A model generated the notes under the pieces. It had not been told where the DNA came from. It saw only the letters and a list, made by a program, of their open reading frames with translations, and ran no database searches. Positions 1-64,000 of a stretch of DNA of 64,000 nt are shown piece by piece; positions within the stretch are counted from its first letter, which is position 1; the number at the start of each line of letters is the position of its first letter. The stretch comes from Aquanectria penicillioides. Lineage: Eukaryota; Ascomycota; Sordariomycetes; Hypocreales; Nectriaceae. The stretch is from assembly GCA_003415625.1 (NCBI GenBank), contig PYIU01000005.1, positions 129,001 to 193,000 on the forward strand. The letters are read 5' to 3'. The translations under genes and the position numbers were made by a program.

Positions 1-767
1 TTCGTGTATAGGGTAGGGATTGCGGTCTACTACACAACCCGAGTTAAGATATTTGTACTGAGCTCAGTATAGAGTCAGCACGGCCACTAGATAACCTCGT
101 CGTAAACGATTAATCGTATTGAAGGTTTCGCAACCTAGAACCCTGTTGTACGCCTCAGTCGACCACATCTGGCCAGGGCTTTTGCTACCAAACATGTCCT
201 AAGCGGGTAAATTAGGTGATAGAAACACGAATGGCGTAGTTCAGTTCAGGACAGCCGTCCAATGCCCTACGTTCCTTCACCCCCTCCTCCTTGCACGTAT
301 TTAGCCGACCACTTATTCCTATTGAGCGCTGGAAGCACTCTTGTAGGCTCGGCGCAGCTTACTCCAGCCCCTAGACAGATTATCAAAGCCAAAATCCTTC
401 GAGTCAGAATGCACGAGTCAGTCAGCTACGGAGGCTAGAAGCAGCATCCATACCCACGCTATGCCATGGCCACTATAGTCAATGAACTTCAGAGTTACTC
501 CACACACGAGACCCACATTACACAGCTTCCCTGCACGTTTATGGGCAATGTCCGTGTACCAACAGAGGAGCACGATGCGGGGGATGCCACTGCGACGGCG
601 GGTCACTCCCTGCATAACATTTGAGGGTAAGATCTTGCTCTCCCTTTACTCGGTTCAGGGGCTGGAGGAGTATATAATGACCTTGAGAGATATGCCTGAT
701 GGGATCACCATAACTAAGTCTTCAACGTCAAGACTCTTTATTTTATCCGCACCTAGCTTGTATCAAA
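1..767. other. 5' intergenic stretch with tannase promoter
   Basis: No supported gene. A TATA-like TATATAAT lies at 671-678, about 97 bases before the ATG of the tannase-family gene at 768, and is probably its core promoter. The short reading frames here show no recognisable domain. Confidence 0.5.
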
Positions 768-2490
768 ATGTCTTTGGCAGCCATGAGTGCAAGTCCTTGC
801 GTGGCATCTTCATTCACAGCCCCCTCAGCATTCGGTGCTGAAATCCTGGCTTTAAATGCAGCAACAGTGAATAATTTTACGCTTCCAATTCCTGATGTTA
901 TTGATGTTGGAGTTGATAATCCGCCCGTAATCAGCTTTTGCAATGTTACCATCACCTATACTCATCCTGGGCAGAACGACACCATTAAAGTCGAAACTTG
1001 GCTGCCTCTTGATGGTTGGAATGGAAAGCTACAAGCCGTTGGTGGCGGCGGCTGGGTTGCTGGTCGTGGATACATTTCGTATGTACGAATGCTGGATCCA
1101 ATTGCTGATGGCTATGTGACCACAACTACGGACGCAGGACAAGCTGGCTGGGGAGCTCTCGGCGAGTGGGCGCTCTTGAGTAGAGGGAATATTAATATGT
1201 ATGCGATGCAAAATTTGGGTCTTACCTCTTTGAATGACACCGTAAGTCCACCAACAGCTTTATACTGTTACTGACTAGAGGTACTGAAGTCCTCTTCCAG
1301 GCCACAATTGCAAAGTCTCTTGCTAAAAGCTATTATGGAAAACCTCCCACCAGATCATATTGGAATGGGTGTTCCCAAGGTGGCCGACAGGGTCTTGCTC
1401 TCGCTCAGCGATATCCAACAGCTTACGACGGTATTTTGTCGGCAGCACCAGCGATCCACTGGGCTGAGCTGATAGCAAGCTCTCTCTGGCCGGTCGCATT
1501 TATACAGTTCACAAACCAGTATCCACGAGGCTGTGAGCTCACTCTCCTGACTTCGCTCGCTGTATCTGTATGCGACAAATTGGACGGAGTCGTCGATGGA
1601 CGAATTGGAGATCCCGAGGCCTGCAGGAGGCAGTTCAAGCCGGAGTCATACGTTGGACAGGTTTTCATGTGCGATGAAACGGGTTCACAGATGCGCTTAA
1701 GCTCCGCTAGTGTTTCGGTTGCGTCTGCCATTTGGGATGGACCTAGGTTCTCCGATGGTAGGTTCATCTGGTACGGTTTTGATATTGGAACCAACATCAC
1801 ATCACTCGCCCAGTCCACATGCGCAGATGATGGAACCTGTGTGGCCACAGGAGGAGCTTCCATAGCATCTTCTATTCGGTATTTTGTAGACAGAGACTTC
1901 TCCAGCAACGTAACTGCAGTTACCCACGAAGAGTTCGATCACATGTATCGATCACTCCGGAGCCTTTTCGCCTCAAATCTGGAGACCAATGACGCCGATA
2001 TCACTGAGTTCCGAAAGGCAGGCGGAAAATTACTCACCTACCACGGCTTAGTAAGTCCTAGAGAGTGATGCTCAAATTCAAATGCGAAGATACTGACTTT
2101 CACCTCATAAAGACGGACGCGGCTATCCCTTCACAGGGCACTCTGCATTACTACAAGAGTGTGAATGACACCCTAGGTAATATACAGGAGTTCTACAGGT
2201 ACTTCCGTGTCCCGGGACTGAACCATTGCTGGGGCGGTGTGACAAGTCACCCGGCTTCTATGTTCAATCAGTTAGTAAGTTGGGTTGAGGAGGGAATAGC
2301 ACCCACCAAGTCCAAAGTCACATTTACGCTTTCCGGAAATGGCACCAGTGAAGGGATTGCATTGCTTGTTCCTGGCCACAGAAGGCAACATTGTCTACAA
2401 AATGCAACTTTTCGACTGCAACTGAAAGTTGCTGGTCGTGTTCCGATTGACTGGGCTTCATATATTGTACCTAGTGCTTCTCGTAGCTAG
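768..2490 (+). CDS. Tannase/feruloyl esterase family hydrolase, frameshifted at the C-terminus
   Basis: Three exons: 768-1241, 1301-2050 and 2113-2490 (533 residues as read). It is a serine esterase of the fungal tannase/feruloyl esterase family, which cleaves ester bonds of gallic or hydroxycinnamic acids. The family CS-D-HC signature is visible: Cys182-Ser183 in NGCSQGG, probable catalytic Asp410 right after intron 2, and His446-Cys447 in VPGLNHCWGG; the paired cysteines form the family's active-site disulfide. The start is supported by the paralogue at 14476, whose first cysteine is also residue 11 and whose introns fall at the same places. No clear signal peptide is seen. A tandem ATTGC ATTGC at 2356-2365 shifts the frame; with one copy ignored the tail aligns to the paralogue (PQKA, then a CWSC motif) and stops at 2450. 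Substrate cannot be read from sequence. Confidence 0.85.
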
Positions 2491-2945
2491 TGTGCAAGCA
2501 ACTCAGTCTTCAATTGCACCTAGATATTGATGATGTGCTACTTAGCAGCTCAAATTAAGGCGTCGCACAATTCTGAACATTAATTTTGGGACCATTCACA
2601 CTTGCCGTACAACCCTCTAGCATAATGTGGCTGTCAAGTATGACGTTGGGCGACAACCAAATATTAATGACTAGCTTCCATGTCGGTTTGTTCCGTGTGT
2701 CATTTGCTCTCTTATAGGATATTGGTACAGGACACCTTGTTGATTGCCTCTCATCTTGAACTACTCAACTGCTCGCATGGCCTTTAGTGACGGATCAAGG
2801 CATCACAAAATAATATTAGGTCTCGATTTGAAAGGATAGATTCTTAGGCAGAACCTGCTGCAGGATCTATAGCGTATGAAGAAAGCGCCATTTCTACAGG
2901 TACCGCAGGTCGTGGCTCTGAGAAAAAGCGACGAATCTCTGGTAT
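2491..2945. other. Intergenic, convergent 3' ends
   Basis: This is the 3' flank between the tannase-family gene (plus strand) and the enoyl-CoA hydratase gene (minus strand). Apart from AT-rich 3'-end sequence I see nothing in it. Confidence 0.4.
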
Positions 2946-3800
2946 TCATAATTTCGAGTCCTTCCAAACCGGCAATCTTTTTTGCACAAATGCTGCTAGA
3001 CCTTCACGAATATTTTCACCTCGCTCCAGCACACGGAAGTGCTGCTGGTGCCATTGTTCCGTAGCCTCTTCGACATTTGCCGTCTCCCAAGCTTGCCGCA
3101 ATCCCTCTCTTGCACAAATGACAGCATCTGGACTGTTCTCTGCAATCATTGAAGCATATTGAAGGGCTTCATCAACAACGTTAGTCTCAGGAACCACTTT
3201 GTTCACGATTCCCCAGGAGTGCATTTCCTGTGCAGAGAGCTGCCGCCCCGTCAGGACAATCTCAGAAGCCACCTGCATTCCCGCGGTATGTACTATCCTG
3301 GTCAGAACACCACCGGTCGGCGCCAGTCCTCGCTTCACTTCAGGAAGACCAAATATTGCCGTATCTGCTGCAACAACGAGATCGCAATTGACAGCGAACT
3401 CACACCCACCACCAAAAGCGAATCCATTCACTGCAGCTATGATAGGCTTCTTGCCCTTGCGTCGTGTGAAAGGGATGCTGCCTTCTCGCACGCCAAAACG
3501 CTCCCCTATGTTCTTTTCTATGGCACGTCGCCATTCTTTGAGGTCCGCCCCAGCGGTAAATGCGCGGCCTGTTCCGGTGATGACCAACACGCGAAGCGAA
3601 GGCTCGGCATCGTACCAGTCTAAAACAGAGTCGAGCTCCCGAAGTGCAGTCGATGAAAGGGCGTTGAGAACGGATGGGCGATTCATCCGAACCAAAAGAA
3701 CATGTTTTTTAGGGCGAGAGAGCTCCAAGAAGCTTAGTGGCGATGGTGGATGAGAACTTGTCAAAAGCTGCGCGCACATTGTGATGCTTGCAAGCGACAC
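2946..3800 (-). CDS. Peroxisomal enoyl-CoA hydratase/isomerase
   Basis: Single-exon gene, 284 residues, of the crotonase superfamily. It would hydrate or isomerise a CoA-thioester in beta-oxidation or a related side-chain degradation. Visible features are the oxyanion-hole segment TAGADLKEW (about residues 82-90), the core GFAFGGGCEFAVNCD (about 126-140) and the LPEVKRG segment with the expected active-site Glu. The protein ends in Ser-Lys-Leu, a textbook PTS1 signal, so import into peroxisomes is likely. A later Met (residue 8) is a possible alternative start. Its neighbours are tannase-family and GH3 genes; a role in degrading released aromatic acyl groups is inference only. Confidence 0.85.
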   Translation of the reverse strand: MSLASITMCAQLLTSSHPPSPLSFLELSRPKKHVLLVRMNRPSVLNALSSTALRELDSVLDWYDAEPSLRVLVITGTGRAFTAGADLKEWRRAIEKNIGERFGVREGSIPFTRRKGKKPIIAAVNGFAFGGGCEFAVNCDLVVAADTAIFGLPEVKRGLAPTGGVLTRIVHTAGMQVASEIVLTGRQLSAQEMHSWGIVNKVVPETNVVDEALQYASMIAENSPDAVICAREGLRQAWETANVEEATEQWHQQHFRVLERGENIREGLAAFVQKRLPVWKDSKL

Positions 3801-4101
3801 TGCTGATGGAAAATCAGTGTTGTGTTAGCGCGATATCGATGGCAAGGTTTCAATAGAAGCGGTATCGGGTGACTGAAAGTTGGTTTGGCTGGAAATCTGA
3901 AGGAGCAGGCCGAGAACGACGCTGCTTTTAGTGCTTTGGCCAATTTGCCAACTTTCTCCATGAAATCATCGGGCCGAGGTATAACAGCATAATGTCGGCT
4001 AAATAATATGAAGATTATTTTTTGGGCTATACAAAGTGGAATGTTAGATACAGAGCTGGAAAGAAAGTTAAAGTAAAATATCTACTGATTTATCAATATA
4101 T

Positions 4102-6791
4102 CTAGGGCATATAAGTCCTGCGACTAATAGATACTTCGGATTTTAGCACCAAGTCTACACTTGATTTACCGATGCTGAAGTTATAATCACCGCCTTCTAC
4201 AACCCAGGTATGCGCTTGCTCGTCCCAGGAAGCAAAGTCGCGGGCGTATACCAAGATATCTACTATCGAAAATGTAAAAGGCTCGAGATTCACCTTCTGA
4301 AGGCCTACGAGGACCTTGATAGGATTCTCGGAAGATGGCCTAACATTTCCAACGTAGACTTGCACGGCAATGGCACCCTGAACATCGCCGGTGTTGGAAA
4401 CTTTTACCCTGACGGCATAACTATCCACCGAAACTTCTTTGACTATCAAATCTTCGAATGAGAATGATGTATATGACAACCCGAAGCCGAATGGAAAGTT
4501 CACTTTGCTAGGAGGTAGCCGATCAAAATGCCTGTATCCAACAAACAATCCTTCCTCGTACTTTACCTGCGGCCCCCCGTGAAGTAGATCATTCGTCCCA
4601 GGGAAATTTCCGTACGCTGGACAGTCCTCAAGGCGTTTGGGAAAGGTGCACGTCAAGTGACCCTCGGGATTTTGAGCACCAGTCAGAACATCAACGATCG
4701 AATTTCCAGCCTCTTGGCCTGGGAACCATGCCTGAAGGAAAGCCTGAACCTTGTCCAGCCAGGGAAGGGCCACAGCACCACCGGTGCTATTCACAACGAT
4801 TACGTTCGGACAGACAGCGGCAACAGCCTCCACCAGACGGTCTTGGCTACCATCTCTAGGGAGATGGAAGCTAGTTCGATCTTGGCCTTCTGTCTCCCAT
4901 GACGGATCGTTTCCAGTGAAGATAATAGCATAGGCAGAGGTCCGAGCCAGCTCAATGGCTTCAGATAGAACATGCATATCGTGTTCTGTCGAGGACATAT
5001 AGCCTACCCGGACTCCAACCTGCCCTTCTAAAAACCCCAGTTGTTTATCCTCATCTGTAGTCGGTGGTTTGGTGTATATCTGAATCCTGTACTCTGCACC
5101 CTGTTGCATGGTGACCTGGGCGCGAGGAGCAGGAACACCACCGAATAGAAAAGCCATACCATCTGAGCAGTTTCTTTGTTGCTGTAGGACAATATTCCCA
5201 TTGATGATCAGCTGAGATGGACCAAGACTTGATAATGTGAAATAGTATGTTGCAGTCTTAGGTGCTCGGAAAACGGTGATCAACTCGGTTTCCATATTTT
5301 CAAGAACATGGCCATCCAAAAGGGATATCTCGGACTTTTTATAGCCATGCATAGTCTTGGTGGGTGTAGAGTTTCCGGGCTGATAAATATGGCAAGTAAA
5401 ACCCGGGGCCCCTGTCAGATCGACGATAGAATCGGTAAGAAGCGGAAGTTGACGAAACGTATGTGCGCCTATGAAGATCAGGATTAGGATCACGATGATT
5501 GGCGGTAAATATCATACCTTTGGAGTAAGAAAATTCTACACCGCAGTCTATAAAAGCTTCATGCATCGCATCCCAAGGGGTGACGCGATAATGAGGCTTA
5601 ACTGAAGCGCTTCCCCCTCCATGAGCGAGGCACTCCTTAGCATAACCTAGGAGAGCAATCTTTTTCCCTTGAACTTTGGCTTTTGTTAAAGGAAGACAAT
5701 TTCTTTCATTCTTCAATAAAGCAATTCCTTTGGAGCCAGCTTCTCTTATGAGACTTGAGTGGTCTGGGTCAATGATGGCTTGCTCTCCTGGGTCGTCCCA
5801 CATAGGGTTTTCAAAGCATTTCAATTGCTTTAGAAATCCGAGTACACGGAGCGCTCTCTCTTCAATCACTTGTTCTGTAAGTTGGTGGGATTGAATAGCG
5901 GCGAGCACCTCTGCTGACTTCCTCCACCGAGCAGGGCCGGGCATCTCAAGATCTACACCAGCATTCAAAGCTGCCGCGGTCGAGTTGACACCCCCCCAGT
6001 CGCTCATAACCAGGCCATCCCATTTCCATTCACCGCGGAGGACCTGTTTAAGTAAATATTCATTGGAGTCGGCGTGGTATCCATTGATCTTGTTGTACGC
6101 TGTCATGATCGCCCAGGGGTTCGCGTTCTTCACAATAAGCTCAAATGGCTTCAAGTAGATCTCTCGTAGAGGACGCTCGGCGACGACAGCGTTCACGTTC
6201 AGGCGTTCTGTCTCTTGCTCGTTTACAGCAAAATGTTTGACTGTTGCAGAAACCCCTGTGGATTGCAGCCCTATAACATTGGCGATGCCCATCTGGCCGC
6301 TCAGGAACGGGTCTTCTGAAAAGCTCTCGAAGTTGCGTCCTCCCAATGGATGTCTATGAATGCAAACAGTTGGAGCTAATAAGCAACGAGCACCTTTAGT
6401 AAGGCTTTCCTCGCCCAGAGCAATACCGATACGGCGGGCGATATCGACATCAAAGGTAGAGGCGACGCTGCAAGCTGCAGGGAAGCATGCTGCGCTCTGG
6501 CCATCTTTGATTTTGCTGCCTCGAGCACCATTGGGACCATCAGTAGTCTGGAAAAGGTCAGAGGGATCCTTTATCTGAGCCAATGTCGTAATGAGAGTGC
6601 CCACTAACCTTTACGCATGGGACACCTTGTGCTGGAATAGGGGTGGTCATCCACACTTCGCCGCCAGCTAGGAGGGAAATCTGTTGCTTAAAGCATTAGC
6701 CCTTTATTTGAAAACCTATGGTGGGTTATATGCGTACCTTCTCTTCCAGAGTTAGGCTTGACAGGATAGCGTCAATACCTCGGGACTCCAT
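4102..6791 (-). CDS. GH3 beta-glucosidase with PA14 domain
   Basis: Four exons on the minus strand: 6738-6791, 6609-6680, 5518-6547 and 4102-5468, giving 840 residues. Order: GH3 N-terminal barrel from the start LTLEEK-ISLLAGG, the nucleophile Asp225 in VMSDWGG, a PA14 carbohydrate-binding insert from about residue 387 to 550, the acid/base Glu about residue 579 in WETEGQDR, and a C-terminal fibronectin-III-like domain after FGFGLSYT. This is the architecture and size of fungal PA14-containing beta-glucosidases, which split terminal beta-glucosides or aryl glucosides. The ATG at 6791 was chosen because family members begin shortly before the LTLEEK motif. There is no signal peptide, so it is probably intracellular. 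All introns are GT-AG. Confidence 0.88.
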
Positions 6792-9700
6792 CTCGAGGAA
6801 GATCCGGAGATGGGGCCTGAGTAACTCGTAACTGGTTCCTGTCGAGAGACCAATGCGTACGCTGGAGTTGCGACAACAGACTGATTTCACAGGATATGAA
6901 TAAGGTTTGTTTTGGTAGCGCCACCGACTGGATCTTGGGATGTTCCTTGCGCACGAAATGGTGGCAATAGCGACACCCTTATTTTCGCTCACAGAACTGC
7001 TTTGATCCTTCGTTACTAGGATCTTATTTCTTCGAGGAGAGACTTTTGCTTTTTTGTTTCAAACGTAGCAGTCATCAAAGCGTCGACACGGCAATATTAT
7101 CTACCGTACGCGTGCCCCGCATCCTCGTTTGTCAGTACGATTGACCATGATAGCCGGTCGCCAAGATGGATCCGGTTGCATGTGCCCCACATTCTCACAG
7201 CCGTCCCATGAGCGAAAGCAAAAGTCCTCGGATGTTAGTAATTACACTATGGAGACAATCGTTGCGCTCGGGATAAAGGAAGCCGAGCCCAGTAGAGACG
7301 ACGCTGAAGCAACTTGTGGCGTTACTCATACGCTGAGCACTCAAATAATACCATCACGGGGTCAACAGCACAATCGGTGTAGAATGTTCCGGTTATGAGA
7401 AGCATTTTTCTTGGGTACCCATCGGGTTTTGACTTTGACAAAGCCATATCGTTGACTTGGGAGTATATTGAGACTGGTTGCTTCACTCGTTATTGACACT
7501 GGCCTCGGTGATGCCCCATTCGTGAGTTTCCATCTGTCACGCTTATGGCCGTGACATTCCACCCGGTCCCTATGTGATGTATCGAGTGGCCTCTATAGGA
7601 AAAGCCGGTCTATAAGATCGTGCCCGTTAGTAATTATATGTACTTCACAAACTAAGACAGCCATAGATTCCTAGTAAAAAGCTGGATTCTAGGTGCCTAA
7701 GCCAATACCCTAATAGTGACTCGATCAGAATTATATGCAGGTAGGAGCTTGACTTCAACAACTGGACGAGGCCAATGCCGCCTTCAACCCCCAGGCTGAG
7801 ATCTAAAGTCTAGGTGAAGTAACTGTACTCATTTCGATGAGGGGTAACAGAGCTATGTAGATATTCCAGAGTTGACCTTGTACTAGATTAATCCCCAATG
7901 GGCCCAGAATTTACGCATTAAGCCACTAAATGTAGTGCTAGTTCAACGTACCGTACGTACCCTGTTGCTGCATTACCCACCAGGCCGAAGATGTTGAGCA
8001 GGAACTGACTCATTATTATTACGCAGGAGCTCACTTCCTCTCAGCAATGGGATCACCTCCCGGGTAAGGCTAAGAAATTTCGATCTCCCTTTGCATGACT
8101 GTTCGTCAATAAACATGGGTCGGGTGGGAATCGCCAGAGATGAGGCAACAATATCCCACCACCACATCAGCCCAGATCCAGACATTTAGCCAAAACCGAG
8201 GTCAATTCTCTTGACTTGAAGGACATGTTTGTTTCTGAACTTTTGCCGATTCGAATTTGCCCGATTCCTGTACACTTCCCCACTAACTTTGATTTGGTGT
8301 ATCTGATCACACCACTGCTTCGCGGTAATCTAACCCGCTGCTAGGATTCTGCTCACAGAACTCAGCTACATACCATCTGCAAGTGACATGGGTATGTGAT
8401 GGACAGGGATGTGGTCCACAATTTCTGGTAGTCTAGAGTCCGGCTATTCCTGAGTTCAACTAGTTACTAACGACCGGCGTCAACGGGGTTATATTTATCG
8501 TATCGGATACAGCCTTCCTGTCAAGCTGCATTACTACATGCTCGTATAGCAGCCAATAACGGTGGTGGCAACAGATCCAAATTTTGATCTCGGCTGTTGT
8601 GCAAGGGCTGTGTTCTCATGTTCTTTTTCACGAGCAGTGCCACTCAAAGAGTCATTATGGCCTCATGCTCGCTATACTTATCCGACCCATATTATCTCAA
8701 CTAAGGATCTCGGTAGTAATTATCCCGACTATATTCAGTATTCAGTGCCTTTCGCACCGTGACCTCTTGGGTGTAAAGCGTAACCAATCATAGCGTTAGG
8801 ATTGCATCCGTGTCATAATTCATGGCAACGCCATCAAACTCGCGTAACGTAGCATTCATCTTGGAGCAGAGGCTGATGTCCCACATCGTTTTACCTATTC
8901 AGCACACCGCCTAAGATGATGCAATTGGAGGGGTTCTATTCGGGTTTCCTAGGGATGTAGCTAGCTGTTGGGGTTTTTATTACCTCCAAAGTTTCCTCAG
9001 ATGTATAGGGTGAGTCAAATGACCACAGGATCTTAAACAAGCGGGTAGAAAGCAGACAAGGTAAAGTATGGGTAGTTTGTTGGTGGAAGGGGGCACTGGC
9101 CAAAACACACACCCCACCCAGAAGGGTATAGGGTAAGCAGATTCGGTGATGACCGAATAGCCTTTCCAAGCAGCTGTGAACAACTTGGGAGAGTGTTAGA
9201 GCATCTGATCAGAAGCTCTGGAGTGCCCCTAAAAGAAAAGAAAAAGGAATATAAAACGGGAAGTCATAAATAAAGGAATGTCATAAGGGGGCTGCACCGG
9301 GACTTCAACCGAGTCCAAATGCAAGGAATTCAGGATTTCAAAAATAAGAATTGGTTGGAGAAAACTGCCTGTTCATTTCCTACGTCTCTGAGGTCCCTTT
9401 TATCTTCCTTGACCAACCTGATGACAGATTGATCCACATTACCCTAGACCCCAACTCAGTAGGTTATTTGTAACTTGGGAGAATGTCGATGGTTTTGTAT
9501 AGAATATAAATGGTCGCAGAGGAAATAGGCTTTACCACAAAGAGGGCGTGTTTCTGGGGTAGACTACAACTTGAGGATTAAATCCACAAAGAGAATGATG
9601 TGAATGATCTTTTTCTTCTCCTTGATTCCCCTACTAACTTATGAAGAGGCTACATCGTTTCGAAAACTACTTTTGGCACGGGGTTTCATTTGCTATTGAA

Positions 9701-9804
9701 CTTATACACGCTACAGGCCGTTAGTAGGTCGCTTGACTGATTTTGTGGCCTTCTCACACAGCCCTGAGTTCAGATACCAGTCCAGGCACGTTTTAACTAG
9801 ATGA
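6792..9804. other. Gene-poor intergenic stretch (3 kb)
   Basis: No reading frame here shows a recognisable domain. One near-match to the recurring palindrome, CGTATCGGATACA, lies at 8499-8511. I see no tRNA, transposon ends or other structure. Confidence 0.4.
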
Positions 9805-11810
9805 CTATTTCACAATGATTCTCACACGCCCGATGTTCATCACCTTGGCAAACAAACTGCCAGCCTTTCCCTCACGATGTGCAGTGACTCTAATTCCTGC
9901 AAAATACGTCCCTGGTTCCTCGTATACGTAGCTAGCATTGAGCTCTAGAGAGTTTGACGGGCCCTCAAAGTCCATAACCGTATAGCTTCCATTGCCCAAG
10001 TAATCCCATTCGACAGCCACTATCTTGCCAGCATCTGGTGCGGCTTCGATAGATGCACTCAAGTTAATTTGCTGGCCCCTCGAAACTATAACAGGAGTTT
10101 CTGGGCTGTTTCCATTAACTGTGAGTCGTACAGTAGGCTGAATACCTTGACGCTTTGCAGCCGGCTCTGGCACTTGGATTTGACTATTCGATACATGATA
10201 CCTTGTCGAAAGAGGGGGAGCAATTCCCTCTTCTACCCACTGGCCGAGGTCTCGTAGAGCCTGTTGATAGATGCCATTGTAGTCGACAAGGTAAGAGGCA
10301 CGTATTCCCTCGGGAGTTTCCTCGTTGTGGTCGGCATGGTCGTTGTACCAGATTCGATACTTGTCATCGAACTTCTCCCCTGTAGAGTTCTGGACCATGC
10401 TTCGATACCAATCAGAATGCCAAGGAAAGGCATCGCTATCCCAAAGATTATCGACCACAATCATTTTCCCCTGGAAATTGCCAGTTGGCGTACCGCCTCC
10501 CCTGGTGGCCTCCGCGACCAGAGCCGATACTTCAACGCTTCGCTGAGGGTACAATGGCTGTCCGTCACTTTTCCGGAATTGATCGAAGCCATAGAAGCCA
10601 GATAGTGATGGAAGGCGATAGCGATAGTAGGCTAAGAGCGCTATGAAACAATGGTTGTCGATCTTGACCTTGCCCCCTTCAGCAAGCGCGTCAAGTGTTG
10701 TCTGGTCATTACCCTCGCTGAGGACAAATGCTCTCAGGGTCTGGTTTAACGACCCTGTGAGTGGCTGGGCCAACATGGTTCCGTTTGATAGGTACACGGA
10801 CACTACAAATCCACGCGAGTCCCTTGACACTGGAAAATCTCTAAAGGAGAGAGATTTTGGCGTCCCATCATCACCGCGGCCAACTGAAGTGATAATGGTG
10901 TGGACATCAATGACAACCGAACGGACGATATCGCCAAGTTCAGATTCCTCCGAGCCCAAGTAACCTGGCGCGTTCCAGAAATCTTCACAATAGTCGGGGT
11001 CCAAGCCGTATACAGTAGATGTCAACACGTCTAGTGTCCTGGTATCAGCTACCTTGTCGAAGTCTTCCCACTTATGGAGAGGTATTCCCATTAAGGTTGC
11101 CTCGCGAAGCATTGACTTTCCCACCTCATTGAGATGCGCAAATGGGTTTCCATCGCCTCCAGGCCGCACCGAATCAATGATTTCAGAAGATTGGTTGCGT
11201 AGAACGAGGCCTGCGAAGGCTCGCACAGCGGGGACATTCGGGATGGAGACGGGAACGGCTTGTACGAAAGTCACGGCGCCGTCCCAGACACCATTGGTAT
11301 TCTCCATTGCACCAACAGTTTGGTATGATCCTCCACTCCCACCGTAGATGAAGCCATAGATCTCATTCTGTTGACTGTAATACTGGATTGCAATCATCTT
11401 GGAGAGCTTAGCAGCTGCTGCGAATGCCCGGTAGCCACTTGTCCCTGTAGTTTGGACAGTATAGGCGCCACTCTCGGCCCCAAAAGCTATAGTGCTGTCG
11501 CTCGCCTCCGCCTCCTGTGTTGGGTAAAATCGTTGATAAAACCTTCCCCCCAAAGAGACTTCTGGGGCAAGTAAAAATTAAAAGTGACGCTCGTGTTTTT
11601 GAAGTATCCAGAGACTCTTCGATGAGACACCGGGGCCGTCTCGTCAGACTCCCTAACAATAACAGGGTCATTGTAGAGAGCATCAACGCAATCCGCCGTG
11701 ATTTGGACTGGGCCGTCGGCTGTCGATGCCACACATTCTGACGACAAGACTGGCACAAGGTTGTGCCACGTAGCAAGTAAAATTGCTAGGAGACGGTGGC
11801 AGTTCTTCAT
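9805..11810 (-). pseudogene. Secreted alpha/beta hydrolase with PKD-like tail, one frameshift
   Basis: Reading starts at 11810 with a signal peptide (Met, Lys, then LLAILLATW, cleavage near SSE). The first frame runs to FYLPQKSLWG, then the continuation (RFYQRFYPTQ and onward) lies in another frame that is open to 9805. The switch is at a run of six G on the coding strand (plus 11546-11551); one more G restores the frame, and no intron of plausible size does. The body has a nucleophile-elbow motif GGSGGS and a DHADHNEE segment that could hold the catalytic His; overall it resembles secreted tannase/esterase-like hydrolases. The last 110 residues look like a PKD/Ig-like beta-sandwich (VEWDYLGNGSYT, then YEEPGTYFAGIRVTA). 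It may be a true pseudogene or a sequencing error in an intact gene. Function beyond hydrolase is not known. Confidence 0.65.
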
Positions 11811-12076
11811 ACTGGCTTCTGACCGGCTCGTAGTGTTGATATCGTGGAGCAGGCCCCGCTATTCCTAACATTGCGGATAGGAGGAAAGACATGAAATTTA
11901 TGCCACACGTTCACGGTGATGACCATTCTTCAGTACGTATTTCTTCGTCAATATTAGGTACTGAACCAGTGCAGACTGGGGCGTGCATGGATTGGCTAGC
12001 ACAGCGGGATAAAAGAGGCCGGGGCCAAACAGCCTCAGCCGTATTTACTATCCTGTTTTCGTATTTCCAGGTTATT

Positions 12077-12115
12077 CGTATTAGGATACGTATGTATTAG
12101 TCGTATTTGGATACG
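12077..12115. promoter_or_regulatory. Pair of CGTAT-N4-ATACG palindromes
   Basis: CGTATTAGGATACG at 12077-12090 and CGTATTTGGATACG at 12102-12115, 11 bases apart, about 270-300 bases upstream of the hydrolase start at 11810. A regulatory role is inferred from the recurrence of the motif across the window. Confidence 0.45.
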
Positions 12116-12211
12116 ACTGACAAGGAAGCACTTGCTGCAACTTCACCATTTGCCGCGAGTCAAATGAGCTGCTGGATCGCACACCTTGCTACCCGGATAC
12201 AGACTTGCAGT

Positions 12212-12227
12212 GGGGGGGGGGGGGGGG
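12212..12227. repeat. Poly-G tract of 16
   Basis: Sixteen consecutive G on the plus strand, 10 bases past the stop codon of the Zn2Cys6 gene, so it would be a poly-C in that transcript's 3' UTR. Length is probably variable between isolates. Confidence 0.8.
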
Positions 12228-12237
12228 ATTTAATGAG

Positions 12238-13634
12238 TCAGTGAACAGTTAGCAGCTCAGTATTGAATCGCGGCCCGATTTGACGTTGAGGCCAGGTGAT
12301 CCACGGAACGTAGTCCGGGCGAAGATACTCTATGATTCCATCCATGACATGATGGGCCCATCCTTTCATAAACCAGAAGCATTCTACAGTTTGAACCAAG
12401 ACAGCAAAATATGCCAGTAGCACTAGGGCCTCTGGGATCATCTCCTTGACTTGGCCGATGAAGTCATCTTCCAGAAACCATAGCCACCGCATAACAATAT
12501 GCATCTTGCCATGTGTAGTCTCCTCAGGCTGATCCACGGTGCCGAACACACCACGGAAGCAGCTAACAAGTGCTTCACAAATACCATTAAGATTTTCCAC
12601 GCCTAAGCTTTGGGAGTTGAGAATCATCGTGGTCAGGTCGCCGAGAGGCTCCTCCCACGGAATGTACCCGTCTTCCCCCTCCCACGGTGGCAACTTGGTT
12701 GTATTCTCTGGAGGGAAAGGACCAAGTCGACCTGAAAATATCGCCGGCAGGCCCATGGTTTCTATGACGAAGCGCACGCCTCGAAAGAGGCTCCACCAGG
12801 CAACCTCAGCGCGCTCTGCTACAACGAGGAGATGTCCCCTCTTTGGCGACTTTGCAAAAGTGTAGTTACAGACGAGCACGGTGGCGATGTATAATGCCGA
12901 GCAATTCTGTCGGCTTATTTGAGGAAGCAAGTCTGTGACTGCGCGCAAAGCTACAGAATGATGCGCCTCTGCCAATTGCTCGTATCTACTTGCTTCCAAG
13001 GCTCTTAGCCGTGCTAGGTGGAGTGCGGAGATGGCAAGCATTAGGTGAAGGATAAAGTGGTGCTCGAAAGCGAGGCGCGGTACTTTATCACGCCAAAGAA
13101 CGTCGTCCCCAAGCGTCAGTGAGGCTGTAGTGATGTAATGGTAGAAGAGGTGGAGATCTTCGACATTCATAGGCGGAGGCTGAGGTGGAGGTGCGTGACT
13201 GGATGGTTCTGAGGAGCGATTGGGTTGAAGCGAGACGGACGATGAATCACGGTTAGATTTCTCGGGAGTCAAATTCCACTTCTTCTTGAACGGCCGGCCG
13301 CGTTTTCGTGGGCCATCTGCGGCCGCAGCAGAGGACGTGACGGAGTCGGTCGCAGCAACGGTATCGAAGCCATCGAAGTCACAGCGCATCGAGCAACGAT
13401 GGCAGTTTTGGCAGATGGGCTTGTTCTCATCACACTGTGGCAGTCCAGACTGTTAAAATGGAAATTGCAAACCAATTTGCCGCTGGACAGGAGGAGTCGA
13501 GGGCTCACCTTGATTCTACGCCTCTTGCAAGTGCGACATCCATTCCGGGATTTCTTATGCGCCTTTCGTTGGGCGGGGCGGCACGGGCAGCGCGAGGGAG
13601 CGTGTACATGCTCGCCCAGAGGGCCATGGTCCAT
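12238..13634 (-). CDS. Zn2Cys6 transcription factor (first)
   Basis: Two exons: 13509-13634 and 12238-13434, 440 residues. The intron falls inside the zinc cluster, directly before its third cysteine. Splicing gives the pattern CX2CX6CX6CX2CX6C (GCRTCKRRRIK joined to CDENKPICQNC), the Gal4-type binuclear cluster that binds DNA. A basic segment RKRGRPFKKKW follows, then a proline-rich linker and an alpha-helical middle region typical of short, sterol-regulator-like fungal factors. The ATG at 13634 is the one closest before the cluster; upstream sequence in frame looks like UTR. It sits between two esterase-type genes and is divergent from the tannase-family gene at 14476, which suggests but does not show that it regulates them. 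Confidence 0.82.
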
Positions 13635-13783
13635 CGCAGATGCCAGCAGCGGCACTCGCTGCTGGCTGCAGATGGGGATCAAGAGTGTCTGCGGAGTGCA
13701 GGGATGGTGAAGAATGGCTGTTTGGTCTGGAATCTCACGTGTAGAGCCGGCTGGACTGGGCGCGATGGAGGAATCCAACGGTC

Positions 13784-13797
13784 GGGGGGGGGGGGGG
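13784..13797. repeat. Poly-G tract of 14
   Basis: Fourteen consecutive G on the plus strand, 150 bases upstream of the Zn2Cys6 start, so it is in that gene's promoter or 5' leader. It has the same orientation as the 16-G run past the same gene's stop. Confidence 0.8.
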
Positions 13798-14090
13798 CCA
13801 CCAAGCACCATAAATTTACACGTGGTAGTGGATGGAACAACTTGTCTCCAGAATATGGGCTCAAGAAGCACGGACAAGTTTACGCGTGGAGTGCTGGTGG
13901 CGGAGTAATGCAGGCGAGGCGGAGCGGAGCCGTGGGAGGAGAAGAAAAGGAAGAGAAAATGGAAGAAAACACCACGTCAATGGTGGGGACCGGGACCTTT
14001 CCAGAATAAGGAGCAGGCCTCCACTTGGGAGAGGAGCATGGAAGTCCTGTGGCGTCTGTCCAGGTCTGCGTAGCGTCGGTAGTTATTTAT

Positions 14091-14103
14091 CGTATCCAAT
14101 ACG
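14091..14103. promoter_or_regulatory. CGTAT-N3-ATACG palindrome
   Basis: CGTATCCAATACG in the divergent promoter between the Zn2Cys6 gene (start 13634, minus) and the tannase-family gene (start 14476, plus). It also contains a CCAAT pentamer. The same 13-mer, reverse-complemented, occurs at 20283. Confidence 0.5.
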
Positions 14104-14410
14104 GACGGTTCGTCTCCTCCAGTCACTACAAACATTTCGCTAAACTTGCCAGGGTTTCCAGCACTTGTTTTTCTCGCCGCCTCGCGGAAGCCTCCCCTTC
14201 CGAACTAGAGTTCGTCCCACAATCCCAAGCACCATGTCGTCTTCTTCACTCCGCCTCATTTCTCCTCCACTCGGTCATCCATCAGAGTTCACAATTATCG
14301 AAGAGAATCAGGCCTTGGCAGGCCTCGCTATTCCTCCGCTCGGACATCCCTCCAGACGTCATAATTCCCCAAGGGAATTAAAGACGGCGGCCTCCTATAG
14401 TGTCTCATCA

Positions 14411-14417
14411 TATATAA
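14411..14417 (+). promoter_or_regulatory. TATA-like box of the second tannase gene
   Basis: TATATAA 65 bases before the ATG at 14476. The spacing favours 14476 over the in-frame ATG at 14446, which would sit at about the transcription start. Confidence 0.45.
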
Positions 14418-14475
14418 CAGTGAACAATGACGAGGAGAAATCAAAATGGCAGATAGCTATCATCTACAATCAATC

Positions 14476-16148
14476 ATGGCCTCTTTCTCAGCAAACACGA
14501 GCCAGTGCGCGGCGTCCACCTTTGCCACTCCAACCCTGTTCGGGGCTGAGTTTCTGGCATTGGAAGCTCATCTCGTCACCAATTACAGTTTTCACGTCCC
14601 AACTGGGTGGACATACTCACAGCCTGCTTTGAATGTTGAGAATCTCTCCTTCTGCAACGTGACTGTCACGTACACTCACCCCGGCCAAAACGATACCCTC
14701 ATTGTTGAGGCATGGCTACCCAGCGAGGATGAGTATAATGGAAGACTGCAGGCTCTTGGGGGCTCGGGCTGGACACCCGGGCGTTACATTCTCACTTATG
14801 GAGGCATGATCAACGCCGTGGCGAATGGCTATGCTACTGTCACTACAGACGCGGGAATCCCCGAATCTGCGAGTCCTGTTGAATGGCTATTGACGAGTCC
14901 TGGGAACATAAACACAAACGCGCTGCAGAACTTCGGTTCTGTTTCTCTAGGTGACGAGGTGAGCAATGCCGATAAGGAACCCATTCATCACACCTGTATT
15001 GATCTTTCGACTTCCTGATAGGCCAGCATCGCAAAGCAGCTCATTACGAGCTTCTACGGCAAGCCTCCATCCTACTCCTATTGGAATAGCTGCTCACAGG
15101 GTGGCCGCCAAGGCCTCAAACTTGCTCAGCAGTATCCCTCCGCGTACGATGGCATCATCGCTGCGGCGCCAGCTATTAATTGGGCGGAATTCTACATCAA
15201 CTCAATTTGGCCAATTTTTTACATGGAATCTACCAATCAGTTCCCACACCCCTGTGAGCTAAATGCCCTCACCTCGCTCGCTATCTCTGCCTGTGATGGA
15301 CTAGATGGTGTCGAAGATGGCCTCATCGGCGATGTCGACGTTTGTCGAGATGAATTTGACCCCTTCGAGCAAGTTGGTAAATCGTTTCATTGCTCAAGCA
15401 CTAGCTCAATGCTCAAAATCAGCCACGCGGCCGCAGCAGTCGCCAATGCCTCGTGGAGCGGGCCTCGGTTCTCTAATGGTAATTTCATGTACTACGGCTA
15501 TGACATCGGCAGCGACCTCACAACAATCGCCCCGACGAACTGCTCTGGGAAAGTTTGCACTGGCGCTGGCCAAGGAAATGTCGCCTTTGCTTACAAGGCT
15601 TTTGTTGCGAGAGACATGTCAGCTACCCTGACGAATGCAACAGCTCGAGACTTTGACACCATTTACCGCCATGTCAAACAGGTATTTGCCTCCAATCTTG
15701 AAACCAATGAGAAGGATCTACGCGATTTCAGAGATGCAGGAGGCAAAATGATCACTTATCATGGACTGGCATGTATAATCTTCCCATGCGAAGAGCAGTC
15801 TAGGCTAACAATCTTCAGGCTGACCCCAGTATTTCCCCGGGAGGTACTCTGAACTACTACAATGAGGTTTCTGAGTTTGTTGGCAATATCGCCTCTTTTT
15901 ACAGGTACTACCGTGTGCCCGGTCTCGGACACTGTTGGGGCGGCAACGGTGGTCAACCGGAAGCACTATTCTCTCAACTTCGAGCTTGGGTGGAAAATGG
16001 GACAGCGCCAGAATCTTCGCCTATTGTTGTGACCAGACCAGATAACAGTACACAACAGCAGATAATCTGTCCCTATCCTCAGAAGGCCTGTTTTGACGTT
16101 TCCTGCGACACTCAGAATTCGACAGCTTGTTGGTCTTGCTTAAGCTAG
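14476..16148 (+). CDS. Tannase/feruloyl esterase family hydrolase (second)
   Basis: Three exons: 14476-14958, 15022-15768 and 15819-16148, 519 residues. It is a close paralogue of the gene at 768 with the same intron positions. The CS-D-HC signature is complete: Cys185-Ser186 in NSCSQGG, Asp412 in ADPSISP and His448-Cys449 in VPGLGHCWGG. The C-terminus keeps the cysteine pattern (ICPYPQKACFD, then CWSC). Intron 2 begins with GC (CTG then gcatgt); a GT at 15774 would lead straight to a stop, so a GC-AG intron is the best model. The start was chosen because the first cysteine is then residue 11 in both paralogues and because of the TATA position; 14446 is an alternative. No signal peptide is visible. 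It should hydrolyse galloyl or feruloyl-type esters; the real substrate is unknown. Confidence 0.88.
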
Positions 16149-16921
16149 GTTTGTCAGGCACTTTGAGTCCGTATGATGATAAAAGTGGTTTACTACTTGT
16201 ATGTATTTCAAGAATTTGTTGTCCTAGTCCTTTATAGTGTATTTTATTTTGTATTATAGATCTTTCTACCTCACGTTCATTTGTCTAGTAACATTCGGAT
16301 AGTTATCCTCAAGACACTAAAGAAGGGTTTTTTGCCGAGCAGCGGTTGTTCATGTTCCCCAACTTAGCTCACCATTCCGCACCATGTAACAGTCTAAAGT
16401 AATCAGAGATGCTTCTCGTGTAAAATAGCCTTATTAGCTTCTTTTTAACGGGTACTATGTAAATACTTGTGGGTTAGGTGCCATAGGCTGAGACGTCTCA
16501 ACACCTACTCTCTACTCGTGACACCCCTATGTCGCTCCATTGAGTCAATTCCACGCCCTGGCTTTGCATATCGAAGAGCTTGGAGCGCACCAGAGCTTTC
16601 TTCCTTCCTCTTTCAATGTATTATATGGCTGTTAGAGTATCCCAAGCCAATCAAGACTTGGTCATCCAGTCAGTGGCGCAGCTCTACCTACATTACATAA
16701 TTGTCCTATTAGGAGGAATAGCCTTTAATTCAGTATACTTCACAAGCCTACTTCGACTTGGGTAGGCCCAAGACACAGTGAAGCCACTTGGCGCGGTACA
16801 AACGCGCCTTGTGCTAATTGTCTAATACAGGAACCAATTTCGCATTGCATGCCGCCTTCTCAAGGTCAAATCCGTCATCCAAACTCAAGTTCTCAGGGAT
16901 CCACTGCAAGGGTGTAGATCT
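16149..16921. other. Intergenic, convergent 3' ends
   Basis: Between the stop codons of the second tannase gene and the sugar permease gene. AT-rich, no supported feature. Confidence 0.4.
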
Positions 16922-18672
16922 TTAAACAGCCTCTGCAGGCTCCTGGACCTGTTTTCCTTGCTTGCTGATCTGGGCCGAAGCGGTGGCATTGATATCGACT
17001 CCATCAAAGATATGGGTTACTTCCTCCAAGGTTAGACCAATAGTCTCGGGGAATAGAAGCCAAACGAGGCAGAACCAAACACAGAGCATAACGACCCAAA
17101 CGATGTAATATTTCCAGGCAAGAGCTTCCATCGCGATGGGGTTGACAAAACCGTTGAAGAGACCTGCTCCATATGTAAAGATCTGCTCGATGGTGTAACC
17201 CTTGGCACGCAATGTATAAGGCATGATCTCCAAGATATACGTGGGCAGAATGGGATTTATGCTGATGTTATAGAAGAGTTGAAAGACGAATATCATGGCC
17301 ACCACGCCAATGCCTAAGCTCCCATCTTCGAATCCCCGTTGCTGGTTGACGGATGAGAGGATCGTCCAAATTAGGTAAGCAGATGCCATTCCACCGAAGC
17401 CAACAAGGAGGATTCTTCTGCGCCCGAAATGGAGAGTCCCTATGGTACCAATGATGGATATTCCGTAGCAAAAGATTGTGAGGCCGCCGTTGATAAGATT
17501 TTGTCTCTCTGCATCCTTAATGCCAATGCTTCTAAGAACGATCACCAGATAAAAGGAGATGAGCCCATTGCCGGACCACTGTGCCGATAGGCCAAGGATT
17601 ATAGCAATGGCAAGTCGCCACCGATTTCCTTCTTTGGTATAGTTAGCATATCTGGATGAAAAGAACCAAGGGTCCAAGAAGGTCTCTTACTAGTGGCGAA
17701 AAAGTCCAGGTATGATCGTGTGTTTTGCGTCTTCTCGAGACCTATCGCAGCCTCGATCTCGGCCATTTCGTATCGCACGAGTAATGAAATATCTGCATCG
17801 GTATTCTCCCCGGCGTGGTATCTGTTTAAGACCCTTCTGGCTTGGTCAATTTTTCCGTGGCTCACTAACCATCTCGGTGACTCTGGTAGGAGATAGATCA
17901 AGAAGAGCTGGTAAAGGGATGGAATGCCTTGCAGGAGCGAAGGGATCCTCCAACTCCAGCTGTTGTCCATTTTGAATGTGCCATAGGTGCTCCAAGCAGC
18001 TACAATAGCCCCGAGAAACTAAAAAGTAATCTTAGCTTTTTTTCTTGATAATGATACCACGGCCAGGCATACCCAGGTCGTCGCAGCAAAGGAAGTCACG
18101 AAAGGCCGATGCGTTGGATAAGCCAATTCGGCAAGCAGTGGGTTTGAGGCGACTCCCACGACGCCGGTACCAAAGCCAACAAAGAACCGGCCCGCTAGAA
18201 ACATGTCATAGTTGGTTGAGGCTGATTGCAGAGCTGTCCCCATGAGAGCGAAGAAAGACCCCAAGAACACAGGAAGTCTACGACCAAATCGATCGGCAAC
18301 GTAAGGAACAAGTGGCAAGCTAACGACGGCTCCAATGACCTGCATAGTGCTTAGCAGCCCCAAACGTGTTCCAGCAGGGTTTCCAAAGTCTAGAGAAAAA
18401 TTAGATTTCTCCTAATCTGCCATGGTTGTCTCTTGAGACTAACCTGAGTTCCAAACTGGAACGGACTGCAATCCATTCAGCATGCTGCTATCAAATCCAA
18501 TCAAATAGCCCGTCATCATTGGTACTGTAAGTAGGAAGTTTAACTTGATCAAGTGATGCGTCTTCCACCATGGCTTTTGGGTTGTTGGCAGAACACTTTG
18601 TAAGTCGAGATGCTGAGTCAACTCATCCGCAGGTTTTATCGCCTGGGACACGGCGGACAGCTTTAGCAGCAT
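16922..18672 (-). CDS. MFS sugar permease (hexose/lactose-permease type)
   Basis: Four exons: 18444-18672, 18073-18389, 17691-18018 and 16922-17631, 527 residues. It is a proton-coupled sugar transporter of the MFS sugar porter family with about 12 membrane helices. Visible signatures are GFDSSMLNGLQ in helix 1, the DRFGRR loop 2-3 motif, LPESPRWL after helix 6, FGRRR in loop 8-9 and LFPETIGLTLEE at the end. The 59-nt intron at 17632-17690 has a good branch site (tgctaac) and restores the frame (FFATKGNRW). ATG 18672 is preferred over upstream in-frame codons because the residues before it look like leader sequence. Neighbouring tannase-family and GH3 genes suggest uptake of released sugars or glycosides; the substrate is not determined. 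Confidence 0.88.
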
Positions 18673-20959
18673 CTTTGAAGTCGAGTTCGAAGTTGTAGAC
18701 GGTGTTGATGAGTCGGAGTGATTTCCAAATGATAAAATTAGAATTCGAGTGTGAAGAATGATAGGTATGCCACAGCTACAAGCTTTATAGAAAACGCATA
18801 GCCATATGTCTCTTCTTGACATCTGCATGCAAGATAGATCCAATGGTTTCCTGTCGGCATTTCCCCGATGTTAGCACACGACGTGATATCACACTCAAAC
18901 CATGACGTCGCGTCCTAATGCACCGAACAATATACGTGTGGAGCCTGACAGGGGCCGTTCTTAGGCTAAATAGATGATGAGGGTTCTTCAAAGGGACTTG
19001 TGAGTGACATTTGAAGTCATGAAAGCCTTCGGGGCAAATACAAGTACCAACACAACATTCGAGTACGGAAGCCATGCCGGCCTAATAAATGGTGCTAGCA
19101 AGCAGCTGACAGGTAGAATCTCAAGGAACCCCGCCCACCTTTCTCCATGCCCCCGCATTCCCCGAACAATTCCCAGATCCTGGTCCCCATGAACACTAAC
19201 GGCGGGACCTCCAGGCTTTGGCAATCAGCGGAGCCAGGGGAAACGTGGCTGCGGAATCAGCGTGAGCGAGATGGATCGAGGCAGCAGGGCAGACTCATGT
19301 ACCCCACACAAAAGCATTCGCGTGGCCATGAACACTCGATGGTTTGTCGGGGTGGCCCGGTTTCCGGGGACGTTAATAACGTCTCCCTGGTACTCAAGTC
19401 TACCTCCTCGCTCCAACCCCCTCCACGCTTCGATTATTTCAAGCTTTGTAAACTCTCAGTCTATTTAATACCGTATGGATGTTTGAACTCTAGATGGTTT
19501 CTTATACTGGGCGTAGATATTGCAACTTTCTGCCTTCTCCATTAGTAATGTAGTGTCTCTCCTAAACCAAATTCAGCAGCAGGACCTGCAAAATTGTACC
19601 CAAAAAGCTGTGCTAATTCCATCTCCATACGTACATTAAATGGCGATACCATAAGTTAATAGTCCAACTACTGTCGTCCACATGACAAGGGCTACCCTCT
19701 GCCGCACCAATCGCTTTTGCATCGTGTATCGTAGTGCCAGCAAGGACTTCAGCAATTATCTGCACTGCATTTGGCAGCCCGAGTCCTTGCCATGGTAGAG
19801 TTCTCTTACACCCCATGGGAGTATAACCAAGAAACCTGAGTCAAGCACAGCATTGCTACCCCATCTTTTCAACTGACTCGACACGTTTCCGTCACTAAGG
19901 CGAGCGCAGCTGGACAAGGTGAAGACGGCACACACCGCTCGGGCTTATCCATGATGGCGCAATAATTATCTACTAAGCGACTCTGGACAGAGTTTTCTAG
20001 GGGCATGCTGGACGCTGAGCTGCATGTCAAGTGTCTCTATCAATCCCGAGTTTGATGATATCAGCACTCTTTGACATAGTTTGAGCATATATCTGTAGCA
20101 CTTTGATCGACTCTGGGATCTCTACCGTATGCATTCTCTTTCTTGCTCGTTATTTGGTACTCTTTCGCATTAAGATCCCATCTCCAACCCGGGGCTTATA
20201 TGTGGGCATGCCCCAAAAATGTTGCCAACATGGGGTAAGCAAGTTCACCGGAGCCGCTCCACACCAGCCAACCAATTTAATCCGTATTGGATACGAGGGC
20301 CCACCTCTGAATGCTGAAAAAATAAAGCAACAATAGGCCCCATGGTAACCTCGGCACAGGCCCCGTATGTGGTGGCGTAATCAGCCCATTCATCGTTTGA
20401 TGTAGCTAGTAAATGATGCAGGAGGCTCTACAGTAGGATTCAAGAGATACAGTATGACCTTCCTGGGCATCTAACCCAGTCAGGATTCAGGTACGAGCAC
20501 TAGGCGTGCATAATTTCTCCTTGCGTCTTTTTCCTAAGTCTATTGCATCGAAGATCGCTGTTGAGCTGGGGTCAAATGTGAACCAGCTTGGTGGCGCGGT
20601 CAACCTTGATCGCAACTCGTAACCTCTTCGAAACATCATGCAATTGGATATTTAAGGCTAAGTAAGAATATTTAGAAACTCTGGGAATCACCAGGCAGAT
20701 TCATTTGCCATAAAGTAACGATGAATCTCAATCTCCCATCCGGCTGTTTATACCTATAGAATAGACCTCATCGCGTATCTTGTTCCTACTCGATGCGCTT
20801 AGGTTTCTCAAATGAGTTACTTCCCTCACTTGCAAACCTATCACGTTTGAGAGAACTTGAAACTTGACAACGATGATACAAGCCGAGCCAGTAGGTTCGC
20901 CATTTGCCCCGAGAATTCCATCCGAAACTAAATCCGCTACACGGCTTGGTTCGGGGTTC
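18673..20959. other. Gene-free 2.3 kb
   Basis: No frame with a recognisable domain. One exact recurring palindrome (20283-20295) lies here. I see no repeats or RNA genes. Confidence 0.4.
20283..20295. promoter_or_regulatory. CGTAT-N3-ATACG palindrome
   Basis: CGTATTGGATACG, the exact reverse complement of the copy at 14091. It lies 1.6 kb upstream of the sugar permease start and 0.7 kb past the stop of the DAL5-like permease gene. Confidence 0.45.
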
Positions 20960-22890
20960 TCAAATAGTATACATCCAGCCGTCCATCCCTTCATTTATCC
21001 GTTTTCCTGCTTTGGCATCCTTATTCATTCGATAGAGGTAAATATCCATACCGATAATAGAAACAACGCTCAGCATTGAGATTCCAAAAGTAACCCAAAT
21101 ACCTGTCTAGTATGGTGTCGGTAATCAAGACAACAGCGAGGATCTGGGTTTCCACAACTATAGCAGTGACATACCTTGTAACCTGGGCTTTCTTTCGCCA
21201 TAAACACTGTGCTAGCTATAACTCCACCAAGGCCACCGCCGATAAGGCAAGTCGCCGAAGCCACTGCTCTTTTCGAATGAGAGGTGATGTTGTTGGCCTG
21301 AAATACAAGCACACCAGGGACGCAAAACTGGAGGAACCCAATGCCTGTAGACGGTTAGGTGGTATTAGCCTAACAACTACTGTAGCTTAAACGTACCGAG
21401 AAATGCACCAAAGTATCTGACGGGATTTCTCCCTCCATAAACTGTGATGAGCATACCAACCGCTGTCAACAACTGGTGGACTGCAATAATTGGTCCGCGA
21501 ACCTTGAGGCGGTCGCCGAGAAAACCGGACAGGTATGCCACAATAGCTGCTAGAAGATAAGGAGGTGCGCTGAGGATCATTGATTGGGTGCTGCTATATC
21601 CCATCCCATTGCGAAGGATAATGGGTAAGAAGTATCCGTAAGCGTAGCCTGGTATGGTCGAGGCCATTAGATTAAAAGCCCAAACATACAACTTCCAATC
21701 CTTGAGGTGGTGAATGATCTTAGCAAGATTAATCTCGTCCTCCACGGCATCGCCACGGTCATTGTTAAGACGATAAATGACGAATTCCTTCTCCTCAGGG
21801 CTGAGAAACTTGGTAGCCTTGCTGGGAAAGTCGATGATAACAAACCAACCTGTAATGCAGATTGCGATAGTGAAGGCACCTTCGATAATAAAAATCCCTA
21901 ATGGCATCTTTAGTTTGTGTTGTTTTAAGTACGACAAGGATCAGGGCTCATACATCTCCAACCATTGAGCCCGGCCTTTCCTTGCAGTCGAGACAGGGCG
22001 TATGCCAAGATATTTCCGAAGGCGCCCATGACAACGGAGAGGATCCAGAAGCCAGAAAGCCTCTTCCCTACTTCATATCGCGTATACCAGCATGTGATAA
22101 GATAAGTATATCCTAATTGCTACTGTTAGAAAGCCACGAGTGAAACAGCATGAGGTCTGCTAGACATACCAGGCAAGAAACCTGCTTCAGCAATGCCGAG
22201 AAGAGCTCTACAAAGGGTCATTGTAGCCCAATGATGGGTGAAACCCATGCCAATAAGAATGGAACCAAAACTGATACCCAGAAACGTGAGCCAGTTGGCG
22301 GGACCGGCTCTGGGAAGTACGAGGTTCTAAATATTTTTCAGTGATAGCCCTTGCATGATTTTTGTCAACGTACGCTGGGGATCTCAAACGTGCTTAACCA
22401 TATATCAGTACACGAACTCTTTTAATGGCATGAAACACCCAAAACTCACATATATGCTACAAAGAATACCATAATCATGACGGTGTATCTGTTTCCGATG
22501 TCGAGGCCGAGGTCTTCTTGAAGGCCAGCAACAAGAGCGAGCCCGAGGTTGGAACGGTCGATCAGAGAAATCGAGTACATTAAACCTAACATGGGCAAAA
22601 GACGAATATCAATGCGCCGGCTAGTTTGGTTAGCCTTTTCATGCTCTATCACTTCGCTTTGGTTCTTCAGCAGGGAAGTGAGGCGATGAAGCAACTTACA
22701 TGATTGATCGCTGCTCCTTCTTACTAAGTACAGTATCTGGGAAAGTGTCTCTGGTATCAGAGTTCTCAATATGTGCTGCAAGATCTGTCTTGAGGTCGAT
22801 CGGCATGCAGACTACGCCATCATCAAGACGGACGTTGTCGTGTGGTTGTTGCTTCATAACGGCTGGCTCTTGGTTCTTCCTGTTTAGCAC
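20960..22890 (-). CDS. DAL5-like anion:cation symporter (MFS)
   Basis: Eight exons rebuilt from splice sites: 22700-22890, 22450-22620, 22374-22392, 22170-22326, 21954-22112, 21397-21897, 21175-21344 and 20960-21106; they join to exactly 505 codons (504 residues). The family imports small organic anions such as allantoate, nicotinate or pantothenate. Motifs seen are SLIDRSNLGLA in helix 1, GFLPGYTYLITCWY around helix 5, RLSGFWILS, NGWRWIFIIEG before the central loop, and GIWVTFGISMLS near the end. The third exon is only 19 nt and is needed to complete ITFEIPSN. The last intron ends at ctag before ACAGGTATT. Start could also be the Met 11 codons later. Substrate is not predictable from sequence. 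Confidence 0.85.
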
Positions 22891-23890
22891 TGTTATGTTA
22901 GATGAGAAGGGTAAATTCCAATGGCTTGCTTTGCTTTCTTGAATATCGTATCATCCAAGAAAGAGCCCTCTATATATGTACCGGTCTCTAACACGGCAAC
23001 ATATTCCGCCACGGGCTTGGCCCAGACCATTCATGCCCCACACCCCGCGTTTGCTAGCGATAGGAAGAATGTGGGGATGCAAACACGCGTCTGGGGTATT
23101 GCAAGGATATCACATTGGCCTCCGCTTCACCAGTCCCCGCTCTCAGCCTGGTAGCTCGTGGCATTAGTCTAGCCAGATCTGCGATTCCGTGCTGAGTCGT
23201 AGGATCTGAGTCAGAATGGCAAACCTGCCTTCAAATGAAGGCCGTGGAGGCGTTGTACACGGCGCCCTTCACTAGTAAACCGCACCATTACACCATACCA
23301 CATCAGAGCAGCCAGGCTGGCAATCAATGCTGTGCCTTCTCACTAGATACGGGGCTTATGAATTAGCCAATGGTGATGTAGGATTGCTCATTGCAAAGCA
23401 TGTGGGTTCAAATATTGATCAGAATCATGGTAAAGCTTTATCAAACAAAATTACGTAGGACCATTATACCAGATATTCTTCATCCCATGTCTGAGTATTA
23501 TCTTGTATGGTGCTGTGTTGCGGTACGGAACCAATCACTCAACCATTGATATTCCCACACCTCAAGACTTCAACATTTTCCGGGCTTACCATGTCCCTTC
23601 CAAAATGGTACTCCCAAATTTAGCCGGCATGGCTTGCTCGGATTGTGCGAGTTAATTTTAAAATGCGTGGGCCGAGGTTGCGTGGCTTTGATCTGCCACG
23701 GCCTGATAGTTTCAGGCGGGGGGCTGCTTGGCACTAGTCCATCTACTTGCTCTGAAGAGATGTTATTGGCATCCTCTTCTTGTTCATCTAAGCGTTGAAC
23801 CAACTTTCCGCTTCCATATTGATACAATCAGAAAATATTTCACCAACTTTAGTCATATTTGTGATCGCCTTGTGCTTCAGCCCCATCGCA
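22891..23890. other. Divergent promoter region
   Basis: Lies between the DAL5-like gene (minus) and the intronless GH3 gene (plus). TATATATG at about 22970 is a plausible TATA box for the permease. No other feature seen. Confidence 0.35.
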
Positions 23891-26128
23891 ATGTCTGAAT
23901 ACAGCCCTGAAGCAGTCTCAGACACCCCCAATATACTACGGCAGAATTTGGACTTTCATGGCGCTGTTAAAGCAGTCCAGAACGGCGAATTGAATTTCGA
24001 CTCCGCCTCTCAGGCTTTATTCTCGCAGCTCACTCTTCAGGAGCAGCTATGGCTCCTTGACGGCGACGAGCCATTTTGGCCCGGCCTATATTCCCTGACA
24101 ACGAAAGGGTTTAACCATACACCTTATGTGAATGGAGAAATTAAAAGACTCAACATTCCGGGGATTCGATTCAGCGACGGCCCTCGAGGCTGCGTCATGG
24201 GAAACTCAACAGCATTTCCAGTTCCTATGGCTCGTGGAGCCACTTGGGATACCTCCCTGGAGGAGCGGATTGGCAGGGCCATTGGACGAGAATGCAAAGC
24301 ACAAGGGGCAAATCTATTTGGCGGCATTTGCATCAACCTTCCAAGGCACCCAGCTTGGGGACGTATCCAAGAGACTTACGCCGATGACCCGATTATCCTG
24401 GGGGAGATGGGTGCGGCTGTCACTAGGGGTGTACAGAGTGTCATGGCTACCGTCAAGCACTTCGCTCTCAACTCCATGGAAAACGCGCGATTCAAGGTCG
24501 ATGTTCAGGTTGACGAAGATGTGTTGCATGAGGTTTACCTCGCCCATTTTCGCCGTGTTATCGAAGACGGCGTTGCTGTTGTCATGTCTGCATATAATTC
24601 TGTTCGAGGAGAATTCGCTGGTGAAAACAAGGACCTCCTCATGGATATCCTTCGGAGGCAGTGGGGCTTCAATGGCTTCGTTATTAACGACTTCCTTTTC
24701 GGATTCCGTGATGTGGCTCTCTCTCTCAAAAGCGGTCTCGATCTTGAAGCACCTTTCCGCCAGCAACGGGCCATGTATCTTGAAACACTACTTGAGCAGG
24801 ACAAGGTTTCCTTCTCAGATGTTGAAAGAGCAGGCCTTGCCATTTTAAGGCGTCAAATAGAAAATCAGGTTCTCCGAGGTGATAGGGGGGCTGCGATTGA
24901 TGTTGTGTTCTGCACCGAGCATCGACAACTCGCCAAAGAGGCTGCTGCCAAAGCAATGGTGCTTCTCAAGAACGACAAGGTTGAAGGAATACCTCTCCTT
25001 CCACTTCACGAGCTGTCTAGGATAGCGGTTGTGGGACGTCTAGCGGACTCAGTCAGTACTGGAGATAAGGGATCTTCTCAAGTGCGTTGCCCCGAGGTAA
25101 CCTCAACATATCAAGGTATCAGGGCAGCTTTCCCTGGGGCAATAGTGGAGCTTGATAGTACGGAAAGTATTGAACATATCAAGGCTGCTGCATTATCAGC
25201 GGAGGTGGTAGTTGTCGTTGTGGGATACACCTTCTTGGAAGAAGGAGAGTGTACGGCACCGGCTTTCAATGGAACCCCTGGCCTGCGGTCAGTGATTCCA
25301 CCTAGCGATGGTTCAAGGGAAGCAGAATCTGTGATCGAGAGATTGATGAATCCAAAGCCCACAAATGAAGAAAAAGGAAAAGACAACTACGGATTTGGTA
25401 TTGGGGGAGATCGTTCAAGCCTTCGACTCCGGCCTCAAGATGTCGACGCAATCAAGGCTGCAACAGAAGTGAACCCCCGGGTTGTTGTATCTATAATTGC
25501 CGGCGGCGCAGTCATAATTGAAGAATGGAAGCAGATGCCATCTGCAATTATTTTCAGCTGGTATTCAGGATGCGAGGGAGGCCATGCTCTGGCTTCTCTT
25601 CTACGAGGACAGGAGAACTTTGCTGGTCGGCTCCCTTTTTCGATCCCGACGACGGAAGAGCATCTTCCACATTTTGGCAAAGATGCAGAGAAAGCCGTCT
25701 ACGATCAATGGTTTGGCCAGCGAAGACTCGACCATTTGGGCGTTAGAGCTGCTTATCCTCTGGGTTTTGGCCTCTCATATACGAAGTTTGCATTATCAAA
25801 CATGAAGGTCACTCGCTGTGAGGAGCGTGACGATGAGTTAATCGTGAGTGTAGAGGCTACAAATGTCGGTGCGTGCGCAGGCCGCTATATTATCCAAGTA
25901 TATGGAGTCGTCGAGGTGGAAGGCTGGCCAAAGCGAAGTCTGCTTGGCTTTCAGCCGGCAGATATTGATCAGAGTGGGAGGGAGACTGTTCAAATAAAGG
26001 TTTCAACCAGGCCACTGCAGACTTGGCACCGGGGAGCTTGGAAACTTGTGTCTGGGACTGTTGGTCTCGAAGCGGGTAGCTTTTCAGGAGACCCTGAGAG
26101 TGTAAGAATTACATATATTATTCAATGA
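23891..26128 (+). CDS. GH3 beta-glucosidase-like enzyme, intronless
   Basis: A single open frame; 745 residues from the ATG at 23891, or 777 from an in-frame ATG at 23795 that would add a hydrophobic stretch (LVIFVIALCFSPIA) resembling a signal anchor. It has the GH3 barrel with FSDGPRG near the start, KHFALNSMENAR, and the predicted nucleophile Asp267 in GFVINDFLFG, where most family members have SDW. The second domain has VVVVGYTFLEEGE and GGDRSSLRLR, and the C-terminus has FGFGLSYTKF and a fibronectin-III-like domain. There is no PA14 insert, unlike the GH3 gene at 4102. The lack of introns and the NDF variant set it apart from the first GH3, so a bacterial-like origin is possible but unproven. 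Sugar specificity is unknown. Confidence 0.85.
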   Translation: MSEYSPEAVSDTPNILRQNLDFHGAVKAVQNGELNFDSASQALFSQLTLQEQLWLLDGDEPFWPGLYSLTTKGFNHTPYVNGEIKRLNIPGIRFSDGPRGCVMGNSTAFPVPMARGATWDTSLEERIGRAIGRECKAQGANLFGGICINLPRHPAWGRIQETYADDPIILGEMGAAVTRGVQSVMATVKHFALNSMENARFKVDVQVDEDVLHEVYLAHFRRVIEDGVAVVMSAYNSVRGEFAGENKDLLMDILRRQWGFNGFVINDFLFGFRDVALSLKSGLDLEAPFRQQRAMYLETLLEQDKVSFSDVERAGLAILRRQIENQVLRGDRGAAIDVVFCTEHRQLAKEAAAKAMVLLKNDKVEGIPLLPLHELSRIAVVGRLADSVSTGDKGSSQVRCPEVTSTYQGIRAAFPGAIVELDSTESIEHIKAAALSAEVVVVVVGYTFLEEGECTAPAFNGTPGLRSVIPPSDGSREAESVIERLMNPKPTNEEKGKDNYGFGIGGDRSSLRLRPQDVDAIKAATEVNPRVVVSIIAGGAVIIEEWKQMPSAIIFSWYSGCEGGHALASLLRGQENFAGRLPFSIPTTEEHLPHFGKDAEKAVYDQWFGQRRLDHLGVRAAYPLGFGLSYTKFALSNMKVTRCEERDDELIVSVEATNVGACAGRYIIQVYGVVEVEGWPKRSLLGFQPADIDQSGRETVQIKVSTRPLQTWHRGAWKLVSGTVGLEAGSFSGDPESVRITYIIQ

Positions 26129-28647
26129 AAGTTTAGACACCTTTATTTAATTACAATAAACAGTTTTCAAGTCCAAGGAACTCGTTTACTCTAGCAGTGA
26201 CTGACAATGCCTTCGAAGATTGCCCGCATATAATGTATTTATTCCTGCTCATCCCTTACAAGTGGTACATCTGGAGGCAAATCCATCTGTAGAGGCTGGT
26301 TCAGCCAGCAATATGCTCCGTAGAATGAATGGACTGCTTTGTCAACTACCGAGTCATCAATCATTGCCACCGACAGTCAAGTACCGCGGAACATACGACT
26401 GCATAAAGAGAAGCCTGGCTAAGCAGCTCCACCCTTGACCCCTCAGGATGCCCGCACACTCCTACAATGGCGTGACATGTTGAGGCTGAATAGCGTGCAT
26501 TCGGTACGTACTGGTTTTAATATCGTATTGGAAACGATAATTGCTCAAGACCCACCACGGTCCCAGCCAATAACAATAACAGCCCACTCTCCTACTTAGG
26601 GTGACTTGCAAGGCTGAGGTCGGTACTCCGGATGGCTGGTTGTTCTAAAACCACCCCTCCTCCTCATTGAACAAAGGGAAAGAACCATAAAAGGGGTCTG
26701 TACCTCAGGCACCTTAGACAGGGGCGTGATATTTGTTCTGACTCGGTTACCATGACTCATTTGCCGTGTCTGTGACGGCTGTACGGGCATGATCATAACA
26801 AAAGTCCTGGCAACTTGATGCGACACATTTTTGCAACGTCAGTGGACGATAATAATACATCCAAAACCTCGATGATCCAATAATTACTACGCTCCGTCAA
26901 CAACGTTTCCGATGTCGAAAACAAGTCACAGAATACTCATCGCAAACACCGCCTGCCATAGCTAGGCTCTAGATTCACCTCAAGAATCCTGTCGCCATTC
27001 TGACGTAGGACCTATGGTGTTTTTAAAATTCCCTCTATATTACGGCAATGGAGCTATGGTCTTAGGCCTATTTTTGGTGCTCATCCTTCGCAAACAAGAC
27101 GACAGAACACGTTCTAGTGTCGCGAGATGCTACGAACTAGGCTGCAGAAAATCCAGGTGCTCGAGTCGTGGTTCATCTAAGCATAGGGATATATCTATGA
27201 CTTCGGAATCGAGAAGCTGCTGATTTCAATGAGGCATAAACTCCAGTGGGTTGACTACAGCCGAGCTTAATACGATCTCGAAATATTCCAAAATATCAAT
27301 AAAACTCAAGTACGCGTAAAAAATATTATACAGCCTTCAGCAGGTTAGGCACCTACTGGCTTACTGTCGTCAATGTACGATGCAAGCACAGCCTTGTCTG
27401 CTCCGCCAAACACTCCTCCTTCTTCCTCCTCTAGGAACTAGCCAACGTCTACCGAGGTTGTCTCTGCTTCGTTTCCTCTCGAAAACTTACATCGTGCTTA
27501 ATCAACTGATTCATTCCTCGAGCTATGGCAATGTACCACTAGGGTTCCGCCGAGAAGGTCATCAATACGTAAAACTCCGCTCAATCTCCGCAAGTCCGTA
27601 TCTTCTCAAAGCTGAGGCGAGCCACCGCGCTGCGCTGCAACGGATTGAACTTCAAAGGTGCACAGACCTTCCCAAGGTTCCAATGACGCACATTTGAAAA
27701 AGAAAGCGCAGTGCTATGAGATTATTGGGTAAAAAATTAGCCATTACCGGAGATAAGTTTCGGAGTGGTCTTTTCTCTTGCCACAAATCTGAGCTTGTCA
27801 TGCATTGTGTCTCAGCACCGCCGCGGTCATCTCAATTTAGGTCTTTTCCCAGTGTTTATCAGGCCATTACTCCCTGTAAGCTGCTTCTAGCGGAACTAGA
27901 AAATAGGTCGTAGCCCCACGACAGGCCTCCATACCCAAGTCTGAGTGTCCCAAACAACCGAGCGCAGCAGCTCAACAGTCTTGATCCACAGAGGTTCCGA
28001 ATCAATTATTAGTGCAGCGGTGTACTAATCCCCAGAAAACTTTTGTCCAAGCCTAAATGTCCTGAAAGCATCATTCTTAACCTTGATGAAGCTCGGAAGA
28101 TTAGTTTGCTCCTCTCCCTCACTCCACTTCTCGCCACCCATCTCCATTGAGCAGTGCATGACCCTAGTATCTATTCTTGATATAGCCATACAGATAGCTA
28201 GGATAGCTGGCATATTGACAGACAGCGGCCGTGTACCTTTCTGCCCAAGTGGAGTTGGGAAAGTCCGCATCGAAGAAAGCTAATGCATTGGTAGGTCTTA
28301 ATGCCGTTAATTCCGCATAGCTCCTAGGTATTGTATGAAAGTAGTTCAGTTGCAGAATGCGAAGGGTGTTACTCGGAGTGGCAGCAACGCCACGAGTCAC
28401 GGATGGCTACAGTGCAGTTACTCAACGTCCAGAGTGCTATAGTCCTACTCGAACCAACCGCGCATGCCACCGTCTACATTGCACATGTTATCAACTAATC
28501 TTCTCATATTTCTTTAAGTGGAAGCAATATAAAAGTCGTAGTCCACATCTGTTCCCTCACTGAGTTCCCACATCAGCTTTACTCCTTCCCATCACTCAGC
28601 AACACCCGTCTCTCAAACTCTCAAACAACTCGCGCTATCTCATCATC
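26129..28647. other. Gene-poor 2.5 kb stretch
   Basis: Short frames at 27380-27697 (plus) and 28164-28400 (minus) have no recognisable domain and no convincing splice partners. A near-palindrome CGTATTGGAAACG lies at 26524-26536. A TATA box TATAAAA at 28528-28534 belongs to the SDR gene. Confidence 0.4.
28528..28534 (+). promoter_or_regulatory. TATA box of the SDR gene
   Basis: TATAAAA 114 bases before the ATG at 28648, followed by a pyrimidine-rich CT stretch typical of fungal leaders. Confidence 0.5.
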
Positions 28648-29646
28648 ATGGCACCAAACTTCGATTCAGATACCTGCGCCAGTGAGCTTGTAGAGCTCTA
28701 TGCCTCTCAAATTTCTCAAAAGATCATTCTCATCACAGGTGCCTCTCCTGGGAGTCTTGGCGAAAGCTTTGTCAAGCAAGTCGGCAAAGGCCAGCCTGCG
28801 GTTATAATTCTAGCAGGCCGCTCTGTCTCCAAGATGCAAGGCCTCGTTGAAGAGCTTGGGTCTGAATACCCCGCCATCAGCGTGAAGCCCCTTGAGTTAA
28901 ATCTCCTCGCGTTTGCCGATGTACGGAAAGCTGCCAAAACGGTCAACTCTTGGGCCGATGTGCCTCACATTGATGTCTTGATCAATAATGCAGGTATTAT
29001 GGCGGTGCCATATCAGCTGACTGAGGAAGGTTTTGAAAGCCAATTTCAGACAAACCACTTGAGTCACTTCCTCTTTACCAACCTCATCATGGATAAGATC
29101 CTAGCCTCCAAAGCCCCGCGAGTAGTCTTCGTCTCCAGCGGGGTGCATCGCATTGGCAACATTCGATGGTCGGATTATAACTTCAATGAAGGCAAGCATT
29201 ATCAGAGGTGGCTGGCTTATGGACAGTCAAAGACAGCCAACGCCTTAACCGCTCTCGCTCTCGCAGAAAAGTTAGGTGGACGTGGCCTTCTCAGCTTCCC
29301 AATATGTCCTGGTGTAAGCTACACGAATCTTTCAGCACATGGGATACATGATCAGGCCTCCTTCGCCGATGACCTGACACAAATGGACAATATATACGGC
29401 AATAAGTGGATGTGGGGGATGGCTGAATTGAAGATAAAGACCTTGGACCAGGGTGCTGCTACTCATGTTTTCGCTGCCTTCGATACGAGTATTGAGGAGC
29501 ACAATGGTGCCTTCTTGAATGATTGCCATATTGCGGACGAGAGTAAAGAAGAAGTGTATTCATGGGCGACGAGCAAAGTTGATGCAGAGAGACTTTGGGT
29601 TCTCAGTGAGATGCTTGTTGGTCAGGAGTTCAAGTATCAAGAGTAA
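28648..29646 (+). CDS. Short-chain dehydrogenase/reductase
   Basis: Single exon, 332 residues. It is a classical-type SDR: nucleotide-binding TGASPGSLGE near residues 30-39, LINNAGIM in the core, a catalytic Ser in VFVSSGVHR, and Tyr191/Lys195 in YGQSK. Size and order resemble the retinol-dehydrogenase/WW-oxidoreductase-like group of fungi. It would oxidise or reduce a hydroxyl/carbonyl group with NAD(P)(H). The glycine motif is slightly unusual (GASPGSLG rather than GxxxGIG). The CATCATC-ATG context and TATA box support the start. Substrate unknown. Confidence 0.85.
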   Translation: MAPNFDSDTCASELVELYASQISQKIILITGASPGSLGESFVKQVGKGQPAVIILAGRSVSKMQGLVEELGSEYPAISVKPLELNLLAFADVRKAAKTVNSWADVPHIDVLINNAGIMAVPYQLTEEGFESQFQTNHLSHFLFTNLIMDKILASKAPRVVFVSSGVHRIGNIRWSDYNFNEGKHYQRWLAYGQSKTANALTALALAEKLGGRGLLSFPICPGVSYTNLSAHGIHDQASFADDLTQMDNIYGNKWMWGMAELKIKTLDQGAATHVFAAFDTSIEEHNGAFLNDCHIADESKEEVYSWATSKVDAERLWVLSEMLVGQEFKYQE

Positions 29647-29767
29647 ACTCATGCTATGAGTAGCTTTGTTCAGGCCGTTCTGAATCTCCTTATAATAGCA
29701 GGTTAGGAATACTACTTTTTCGAGCTCTGTTATCCATCATCCACTGTCCATACTTCCCTTAGAGATC

Positions 29768-30336
29768 TTAGTTCTTCCTCCCTCCATTCAGATACTCATT
29801 TTGATTGGCATATGCCGCTGGGGCTGTTTGAGGCATATGCATGTTGTCTGTGACAGGCTGGTATCCTTGTCTTTGGCTGTCGTGGGCTTGGCGAGCTTTG
29901 ACCTCATTGTCTTGTTGAATAAGGGCACAACACGGGCACCAAAAGGAGGTACAGCAGTCGCCCATCCCACTACCCTCTATGCCATACTTCTCGCGGATCT
30001 CTCCCCGTTTCATCATGTTGTAACTGTTCCACAATTAGGGTCATTCACACATATTCAAGGGAGGGGGCTCCTCACATCCAGGCGCATCCAGTGAAACTCA
30101 AGAGCCCACAAAAGATCATGCATTCAGAATTCATGTTTTCGACAGGCATATTTGGAGGATTCTTCAGGCGCCGCGAAGTACGGCCAAAAACTAGGTTCCC
30201 ATTCAATTCAGCAGTGTCTTGTAATTGAATTCAGTAAACATGGCGTACGAATACATGGCAAACAGCTGCTTAGCAAGCAAGAATCGCACGGTGAGCAATC
30301 ACACAGGCTGTTTTCCCAATCTCTATTGTGAGACAT
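29768..30336 (-). CDS. PLAC8-family cysteine-rich protein
   Basis: Three exons that I assembled from splice sites: 30249-30336, 30076-30190 and 29768-30023, 152 residues. Exon 1 gives MSHNRDWENSLCDCSPCD and ends in CLPCI; exon 2 continues LFGRTSRRLKNPP; exon 3 continues REKYGIEGSGMGDCCTSF and WCPCCALIQQDNEVKAR. These are the hallmark segments of the PLAC8 (DUF614) family: two short hydrophobic Cys-rich blocks, often membrane-associated, with roles in metal (cadmium, zinc) tolerance or cell-size control in other eukaryotes. Only the last exon stands out as a long frame. The C-terminal 50 residues are polar and Gln/Asn-rich. It is convergent with the SDR gene (121 bases apart). Confidence 0.8.
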
Positions 30337-30562
30337 CGTGGCGATGTTCTGTTAGCTGACCAGAAAGGAATGACAAAATGAGTCTTGTAAAAGAATTCAG
30401 AATAGGGCACGCAGAGAAAGACTGCAGAGAATTAGAATGTCGCGTTGGTGAAAGACTGGATAGGGAAGGATCAAGAACGAGAAAGATATACTCGCAGCTA
30501 ATAGCTAAAGCCTAGGATTCCCAATAGGACACAACAAGTTTCACATTAAAGCTCAGGCTCTA

Positions 30563-30575
30563 CGTATTCAATACG
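30563..30575. promoter_or_regulatory. CGTAT-N3-ATACG palindrome
   Basis: CGTATTCAATACG, 227 bases upstream of the PLAC8 start at 30336 (minus strand). Confidence 0.45.
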
Positions 30576-31220
30576 GTTTAATCACAGCACTCGGCATCAC
30601 CGAGGAGGCCTCATTAATTAATCCATCACTCCCACCCGATACTTTCTTGCTTATGACTAATTTTAACTCCCTAACTTCAAGATAGGGATGGATTGTCGGT
30701 GCGACAAGCATCTGTCAACCAACTCCACAAGTTCTCTCAAACTCATTTCACCCCCGAGGGTACCAGGGGTGCGCACGGTGACGGAACTTTTGTTTTTTGA
30801 GCAAAATTCAGTCCTTTTCGACCGAAATTCTATTGTTCTTAGCATGTGGTTCTGTCGTAGGCTATTCAAGAAGGCAATGGTCTGGGCCTCTCGTCGGACT
30901 AGTGGCATGCTTGGTGCATTGACTATGGGCTCAAACCACATTTATTAATATAACGATCTAACTAGTTCACAGTCAATTTCTTGCTCTGAACTCCTTTGCT
31001 CCGTGCATCATAGCCATGATCACAAGTGACAGTATCCTTTCCAGTCCCCACTTCAGATCGACCAGAAAATTTGCATTTACGGGGGTTTAAGCTTGTTATG
31101 AAAAGATGGCAAGTAATAGGAACACGTTATGGTGCTGCTCAAACACTAGCGTACTTAATACGAGAAGTCTCCGCCACCGCTCGGCCTCTCATTAGCTTTC
31201 TGGCCAATTTTTCGTTTTGT

Positions 31221-31233
31221 CGTATCACATACG
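31221..31233. promoter_or_regulatory. CGTAT-N3-ATACG palindrome
   Basis: CGTATCACATACG, 0.9 kb upstream of the PLAC8 start, with the palindrome extended by a flanking T/A to GTCGTAT-ATACGAC. Confidence 0.45.
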
Positions 31234-33316
31234 ACAATTCGTCTCTCCGCACCACCACAAGTGACGCGTAGGTAGATCATTTCGGAAGCACGACGCCTCC
31301 ACCGCCAGGCGTTCCATCGGCAAAGCCTTCCCTATTTACATTGATCACAAGAAAGGTGACATAAAGGCAAATCTGATGCATACCCTTCGCCCAAGCGGCG
31401 CCTCCTTGGCGGGCCGATTAGTATTAAGTTACTGCGAGCCTCCACTGGGCAATTGTCTACTACGGGGGCAGGCTGTGACTCAAAATTCTTCACTGCCGCT
31501 CAACCACCACATGCTTGCCCCCCTTTGAGAGTCGCTTATCGCCGTAACCCTTGTGTTGATTCTAACGGCGACGTGCCTGGCCCCTTCAGCCTGATTGGTC
31601 TGTGATACTAGCAATAAGCGGCCCGCGTGTCAAATTGTGACAACCTTTTAGATTTATTTCAAGACTATACGAGACCAACAAATCTGTTGCTGGGAAAGCG
31701 GCCTGTTGGTATAGGGTATGCCAGTAGGGACATCACGACCCGCCTCAACCACTGCACCTGTTGTATTGCAACAAAATTTGATATAAAGAAGGATTTTCTA
31801 TTCAATATAACATCTCTCTTCCAAAGTAGCGCGTGCCTATACATATATGATAAGAATTTAGCAGTGCTTGCTTGTCAAACTATATTCCACAGTTGACTCT
31901 ATAAGGGCATCAAATGCAGTTCAGACTAGCAACACGCTCAATCGAGGGATTAAATCTTCTTTCTCTGGGAAGGAGCTCTTCCCATCCCGGGTTCTATGTC
32001 AACTGCATCCGCATGCTCTCAAATTATTCAACCAGCGGTAATTAGAATATCAACTAGTTGGTAGACTTTCTCTTTTTTTTTGGGGTAACAGAGACGTCTC
32101 CAACTTCATTTTATCTTACGGGTATATTTTTTCCAAAATCCATGTGTTGAAGATTCATGTCTTTTTTGTTTTCGAATGAGAACACAGTTACCCGCACCAC
32201 GATTGCCAGGTAGAAAAACGACTGGTTCCCTGCCGGAATTATTCAAGTAGAAGGCTAGCTTGTATTCATCGGAATTGATTTCGACCGTATTATCACAGCT
32301 CTTATCTCTCCAGTTCCGTGCTTTGATTTATGTCACCTATTTCTTTATGATCACACATTGTGCTATTTTAAATGCAATTACGGCCCAGAATAGCATCGCC
32401 AGAAGGTCCAGAATCAGTGCTGTCATATGAAAACTTTATTATTAGTTTCTTGGAGCGTCAGCTCTCTATCATCTTCGCATCTCTTATCCTCCTAAACTTC
32501 TACAAATACATCGATACATCTGGATAGTTGAGTTACCAACTAAGCCTCTGGTGTTTGTGCCTTTCAACATGATCGTGTCCGTAGTGACTTACCCTTTCTC
32601 CATGAATAGGTTTTAGAAAATACCAAAGCCGCACATTTACTATTTACGCAGCTTCGTTTCAAGCTAATTGGATATGGGGTTCTACCACGGCATTGTAATC
32701 TAGTCTAAGGCTCCAGTAGATGGAATCAATTATATCAGCGTTTTCTCATTCCACAAGATAATGTATCAAGTTAGTGGTCGAGGGTAACATGGATCAAACT
32801 GGAAGAGGGGTGGTTTGGAGGATAAAAGGAATTACAGAGAGATAAGAAATCAACAGGCAGCCTTCTCCAACCACTGTTTATTTTTTTTAAATCAGCTGTA
32901 TCAGTATCTCCCTATTCCAAGAATAAATATAAATGCCTAAATTAACAATACATGCAACTATAACTCAAAGGACCTGTAGATTAATGTTATGTTACACCAG
33001 AATACAATGCATTACTAATGTCTTCATGTTGAACAGTTTTTCTCCACATCGGGTCTGCGATATTTCCGCTTCCGAATGTTTTCACTCTCGGATTTCGGAG
33101 CAGATTCCGACGATTGCGCCACCCCCCAGTTTTTAACTCCATCGAAGACCAATAGCCGAGGCTCCCTTATCAAAATCACGCAATAGCAGCTCTAGTGCTC
33201 GTTATCGAGGCCAACGCTATCATAAGACCAATCTTGAGCCGCAAATCTCTTTATATTCACTCATCTAACTAGTGGCTGCTGTGTCTAACAAATTCAGAAC
33301 AAGATAGTTACCCAGG

Positions 33317-33980
33317 ATGGCTAATCAGGCGATATTTGCTTACCCCTCCCCGCTCAGTGGATACGAAACCGCACCTCCATTGTCGGATGAAAGAGCAGCC
33401 GATGGTAAAAGCTTTATCAACCCGCCAGCTGAGAAGCTCAGTGAAGCGTACGACAAGTTCATTTCCCCGCTCGACACGGGCAGGCGAGGTGGATTGTGAG
33501 TCGCACTTTGATAATGACGTTTAAAGACAAGATTCTGGGTGGTGGTATTAATTTGCGTGCCCACTATAGCGATGTTCACATCTACTATTTTCAATCAAAT
33601 GCGGATCAAAAGAAGTATGCCAAGGAGCTTTGGCAGCGCATTCGACTCGAGTGTAAGTCTAATTGCATACAAAAATCACCAGGCAGGGTGGCTTATCATT
33701 GATAGTCCCTGAGTTGCGAATCTATCAATTCTGGGAGAAGCCTATTGGCCCTCATCCCGTAGCCATGTTTGAAGTCAATATTTTTACGCCTGCACAGTTT
33801 GGAGCTTTCATTTCGTGGCTGGCTATCTGGCGCGGGCCTCTGTCGGCCCTCATTCATCCCAATGTGGTATCTGAGAATGGTGAGCATCCAAATGTGACTG
33901 GGAAGCGGGATCACTCGGAAAGGGCAATTTGGATGGGAGAGAAGCTTCCGCTGGATTTAACTCTATTTGATCGACATTAA
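33317..33980 (+). CDS. DOPA 4,5-dioxygenase-like protein
   Basis: Three exons: 33317-33495, 33570-33652 and 33706-33980, 178 residues. Splicing joins GRRGGFDVHIYYFQ and RLEFPELRIYQFWEKP, and the rest reads GPHPVAMFEVNIFTPAQFG, LIHPNV and RDHSERAIWMGEKLPLDL. This matches the small DOPA 4,5-dioxygenase family (about 160-200 residues), whose founding members cleave the catechol ring of DOPA during betalain pigment formation; many fungal members are uncharacterised. The conserved His residues in DVHIYY, GPHPVA, IHPN and RDHSERA are candidate iron ligands. A role in opening catechol rings from plant phenolics is possible, inferred only. Confidence 0.85.
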
Positions 33981-34512
33981 ACCAGATTCGGCACTTGTCT
34001 ATTAACAATTCAATCAAATTTTAACAATTTCATGCAGCTTACTCTCTAGGAGTTGCCGCCGTGCGAAGTGAGTGCTCGTCTGACCACCCCAGCCAACCTA
34101 TTTGATTGAATCGCATCGCCTTACCTGCCATGAAGAGCTATTGGTCATAATCTAGGGCTAATCATGTGCATATTACTTTGTCTCATCCTGATAAATTTGC
34201 CCATAGTTGTTGACGCGATGAGAACAGTGCAGCGATAACAAAGTGGTTCTCTTCGGAGCTGCTTTCGTGACATTGTCATTATGCACTTGGTCAATTCTAG
34301 GATTGTGGGCGTATGAGTTGTGTCTCATAGAAAACACGACGCCTAAACGACAGATGTACCATCCAAGACTACTACAAACCTTTGTAGCATACCATTCTAT
34401 TTCCTACTCTTAACTAATAGATATACATATGTGGTCATTTGTTTGAAGTCGTATATTGAAAACTTCAGACAGCATTGCACAGGTCCATGTATTCAGCACA
34501 TGACGCATACCT
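33981..34512. other. Intergenic, convergent 3' ends
   Basis: Between the dioxygenase-like and amidohydrolase stop codons. AT-rich, nothing recognised. Confidence 0.4.
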
Positions 34513-35757
34513 CTAACTTTGAAGCGAGATACCCCCTACCCAAACGTTTACAATTTTTCTAGTCGATGTAATGTCTGCTGTCGGATCTCCATCCACCAGC
34601 ACAAGGTCGGCTCGCATTCCTTGTCGAATAGTTCCTCGATCGGTAAGCCCAAAGTACTTTGCAGGTATCGCAGTAGCCGCATTCAGCGCTTCAACAGGGG
34701 AGAGCCCAGCGTCCACAAGGTTCTTTAGTTCGTCATGAAGACTGCTGCCATACTCCACCATTGCCGGTGTCGATGCCTGCATGTTTGCGTCTGTTCCTGC
34801 CAATATAGTTACACCCGCTCTATGAAGCCTAGTAACTGTTTCCGATGCAGCCTCATAGGATCCATTTGAGGGGTGCAGCTGGTCTATAATTGCTCGCATC
34901 ATGGTGAGAGTAGGACACACTATCGTTTTGGTCGATTTGAACAATGGAATGAGACGGTTGTTGATGGGTACATCGAGAGTTGAGTGGTGAATCTGATCAA
35001 CTCCAGCTAGCAACCCTTCCAAATAGGCCTCATAGCTTGACGTGTGAAGTATAACTGACTTGTTCAATTCGTGTGAGGCGACTACCAAAGCCTTTTGCTC
35101 CTCCAGAGTCAATCCTGGGAGTGGCGCACTGCCGATGACCTTGATGAAGTCCGCTCCTTCGGCCACTTGCTGATGAACGAAAGAAGCAGCTTGCGAGGCA
35201 TTATGGATCAAACAGGATGTGCCAAGTGAGCCAACAAGTTTAGCATTGGCACTATCCGGAGATGTCGCAATGAAAGATCCTTTCACAATGGATGTGAGCC
35301 CTGTATGGTTGCTAAGGGAGTTACACAACTGTGGGCTAGCACAGAAAGCGTTCACCGCTGTCGTAACTCCAAATCGGGTTAAATTTGTTAGGTGAGAAAC
35401 ATTAGATGGATGCGCATGCGAGTCGATAAGCCCCGGAAGTAGCGTCATGCCTTTTCCATCATATATTTCACCTCCACTGCCTTGGCAAGGACGTCCGATG
35501 TGGTCGCCATCAATTAGGATCGTGCTAGGAGGTAACAGCACCGAGCCATTAAAGACACGAACGTTTTTGATGATTGTTCTTGTCGTCGGATGGGAGATAT
35601 TCCGAAGCGATCGAGCTGAGATATTCTCAATAACATCTAAACTATGGTCGATCAGAGCAACGTTTTTCATCCCTCCATGAAACTGGCACGCTCGGGTAGA
35701 TATGGCCAGAAGGCATTGGAGAGATAAATAAGTGACGAGTTTGAGAATAGTCGGCAT
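34513..35757 (-). CDS. Secreted amidohydrolase (imidazolonepropionase-like)
   Basis: Single exon, 414 residues from the ATG at 35757; an in-frame ATG at 35796 adds 13 more. The chosen start gives a signal peptide (LVTYLSLQCLLAISTRAC). Metal-binding motifs of the amidohydrolase superfamily are all present: DSHAHP, a Lys in FIKVIG, His in VILHTSS, His in QIHHS, and the Asp in LAGTDAN, with ADLVLVDGDP near the C-terminus. Such enzymes hydrolyse amide, imide or related bonds (for example prolidase-type or mycotoxin-amidase-type substrates). Many N-glycosylation sequons (NVSH, NLTR, NHTG, NGSY) agree with secretion. Substrate unknown. Confidence 0.83.
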   Translation of the reverse strand: MPTILKLVTYLSLQCLLAISTRACQFHGGMKNVALIDHSLDVIENISARSLRNISHPTTRTIIKNVRVFNGSVLLPPSTILIDGDHIGRPCQGSGGEIYDGKGMTLLPGLIDSHAHPSNVSHLTNLTRFGVTTAVNAFCASPQLCNSLSNHTGLTSIVKGSFIATSPDSANAKLVGSLGTSCLIHNASQAASFVHQQVAEGADFIKVIGSAPLPGLTLEEQKALVVASHELNKSVILHTSSYEAYLEGLLAGVDQIHHSTLDVPINNRLIPLFKSTKTIVCPTLTMMRAIIDQLHPSNGSYEAASETVTRLHRAGVTILAGTDANMQASTPAMVEYGSSLHDELKNLVDAGLSPVEALNAATAIPAKYFGLTDRGTIRQGMRADLVLVDGDPTADITSTRKIVNVWVGGISLQS

Positions 35758-36854
35758 TGCGAAGTTTGAGGCTCGGACAGATGCACTGAGCAACAAGAGA
35801 GATGACAGAGGATAATTCTACTTGAGATGAGCAAGTTCATGACGGATGCAGGAGTAAAGGGCAGGTCACCCATTTTATAATGAATGGAGAGTACTAGTCA
35901 ACGAATAAATTAATCCTGCCATGCTCATCGATGAAATCATCCTGTGATTTGCAAAACGCTGAATCTAAAGATGGCTGAGGCTGCTGAGCGCGAATGATAC
36001 GATCATCGCCAAGGCTCACTCCTCGGCCCGCATGTCTTTTCCAAAAATGGATTTATAGGATCTTAATCCACAGGCTCCTATCTTATGCCAACGATTCATA
36101 GCCGGGGTACCCCAGGCCTGACCAAAGTTCAGGCCAACGCTTCCAACAATTCAACTTTTCAAGCCTAATTCAATTAAATTCAACTTAATCGGGAATTTGA
36201 TCAATTCAATCAACTCAATTTAGTACTCGGCGAAAGTTGAATCATTTCAATCTAATTTTCCTCTTTTTTTCAGTATTTTTTTTATCTAGTTACTATTCAA
36301 GATAGGGGAGGAAAAGGGAAAGAGGAGAGAAATAGGAGATATTACTTACATAATCATGCAAAAAGTAAGTTTCTCCGCCTCCGGCGACGGTTTCGGGTGT
36401 TTACTCAACAATACTATGGGGCTAAGGGCGATTCAATCCATTCAACTCGACCCACGGTCAGCTCTCCTTGGACCCCTGGGGGTTTCATCTTCAAAAAACA
36501 TACCCTGGTTGAATTGAATTGTTGGGGCGTTGTGTCAGTCCAAACACCCCAGCAAACGGACGATTCATGTCACCAGCCTCCAAAGCGCTATACCCGATTT
36601 TGCAAAAACCTGCGATCACGTGCCAAGTAACGGAGGTACCTGCAGCTCTATTAATTGCCCGGCGGCCCGCTGTACTGACATCATTCTGATTGCTTCGCAC
36701 ATATTCTCCGTATTTGGACTGTTCTTCTCGGGTGGGCTTTTATTACAGGACGAAACCTTACACTCGGAACCCGGGATACTAAAAATTCCTCGGTCCGGTT
36801 CCCAGTTAACGCACTAAGGAGTTTGCCGCGCTCGAATCCAGCGACACATGCGTC
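35758..36854. other. Intergenic with inverted-repeat element
   Basis: Divergent region between the amidohydrolase and a Zn2Cys6 gene. It contains an inverted repeat about 395 bases across (listed separately) and AT-rich sequence with many TTCAA/TTGAA words. Confidence 0.4.
36134..36532. repeat. Possible MITE-like inverted repeat
   Basis: The left arm has CCAACAATTCAA at 36143-36154 and the right arm has TTGAATTGTTGG at 36514-36525, an exact 12-base inverted match. It extends outward through AACGC(TT) on the left and (GG)GCGTT on the right with one gap. The interior is non-coding and rich in TTCAA words. No clear target-site duplication was found, so an old non-autonomous element is only a suggestion. 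Confidence 0.35.
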
Positions 36855-38427
36855 ATGGAACAGAAAGTGGGATCAAGGGATGGTCGGCTAAAAAGCAAGG
36901 GCTGTCTCACTTGCATACGGATGAAAGTTAAGGTACGACTGATGCCCCAATCAACACTGGCCTTGCGATTGCGAAGAACTGGGCGGTAGCATAATATTAA
37001 ACGAAAACAGTGCGATCAGACTAAACCCCATTGTCAAAGATGTCAACGGTCCCATCGGGAATGCCCCGGGTACCGGGACCGCAACACATTCATCTTCCGT
37101 GCAGATTCCTCAGCCATGCCCCAAACGGACTTCTCGAGCTTCAGCCCAGCTAGAACATTGCCAAGACCTGTTTCTACCGATTGGACGCAAGCATCTGTCT
37201 CACATTTCTTTTACCATTTCGTTTTGCAATCCAAGAATGGATTTCCGGGCTTGTACGAGTTCCTTCCGAGGCTCTATGCCACTGAAGCCCCCTCTAGTTG
37301 TTTCCGAATTGCGGCTGAGGCAGCATCTATGGCGAATATGGCTTTAGTGAAGCGCATGGGAATCCAGTACATCGACAGAGCTCGAAATTCGTATGGCCTG
37401 GCTCTTCGCCAGCTGGGGCGGGCCATCAATAGCATTCGAGGAGGGTCCGCAGCTATCCTTGGAGCGATTTCTCTTCTGTGGCAATTTGACGTAAGCACAC
37501 CCTCGGGCCACGTTGCATATTCACTTACTTTCCAAACAGATAATCATGGGTGAAGACCATTTACTATCGCGGAGTCCACATAGAAGTGGGCAATTGGAGA
37601 TGCTACGCCTACGGCTAAAGGGAAATGTTGAAAGTGAAAATTGGTTAAATCGGTCTGTTCTTGCAGGTGTCCAAATGCAAGATATCGGCACATCAGAGTC
37701 TGCATCGTCTGCACTTCCATCGCCAGCCGAACTGCCAACGACAGAAAACCCAGCATTATACATCCTTCAACGACTATTACCTCAAGTTACTTCTACAAAT
37801 GCCATCGCCCAAAGATTTCTGCAACAGGATTTCGACCTTGGCGACCTTATAAGCCATATCCAGCACTTGCAAGATCTACATCTTGAACTACAGAGGTGGG
37901 AATCGGGTTTGCCTCCAAGTTGGAAGTATAAATCACTCGTGAATCCTTTATCTAAAGAGACAGCCCCATATCCCACGAAGATCATTGTACTGCCGAATAT
38001 GTCGACCGCCGGTATGTGGACAGCTTATTGGCTAGCAAAATTGTCTATTTTACGCAGCCAAGCTCTTCTTCTTCCCCTGGCAACTAGCTCAAGCATTCCG
38101 GTGATCTCTTTACTACAGATTCGCAGTGATATGTATTATATTGCGGACTGTATCTGTTCCAGTATTCCGTACATGCTAGGACGGGCAAGGCTTGACACAG
38201 ATGATAAAACTCAAACATCTGCACCAGCAATAGGTGCATTCTTTAGCACAAGATCATTGTTCCTTTGTGCCTCCATCCCAGGATTGCCTGACATACAGGT
38301 GAATTGGATACTCCGATGTTTGTATTATATTGGCCATGAAAAAGGGATCCGGCAAGCCTTACTACTACGAGATAAGCTGATGAGAGATAAGTTTCAGACA
38401 GGGGATCTCCACGTACCAAGCCAGTAG
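36855..38427 (+). CDS. Zn2Cys6 transcription factor (second)
   Basis: Three exons: 36855-36932, 37011-37490 and 37540-38427, 481 residues. The first intron splits the zinc cluster; the joined sequence GCLTCIRMKVK-CDQTKPHCQRC then HREC gives CX2CX6CX6CX2CX6C. The rest is the long helical region of fungal-specific factors of the acriflavine-sensitivity/Fusarium-type group (DUF3468-like), with IYILQRLLPQ and RCLYYIGHEKGIRQALLLR near the end. It lies between the amidohydrolase and the broken permease/lactonase pair, so it may have been their local regulator (inference). Confidence 0.8.
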
Positions 38428-38827
38428 GCCCACGGATATATGTTTAAGCGAGGGGTGAATTCGTTTTCTCTAGCTAGTTGGCCGTGGTCTTCAATAGGTT
38501 GTTGAGTCATACTTCTTCATAGCAAGGCCCTCAGCATGACTCTGTGATGTTGCGATCAGGATAACCTCAAATTATACTTTGTCCAAGCCAATGAGATCTT
38601 TCATATTATTCAAGGTTATTATGACGAAGTTGACAACTTCTCTTCGAAGACGGCTTGCTGCAGTTGAATTTCGCACGCCAGCACCCAAGCACATATGAAG
38701 ATATCGGATAATACAAACCGGGACAGGATTTCCAAAGGTATCCTTGAATTTCGTATCGGTAGTCCGGAACCTTGTCTGCGTCACCTCCCATATCAATTGG
38801 CACTCCAACTTCTAGCTCACCCCAGCG
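38428..38827. other. Intergenic, convergent 3' ends
   Basis: Between the stop codons of the second Zn2Cys6 gene and the DAL5-like permease gene. Nothing recognised. Confidence 0.4.
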
Positions 38828-40398
38828 TCAGTCCCTCTTTTTGTTCTCCCGGCTCAGCAAGAAACTCATAAGCGCAGCTGAGATAGCTGTGAGGAATGTG
38901 AAGGCGCTCGAGACGGAATTTCCCATAAGATAATAGGGTGCATCAGATTCCGGGTAGATGTTGGAGGCCGCGACACCCACGGCGTGAGTAAAGGCAATAA
39001 CGATTCCAATTCCAACACCAGCCTTGGTATCACCAGCAAACGTAGATGTAATCCATGTCAGGACAATAGGAAATGCCATACAAGTTCCCTAAAGTAGAAA
39101 TTATTATGGGTCAGAGCATACATGATAACACTCACTAACCGTGACCGCAAGGAAACTAGTGATGTATCTTGCGGTCTCATTCCTTGAGACATTCCAGTAG
39201 AACATAGCCTATTCCAGCCATCAATCCACTGATGACAATCGGAACCCCCCTCATTCGAAATCTGTCAGAAAAGGCTGCTGTGACGAGTAGAACACAATAC
39301 GCAACAGCATAGACGAGGGCAGTCATTAGGTTGGCTGTCACAGAATGGTATCCAAGATCCTTGATTATTGTTGGAAGGAATACTGCCGCCACTGCCAGTG
39401 AAAGCGAAAAGCCAGAATAAATCAGTACAAAAAGGTAGAGACGAACATCTCGGAATGCCCTAGATTCCTTGTTAGTTATCAGTCATGAAGTCACCCCCTG
39501 TGATTAATACTTACGCCTTGACTTGATCCATGCTGATTCCGGCGTCTTGGTTCCTTGTAAACCTATTCCGCCTATTGAGAATAATCTCATGCTCTTCGTC
39601 AGTAAACCATCTAGATTTTCCAGACTCGGGCCGATCAGGCAAGATCCAAAGTGTCAAGATCCCAACCAGTACAGTTGGCAGTCCCTCGATGATGAAAAGG
39701 GCCTGCCATGAGGTTCTAGCCATATTTTTAGCAAGTCCCATTCCATAGGCAATCAGCCCAGAAATGACACCGCTGAGGGCGCTCATGCCAGCGTATGCTG
39801 CAATGCGAAGGGAGAGCTCCGATTTCAAATACCAGAAACTGAGATAGAGCGCGCAACCCGGGGCAAAAGACGCCTCAAACATTCCAAGAAAGAATCCCAC
39901 TGCAGAAAGTCCTGCACTGTTTGTACACGAAGCTTGAAGAGAGCTGACTGCACCCCAGCTTATGGCACAAGTACCGAGCCATATCGAAGGCTTGACAACC
40001 CTCAACATCAAACCACCAATGATTCCAAAAATCACGGTACCAATATTAAACAAGGCAGAAGCAAGTTGGTATTGGGCACTGGTAAGCCCTATGTCGGTCT
40101 CGAGACCAATGTTGCGGGCGTTTCCCATGTTGCTCCTGTGATAAACTGTCAGCTGCTTGTTTTTGACAACGAATGCTAACAAAGTGGGTTTGTGGGTGTT
40201 GGGCCGTTACCTATCGATATACGACAACAAGTATAGAAGCATGATCCATGGAAGGATTGTGCGATGAAGCTTTCGAACGAGGCGGCGTTCTTTGGCGGAA
40301 TCTGGGAGAGCCGGAGCAGGTGGTGACTCCTTCAATTGTGGCTCTACTTGGTCCTCCAGGTGGAAAGTAGATCCATTGTCTTTCGGATGAGATTCCAT
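38828..40398 (-). pseudogene. DAL5-like MFS permease with one frameshift
   Basis: Exons: 40211-40398, 39515-40135, 39140-39459 and 38828-39088. It encodes an anion:cation symporter-type permease: LLYLLSYIDRSNMGNAR in helix 1, GMFEASFAPGCALYLSFWY around helix 5, WQALFIIEGLPTVLVG before the central loop, and a last exon through AVTGTCMAFPIVLTWI. In exon 3 the frame through SGLMAGIGY closes at a TGA at 39177-39179, while the homologous continuation NETARYITSFLAVTG is in the next frame. The shift lies between 39179 and 39208; the coding length is one nucleotide too long. No intron of workable size fixes it. The start 40398 (MESHPKDNG) was preferred to 40632. It is divergent from the broken lactonase gene, 0.5 kb away. 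Confidence 0.72.
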
Positions 40399-40902
40399 GA
40401 TTTCTAAGGGTGATAATGTGCAAAAGAATGCCGATTCTTCGAGATTAATATTAAGATATTCACCATTTCGATCCTGCGGACTCTGCCTGGCTTTATAAGT
40501 TTTGATTCTACTGGATTCAAACCCGGGGTAATCCGGGGTAACGATGTATCCCCAACTCGCCTCCCCATGTTCCATATCTGAACTCGGAGAAACCCCGTCC
40601 CCGCGTTTTGAAATCGGGATCTGTCCGTTCAAATAGCTTTATTTCTACGTTACTTTTGATCATCTGCGCAATGCCAATGTTGCCAAGGACAGGAATTAGT
40701 CGTGAGAGACAGCATGGTTTAGGTGGACGAAGAAACTCCGCGCTGCTAGCGTAGGAGCCCGCCCGCGTGAAATTATTATCAACTTCAGCAACCCAAGGAT
40801 TGCCTGAAATAATACAATTTGACCTTGGTTTTGTATTTAACTGAATTCTTTCACATTCTTCCTATTCGTGAGGTTGATCCCTGAGAATCTCGTGGATTCA
40901 AT
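40399..40902. other. Divergent promoter region
   Basis: About 500 bases between the starts of the permease and lactonase genes; it would have held their shared promoter. No specific site recognised. Confidence 0.35.
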
Positions 40903-41828
40903 ATGTTCAACCCCTGTTGGTGCAAGGCTACTAATGAGCCACTTCTACTGACTGTATTCACGACCTTACCCACTTCCGTCTCGACCAACAACTAGGTCGT
41001 TGGGGCCTTTCAGACGCTCCCCGTTGTATCGATTCATGATGGTTGTCATCTGTTTGGTGTTGGGATCTAACGCTAGTATTCCTTGCTTGAAATCCGCAAT
41101 GACGAGTGACTTCCGTTCCTTATGCCATGCGAGGCCATTTGGTTCTCCGTCATATTGAACGACCAAGTTCCAATCATTGGATTCGAGATTGAGAGCGAAA
41201 ATGCGCCCGTAAGGGATATCCACCAGATACATGGTGTTTTCGACTATTATGGGCCCCCCTAGGAAGCTATCTAGGGGCCGTCCCCTTTTTTGGTTTCTAG
41301 AATGATCAGAAAGTCCGAGGGTGCGGAGGGTAGCATTCTCTTCACAGATCAAGGCATGAGCGGCCCCCAGGATCCCAGCGGCAGAGTCTACAGGATTCAT
41401 CCGGACAAACGAGTGGACATTCTCTTACGAAACTGTCCGTCGCCCAATGGGCTAGTGTTGGATACGTCGGGAACAACACTTTTTGTTTGTAGCAATGACT
41501 AGAGATAATAGTGTTTGGCTTGCCCCCCTGTACCCCGACGGCAGCGTGCAAAGAACTGGACGGTTCTCTAGCTACTTTGGAGTGGGTGGGCTTGATGGGA
41601 TGGCAATTGATGAAGAAGGGAATATTTTTGTCGCGCACTCCAGTTTGGGCACTGTTTTTGTTCATCGCCGGGATGGTGCCCCTCGAGCGCAGATTGTTGG
41701 TAAACACCTTGGTTCAGGAGTAACCAATCTCATGTGGGGAGGTCTAGATTTAAAAAATTCTTTCTATTGTTGAAAGTGAATTTGGCTCAATTCTGTGCCT
41801 GGAATGGCATTGCAAGGGGATGTTGTAG
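40903..41828 (+). pseudogene. SMP-30/gluconolactonase-type gene with inverted 5' half
   Basis: The family makes calcium-dependent beta-propeller lactonases. The pieces are out of place. The first codons (from ATG 40903, through LLLTVFTTLP) are on the plus strand. The next part of the protein (RGRPLDSFLGGP, VDIPYGRIFALN, YDGEPNGLAWH, KGPNDLVVGRDGS) is on the minus strand, 41330 down to 40972. The second half (ILFTDQGMSGP, SGRVYRIHPDK, CPSPNGLVLD, then GGLDGMAIDEEG) is again on the plus strand from about 41332. Turning the segment between TACCC (40967-40971) and GGGTA (41328-41332) restores the domain order. There is also a tandem TTTG TTTG at 41482-41489 that shifts the frame before FVAMTRDNSVW, and a run of six A at 41752-41757 past which the homologous end (IVESEFGSILCLEWHCKG, stop at 41828) is in another frame. 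The gene cannot make a normal protein. Confidence 0.8.
40967..41332. other. Inverted segment within the lactonase gene
   Basis: About 366 bases bounded by TACCC on the left and its reverse complement GGGTA on the right. The coding sense inside is minus while both flanks of the same gene are plus. Simple reversal leaves about seven extra bases at the 3' junction, so the event added or lost a few bases. Confidence 0.7.
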
Positions 41829-44319
41829 GCAGGGGCAATTTTTTTTGGGACACATCACAAGAATTGGTATAGGGTAACTAACTAGGCTAAAACGGTGTGA
41901 TCACCGATGGCGATGGTGTTGTGGCTGATTCCCGAGACAAATGATAAGATCGGGCCGAATAAAAAGTCGGGTGGCTTGCTATCAGACAACATCTACAAAA
42001 TACTGCACATCAGGATGAATATTCCATCGTTTCAGTCACTCTTTACAGCATTTCTTTTTAGTCGATGGCAGATTGATCCCGGCTTCAACATCACGGCGGC
42101 CATTATGTCAAGCCCATTTCCTTTTTCCTTCTTCTAACTTGTTGTCACAATCCACACCATGATTTCACCAGCCATTAATGAATGCAGATCTTCCTTTAGG
42201 ATTAGATAGGTCCAGGTGAAGCCACCCTCCCATCCACTCCACACCAGCAGCAGGCCCCATTCACTTTGTTTTTCTCCTCCCAAGACCTAGAGGGGTCTAA
42301 ATCCAGGCGCCCGAGTGCTCCTTGTAAGGTAGGCCAGGAAACCTGTTGAAAGTATAGAATCTAAAGTACCACTTGTTTTCGGCAAGGGGATAACTCCAGT
42401 TGTTGCTGAGGTGCTATGGTTCAATAAAACCTGCGTGGTCAGGAGTCGCTAGGAACAGGCAAAGGGACAGGCACCGAATGTTTATGCTTTTGTGGCGCCT
42501 GGCGCCAGTTCAACGTGCACAGACTCTCTTTTCCTGGTATGGTCCGGTTTTGGAGACGGTTTTTTCGTCTTGACAGATGAATACGAAGGACACTAAAATA
42601 AAGTCAAAGGAAAACTGAGCTGGGGAAAGGCTAGATACGGGGTGCCTGTGCCATTGGGATTCTGCTGGCGAGTTCTGGGTGATTTTGCACACGACTCTAA
42701 AATAGCTCATGGCAATTTTCACTCCTTCTCCATAGCCAATTATTGCGAATTTCGCAAAGTCCAGATCCAGGTACGCGTTGCCTTTGACGAGCTGAGAAAG
42801 CTGGGTATCGTGGCGGGGCTTGAGCCTAGACGGGACTAACCTGAGGGATGTCTCGGCTCCGACGAGAAACGGCCGTACCTACATAGAGGGGTGGTGTATC
42901 GCCTTGCAACGGGCACAATGTCCCCAATGGGACAAGTCGTGCCTTGTCACTTCGGTAGCCGCCATGGCGAACCAGGTTTGGCCCCATCCCCTTCGCCAAG
43001 GGAATGACGAGGTGGCGGGCATCCAATTTGGGTCCCAAAACGTGGCATTGTGCCCGTTGTCAGGCCCGTGCATCGAGATCCGTGATTTCCGTGTATCCGG
43101 AACAATAACACGCAGAGAGGAGACTGGGCAAGCAGCACACACACAAACGTCAAGTTCGGGCGGGCATGGCCCGGATGCTACGTCGACCCCAGAGCACGAT
43201 CCCGTTTCGATCCCGTTGCGTTGAGAGTGACCCCATCTCAACTGTTGCACGTCAAAGTTGCCGCTGCTTGCTGCTACGTAGTTCGTGATTTTACCCCTGA
43301 CGTCAGGCAACCTGCTGGTCAAGCGGTGTCGCCATAATTTAGCTCCCATGACTCAATTTGCTCTGCAATTAGACACGGTATGATCCCAATGAGCGATACG
43401 GTGGCGCCACAGCGGCTCTGCAGCCCCCAAACGTCTCTGGCTCCCCAAGATAGGGACAACGTGCCGGCGGGTCCAGCACGGTCTAGATCATTAGGCGGGC
43501 TCTTTTCGGCAGTGGAAAGCCTTCGCTAAATGCACAGGTCGGCCAACTTCAGTAGTTGCGTGGAGTCGCGTCCCGATGTGGGCGTAGCGTTTGCTTGGGA
43601 AAAGCTTGTTGACATCCCATGGAGGCTTGACCTGAGCGCTCCCCAAGTAACGGCCGGCGATGGGATTGGTGGAAAAGTTTTCCCGTCCCCTTGGAATCGA
43701 GCTACCCTCAGGGTAGCTGAATGGGCTTCATCATCACTGCGGGAGACGCTGGCTAGAGCTGATGGTCTCAATCTGCTTTGGCTAACGCTGTGGCCGGATG
43801 ACAAGCGGGCCTGCCGTCTGCCGGAACTTTCGGAGGCCAACCAACTGGGAGAGAGGGAGAGGATAGGGAGGCCTACCAGCCAAGTGCGTTCACTCGGGTA
43901 TCTTGATGATCCTCCAACTGGGATCCCCGAGCATGGGACCTGGTGGGGGGAAGCCTGACAATATCAATAGTCTGAATCGCCTGGACTGGTCCAGAGCCCA
44001 TTGTCCCCAAGGCCGCGTCGACATGTCGACTACCCCATAGCGTCCTCTCGGAGCATGGCCCAACCTGGTAACAGTGAGCATGTTGCGTCCTTATGACACG
44101 ATGGGGGTTGCGCATCCTTTCTTTATTAATCCGGCACCCCGGCTTTCACCTGGAGCTTGAGCGGGTTTTGGTTATCGTTCTGTCTCCGCCTACATTGTAG
44201 CCCTAACAGATCGACACAGGGGAGGAATATACTTGTATTCGGGCTTTCTTCGAACTCCCATATCCGGTCCCTTCTCTCTCACCACGGCACAGTGATTGAG
44301 ACGTCAGGACTGGAGAACA
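41829..44319. other. Gene-free 2.5 kb upstream of the giant esterase gene
   Basis: Frames at 42820-43224 and 43526-43958 occur on both strands at once in a locally GC-richer part and have no recognisable domain. No promoter motif stands out. It is the likely regulatory region of the pectin methylesterase gene. Confidence 0.4.
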
Positions 44320-47300
44320 ATGGCCAAACTATCGCCATGGTTGCTCCTCGCCCTCTGCGGCTGGAGCGCTGTCAACGCCCAAAAAGGTTCGGTAGTCACT
44401 CCTTCTCCCCGTCAGAAAATCGCTGCTTGTCGTGCCAAGAAACCCGCCACTCCTTCATCTTTGATTTCTGTTGAATCTTCAACTCCCGCTTCGCTGTCTC
44501 TCGTTCAAGACAATTCCACCCCTTTGACTCCCCAGGAACTGGCCTCCTCCAGCACTTCCACTCCTTACGTGTTTGTTTCCACGAGCACAACCCCAAGTGT
44601 CAACACAGATGCTACCCCAACTTGGACCCCGAATGGGACCCCGAATGGGACTCCTGGCGATAGTGTGACCCAGACTTCCCCAGAGGCCCAAATCACCCCA
44701 ACGATCCAGACCCCAGGCATCCAGACTCCAGGCATCCAGACTCCTCCAGCAGCAAACTCCCAGACTCCTTTAGGAACTCCATCCCAAGTAGTCCTATCCA
44801 CTTCTTCAACTCCTGTCAACGGAGAATACCCCAGTGTCAAGAGCGATGATGCCTCGCAATCTGACAGCCTGAATACGCCAACGACCCCTGGGTTGATGTC
44901 GTATTCGGCTACCACGACGCCATTGTCCCTGTATACGAAAGATGTACCTGGAACGCCCGCGGAACTGGATATCGCTACCACCACCCCCACCACCACCTCC
45001 TTCACCCCAACAAAGCAGCAGACAGAACTTTCATCCACGTCGTCTCGCACGAGTACTAACAAGGCTGCAGTTGTTACGGTTGCCCCTGATGGAACTGGAG
45101 ATTACACGGCCATCGCATCCGCCATCTCCTACGCTCAGGCCAACGCGGTACCTACCGTCAGCGTCCTTGCCGGAACTTACACGGAAGTCATCTCTGTACA
45201 AGCTACCGCTGCGGTTACGATTGTTGGACAGACGACCTCGAACACCACCAAGCGAGACACCGATTCATGGAGCTCTAACAAGGTCACCATCACAAACGGC
45301 GGCAGCACCTCTCGACCCCTTACCATCCCAGCCAACGCCAAGGGAATCACGTGGCGAAACATCAACTTCATCAACTCCAACTCAGCTTCGACCACCGGTG
45401 TTGTGTCGCTTCAGGGAACCCAGAACGCCTTTTATGGATGCAGCTTCGTTTCCGCTGGTTCAGTAGGCTTCACCGGATCTCTGGCTTCTGGTATCATCGC
45501 CAATTCGTACATTGAGGCGCTCGACAAGGCCTTCTCTTCGTACCCTTCGCTATACATCTATGGCTCGACTATCACTGTCACAAACAACAATGGTCTGTTG
45601 GTTTACACAAAGGGCTACACGTACTCAACTACTAACATTCTCTACAACTCGACGACTGTCCTGGATACCTGTAAGGTTATTCAAAAGGACGGCACCTCCA
45701 CCAAGAATGTCTTTCTAGCTGCCGCGAACGCCGCAGGTTCAGTTGCTCTTTTCCGAGACACCACGTTGCCCTCGTTTATTGCTGCCTCTGGTGTCCACAT
45801 TGATACCCTCACCCAGGGTCCGAATACCCAGTACCTGGAATTTGGCACCAGCGGCCCTGGAAGCTATGCGCAAAACGCTGCTTATCGAGCAAACGTTACA
45901 TTGGTCACCAACGTTGCTAACCTTGCTCCTTATGACATCTCGCAATTCTACAGCACGCTTTACCCTTCGGTTTCTGTTTCGAACGTGGATTGGGTTGACT
46001 CCTCTGTCCTTGCCGCTATCAAGGCGAGCAACAGCGCAGATGTCTCTGTTGCGTCCACTACTTCGTCGACTACCTCTGCTGCTACCTCGTCAACCTCTTC
46101 CTCGGTCTCTTCAAGCTCTGTTGTGTCTTCCACGTTGTCGACGACTTCTGGTGGAACCACCAGCCAGACTGTTTCATCGACCCAGTCATCCATTGGAAGC
46201 TCTTCCGAGAACATTGGAAACTCCACGGCCACGACCCCTACCAGCTCGGTTGCATCTACCACTTCTATGACCTCTGTCAGCACCTCGATAATACCTTCTG
46301 CGTCATGCTTGCCATCCTTGATGCCCAGTACTGCCCTAATTGTCGGCCCAGCAAGCAATAGCTGTGCCCAGTACACGAGCATCAGTGCTGCTATTGCTGC
46401 GCTGCCCGCTGACTCGACCACCCAATACATTTACATCTTGGCTGGAACATACAATGAGCAGCCCGCCGTGACCCGAGTTGGTGCCGTCATCATGCGCGGT
46501 GAGACTTCTGATACCACCTCGTCTTCATCCAACAAGGTCATAATCCAGAACTCCAACGGTCGACTCTCGAGTGCGGGAAGCTCCAGCACAACCGCTACAT
46601 ACAGTGCCAACAAGTACGAGACGAAGCTCATGTCCTTCTACAACATCAACTTTGTCAACTCCTTCAGCGCCCAGACCAACTACGTTGCGCTCGCAGTATA
46701 CGCCAAGGGCCAGAAGGTGGCGTTTTACGGCTGCAACATCATCTCCTCTCAGGGAACGCTGTACCTCGATTACGGCAATGTATACTTCAGTGGAGGTCGC
46801 ATTGAGGGTACAACTGACTTTGTCTGGGGCCAGGGAGCTGGTTACATTCACAACTCCATCATTGTGACTGATGGCACTACGACTGGCCAGTCAATTGCCG
46901 CCCAAAAGTACCAGAACTCGTATGGAGGCTCTCGATTTGTCTTCAACCAGTGCGCCGTCGTTCCTCAGAGCAGCGCTCTTGCTCAGAAGAGCACCTATCT
47001 GGGCAGAGACTACTCTACCAACGCCAGCGTCGCTTTTGTTAACTCCTACCTGGACGCCCACATTGCGTCCGCTGGTTGGTTGGTGAGCAGCACCTCGACC
47101 TTCACCGGTGGTTTTATCGAGGCGAACAACACTGGTCCTGGATCTGATACTTCTGCTCGTGCATCCAATGCTCAGATCCTCAGTGACAGCTCTAGCTATA
47201 CCGTCAAGAACATCCTTGGCGACGATAGCTGGCTAGACTCTTCCGCCATTGCCCCCTTCTCCGGATGGCCCGATTCTGTCTACTCCATCACCACCACCAC

Positions 47301-50300
47301 TTCCGCTGCCACAGTGTCTGCTACTGGTACGGCTTCAACAACCCCCACGGCTTCGACGACCTCAGTAGGATCTACCTTCACCGTAGCTCCAACCCCCACC
47401 GCCGGCCAGTACGGAACAGTCGCCTCTGCTATCGCTGCTCTGCCCAGCGATGGAAAGGACTACACCATCTACATCCTGGCTGGTACCTATGAGGAGCAGC
47501 TTTCTCTAACTCGACGAGGAAAAGTGACCCTTAGGGGAGAGACCTCGTTTGCCAATGATTTCACTGGCAACACCGTATTGATCAAGTTCAGCGATGGCGT
47601 TTCCACCAGTGCAGGACAGGACGAGGAGACCCCTGTCATCAACTGGAAGAACACCAACAGCGAAGGCCTGGCGTTGTACAACATCAACTTCACCAACACC
47701 TTCCCCCAAACTACCAACTATGCCGCGTTGGCTGCCGACTTCTACGGTAACAACATGGCTGCGTATGGATGCGCTTTCAAGGGCTTCCAGGACAGTCTGC
47801 TTGTCAACCAGGGTGTCCAGGTTTTCAGTAACTCGTACATTGAGGGCAGTGTGGATTTCATCTGGGGCTACAGCAAGGCCTATTTCCACCAGTGTTGGGT
47901 TGCGTCCAACACAGCCGGGGCATGCATCACGGCCCAGAACCGACCTTCGTCAACCTGGGCCGGAGGTTTCGTGTTTGACAACTCCGTCATCACATACACC
48001 AGCAACTACGGAAGCACATATGGAAACACGTACCTGGGTCGACCCTGGTCCCAGTACGCCATTGCTGTTTACAAGAACTCGTATCTTGACAAGCACATTG
48101 CTGCAGCCGGATGGAACACCTGGTCAACCAGTGACCCCAGAACTACCGTAAGTCGAGCCACCATCACTAGCTCTGAATATTTCTAACGTACCTAGAATGT
48201 CTTGTTCGGAGAGTACAACAACACTGGTCCCGGTAACTGGACCTCCTCTCGTGCTAGCTTCGCTACCAGCCTCACCGACTCCCAAGTCGCGGCGTACTCG
48301 TTGTCGACCTTCATCGGCAGCACTAGCTGGCTGGACATGACCGCCTACAACTATGTCCCCAGTTACAGCTTAACTCAGGCTTCGCAAGCAACGGCAACTA
48401 CCAACACCACTGACGCTAAGTGGGCGCATCCTACCAGCGGAACTGTGCCCCCATCGGGTGCTGTTCTCGTTTCCGTCAATGCAAGCATCTCGGGATCCTA
48501 CAGCAGCCTGACCAGCGCTCTTGCTAGCCTCCCATCAGACTCCACCACCCAGATCGTCTTCATGTACCCTGGTACGTACGAGGAGCAGGTACCTGTCATC
48601 AACCGCAGCGGCCCTGTCATGATCATCGGTTACACTGATGCTGCTCCCGGAAAGTCTTATGCCTCGAACCAGGTCATCATCACTCAGTCTCGTGGCTTGT
48701 CGGTCAGCCCTCTGCCTACTGGACACAGCAACGCTGAGACTGCCACCATCCAGACTGCCAGCACCAAGATTGCCATGTACAACGTGAACATTATCAACTC
48801 CGCCAATCTGGATGGTTCCCAGTCCAGCTACGTAACCCTGGCCGCCAGCATCTACGGCAACAAGATAGGATTTTACGGATGTTCCTTCATCGGATGGCAG
48901 GACACTCTTCTCACTGGTGCGACCGCCGGTTACCAGTACTACGAGAGCTCCTACATTGAAGGCGCCATCGACTTCATTTGGGGTTACTCCAAGGCTTACT
49001 TCAAGGGATGCACCATCGGTGCCAAGCGCAAGTCATCTGCCATTACGGCTCAGAGCCGTGCCAGCTCGTCCGCCGTCGGCGGTTACATCTTTGACCAGTG
49101 TCTCTTCACTGCAGCAGCTGCTGCTACAGTCGACCTGACTGATGCCGTGTACCTGGGCCGTCCTTACTCCAAGTACGCCCTGGTTGTTATCAAGAACAGT
49201 TATCTCGATAGCGTTATCCAGCCTGCTGGATGGAAGGTTTGGTCTACCACGGACCCCAGGACAGATGCCATCACCTTTGCCGAATACAACAATGATGGTC
49301 CTGGCAACTGGGGCAACAACACTGCTGCTCGACAAGGATTTGGCTATGCCACTCTCCTCACGACCGACACGTATCCCCTGACAACTGTCATGGACAGCAC
49401 CGACTGGATTGATATGACCTACTGGGATCAGATCTCAACTCCCCAGCCGGCCACAATCACTACGCCCGTCACCAACACCACCACTGCCTACAATGGCACT
49501 GCTCCTCCTAGTGGTGCCCTCATTGTTTCCAAGACTGCCATTGAAGGAAAGACCTTCTACAACACCATCCAGGCCGCCCTCAACGCTCTCCCCGCCTCAA
49601 GCTCAGTCACCGGTACCATTTTCATTTACCCTGGAACCTACAATGAGCAGCTTGTCCTCAACAAGTCTGGCACTACCATTTTCCTTGGCTACTCCGCTTC
49701 TCCCAAGGACTACACCAAGAACCAGGTCATCATCACTTACAACGCTGGAGTCGACACCCAGTCCGATGCTTCCAACTCTGACTCTGCAACAGTTTATGCT
49801 ACTGGGAACTACTTCCAGGCCGTTAACATCAACTTTGCCAATACCTATGGAACCGCTTCAAACTACGCGTCATTGGGCTTTGCCGTCAGGAGCAGCAAGT
49901 ATGCCGGTCTGTATGGTTGCCAGGTCTACGGTAACCAGGATGCCCTCTTGATCAACGGTTATCTTTTCTCGTCCAACTCATACGTCGAGGGTAACATTGA
50001 TATGATTTGGGGATCTGGTGCTGGATACTTCCTCAACACCACTATCGCCACCAACCGGGACGGCATCTCCTTGACTGCCGACAAGCGTGCTACCAACACC
50101 ACGGCTGCTGGTTTCGTCTTTGATCAATGCACCATCACGGCGGCCAACGGTGCCTCCTACTCCTCCGTCTCCCTGGGTCGGCCCTGGAACCAGTACGCCC
50201 GTGTTGCCTATATCAAGAGCTACCTCGGTTCTCTCATCGAAGCAAGCGGTTGGGATTCATGGACCAGCTCTGATCCTCGCACATCCGGTGTCACCTTCGG

Positions 50301-51870
50301 AGAGTTGGCAAACACCGGCCCTGGAGCTTCCACTGGAAAGCGAGCCTCCTTCGCGACCCAGCTCTCGGTTAGCGATGCGGTCCAATTCCAGCTGTCATCC
50401 TTCTTTGCCAACACCGCTTGGATCAACAGCACTTTCGTCTATGCTACGCCATTTATTGCCTCAACCATCACTCCTGTTTCAACTGCGGTTGCCACTGCTA
50501 CCTCGACCACCACGGCCTCGTCCACCACGGCCTCGTCCACCTCCACCCTTCCTGCGAGCACAACTGTTGTCACTAGCACCATTTACACTACCAGCATCTC
50601 AACTTTCAAGGAGACTCTTTACACTACCACTACTGGTGCTCTCCAGACGACGACCATCCAGAGCACTTCAACCGTCAACATCGGAACCACGATCACCCCT
50701 GATCCGGTTACAACCACGACCGTTCAGAAGAGCACTACCACTCTTATTCAGACCGTTCAAGAACCGGACCAGCTTGTAACTCAGACCACCACCGAGACCC
50801 TTGATGTTGGAACCACCATTACTCCCAGCCCCAAGACTGAGACTTCGTGGAAGACGACCCAAATCCTCACCACAACTTACCTTGACGTGGCTGGCAAGGC
50901 CACCACCATCAAGACGACCGTTTCGGCAACTGTCTACGCTGCGAGCACTCCCAAGCCGACGACGACTACCCAGGTCATCAGTAGCACCGTCTACAGCACC
51001 AAAACCTCGTCTCCCAAGGCATCCACTGTCAAGAGCACCACAACCGTGACCGCCGGAACTGGAGGAGTCACCACGGTATCTGCCAAGGCAACAACCACCT
51101 ACCAGACCCAGTACACCACCTCGACCAAGGTTACATCAAAGACGACGACGCTTTCTTGTATTCCTGCCAACGGTGCCAAGAAACGCTCCGTGGACGACAT
51201 TCCGGAGCCTACCGCTCAACCTGACACTGGCTTGGTGGCTCGCGCCATCACAGTACAGAAGGTCACTATCACTGTCACTTCAGTCTTCACCACAGATGTC
51301 AAGACTTCGACCGTTTCCATCCCTGGATCTACCCAGACAACTGAGGTGATTGTCACCAAGACCACTGGCAAGGTGAGCACGCTCAAGGCGGCTACCAGCA
51401 CTATCACCAGTGTGTCGCTGGTTTCCAAGTACCAGACCACTACTCTCTCCGGCTCGACTTCCACCACGACCATCACTTCTACCAAGACGACTGGCAAGAC
51501 AACAACCTTGAAGCAATCGACCGTGGTCCTCAGCTCGACTGCCAGCTCCACTAAGACGATCACTTCAACCATCACAGAGCCCGGCGTGACTGTCGTCTCC
51601 ACGTCTACGAACACCCGCACAATCACGACTGTTCTACCCCAAAGCACCGCTGTTGTTACCCAATCCAAGGTGACTACGTCTGTTACGACCACGACTCTCC
51701 CCGCCAGCACTGTGACCAGCTGGGCGACTGTGAAGACCACTCTGAAGCCCAGCAGCACCGTTACCGAGCAATCTACTATCACCAAGACGACCACGGTCAA
51801 GGTCGGTCAGACCACAACGACCTGGGTCACTCGTACGGCCAAGAGTGCAAAGGCATGTGAGACGGCGTAA
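44320..51870 (+). CDS. Giant secreted five-domain pectin methylesterase
   Basis: Two exons, 44320-48147 and 48196-51870, give exactly 2,500 residues; the 48-nt intron falls inside the third domain. Order: signal peptide (LSPWLLLALCGWSAVNA), a Ser/Thr/Pro-rich linker to about residue 248 with small repeats (NGTPNGTPG, PGIQTPGIQTP), then five CE8-type right-handed beta-helix domains at about 249-568, 672-983, 1021-1324, 1366-1689 and 1717-2028, joined by Ser/Thr-rich linkers, and a Ser/Thr stalk to the end. CE8 enzymes remove methyl esters from pectin. Domains 3, 4 and 5 keep the catalytic pairs: Asp1158 and Asp1179, Asp1512 and Asp1535, Asp1858 and Asp1878, and the LGRPW/LGRPY arginine motif. 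Domain 2 has Gly812 for the first Asp but keeps Asp833; domain 1 has lost both motifs. A possible Kex2 site (KKR, ending residue 2273) lies in the stalk. No GPI signal is evident. Usual fungal family members have one domain and about 330 residues. Codon use is strongly biased to C-ending codons, a sign of high expression. Confidence 0.9.
50461..51867 (+). repeat. Ser/Thr-rich stalk-coding repeats
   Basis: Residues about 2031-2500 are mostly Thr, Ser, Val and Lys in imperfect repeats such as TSTIYTTS, GTTITP, TTTLKQSTVV and TKTTGKVST. This would be heavily O-glycosylated and extended, like mucin-type stalks of wall-associated fungal proteins. Confidence 0.75.
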
Positions 51871-52072
51871 GGCGTGAGGTCATGATGAACTCAGTTGAGA
51901 CAATGGCGTTAATTTGGTGAGGGGGGAGCGGAGTGATTTCACTGACACTCTATTTCTTGTAATTTATTTAATAATACATAAACCTTTCTTTCTCAGTTGC
52001 GTGTCCAATATAGTATAAAACAACTCTCAGAGTAAGTGAATTAGCGGGTCCGCGATCCGTGGAGTCTAAGAA
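51871..52072. other. Short convergent intergenic region
   Basis: Between the pectin methylesterase stop and the stop of the MFS gene. It contains AT-rich 3'-end signals (AATAATACATAAA at about 51970). Confidence 0.4.
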
Positions 52073-53706
52073 TTAGAACTCCACTGAAAAGTATGTTCTC
52101 AGCCTCTCTCCGTAACGATAAAACAGCCAAGGCACTGGAGTGAATGCAAAGCAAATAAATCCCAAGACAGAATTGCCCCATCCCAATCCCAACCTAGTAT
52201 ACAACGGATCGGCTGTCAGATCGAGAAAGGCGCCGAATGGAGAACGCACGAGCATATTTGCTGCCAGTGCTGAGGCCGCCGCTTCTGCCCCAAAGGCATC
52301 GACGAGATACACCTGACCTGGCACAATGACGAACAGAGTACCAAAACCAATAATGAACGTCCCTATAATCGGGACAATCCAGTGTGTATGGTAATAAGCA
52401 CTCCAGCCATACAAGAAACAGCCAAGGGGAGCGATGGGCCCGATCCACTTCATTAGAAGAAGACGCTGCTCTGGCTTGGCTGGGCCATCCACTTCTGTTT
52501 GTTTTAGAAGCTTGTCACTCAAGACGGCGAACACCATCAATCCACAGACCATTCCAAAGCCAAGACCAAGGTAAGCGAGGCCAGAGATACCTGGGCTGAA
52601 ACCGTAGACACCTTGAAAAATGGTTGGGAAGGTTGTAAAGAGCAAGAAGATGAGCCCAAATAGAATTCCAGTATAGAAGGACATGAGAAGAACTATAGGG
52701 GAGAATATCAGCAACTTGAATGGCCGCACAATGGCTCGAAGGAGCATCTGGCGTGCAGTCTCGTTTTTCAGAACCTTGGGGCTGAGGTTTTCGTTTCCAG
52801 TCTCTTTGCGCAACCGCTGGGTTTTATGCTGCAGGACAATGGTGGCGTTTGTTTCCTGCATAAATAAAAAAGTAAAGATGCTGAGAATTCCGGACTTGAT
52901 AGAAAAATGTTAGAGGGGCATATGAAGACAAGCGGTTGAGTCTAACCAAAATTAAAATGATTCGAAAGGTCCAACGCCAACCGAGCTTTTCCGAGACAAA
53001 GCCCCCGACAATGGGCCCAATAACCTGTAGCTTGTTAGACAATCAGGGGGGAGGGAGCGGGGTTGAGAGAAGAGTCATATACCGGCCCCAATATCGGGCC
53101 CATAGCGAATGAAGCCATGGCTTTTCCTCGTTTTTCTTGGGGGGTGATATCGGCGATGGTTCCCCTCCAACAGTCATAGGACCAGAAGCAGCAGAGCCGG
53201 CAATGAATCGAAAAACGAGAAACATTGCAGTGTTTGTGCTAAAAGCGCATCCGAGCGTGAATGCAAAGTACATGGTGGTGCAGACGTAGTATAGTAAAAG
53301 GCGGCCATATAGCTCGGACAAGGGGGCGAGGATGAGCGGTCCTAGAGCGAAACCGAGCACATATAAACTGACTGTCATAGCCTCGAGGGTGGAATTGGTA
53401 ATATTAAATTCGGTAGCGAGCTCTTGGGCACCGGGTGCGAACATGGTTGCGGCCAAGTTTCTAAACCAGTCAAGATCAGGTTCCCGCCAACACGATGAGG
53501 AGGAGGGAGTTTCACGCCACCAACGTCAAGAGACTAACAATGGCCACATGTAGGCTCTTTTTCGAGTTTGCCCAGTTCAAGGGGTTGTCAGGGTCATCGG
53601 GGCCATCCCATTCCACAATGTTGGGGTCCATGTTCAAATGGTCGCTGGTAGTTCCCGTTGAGGAAAAGAGCTTTTCAGCCGGCTCTAGCTGAGAATCCGG
53701 AGACAT
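52073..53706 (-). pseudogene. DHA1-type multidrug MFS permease with one frameshift
   Basis: Exons: 53516-53706, 53083-53460, 52947-53024 and 52073-52894; with one added base it would give 489 residues. It has the signatures of the drug:H+ antiporter-1 family: [12 protein letters not shown] at the start, FAPGAQELA, LGPLILAPLSELYGR, FRFIAGSAASGPMTVGG, EKRGKAMASFAMGPILGP, and GPIVGGFVSEKLGWRWTF. After TVGG the conserved continuation GTIADITPQ is in another frame; the lost base maps to the four-G run (plus 53162-53165). No intron explains it. It may be a real decay event or a sequence error. It is divergent from the third Zn2Cys6 gene (500 bases). Confidence 0.72.
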
Positions 53707-54205
53707 TGAAAAAGACAATGCAGAGTTTCGACTGAGTTGCAATTGAGAAATGTCGAAAATATTGGACTTGCTGTCCTGGGCACATTTTCCCATGCCATTG
53801 AAGGTATGAAAGGAGAGGATTCCAAGTTTGAAGGCGCATTTTGTAGACGTGCCACGCCATTTCCATGGATCAACACGGACGGAGCATCGGAGCAGAGCTT
53901 TGCGCAAACTGTACGTAACGCTAAATACGGATACTTACCGTCAATTTGACCCCATTCCACAAAATGAATCCCTGTTATGAGGATGACGGAGCCTGATCCT
54001 TCAAAATGGAGGTGGGGCATCGGAGCATCGGAGCATCGGAGAATCGGCACCGATAAGCAGCCGGGTGAAGTGACGACGATTCTGTCGCTGACAGCTGCTC
54101 ATGGCGACTCATTGCACCACTTCCGCGAAATAGGTACCCTTCCATTTGGATGCTCATTTCGTGTTGCATTGTTTTATAAATACAAGACACTGGCGTCTTG
54201 TGAAA
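53707..54205. other. Divergent promoter region
   Basis: About 500 bases between the MFS gene and the third Zn2Cys6 gene, so possibly a shared control region. A small direct repeat (CGGAGCATCGGAGCATCGGAG) lies at about 54020-54041. Confidence 0.4.
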
Positions 54206-56737
54206 ATGTCCACAAACGATGACCAGAGCCCTACAGAAAGGGGACCTGGCAAAACCCCACGGGGACGAGCACGCCTACCATCGAGCAGGCGACGGGACAA
54301 GCCGCAGCTGTCTTGTAATCTTTGCCGCCGTATGAAGTAAGTATTTAATATGTATAATATTGATGGTCAGGATATTATTGGCTGCCGAGGCCCCCTAGCA
54401 TTCTCCTCCTCTGACTGCCTTAGACTGCGATGCAATCGACAACACCCCTGCAGCAACTGTGCCTCGCGAAGTCTAGGATCGTCCTGTTCATATGCTCCCA
54501 GCTCAGTGCGCTCGAATGATGGGTCAAAGAGGCCTACAGCTGCCATACAGGAACGCGTTGAGCAACTCGAGGGGCTCTTGGTGGATTTGATGCATAGAAC
54601 GTCGGCAAAGCAACCAGTTCAAGGTCCAAAAGCCACCCTTCCCAAGAGCTTGGCTACATCCTCAAGCAACAGCGACGTGCTTCACCATACCCCATCGACT
54701 CCCGACAAAAGAAGTGTGAAACTGAACGAGTCTGGTACAAGCTATGTTGGCAGTGCCCATTGGGCTGCCATTTTTGACGGCATCGCGGACATCAAGGAGC
54801 ATTTTGAAGTTGAACGAGAGCAGCAAGAGAGTCTCGACTGTTCAGAGCCTCCACATACTAACTGGCCGGGACCCCAATTGTTGTATGGTTGCCATAGGTT
54901 CATGACCAAGCAAGAAATTATTGAATCAATACCCTCACGCCCGGTAGTCGATCGCTTAATCTCCCGTTACTTCAACTCGTTTGAAATTTCACCAGGCAAG
55001 TCGTCACAAGTCCTGAGACTCTTTTTCAATGTATTGACTTGCTGCAGCCATTATTCATAGCGTACAGTTCTTGAATGAGGTATGTTAGACGCCATTGACA
55101 AAAAGCTCGACTATTGCTCACACTCGTCAGTACGAAGAATTTTGGGAGAACCCATCATCCACTCCGGTGATATGGATTGGGCTCCTATTCAGCATGATGT
55201 GCCTCGCAACTCATTTTCGGAAATTCAAATTGAATCCTGGTATTCCAGATCTTGGAACCGCCGCGATGGAGCAAGATCTTGACATAATGCTCGAAAATTT
55301 CAAACGCATGACCGTTCAATGCCTAATCCTAGGGAATTATGCTCAGGGAGGCCCCTACGTGCTGGAAACTCTCATAAGCTACGGTGCCTCTGAGACTTAC
55401 AGCAGAAACGATGCTGAGATTGGCATTTGGATTCTTCTTGGCACCACTGTACAACTGGCGATGCACATGGGCTACCATCGAGACCCGAAACACTTCAAAG
55501 AGATGACTCCATTTACAAGCGAGATGAGGAGGCGAGTGTGGATAAGCATAGTCGAAATGGATATTGGAATTTCTGCACAGATGGGATTGCCAAGGCTTAT
55601 CAAAGAATGGCAAAGCGACACGAAAGAGCCATCAAATCATCAAGATGTTGATTTCGGCAAAAATACAGTGGAGATGCCCCAACCAAGGCCTGAAACAGAC
55701 TTGACGCCAATGGTGTACAGACTTGCAAAGGCCAGGCTAATGAAAGTATTTGGGATCATATGGGACGTTGCAGCAGATTCCCGGATATACAACTACTCTG
55801 ACGTGATGAGGATGGACAAGAAGCTCCAGGAGGCACGTGCGGCTATACCAGCGTGTCTCAAATGGCATTCGATAGCCCGGTGTATCACGGACTCGCCTCA
55901 AATAATCGTCCAGAAACTTTTCCTCGATGTTCTTTTCCACCAGGCAACGATTGTGCTGCATAGGAGATACCTATGTTGTGCGTCAATCGAATCTCCGTAC
56001 CACAATTCTCAACAGGCATGCCTCAGCTCCGCACTCAAACTACTTGAACACCAACACACAATTCAAGAAGAAACGCAGCCATTCTGTCAATTATATCAAG
56101 AGAGGTGGAGAATTTCGTCGGTCATTACTCATGACTTTCTCCTGGCGACCAGCATTCTCTGTCTGTACCTGCAGCACACCACCAAGTATCATCGAGTCAC
56201 TGAAGCGGCACATATTCAAAAAATTCGAGCGGCTCTCAAAAGGTCCTATGGCATATGGATGGATTCAAGCAACTCCTCCAAGGAGGCATGGAAAGCCGCT
56301 AAAGGTTTAAGTGTGATTCTTGAGAAATATGATGCTGCCGGTGCTAATGAAAATGCGCCACTCGAGCAGCCGTTGCAAACTATTGGTGAGGATTTCGGCG
56401 ATATAAGACAAGACAATGGTGAGTGAGCGACCGCTAATGAAGAGACAATATCAGAGGACATTGTTATTCGAGTCTAATTTGTGCGAGGTTAGGCAATCCC
56501 GCTAGCTTCGGCGTCCGGTTTTCCGGCTTTGATGAGCTGGGATTGACGAACTGGGCGACGTCAATTAGCGACCCGGAGGGTTCCTTTGGCGCTTCGATAC
56601 GGGGCGGCAGTGGTGATTGGGGAAACCTAGATGGTGAGAAATATATGATCTTTCGAAGAAAGGATACTACTCGCTAACATAGCCTGGAAGCAACCACGGA
56701 GGTTGGCTCCTCACAGTGGCCTTGGAACTTGAATTGA
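54206..56737 (+). CDS. Zn2Cys6 transcription factor (third)
   Basis: Six exons: 54206-54336, 54424-54995, 55048-55079, 55131-56418, 56493-56633 and 56691-56737, 736 residues. The first intron splits the zinc cluster; joined it reads [21 protein letters not shown] then SSC (CX2CX6CX5CX2CX8C), the Gal4 type. A coiled-coil-like dimerisation region ([15 protein letters not shown]) follows, then the fungal-specific TF domain with [20 protein letters not shown] and [13 protein letters not shown]. Intron 2 begins with GC in an ideal context (CCAG then gcaagt) and is the only way to reach the 32-nt exon [10 protein letters not shown]. The last acceptor was chosen to give [14 protein letters not shown] at the end; an alternative 8 bases earlier would end at 56732. 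It may control the divergent drug-type permease. Confidence 0.85.
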
Positions 56738-56766
56738 GCATGGTCTTGCTATTTATCAAACAAGCA

Positions 56767-57750
56767 CTATAGCTCTATCCTGGAAGCCCCTCTCGACCCT
56801 TTGCACTTGCTCAAAAATCCATTCACTGCAGACCAGGCCGATTGCACATGAAGAGGCACGTCTACATGGACAATGAACCCTCTTCCTTTTGGCCCGTATC
56901 CGTTTACATCGTCTCGAAGTCTTGGAATCTCACCCATAATGAGGTCAACAAATCGATCCATCGGCCAAAGACCGTTCAATTGGTTTTCTGATTTGTTTCT
57001 GGCCCCATAGGAGAGAAATGACAGCGGCGATGGTGAAGAAATTTGTTGGTCCATCTCCAAGGTATGGACCTGGGGCACAAAGGTTGGCCAGCAAAGAGCT
57101 TCAAGATCTTGGTCTCTGTAGATATGCTCAAATGAGGCAAGAGTTCTTCGACACATGGTTGGGTCCTGTACTATCACAATAGACTGTGGAGAAATGATGC
57201 CGTTTGATTCCAAGACATTGCGAGTCTCTGACGCATTGGCCCCGCAGTTTGTGGATTGATCCTCAACCAAGATCAGCAATTCACCTCCCAGTCGACCCGT
57301 ATGCTCACATGGTGACTGGTCGACTTTGAGGCCGTAAAATTCTTCAGCGATTGCCTGCAACACCCGAGCCTCAGGCATCCCTTGGATCTTGCTGGACAGA
57401 GTTTGGAATACGGGATGATGCTTGACTGCCTCGTAGAGGTGTTTTGTCGAATGTCCGATTCCCCCACACAAAACCAACACGACCTTGTCTGCAGAATCAA
57501 GGTTTTGAGTGCTCTCTCGCTCCACCCTGCGCGTAGCCCAGGAGAACACTGTTTCAGCGGTAGATAAGACAGCAGAGGCACAAAATACTACCACCCTGTA
57601 ACCGAAATCTGAATCATGGCTGGGACGTGAATCGGGCAATGTGGGGGTTGCCAAGAATGAGTCTAGAGCATCTGCGCTTTGAATTTGGTCATTTGCAAGA
57701 AACGATGAAATGGCGTTGATCGAAGAAACTAGTTTTAGGTGGTTTTCCAT
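56767..57750 (-). CDS. DUF218 (YdcF-like) domain protein
   Basis: Single exon, 327 residues from ATG 57750 (an upstream in-frame ATG at 57888 is less likely). The domain is recognised by [13 protein letters not shown] at the start of the fold, [31 protein letters not shown] (acidic, Asn-rich loop) and [23 protein letters not shown]218 proteins have a Rossmann-like fold; some bacterial members bind S-adenosylmethionine, and others affect wall precursors, but the fungal role is unknown. Its stop is 29 bases from the stop of the convergent Zn2Cys6 gene, so the two transcripts must overlap at their 3' ends. Confidence 0.75.
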
Positions 57751-58139
57751 GGCGAAATGCATAGTCAATTGATATGCCGAACTGAAGGATAAAGCAAAAA
57801 AAAATTGCTGCCACTTTGATAATTCGAAGAAGCCCATTTTATATTGAGCAATGACGACTGGGTCCCTTCCGGTGGGATGCATTACCAATTTCCGTTAGCT
57901 GCATGTTATCCACTGTGGCATCGTCACCGGCAGGTTGCATCTGCAATGAGACATTGTCGAGCAAAGCCTGGATGAAAGCAAAACAAATTCATTTCCATGT
58001 CTGGAGTTGTGAGAGTAATTATATACAATGCATGAAGTAAACCAGTAAGAATGCGACCGCGACCTTTCCGCCTATTTCATCATTCTCAATGTCGTTTTCT
58101 CGCTCTAGTCGTATCCCTTCGTAAGAGTCCCATAAGCTC
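57751..58139. other. Upstream region of the DUF218 gene
   Basis: Lies between the DUF218 start and the PhiA-like stop, both on the minus strand. No specific site recognised. Confidence 0.35.
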
Positions 58140-58694
58140 TTACTTGCGCTCAGTGTAGGCGCAGCTGTTGGGCTTGTCGTTCTTGATGGCGCGGGCCGTG
58201 AATGCCTGGCAGTTCTTGTTTCCACCGGGGTTATTAATACCGGCATCAACCCAGATGCTCCAAGCCTTGTTGATGCTGCTAGGGCAGGCAATTAGGCCTT
58301 TGCCGTTGAACTTCAGGTCGCCGTTAGACTCAATCGTCCAAGTCTTGCGCTCACCATTGCGAGGCAGTCCGGTACCGCTGGTGTACTGAAGGACGCCTTG
58401 GCCCATTCCGGAACGATCAACGAAGACCCTCTGTTTATTTCCACCTGCCATGTAGAGCTGAAGTTCTCCGTTGACGATTTGAAGAGTGACGGTGTTGTCC
58501 GACTTGGCAGAGCAGGTGGCTTTTTCATTGGCAAGGCCCAGGAAGAAGCTATTGGTAGAGGCTTGTAGGGCAAAGAGGTGGAATCCGCTCGCGGGATGCA
58601 AAGCGACAACTTCAAAAGCAGCCGACTTGGCGGGAGCAGCCGAGACGATGCCGACAGCAAGGAGAGGGGCAAGGAGAATGCTCTTGATCTGCAT
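58140..58694 (-). CDS. PhiA-like secreted cell-wall protein
   Basis: Single exon, 184 residues. It starts with a signal peptide (MQIKSILLAPLLAVGIVSA, cleavage at AAPAKS). The mature part resembles the fungal cell-wall/IgE-binding-like PhiA family: FVDRSGMGQGVLQYTSG, KFNGKGLIACP, WSIWVDAG, and PGGNKNCQAFTAR, ending PNSCAYTERK. In Aspergillus phiA is needed for phialide and conidium formation. Three cysteines late in the chain match family practice. A TATATAAA at 58848-58855 (minus sense) about 160 bases upstream fits its promoter. Confidence 0.8.
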   Translation of the reverse strand: MQIKSILLAPLLAVGIVSAAPAKSAAFEVVALHPASGFHLFALQASTNSFFLGLANEKATCSAKSDNTVTLQIVNGELQLYMAGGNKQRVFVDRSGMGQGVLQYTSGTGLPRNGERKTWTIESNGDLKFNGKGLIACPSSINKAWSIWVDAGINNPGGNKNCQAFTARAIKNDKPNSCAYTERK

Positions 58695-59521
58695 GATGAT
58701 GGTTGTTTAAAGAAATGGGTTCAAGTTGTAGATAGTGGGTAGATAGCTGGACTGCTGGTTCTGCGCGTTGGAAAGTGAAGATGTGGAGTGGATGAGGCGT
58801 TTGTGTTCAGTGATGAGAGAGAAGAAATGGGAGGAGCTGCTCAGTTGTTTATATATCTAGTCCGATATATTGCCCTTGAGTGTCGATATAGCATACAATG
58901 GACACATCATGGCAAACCGCATCGGGAAGTGACCCGTCGGCACTCCACGGCAGCTCAAAGCAAGCTGCTATGCCGATGGCGCTGGAGACTGACCCACCAA
59001 CATCAGCGGCCTTCTCGTGATTGGAGACATCCCAGCCACCACCTCGGGATGCTGGGGCAATACGAGGGCCTGGACGATGCAAACCCGCGTACGGCTCAGA
59101 GCGGACAAGCCAGCGGCCAAGCCGATGGCTGATTGTCGAGGCCTGAGCGAGAGGCGGCTGGAGGCTGTGGGACGCCGCCTGACGGGCTTTGGGCAAACAT
59201 CGCTTCTCCTGCAGAAAATAGCTTTGGGAATGAGACCTGAGTCCTAAAATTAGCAGGTTTTGGCTTGCTTTTTGACTGAGACACAGATTCGCAGACCGCC
59301 GGGCCTCGTCACAGCCCGGCTGACAGGCGCACGGGGGACGGCTGACACTGGCTGGACAAGAGCAACGTGGGATCCGCATCAACTGAGGTCCGTTGCACTA
59401 GATGAGCCAGCAACTCTAATAGTAATTGTCTAACATGAACTTTTAGCGTCGCCTCTCTGAGCACTGTAATTCCACTCAAACACGCCTAAGCCAAGTGCAA
59501 AATTGAACATTTACTCGCCAA
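58695..59521. other. Intergenic with PhiA promoter
   Basis: Contains the TATA-like box at 58848-58855. The rest shows overlapping short frames on both strands without recognisable domains. Confidence 0.4.
58848..58855 (-). promoter_or_regulatory. TATA-like box of the PhiA-like gene
   Basis: TATATAAA read on the minus strand, about 155 bases upstream of the ATG at 58694. Confidence 0.45.
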
Positions 59522-61012
59522 CTAGTTCGACATCCAACCAACTCTCCGAAACAGATACGTGGCACCGCCAGCCAAGGCTGTTGTGCCCGTAAATACAATC
59601 AGTGTTCCATATCCAGTTCCGTACCCCGCGGCGGCTTGACCTTTCCAAGGCATCCCCCTCAAGAGCGCCTCACTTAGGGGTCCCGATACGAGATTACCAA
59701 TGCCCCTTCCCGCGGATAGCACGCCCATTACCATGGCAGGGTCAAATGAACTGCCGCCAACGGCACCGAGACTTCCATCACGCTGCGTCGGGCCAGATGT
59801 AACCTGGCGCATGATGCCAGGCCATGCTGAGGTGTAAGACCCGGCAAAGAAGCCATATATGATGGAGAAGATGTACAAAACAGGGAGGTTGGTAGAGAAG
59901 CCCCAAAAAAGGAAAGTACCAGTGGTGGTACCAACCGCCGATATTAAGAAACAAGTCGTGACATGAACCTTGTCGGTCAAGAAGCCCATGGCAACGCAAC
60001 CGAAAACGGAGGCGACATTAAGAAGCAGCACAGTGAGAGCGGATCGTACCGTGCTGGCTCCAAGTGCCATGCGAGCATAGGTGGGAAGGTAGATTCCAGG
60101 CAGGAAGAAGCCCAATGCCTGGCAGATGTTGGCGGCTTGGTGCAGCAAAAAGGTTCGGCTAAGAGTAAAGCTGAGCTTTAGCGGGTTAACGTTTCGTGTC
60201 GAGGAGTACGGCAAACGAGGCTTGATGAAATAAGCCAGGGGTAAAGTTAAGATGAAGAGCGTAAGGGACCAGATACGCAGAGTGGTACGAAAGCCATAGC
60301 GACCCAAGAGGGCCTCGAACAGCAACGGTAAGATGAATCCCGCCAGCCCAGTTCCTGACCACATGACTCCGTAAGCAAGCCCTTTTCGTTTCACAAACCA
60401 CTCGTCCATGTACAAGATGCAAGGGCAGTAAGAGATGGACCCTCCCACAGCATAAACCACGCCTTGTGTGACGATCAGGTGCGTCGTCGTCTGTGAGAAC
60501 GAGCTGGCTGCCAACGCCCCGCACATGATCAACAGGCCAATGATCGGCGACCATCTAGTCTCCTTGGGGTAGAGTCTCTGGACTCCCAAGGCAAATGGGA
60601 GACCCAAGTACATGATTCCCTGAAGTATTCAGCGTCAGCTTGAAATCCCATTTAGCCCAGTGGTCGCGTCATACCATAGCGCAAGTTCCGATGACGGCGA
60701 TCTGAGACGATCCCGCAAACGGTTCATGGGTGCTGTAGTAGTCTTGGAAAACGCCAAATGCAAAAGGAAAACCTGTATGAAAAGCAATACGGATCAGTCT
60801 TGATACAGCTGGCCACCGTGATGATATTTACCCCATGTAAGTGCTTCTATGGTGAAGCATGCGGCGAGGAACAGCCAGGCGTCTTTTCCGCCATCGACCC
60901 TCTTTAGAGAGAACTCTTGTCTTCCAGCCAATGATTCGAGAGGAGCATCTGAATCTCCTACTTCAGGAGATTGACTCTCAGAAGCCTGTAGTTCAATTGA
61001 TGTCCGAGCCAT
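59522..61012 (-). CDS. Monocarboxylate-transporter-like MFS permease
   Basis: Three exons: 60832-61012, 60675-60772 and 59522-60619, 458 residues. It has the fungal monocarboxylate permease form: polar N-terminus, then KDAWLFLAACFTIEALTWGFPFAFGVFQDYY, GTCAMGIMYLG, and YMDEWFVKRKGLAYGVMWSGTGLAG in the middle, with GSYTSAWPGIMRQV late. The 98-nt exon 2 completes helices 1-2. Such carriers move short organic acids or related compounds; in fungi many are uncharacterised. No frameshift seen. Confidence 0.82.
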
Positions 61013-61467
61013 GATGAATGCTGAGAGAGGACTTGCTTGAACTGAGATTCGAACCTCTAGAACAATGCCTTCCATTTCTAGTCTCAAAGCCTGCCCCACA
61101 TGCGCCCTTGTCTTGACGCAGGGCTCGATGTCAATTCACATTCTCCACCAAGATGCAACTTTTTCATTGGGCAGACTCGACAAGATGGCCCGATTTGGTG
61201 TTGGAGATCCCCCACTCCGAACGCTAGAATCCTTGGCCTTGAGGAGGAAAAAGTGGCAAAGAAGATGGCGCTAGGCTTGAGCAGATGAGGCGCAAGTTCG
61301 AACGCTCACGACATGGATCTGAGTACTTATTGGTAATAGAAACGAGGATATTTACAATATTGAATGGGTGATTGTAACTGTTTGAAGTCTAATCGTCAGA
61401 CATTGGACCCATTGCTTCCCAATCTGACCCTGCTCCATCCCGCCCGGTTTCTAGTCTAAGTCTGCTG
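61013..61467. other. Intergenic, shared orientation
   Basis: Promoter region of the monocarboxylate-type gene and 3' flank of the sugar transporter gene. Nothing recognised. Confidence 0.35.
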
Positions 61468-63356
61468 TTAAACTTGGCCCAACTTGGTCAAACCGCCTGC
61501 CTTTGGGTCGCCGTTCTGGAACACCCGAGCAGCCATTTCATTCTCAATTCTATCGCGGCGCGCTGCCTCCGCCTCTCCGGTGTTATCATTGAAAACGTCA
61601 TCCATCTGCTCCAGAGTCCGACCGTTAGTTTCCGGCACCACAAACCAAACCCAGACCAGTGCCAGACAGCAAAAGAAGCAGAAAAAGATGTAGGTTCCAA
61701 AGCCCGTATTCTGGACGAGCGGAGGTGTAATCAGTCCGATGATAAAGTTGTTGAACCAATTCGACATTGTAGCATACGCCATGCCCTTGGCGCGAAGCGA
61801 AGACGGGAAAATCTCAGCTGGCATGGCCCAGGGAATAGGACCCCAAGTCGCGCCGTAGGTGAGCATGAAGAAGAGGAGGAATGCAACCGAAACCCAGCCC
61901 TCGGCCGTGTGAGTCTCCCAGCTGTTCTGATATTTGCCCACCATGACTGCGACGACGAGATGCGAGAGCGCCATGCATGCACCTCCAACCAGCAGCAGGG
62001 GTCTCCGGCCAAATCTGTCCATGCCCCAGAGGGACCACCAGCATGCTACCATCTGGATAATGTTCATGACCCCAGACATGTCGAGTTGCATCTGGTAGTT
62101 GAGGCCCATGGTTCCAAAGAGAGTCGGTGAATAATAGATCAAAGCGTTGACTCCGACGAATTCTTCAGGGTTGTGGGGTCAGTTCACAGCACACTGAATA
62201 GGAGCGATTAAAGAGGCTTACGTTGAAAGAACATCAGACCAATGCCAACATGGGTTCTCTTCCAAGCTCCCGGGCGGAAACAGTCCAAATACCCGATTAT
62301 TTGGAGTCTTGCTCGGCTCCACTTGCTTCCGTCCTGTAGGTGCGGGTGTCGTTCTGCGTCAACTTCCTTGCGATATACTACTTCAGATCTAATTTCGAAC
62401 CACTCCCGCAAGATTCTAGAGTCAGTCTCGGGTAGGTTTCGGAGTTTACAGAGAACTTGAAGTGCTTCATCGTCGCGGCCTCGCAGTGCTAGCCACCTTG
62501 GCGAGTACGGGAGGAATGGAACACCAGCTCCGAGGACAAATGCCGGGACCATCTAAAAGAATGATTAGACTAGAAAACTCAGTTGTGTATCAATACCTAC
62601 CTGAAGTAGGAATGGAAGCCTCCAAGACCATTCGCTTTGGATGTGTCTAGTACCGTAAGTCGTGTAGAAAGCCGCTACGATGGCAGTGACAATCGACAAT
62701 TGTTCGAGGACAAGAAGAGTTCCTCGAATCTCGGGTGGTGCAATTTCTGAAATGTAGAGAGGTGCAACCATGGCCAACATGCCGACTCCAATGCCTCCAA
62801 CAAATCTACCACCAACGAGCATGCCAAAGTTCATTGAACCAGTCTGCAGTGCGGAACCAATGAGGAAAATAATCACAGCAACGAGGATGGACCACTTTCG
62901 AGAGCATTTGTCCGCGATCCAGCCCTGGTTCATGGCACCGAGGAATGCACCGAGCTCGATCATGGCAGTCATCAGACCTTTCTTGAAGCCGGCCCCAGAA
63001 GCATTGGGCCCGACCTCTGGAAACTGCTCGATGAATTGGTCCATGACGAGAGTCACAGAAACAACACCTTGGTCATATCCAAACATGGCACCGCCAACAG
63101 TGGCAAACGCGGCGCAAACAGTGACATATTTGTTACTAAAGATGCCCGCAAAACCTATGAACATAACACTTAGTAACCACAAAGGGGAACTGCATGTTGA
63201 AGGGTTTGTGATTTACATACCGGCCTTTCCGTATGGCTCTCTATCATTGCTCATAATTCGACCTTCTCGAATCACCTGAGACTCCGCAGCATTAAACGTG
63301 CTGCTTGATTCAACATGTTGGGGGTCCTCTACGGATTTGGAGACTTTCTCGTCCAT
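61468..63356 (-). CDS. MFS sugar transporter
   Basis: Four exons: 63221-63356, 62601-63154, 62222-62552 and 61468-62162, 571 residues. It has the sugar porter signatures: GGAMFGYDQGVVS in helix 1, GRFVGGIGVGMLAMVAPLY, EIAPPEIRGTLL, PYSPRWLALRGRDDEA after helix 6, QFVGVNALIYYSPT in helix 7, MDRFGRRPLLL, TWGPIPWAMPAEIFPSSLRAKG, and VPETNGRTLEQMDDVF at the end. It should take up hexoses or related sugars with protons. The exon-3 phase and all GT-AG sites are consistent. It is intact, unlike two of the other permeases here. Confidence 0.9.
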
Positions 63357-64000
63357 GTCTTGACTTTTGGTGGTTGGTGGCTGCTCAAGTTGGGCAAAAT
63401 AGCGGAGGCGGGCTGAATATTGGGGAAGCTGGGGTAAAAGTCTGGGGAAGAAGTCATAACAGAGAAATCTGGGGAAGGTAAATATAGATATTGGGAGTGT
63501 CTGGGGATTGTGGAGAAGCTTCTTCCTCCGCATGGCCGCAAACTGTTGATTATCCTGCGTCTTGGATCGAGTTTGGTGTCATGGTGGTTCTATCGCCTCT
63601 GGATTTCCGAGATTGGGATTGGTGGCCCAAGCGCCATCAGCCACACGGACTGTATTTCCGAGAGGCCATCCCGCTTACTTAGTCTGGCCTATCCCGATCA
63701 TCATGAGCTTTCAGTGTGGTGTGCTAGTACTCGTCTGATGCTACAGAGGGGCTGGCGAGTCCTCTCGCAGGGAAAAGGGGCCCTGGTTCGACCCACATGG
63801 CCTCCTTACATGGATCAGCGGCTCTCGTCTTTGGTAGGTTACAGCACCTACGGCTCAACGGTTCCAGCATACTAAACAAGGTTTTGAAGAGTTCCAGACC
63901 GTGCCATATAGTAGTGGTGTGACGCATGGTATCTCTCGGGTCGGGATTCCGAGAATATTTCGTACTCTCTGGCAAGACACGGAAACCCATCATAGACTGA
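63357..64000. other. Upstream region of the sugar transporter gene
   Basis: The last 640 bases contain no supported gene. Confidence 0.4.

Follow-up and report, generated by a model that had tools for sequence, protein, structure and literature searches.

A conserved fungal protein with five tandem CE8 domains, two of them without the pectin methylesterase catalytic set

A gene of Aquanectria penicillioides encodes a single protein of 2,500 residues in which five tandem domains of family CE8, that of the pectin methylesterases (PMEs), are arranged in a row (D1 to D5). As judged by alignment, the four CE8 catalytic residues are retained with very few exceptions in D3, D4 and D5, whereas D2 has lost one of them and D1 all. 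Reasoning from its sequence, we hypothesize that the product is probably a secreted multivalent pectin methylesterase, consisting of three catalytic domains (D3-D5) and two retired ones, which probably bind pectin. To our knowledge, fungal pectin methylesterases have been studied as single-domain enzymes, and no account of such an array, with five CE8 domains of which two are retired and conserved among fungi, was found in the open literature searched, a scope outside which most subscription papers lie.

Gene structure and protein layout

The window (the whole 64,000-nucleotide stretch analysed) spans positions 129001-193000 on contig 9 of an assembly of 53.8 Mb, and the gene lies on its forward strand (Table 1). 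A preliminary description of this DNA had reported two exons without stop or frameshift, and splicing confirms it: the joined exons give 2,500 codons with a single terminal stop and no internal one. The predicted splice join restores the stretch WSTSDPRTTNVLFGEYNNTGPGN, and the predicted 48-nt splice is supported by the collinearity of the junction in homologous proteins, residues 1266-1290 being without insertion in 119/120 homologues and without gap in 119/120 in a protein alignment. Searched with PF01095 (CE8), the translated gene matches in five separate stretches above the cut-off of 27, again as first proposed: 36 bits for D1, 102 for D2, 123 for D3 (the exon-1 part only), 152 for D4 and 142 for D5. 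The match of D1 is weak and takes in profile positions 2-124 of 298 alone. Limits of the domains were set by eye, and their predicted fold is a beta-helix like that of solved PMEs. A tandem repeat finder run on 43000-53000 returned just four short arrays of period 12-15; the domains are only 23-45% identical to one another inside the protein, which argues for an old duplication rather than recent tandem DNA.

Table 1. Features of the gene and its product, by position in the window
Feature	Position	Strand	Details	Basis
Exon 1	44320..48147	+	residues 1-1276	
Intron	48148..48195	+	48 nt, GT-AG, GTAAGT...CTAAC...TAG; in-frame stop inside	
Exon 2	48196..51870	+	residues 1277-2500 and stop	
Likely secretion signal	44320..44379	+	residues 1-20 (MAKLSPWLLLALCGWSAVNA)	make-up right by eye
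N-terminal Ser/Thr/Pro-rich linker	44380..45063	+	residues 21-248, poorly conserved	composition, alignment
D1	45064..46044	+	residues 249-575; degenerate CE8 beta-helix without active site, K403 at nucleophile column (preferred alignment)	
D2	46309..47259	+	residues 664-980; CE8; Gly812 for acid/base Asp, LGRDY for LGRPW	
D3	47371..48357	+	residues 1018-1330; CE8, spans intron; Q1157, D1158, D1179, R1241	
D4	48457..49437	+	residues 1364-1690; CE8, most conserved domain; Q1511, D1512, D1535, R1598	
D5	49516..50457	+	residues 1717-2030; CE8; Q1857, D1858, D1878, R1938	
C-terminal Thr/Ser-rich tail	50458..51867	+	residues 2031-2500	composition
Conserved mid-tail cysteine and dibasic (Kex2-like) site	51157..51186	+	C2264-I-P ... 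K2272-R2273	
Conserved cysteine close to C-terminus	51856..51858	+	C2497	

Outside the domains, the N-terminal linker (50% S/T/P) is a second Ser/Thr/Pro-rich stretch that the preliminary description did not contain, and long linkers precede D1 and separate D1 from D2. The tail had been described as a mucin-like Ser/Thr stalk of 470 residues; its length and its richness in these residues (47% Ser+Thr) hold, but the picture is too simple, as a pair of cysteines and a dibasic site in the tail are conserved. Among the 114 homologue tails of at least 350 residues (the six shorter ones of the 120 being left out), exactly two cysteines are present in 106, one in seven and four in one; in those 106 tails the first cysteine lies within C-x-P in 103 and the second no more than five residues from the C-terminus in all. 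In 101/114 tails a cysteine has K-R or R-R at most 15 residues after it, as against 3.5% of shuffled tails (the latter figure uses a slightly narrower pattern), and such pairs occur elsewhere as well in 58/114. The tail is less conserved than the domains, with a mean pairwise identity of 0.39 versus 0.50-0.73 among 18 representatives (defined below), of which 17 have the two tail cysteines and 15 the dibasic site. By a crude test (mean hydropathy of the last 15 residues above 1.0), a GPI-like hydrophobic end is found in 0/114 tails, and the window protein itself ends AKSAKACETA, which is not hydrophobic; a GPI-anchored stalk is therefore rejected. A folded beta-solenoid, suggested by a T-x-T-x pattern, is unsupported by the predicted model (pLDDT about 25 in the tail), and a search for the tail as a module in other proteins of the genome returned the gene itself as sole match among 22 candidates scored, simple repeats weakening this search.

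Active-site residues of the five domains

The window protein was aligned with 120 homologues, with Aspergillus niger PME (PDB 5C1C) as a guide, and residues were read at the columns of carrot PME Q113, Q135, D136, D157 and R225, a numbering that we take to correspond to the CE8 catalytic columns; Gln113 stands on the oxyanion side. In Butyrivibrio fibrisolvens PmeC5, the catalytic set is given as Asp, Asp and Arg in the available part of PMC12109409. Equivalents of Q135, D136, D157 and R225 are complete in all three of D3-D5 in the window protein and in 116/120 homologues, the four exceptions being one Ala, one Cys and two proteins with a gap in D5.

In D2, Gly replaces the acid/base Asp (D136) in the window protein and in all 107 homologues filling the column, Asp directly follows the Arg (LGRDY) in 107/107 likewise, and the two changes co-occur in each of the 106 homologues filling both columns. 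The nucleophile Asp is retained in 105/107, the Arg in 106/107 and Gln135 in 104 of the 107. For D1, an ungapped alignment places G380, S381, K403 and A468 of the window protein at the four catalytic columns, and Lys is found at the aligned nucleophile column in 109/109 homologues filling it (11 are gapped). The gapped alignment of HMMER, shifted by one residue, places D402 there instead, with the other three residues still lost. Since D1 and D3 are equal in the spacing between flanking strands, the ungapped alignment is preferred, and K403 rather than D402 is our preferred, not proven, assignment. An earlier reading of all five domains as esterases thus stands as far as five CE8 stretches are concerned, but is rejected for D1, where the whole active site is lost, and is doubtful for D2, with Gly for the acid/base Asp.

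The same pattern is seen among 18 representatives below 80% identity, a selection largely free of the bias towards Fusarium: all four residues of D3-D5 are kept in 18/18, the Gly of D2 in 17/17 and the Lys of D1 in 15/15 (missing rows are gaps). Mean pairwise identity in this set is 0.50 for D1, 0.59 for D2 and 0.65-0.73 for D3-D5, so that D1 and D2 evolve faster than the other domains, possibly under weaker constraint.

Gln113 is replaced in D2-D5 (by N, G or S in D2, N, D or S in D3, S or N in D4 and N or D in D5, rarely by E or K), and no Gln occupies this column of D2-D5 in any of the 120 homologues; in D1 the column is unsure. Three single-domain paralogues of the same genome (L001, L002 and L003) do have this Gln. 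On this count D3-D5, too, depart from a standard PME, which makes their activity less than certain. However, in PmeC5, itself described as a PME, Arg206 stands in place of the equivalent residue (Gln153), according to the part of PMC12109409 available, suggesting that Gln113 is not strictly defining for CE8.

Distribution and phylogeny

A search with residues 660-2030, scoring only the 7,987 candidates with the most words in common, yielded 298 proteins with E-values no higher than 0.001, and the best 120 of the 298 (55-82% identity) were analysed. The closest among the matches listed are from Thelonectria (82%; Nectriaceae) and from Dactylonectria and Neonectria (80%), which we also place in Nectriaceae. 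The order D1-D2-D3-D4-D5 is present in 99 of these best 120, and in three more with one domain split in two, giving 102 proteins of 1,482-2,742 residues; twelve are without D2 and six without D1, and the order is unchanged in all. Some of the 102 five-domain proteins contain a cut domain. The single long CE8 protein of the preliminary description is thereby corroborated, and the refuting condition that it set, orthologues pointing to a misassembled merger of a single-domain gene, is answered: all 120 listed proteins hold four or five domains in the same order. Their database entries (Dactylonectria, Fusarium, Verticillium and Aspergillus among them) are in many cases named 'pectinesterase' or 'pectin lyase fold/virulence factor', which are database names only. 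The matches include Dothideomycetes, Leotiomycetes, Eurotiomycetes and Sordariomycetes, four classes of Pezizomycotina (five species looked up).

Absence of D1 or D2 may in some proteins be partly an artefact of gene models. Two records of Aspergillus ochraceoroseus conflict, P0078 having D2 and P0120 lacking it with a clean join, which may mean a genuine deletion or an intron introduced by gene prediction; twelve is therefore an upper bound for loss of D2. Among the six proteins without D1, P0001 and P0030 are marked 'partial' and P0005 is a probable split model. D1 alone was matched elsewhere 13 times; ten of these records come from the jgi, ena or lgn sources alone. The top match, Hypoxylon texense Hte_006786, adjoins in locus number Hte_006787 (the D1-less P0005), and the two are probably one split gene model. 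Two further named records matched by D1 alone are from Lasiodiplodia theobromae (P0218, 517 aa) and Penicillium rolfsii (P0225, 300 aa). The latter has a signal-like start and an end just past D1, so that it may be a stand-alone D1 protein; against the pattern of D1 described above, it has, by eye, Asp rather than Lys at the nucleophile column. When D4 alone was the query, the best full-length matches bearing a fungal species name, which we take to be basidiomycetes, were 41-46% identical.

A maximum-likelihood tree was built from 96 rows: the five domains of the window protein, 78 domains drawn from 16 homologues among the 120, and 13 further sequences. Each of D1-D5 forms its own clade (support 100/100 for D1, D3, D4 and D5, and 99/99 for D2), D3 and D4 are sisters (97/91), and P0159, a metagenome fragment that takes in the last part of D4 and the larger part of D5, is placed within the D5 clade. 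The root as drawn is a midpoint and carries no weight as evidence; the other 12 sequences (single-domain fungal ones, two plant and one bacterial) lie on one side of a branch supported at 99/95, and with the root placed among them D1-D5 share one origin. As each domain is its own clade, the five-domain layout looks ancient; the 16 homologues in the tree include five-domain proteins from all four classes. Strictly vertical descent is not clean, given that Didymosphaeria P0070 (presumably a Dothideomycete) groups with Pleurostoma P0041 (presumably a Sordariomycete) in D1, D2 and D3, and that Cytospora P0119 (Sordariomycetes) branches apart from the others in D3 and D4. Such placements could come from transfer or from old paralogues.

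Proposed function, alternatives and related proteins

The product would be one secreted chain: behind a signal peptide would come a linker rich in Ser, Thr and Pro, then the five CE8 beta-helices with their connecting linkers and, last, the Thr-rich tail. D3-D5 would take methyl groups off homogalacturonan, and D1 and D2, as retired esterases still gripping the chain, would serve as pectin-binding modules, so that the row of grooves could capture one pectin molecule repeatedly. Fungal PMEs are described as not processive (in the available part of PMC3913658). With several sites on one chain, a pectin molecule just attacked would be more likely to be the one attacked next, and an array of such non-processive units might demethylate in runs, or be retained at the wall. 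More tentatively, the tail, probably O-glycosylated, may hold the heads off the hypha, and a Kex2-like cut after the mid-tail K-R could divide the protein into two pieces, which a C2264-C2497 disulfide could join. A bolder version is possible but doubtful: an ancient intragenic duplication would have given rise to three esterases and two pseudoesterases acting as pectin-reading modules, the whole forming a processive machine on a Kex2-cut, disulfide-held tail, in which the Lys of D1 could bind the carboxylate made by D3-D5 and D2 may hold the ester without turnover.

These proposals compete with the view that the protein is mainly a beta-helix adhesin, whose CE8 domains on a glycosylated stalk bind hyphae to plant pectin with little catalysis. 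The two domains without the catalytic set, the replacement of Gln113 in D2-D5 and the Thr/Ser tail are consistent with it, as are the Awp1-type adhesins of Candida glabrata, which, in the available part of PMC8746771, pair a pectate-lyase-like beta-helix head with a Ser/Thr-rich region at a fungal surface; unlike the window protein, these are GPI-anchored, have an alpha-crystallin domain and are not CE8. We consider an adhesin unlikely, because Q135, D136, D157 and R225 are fixed in D3-D5, which binding alone would not need, and because none of the 114 tails ends in a GPI-like manner by the crude hydropathy test. It is quite improbable, too, that D2 is still an enzyme of changed chemistry, in which the Asp of LGRDY substitutes for the acid/base residue replaced by Gly, so that four active heads would differ in their preferences. 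A dead domain need not keep nucleophile, Arg and Gln135 as D2 does, and the strict coupling of its two changes would fit such a substitution; but no CE8 enzyme of this arrangement was met in this analysis, and a Pro-to-Asp change beside the Arg need not face into the site.

Cleavage of the chain after secretion into single-domain esterases is very unlikely. The long linkers ahead of D1 and between D1 and D2 and the dibasic site of the tail would suit a polyprotein, but no K-R or R-R occurs in any interdomain linker of the window protein (a count of dibasic sites only), and free heads would not require the conserved domain order. A merging of single-domain genes through misassembly or misannotation has next to no probability: two frames, open over 1,276 and 1,224 codons, in an assembly of 13 contigs, the order shared by 120/120 listed homologues and the collinear junction all reject it. 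A secreted multivalent esterase with two retired domains remains the reading that we favour.

Among characterized proteins, the CE8 pectin methylesterase of A. niger (PDB 5C1C/5C1E) is a single domain of 299 residues with Gln113, whereas the window protein has five domains, lacks Gln113 in D2-D5 and has two domains without the catalytic set. Escherichia coli YbhC (PDB 3GRH), in which the PME site is changed, matches the predicted model of the window protein but is single-domain and bacterial. This CE8-fold protein is labelled an acyl-CoA thioester hydrolase in the available part of PMC12109409, and is an outer-membrane lipoprotein by the title of a paper cited there. The same source, as far as available, describes PmeC5 and other large PMEs of the rumen as large, secreted, multidomain proteins of about 2,000-2,200 residues, like the window protein, and the change at the Gln153 equivalent in PmeC5 parallels that in D2-D5; unlike it, however, they are bacterial and combine PME with PL9 lyase and wall-binding domains, with no CE8 tandem array described. 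No tandem CE8 protein is described in the available parts of PMC12316961, PMC12109409, PMC3913658, PMC10530356, PMC8746771, PMC4890743, PMC3542576 and PMC5683368. The CE8 family is known, as are large multidomain PMEs in rumen bacteria (PMC12109409, available part), and the fungal five-CE8 layout is real and little-described.

For these fungi, counts of CE8 genes understate the number of CE8 domains, and the automatic name 'pectinesterase' masks parts without the catalytic set. Kept across four classes of Pezizomycotina, and with two of its domains stripped of catalytic residues at fixed positions, the five-domain form would be a natural case in which to ask how esterases turn into binding modules and whether multivalency can stand in for processivity.

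Genomic setting of the five-domain gene

Matches to CE8 (PF01095) occur elsewhere in the assembly at about six places besides the gene itself. Gln113 (carrot PME numbering) is retained in the single-domain paralogues L001-L003, and apparently not in the further CE8 locus L008. The gene's neighbours, at 52073..53456 (-) and 55095..56426 (+), are a major facilitator transporter, which takes up two frames, and a frame for a fungal-specific transcription factor.

Features in and around the five-domain CE8 gene
Feature	Position	Strand	Remark
582-residue frame with PKD domain	9805..11553	(-)
GH3 glycoside hydrolase	23795..26128	(+)	~18 kb upstream of the gene
D2 active-site region	46750..47013	(+)	alignment with homologues
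Conserved tail cysteine and conserved dibasic site	51157..51186	(+)	comparison of homologue tails
Second conserved tail cysteine	51856..51858	(+)	comparison of homologue tails
Other CE8 places	contigs 13, 10, 1, 9, 6		L001, L002, L003, L008; two of the places have no locus

The tail and the metagenome relatives of D4

Across the tails of homologues the Thr-rich region is only loosely kept overall, yet two cysteines and one dibasic site are conserved. D4 is matched at 72-87% identity by 13 metagenome proteins of 416-561 residues (P0121-P0133), seven of which carry the name 'pectin methylesterase-like acyl-CoA thioesterase'; these are probably fragments of this fungal gene, called by bacterial gene finders.

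Paired substitutions in D2

Two homologue records from the same species, Aspergillus ochraceoroseus (P0078 with D2, P0120 lacking it), differ from each other by the clean removal of D2, and the difference may reflect either an intron of the gene model or a genuine loss of the domain. Within D2, the Gly that replaces the acid/base Asp is coupled with an Asp following the catalytic Arg (LGRDY), a pairing found in every one of the 106 homologues that fill both alignment columns. Given these paired changes, it is possible that the acid/base of D2 has moved to a new position.
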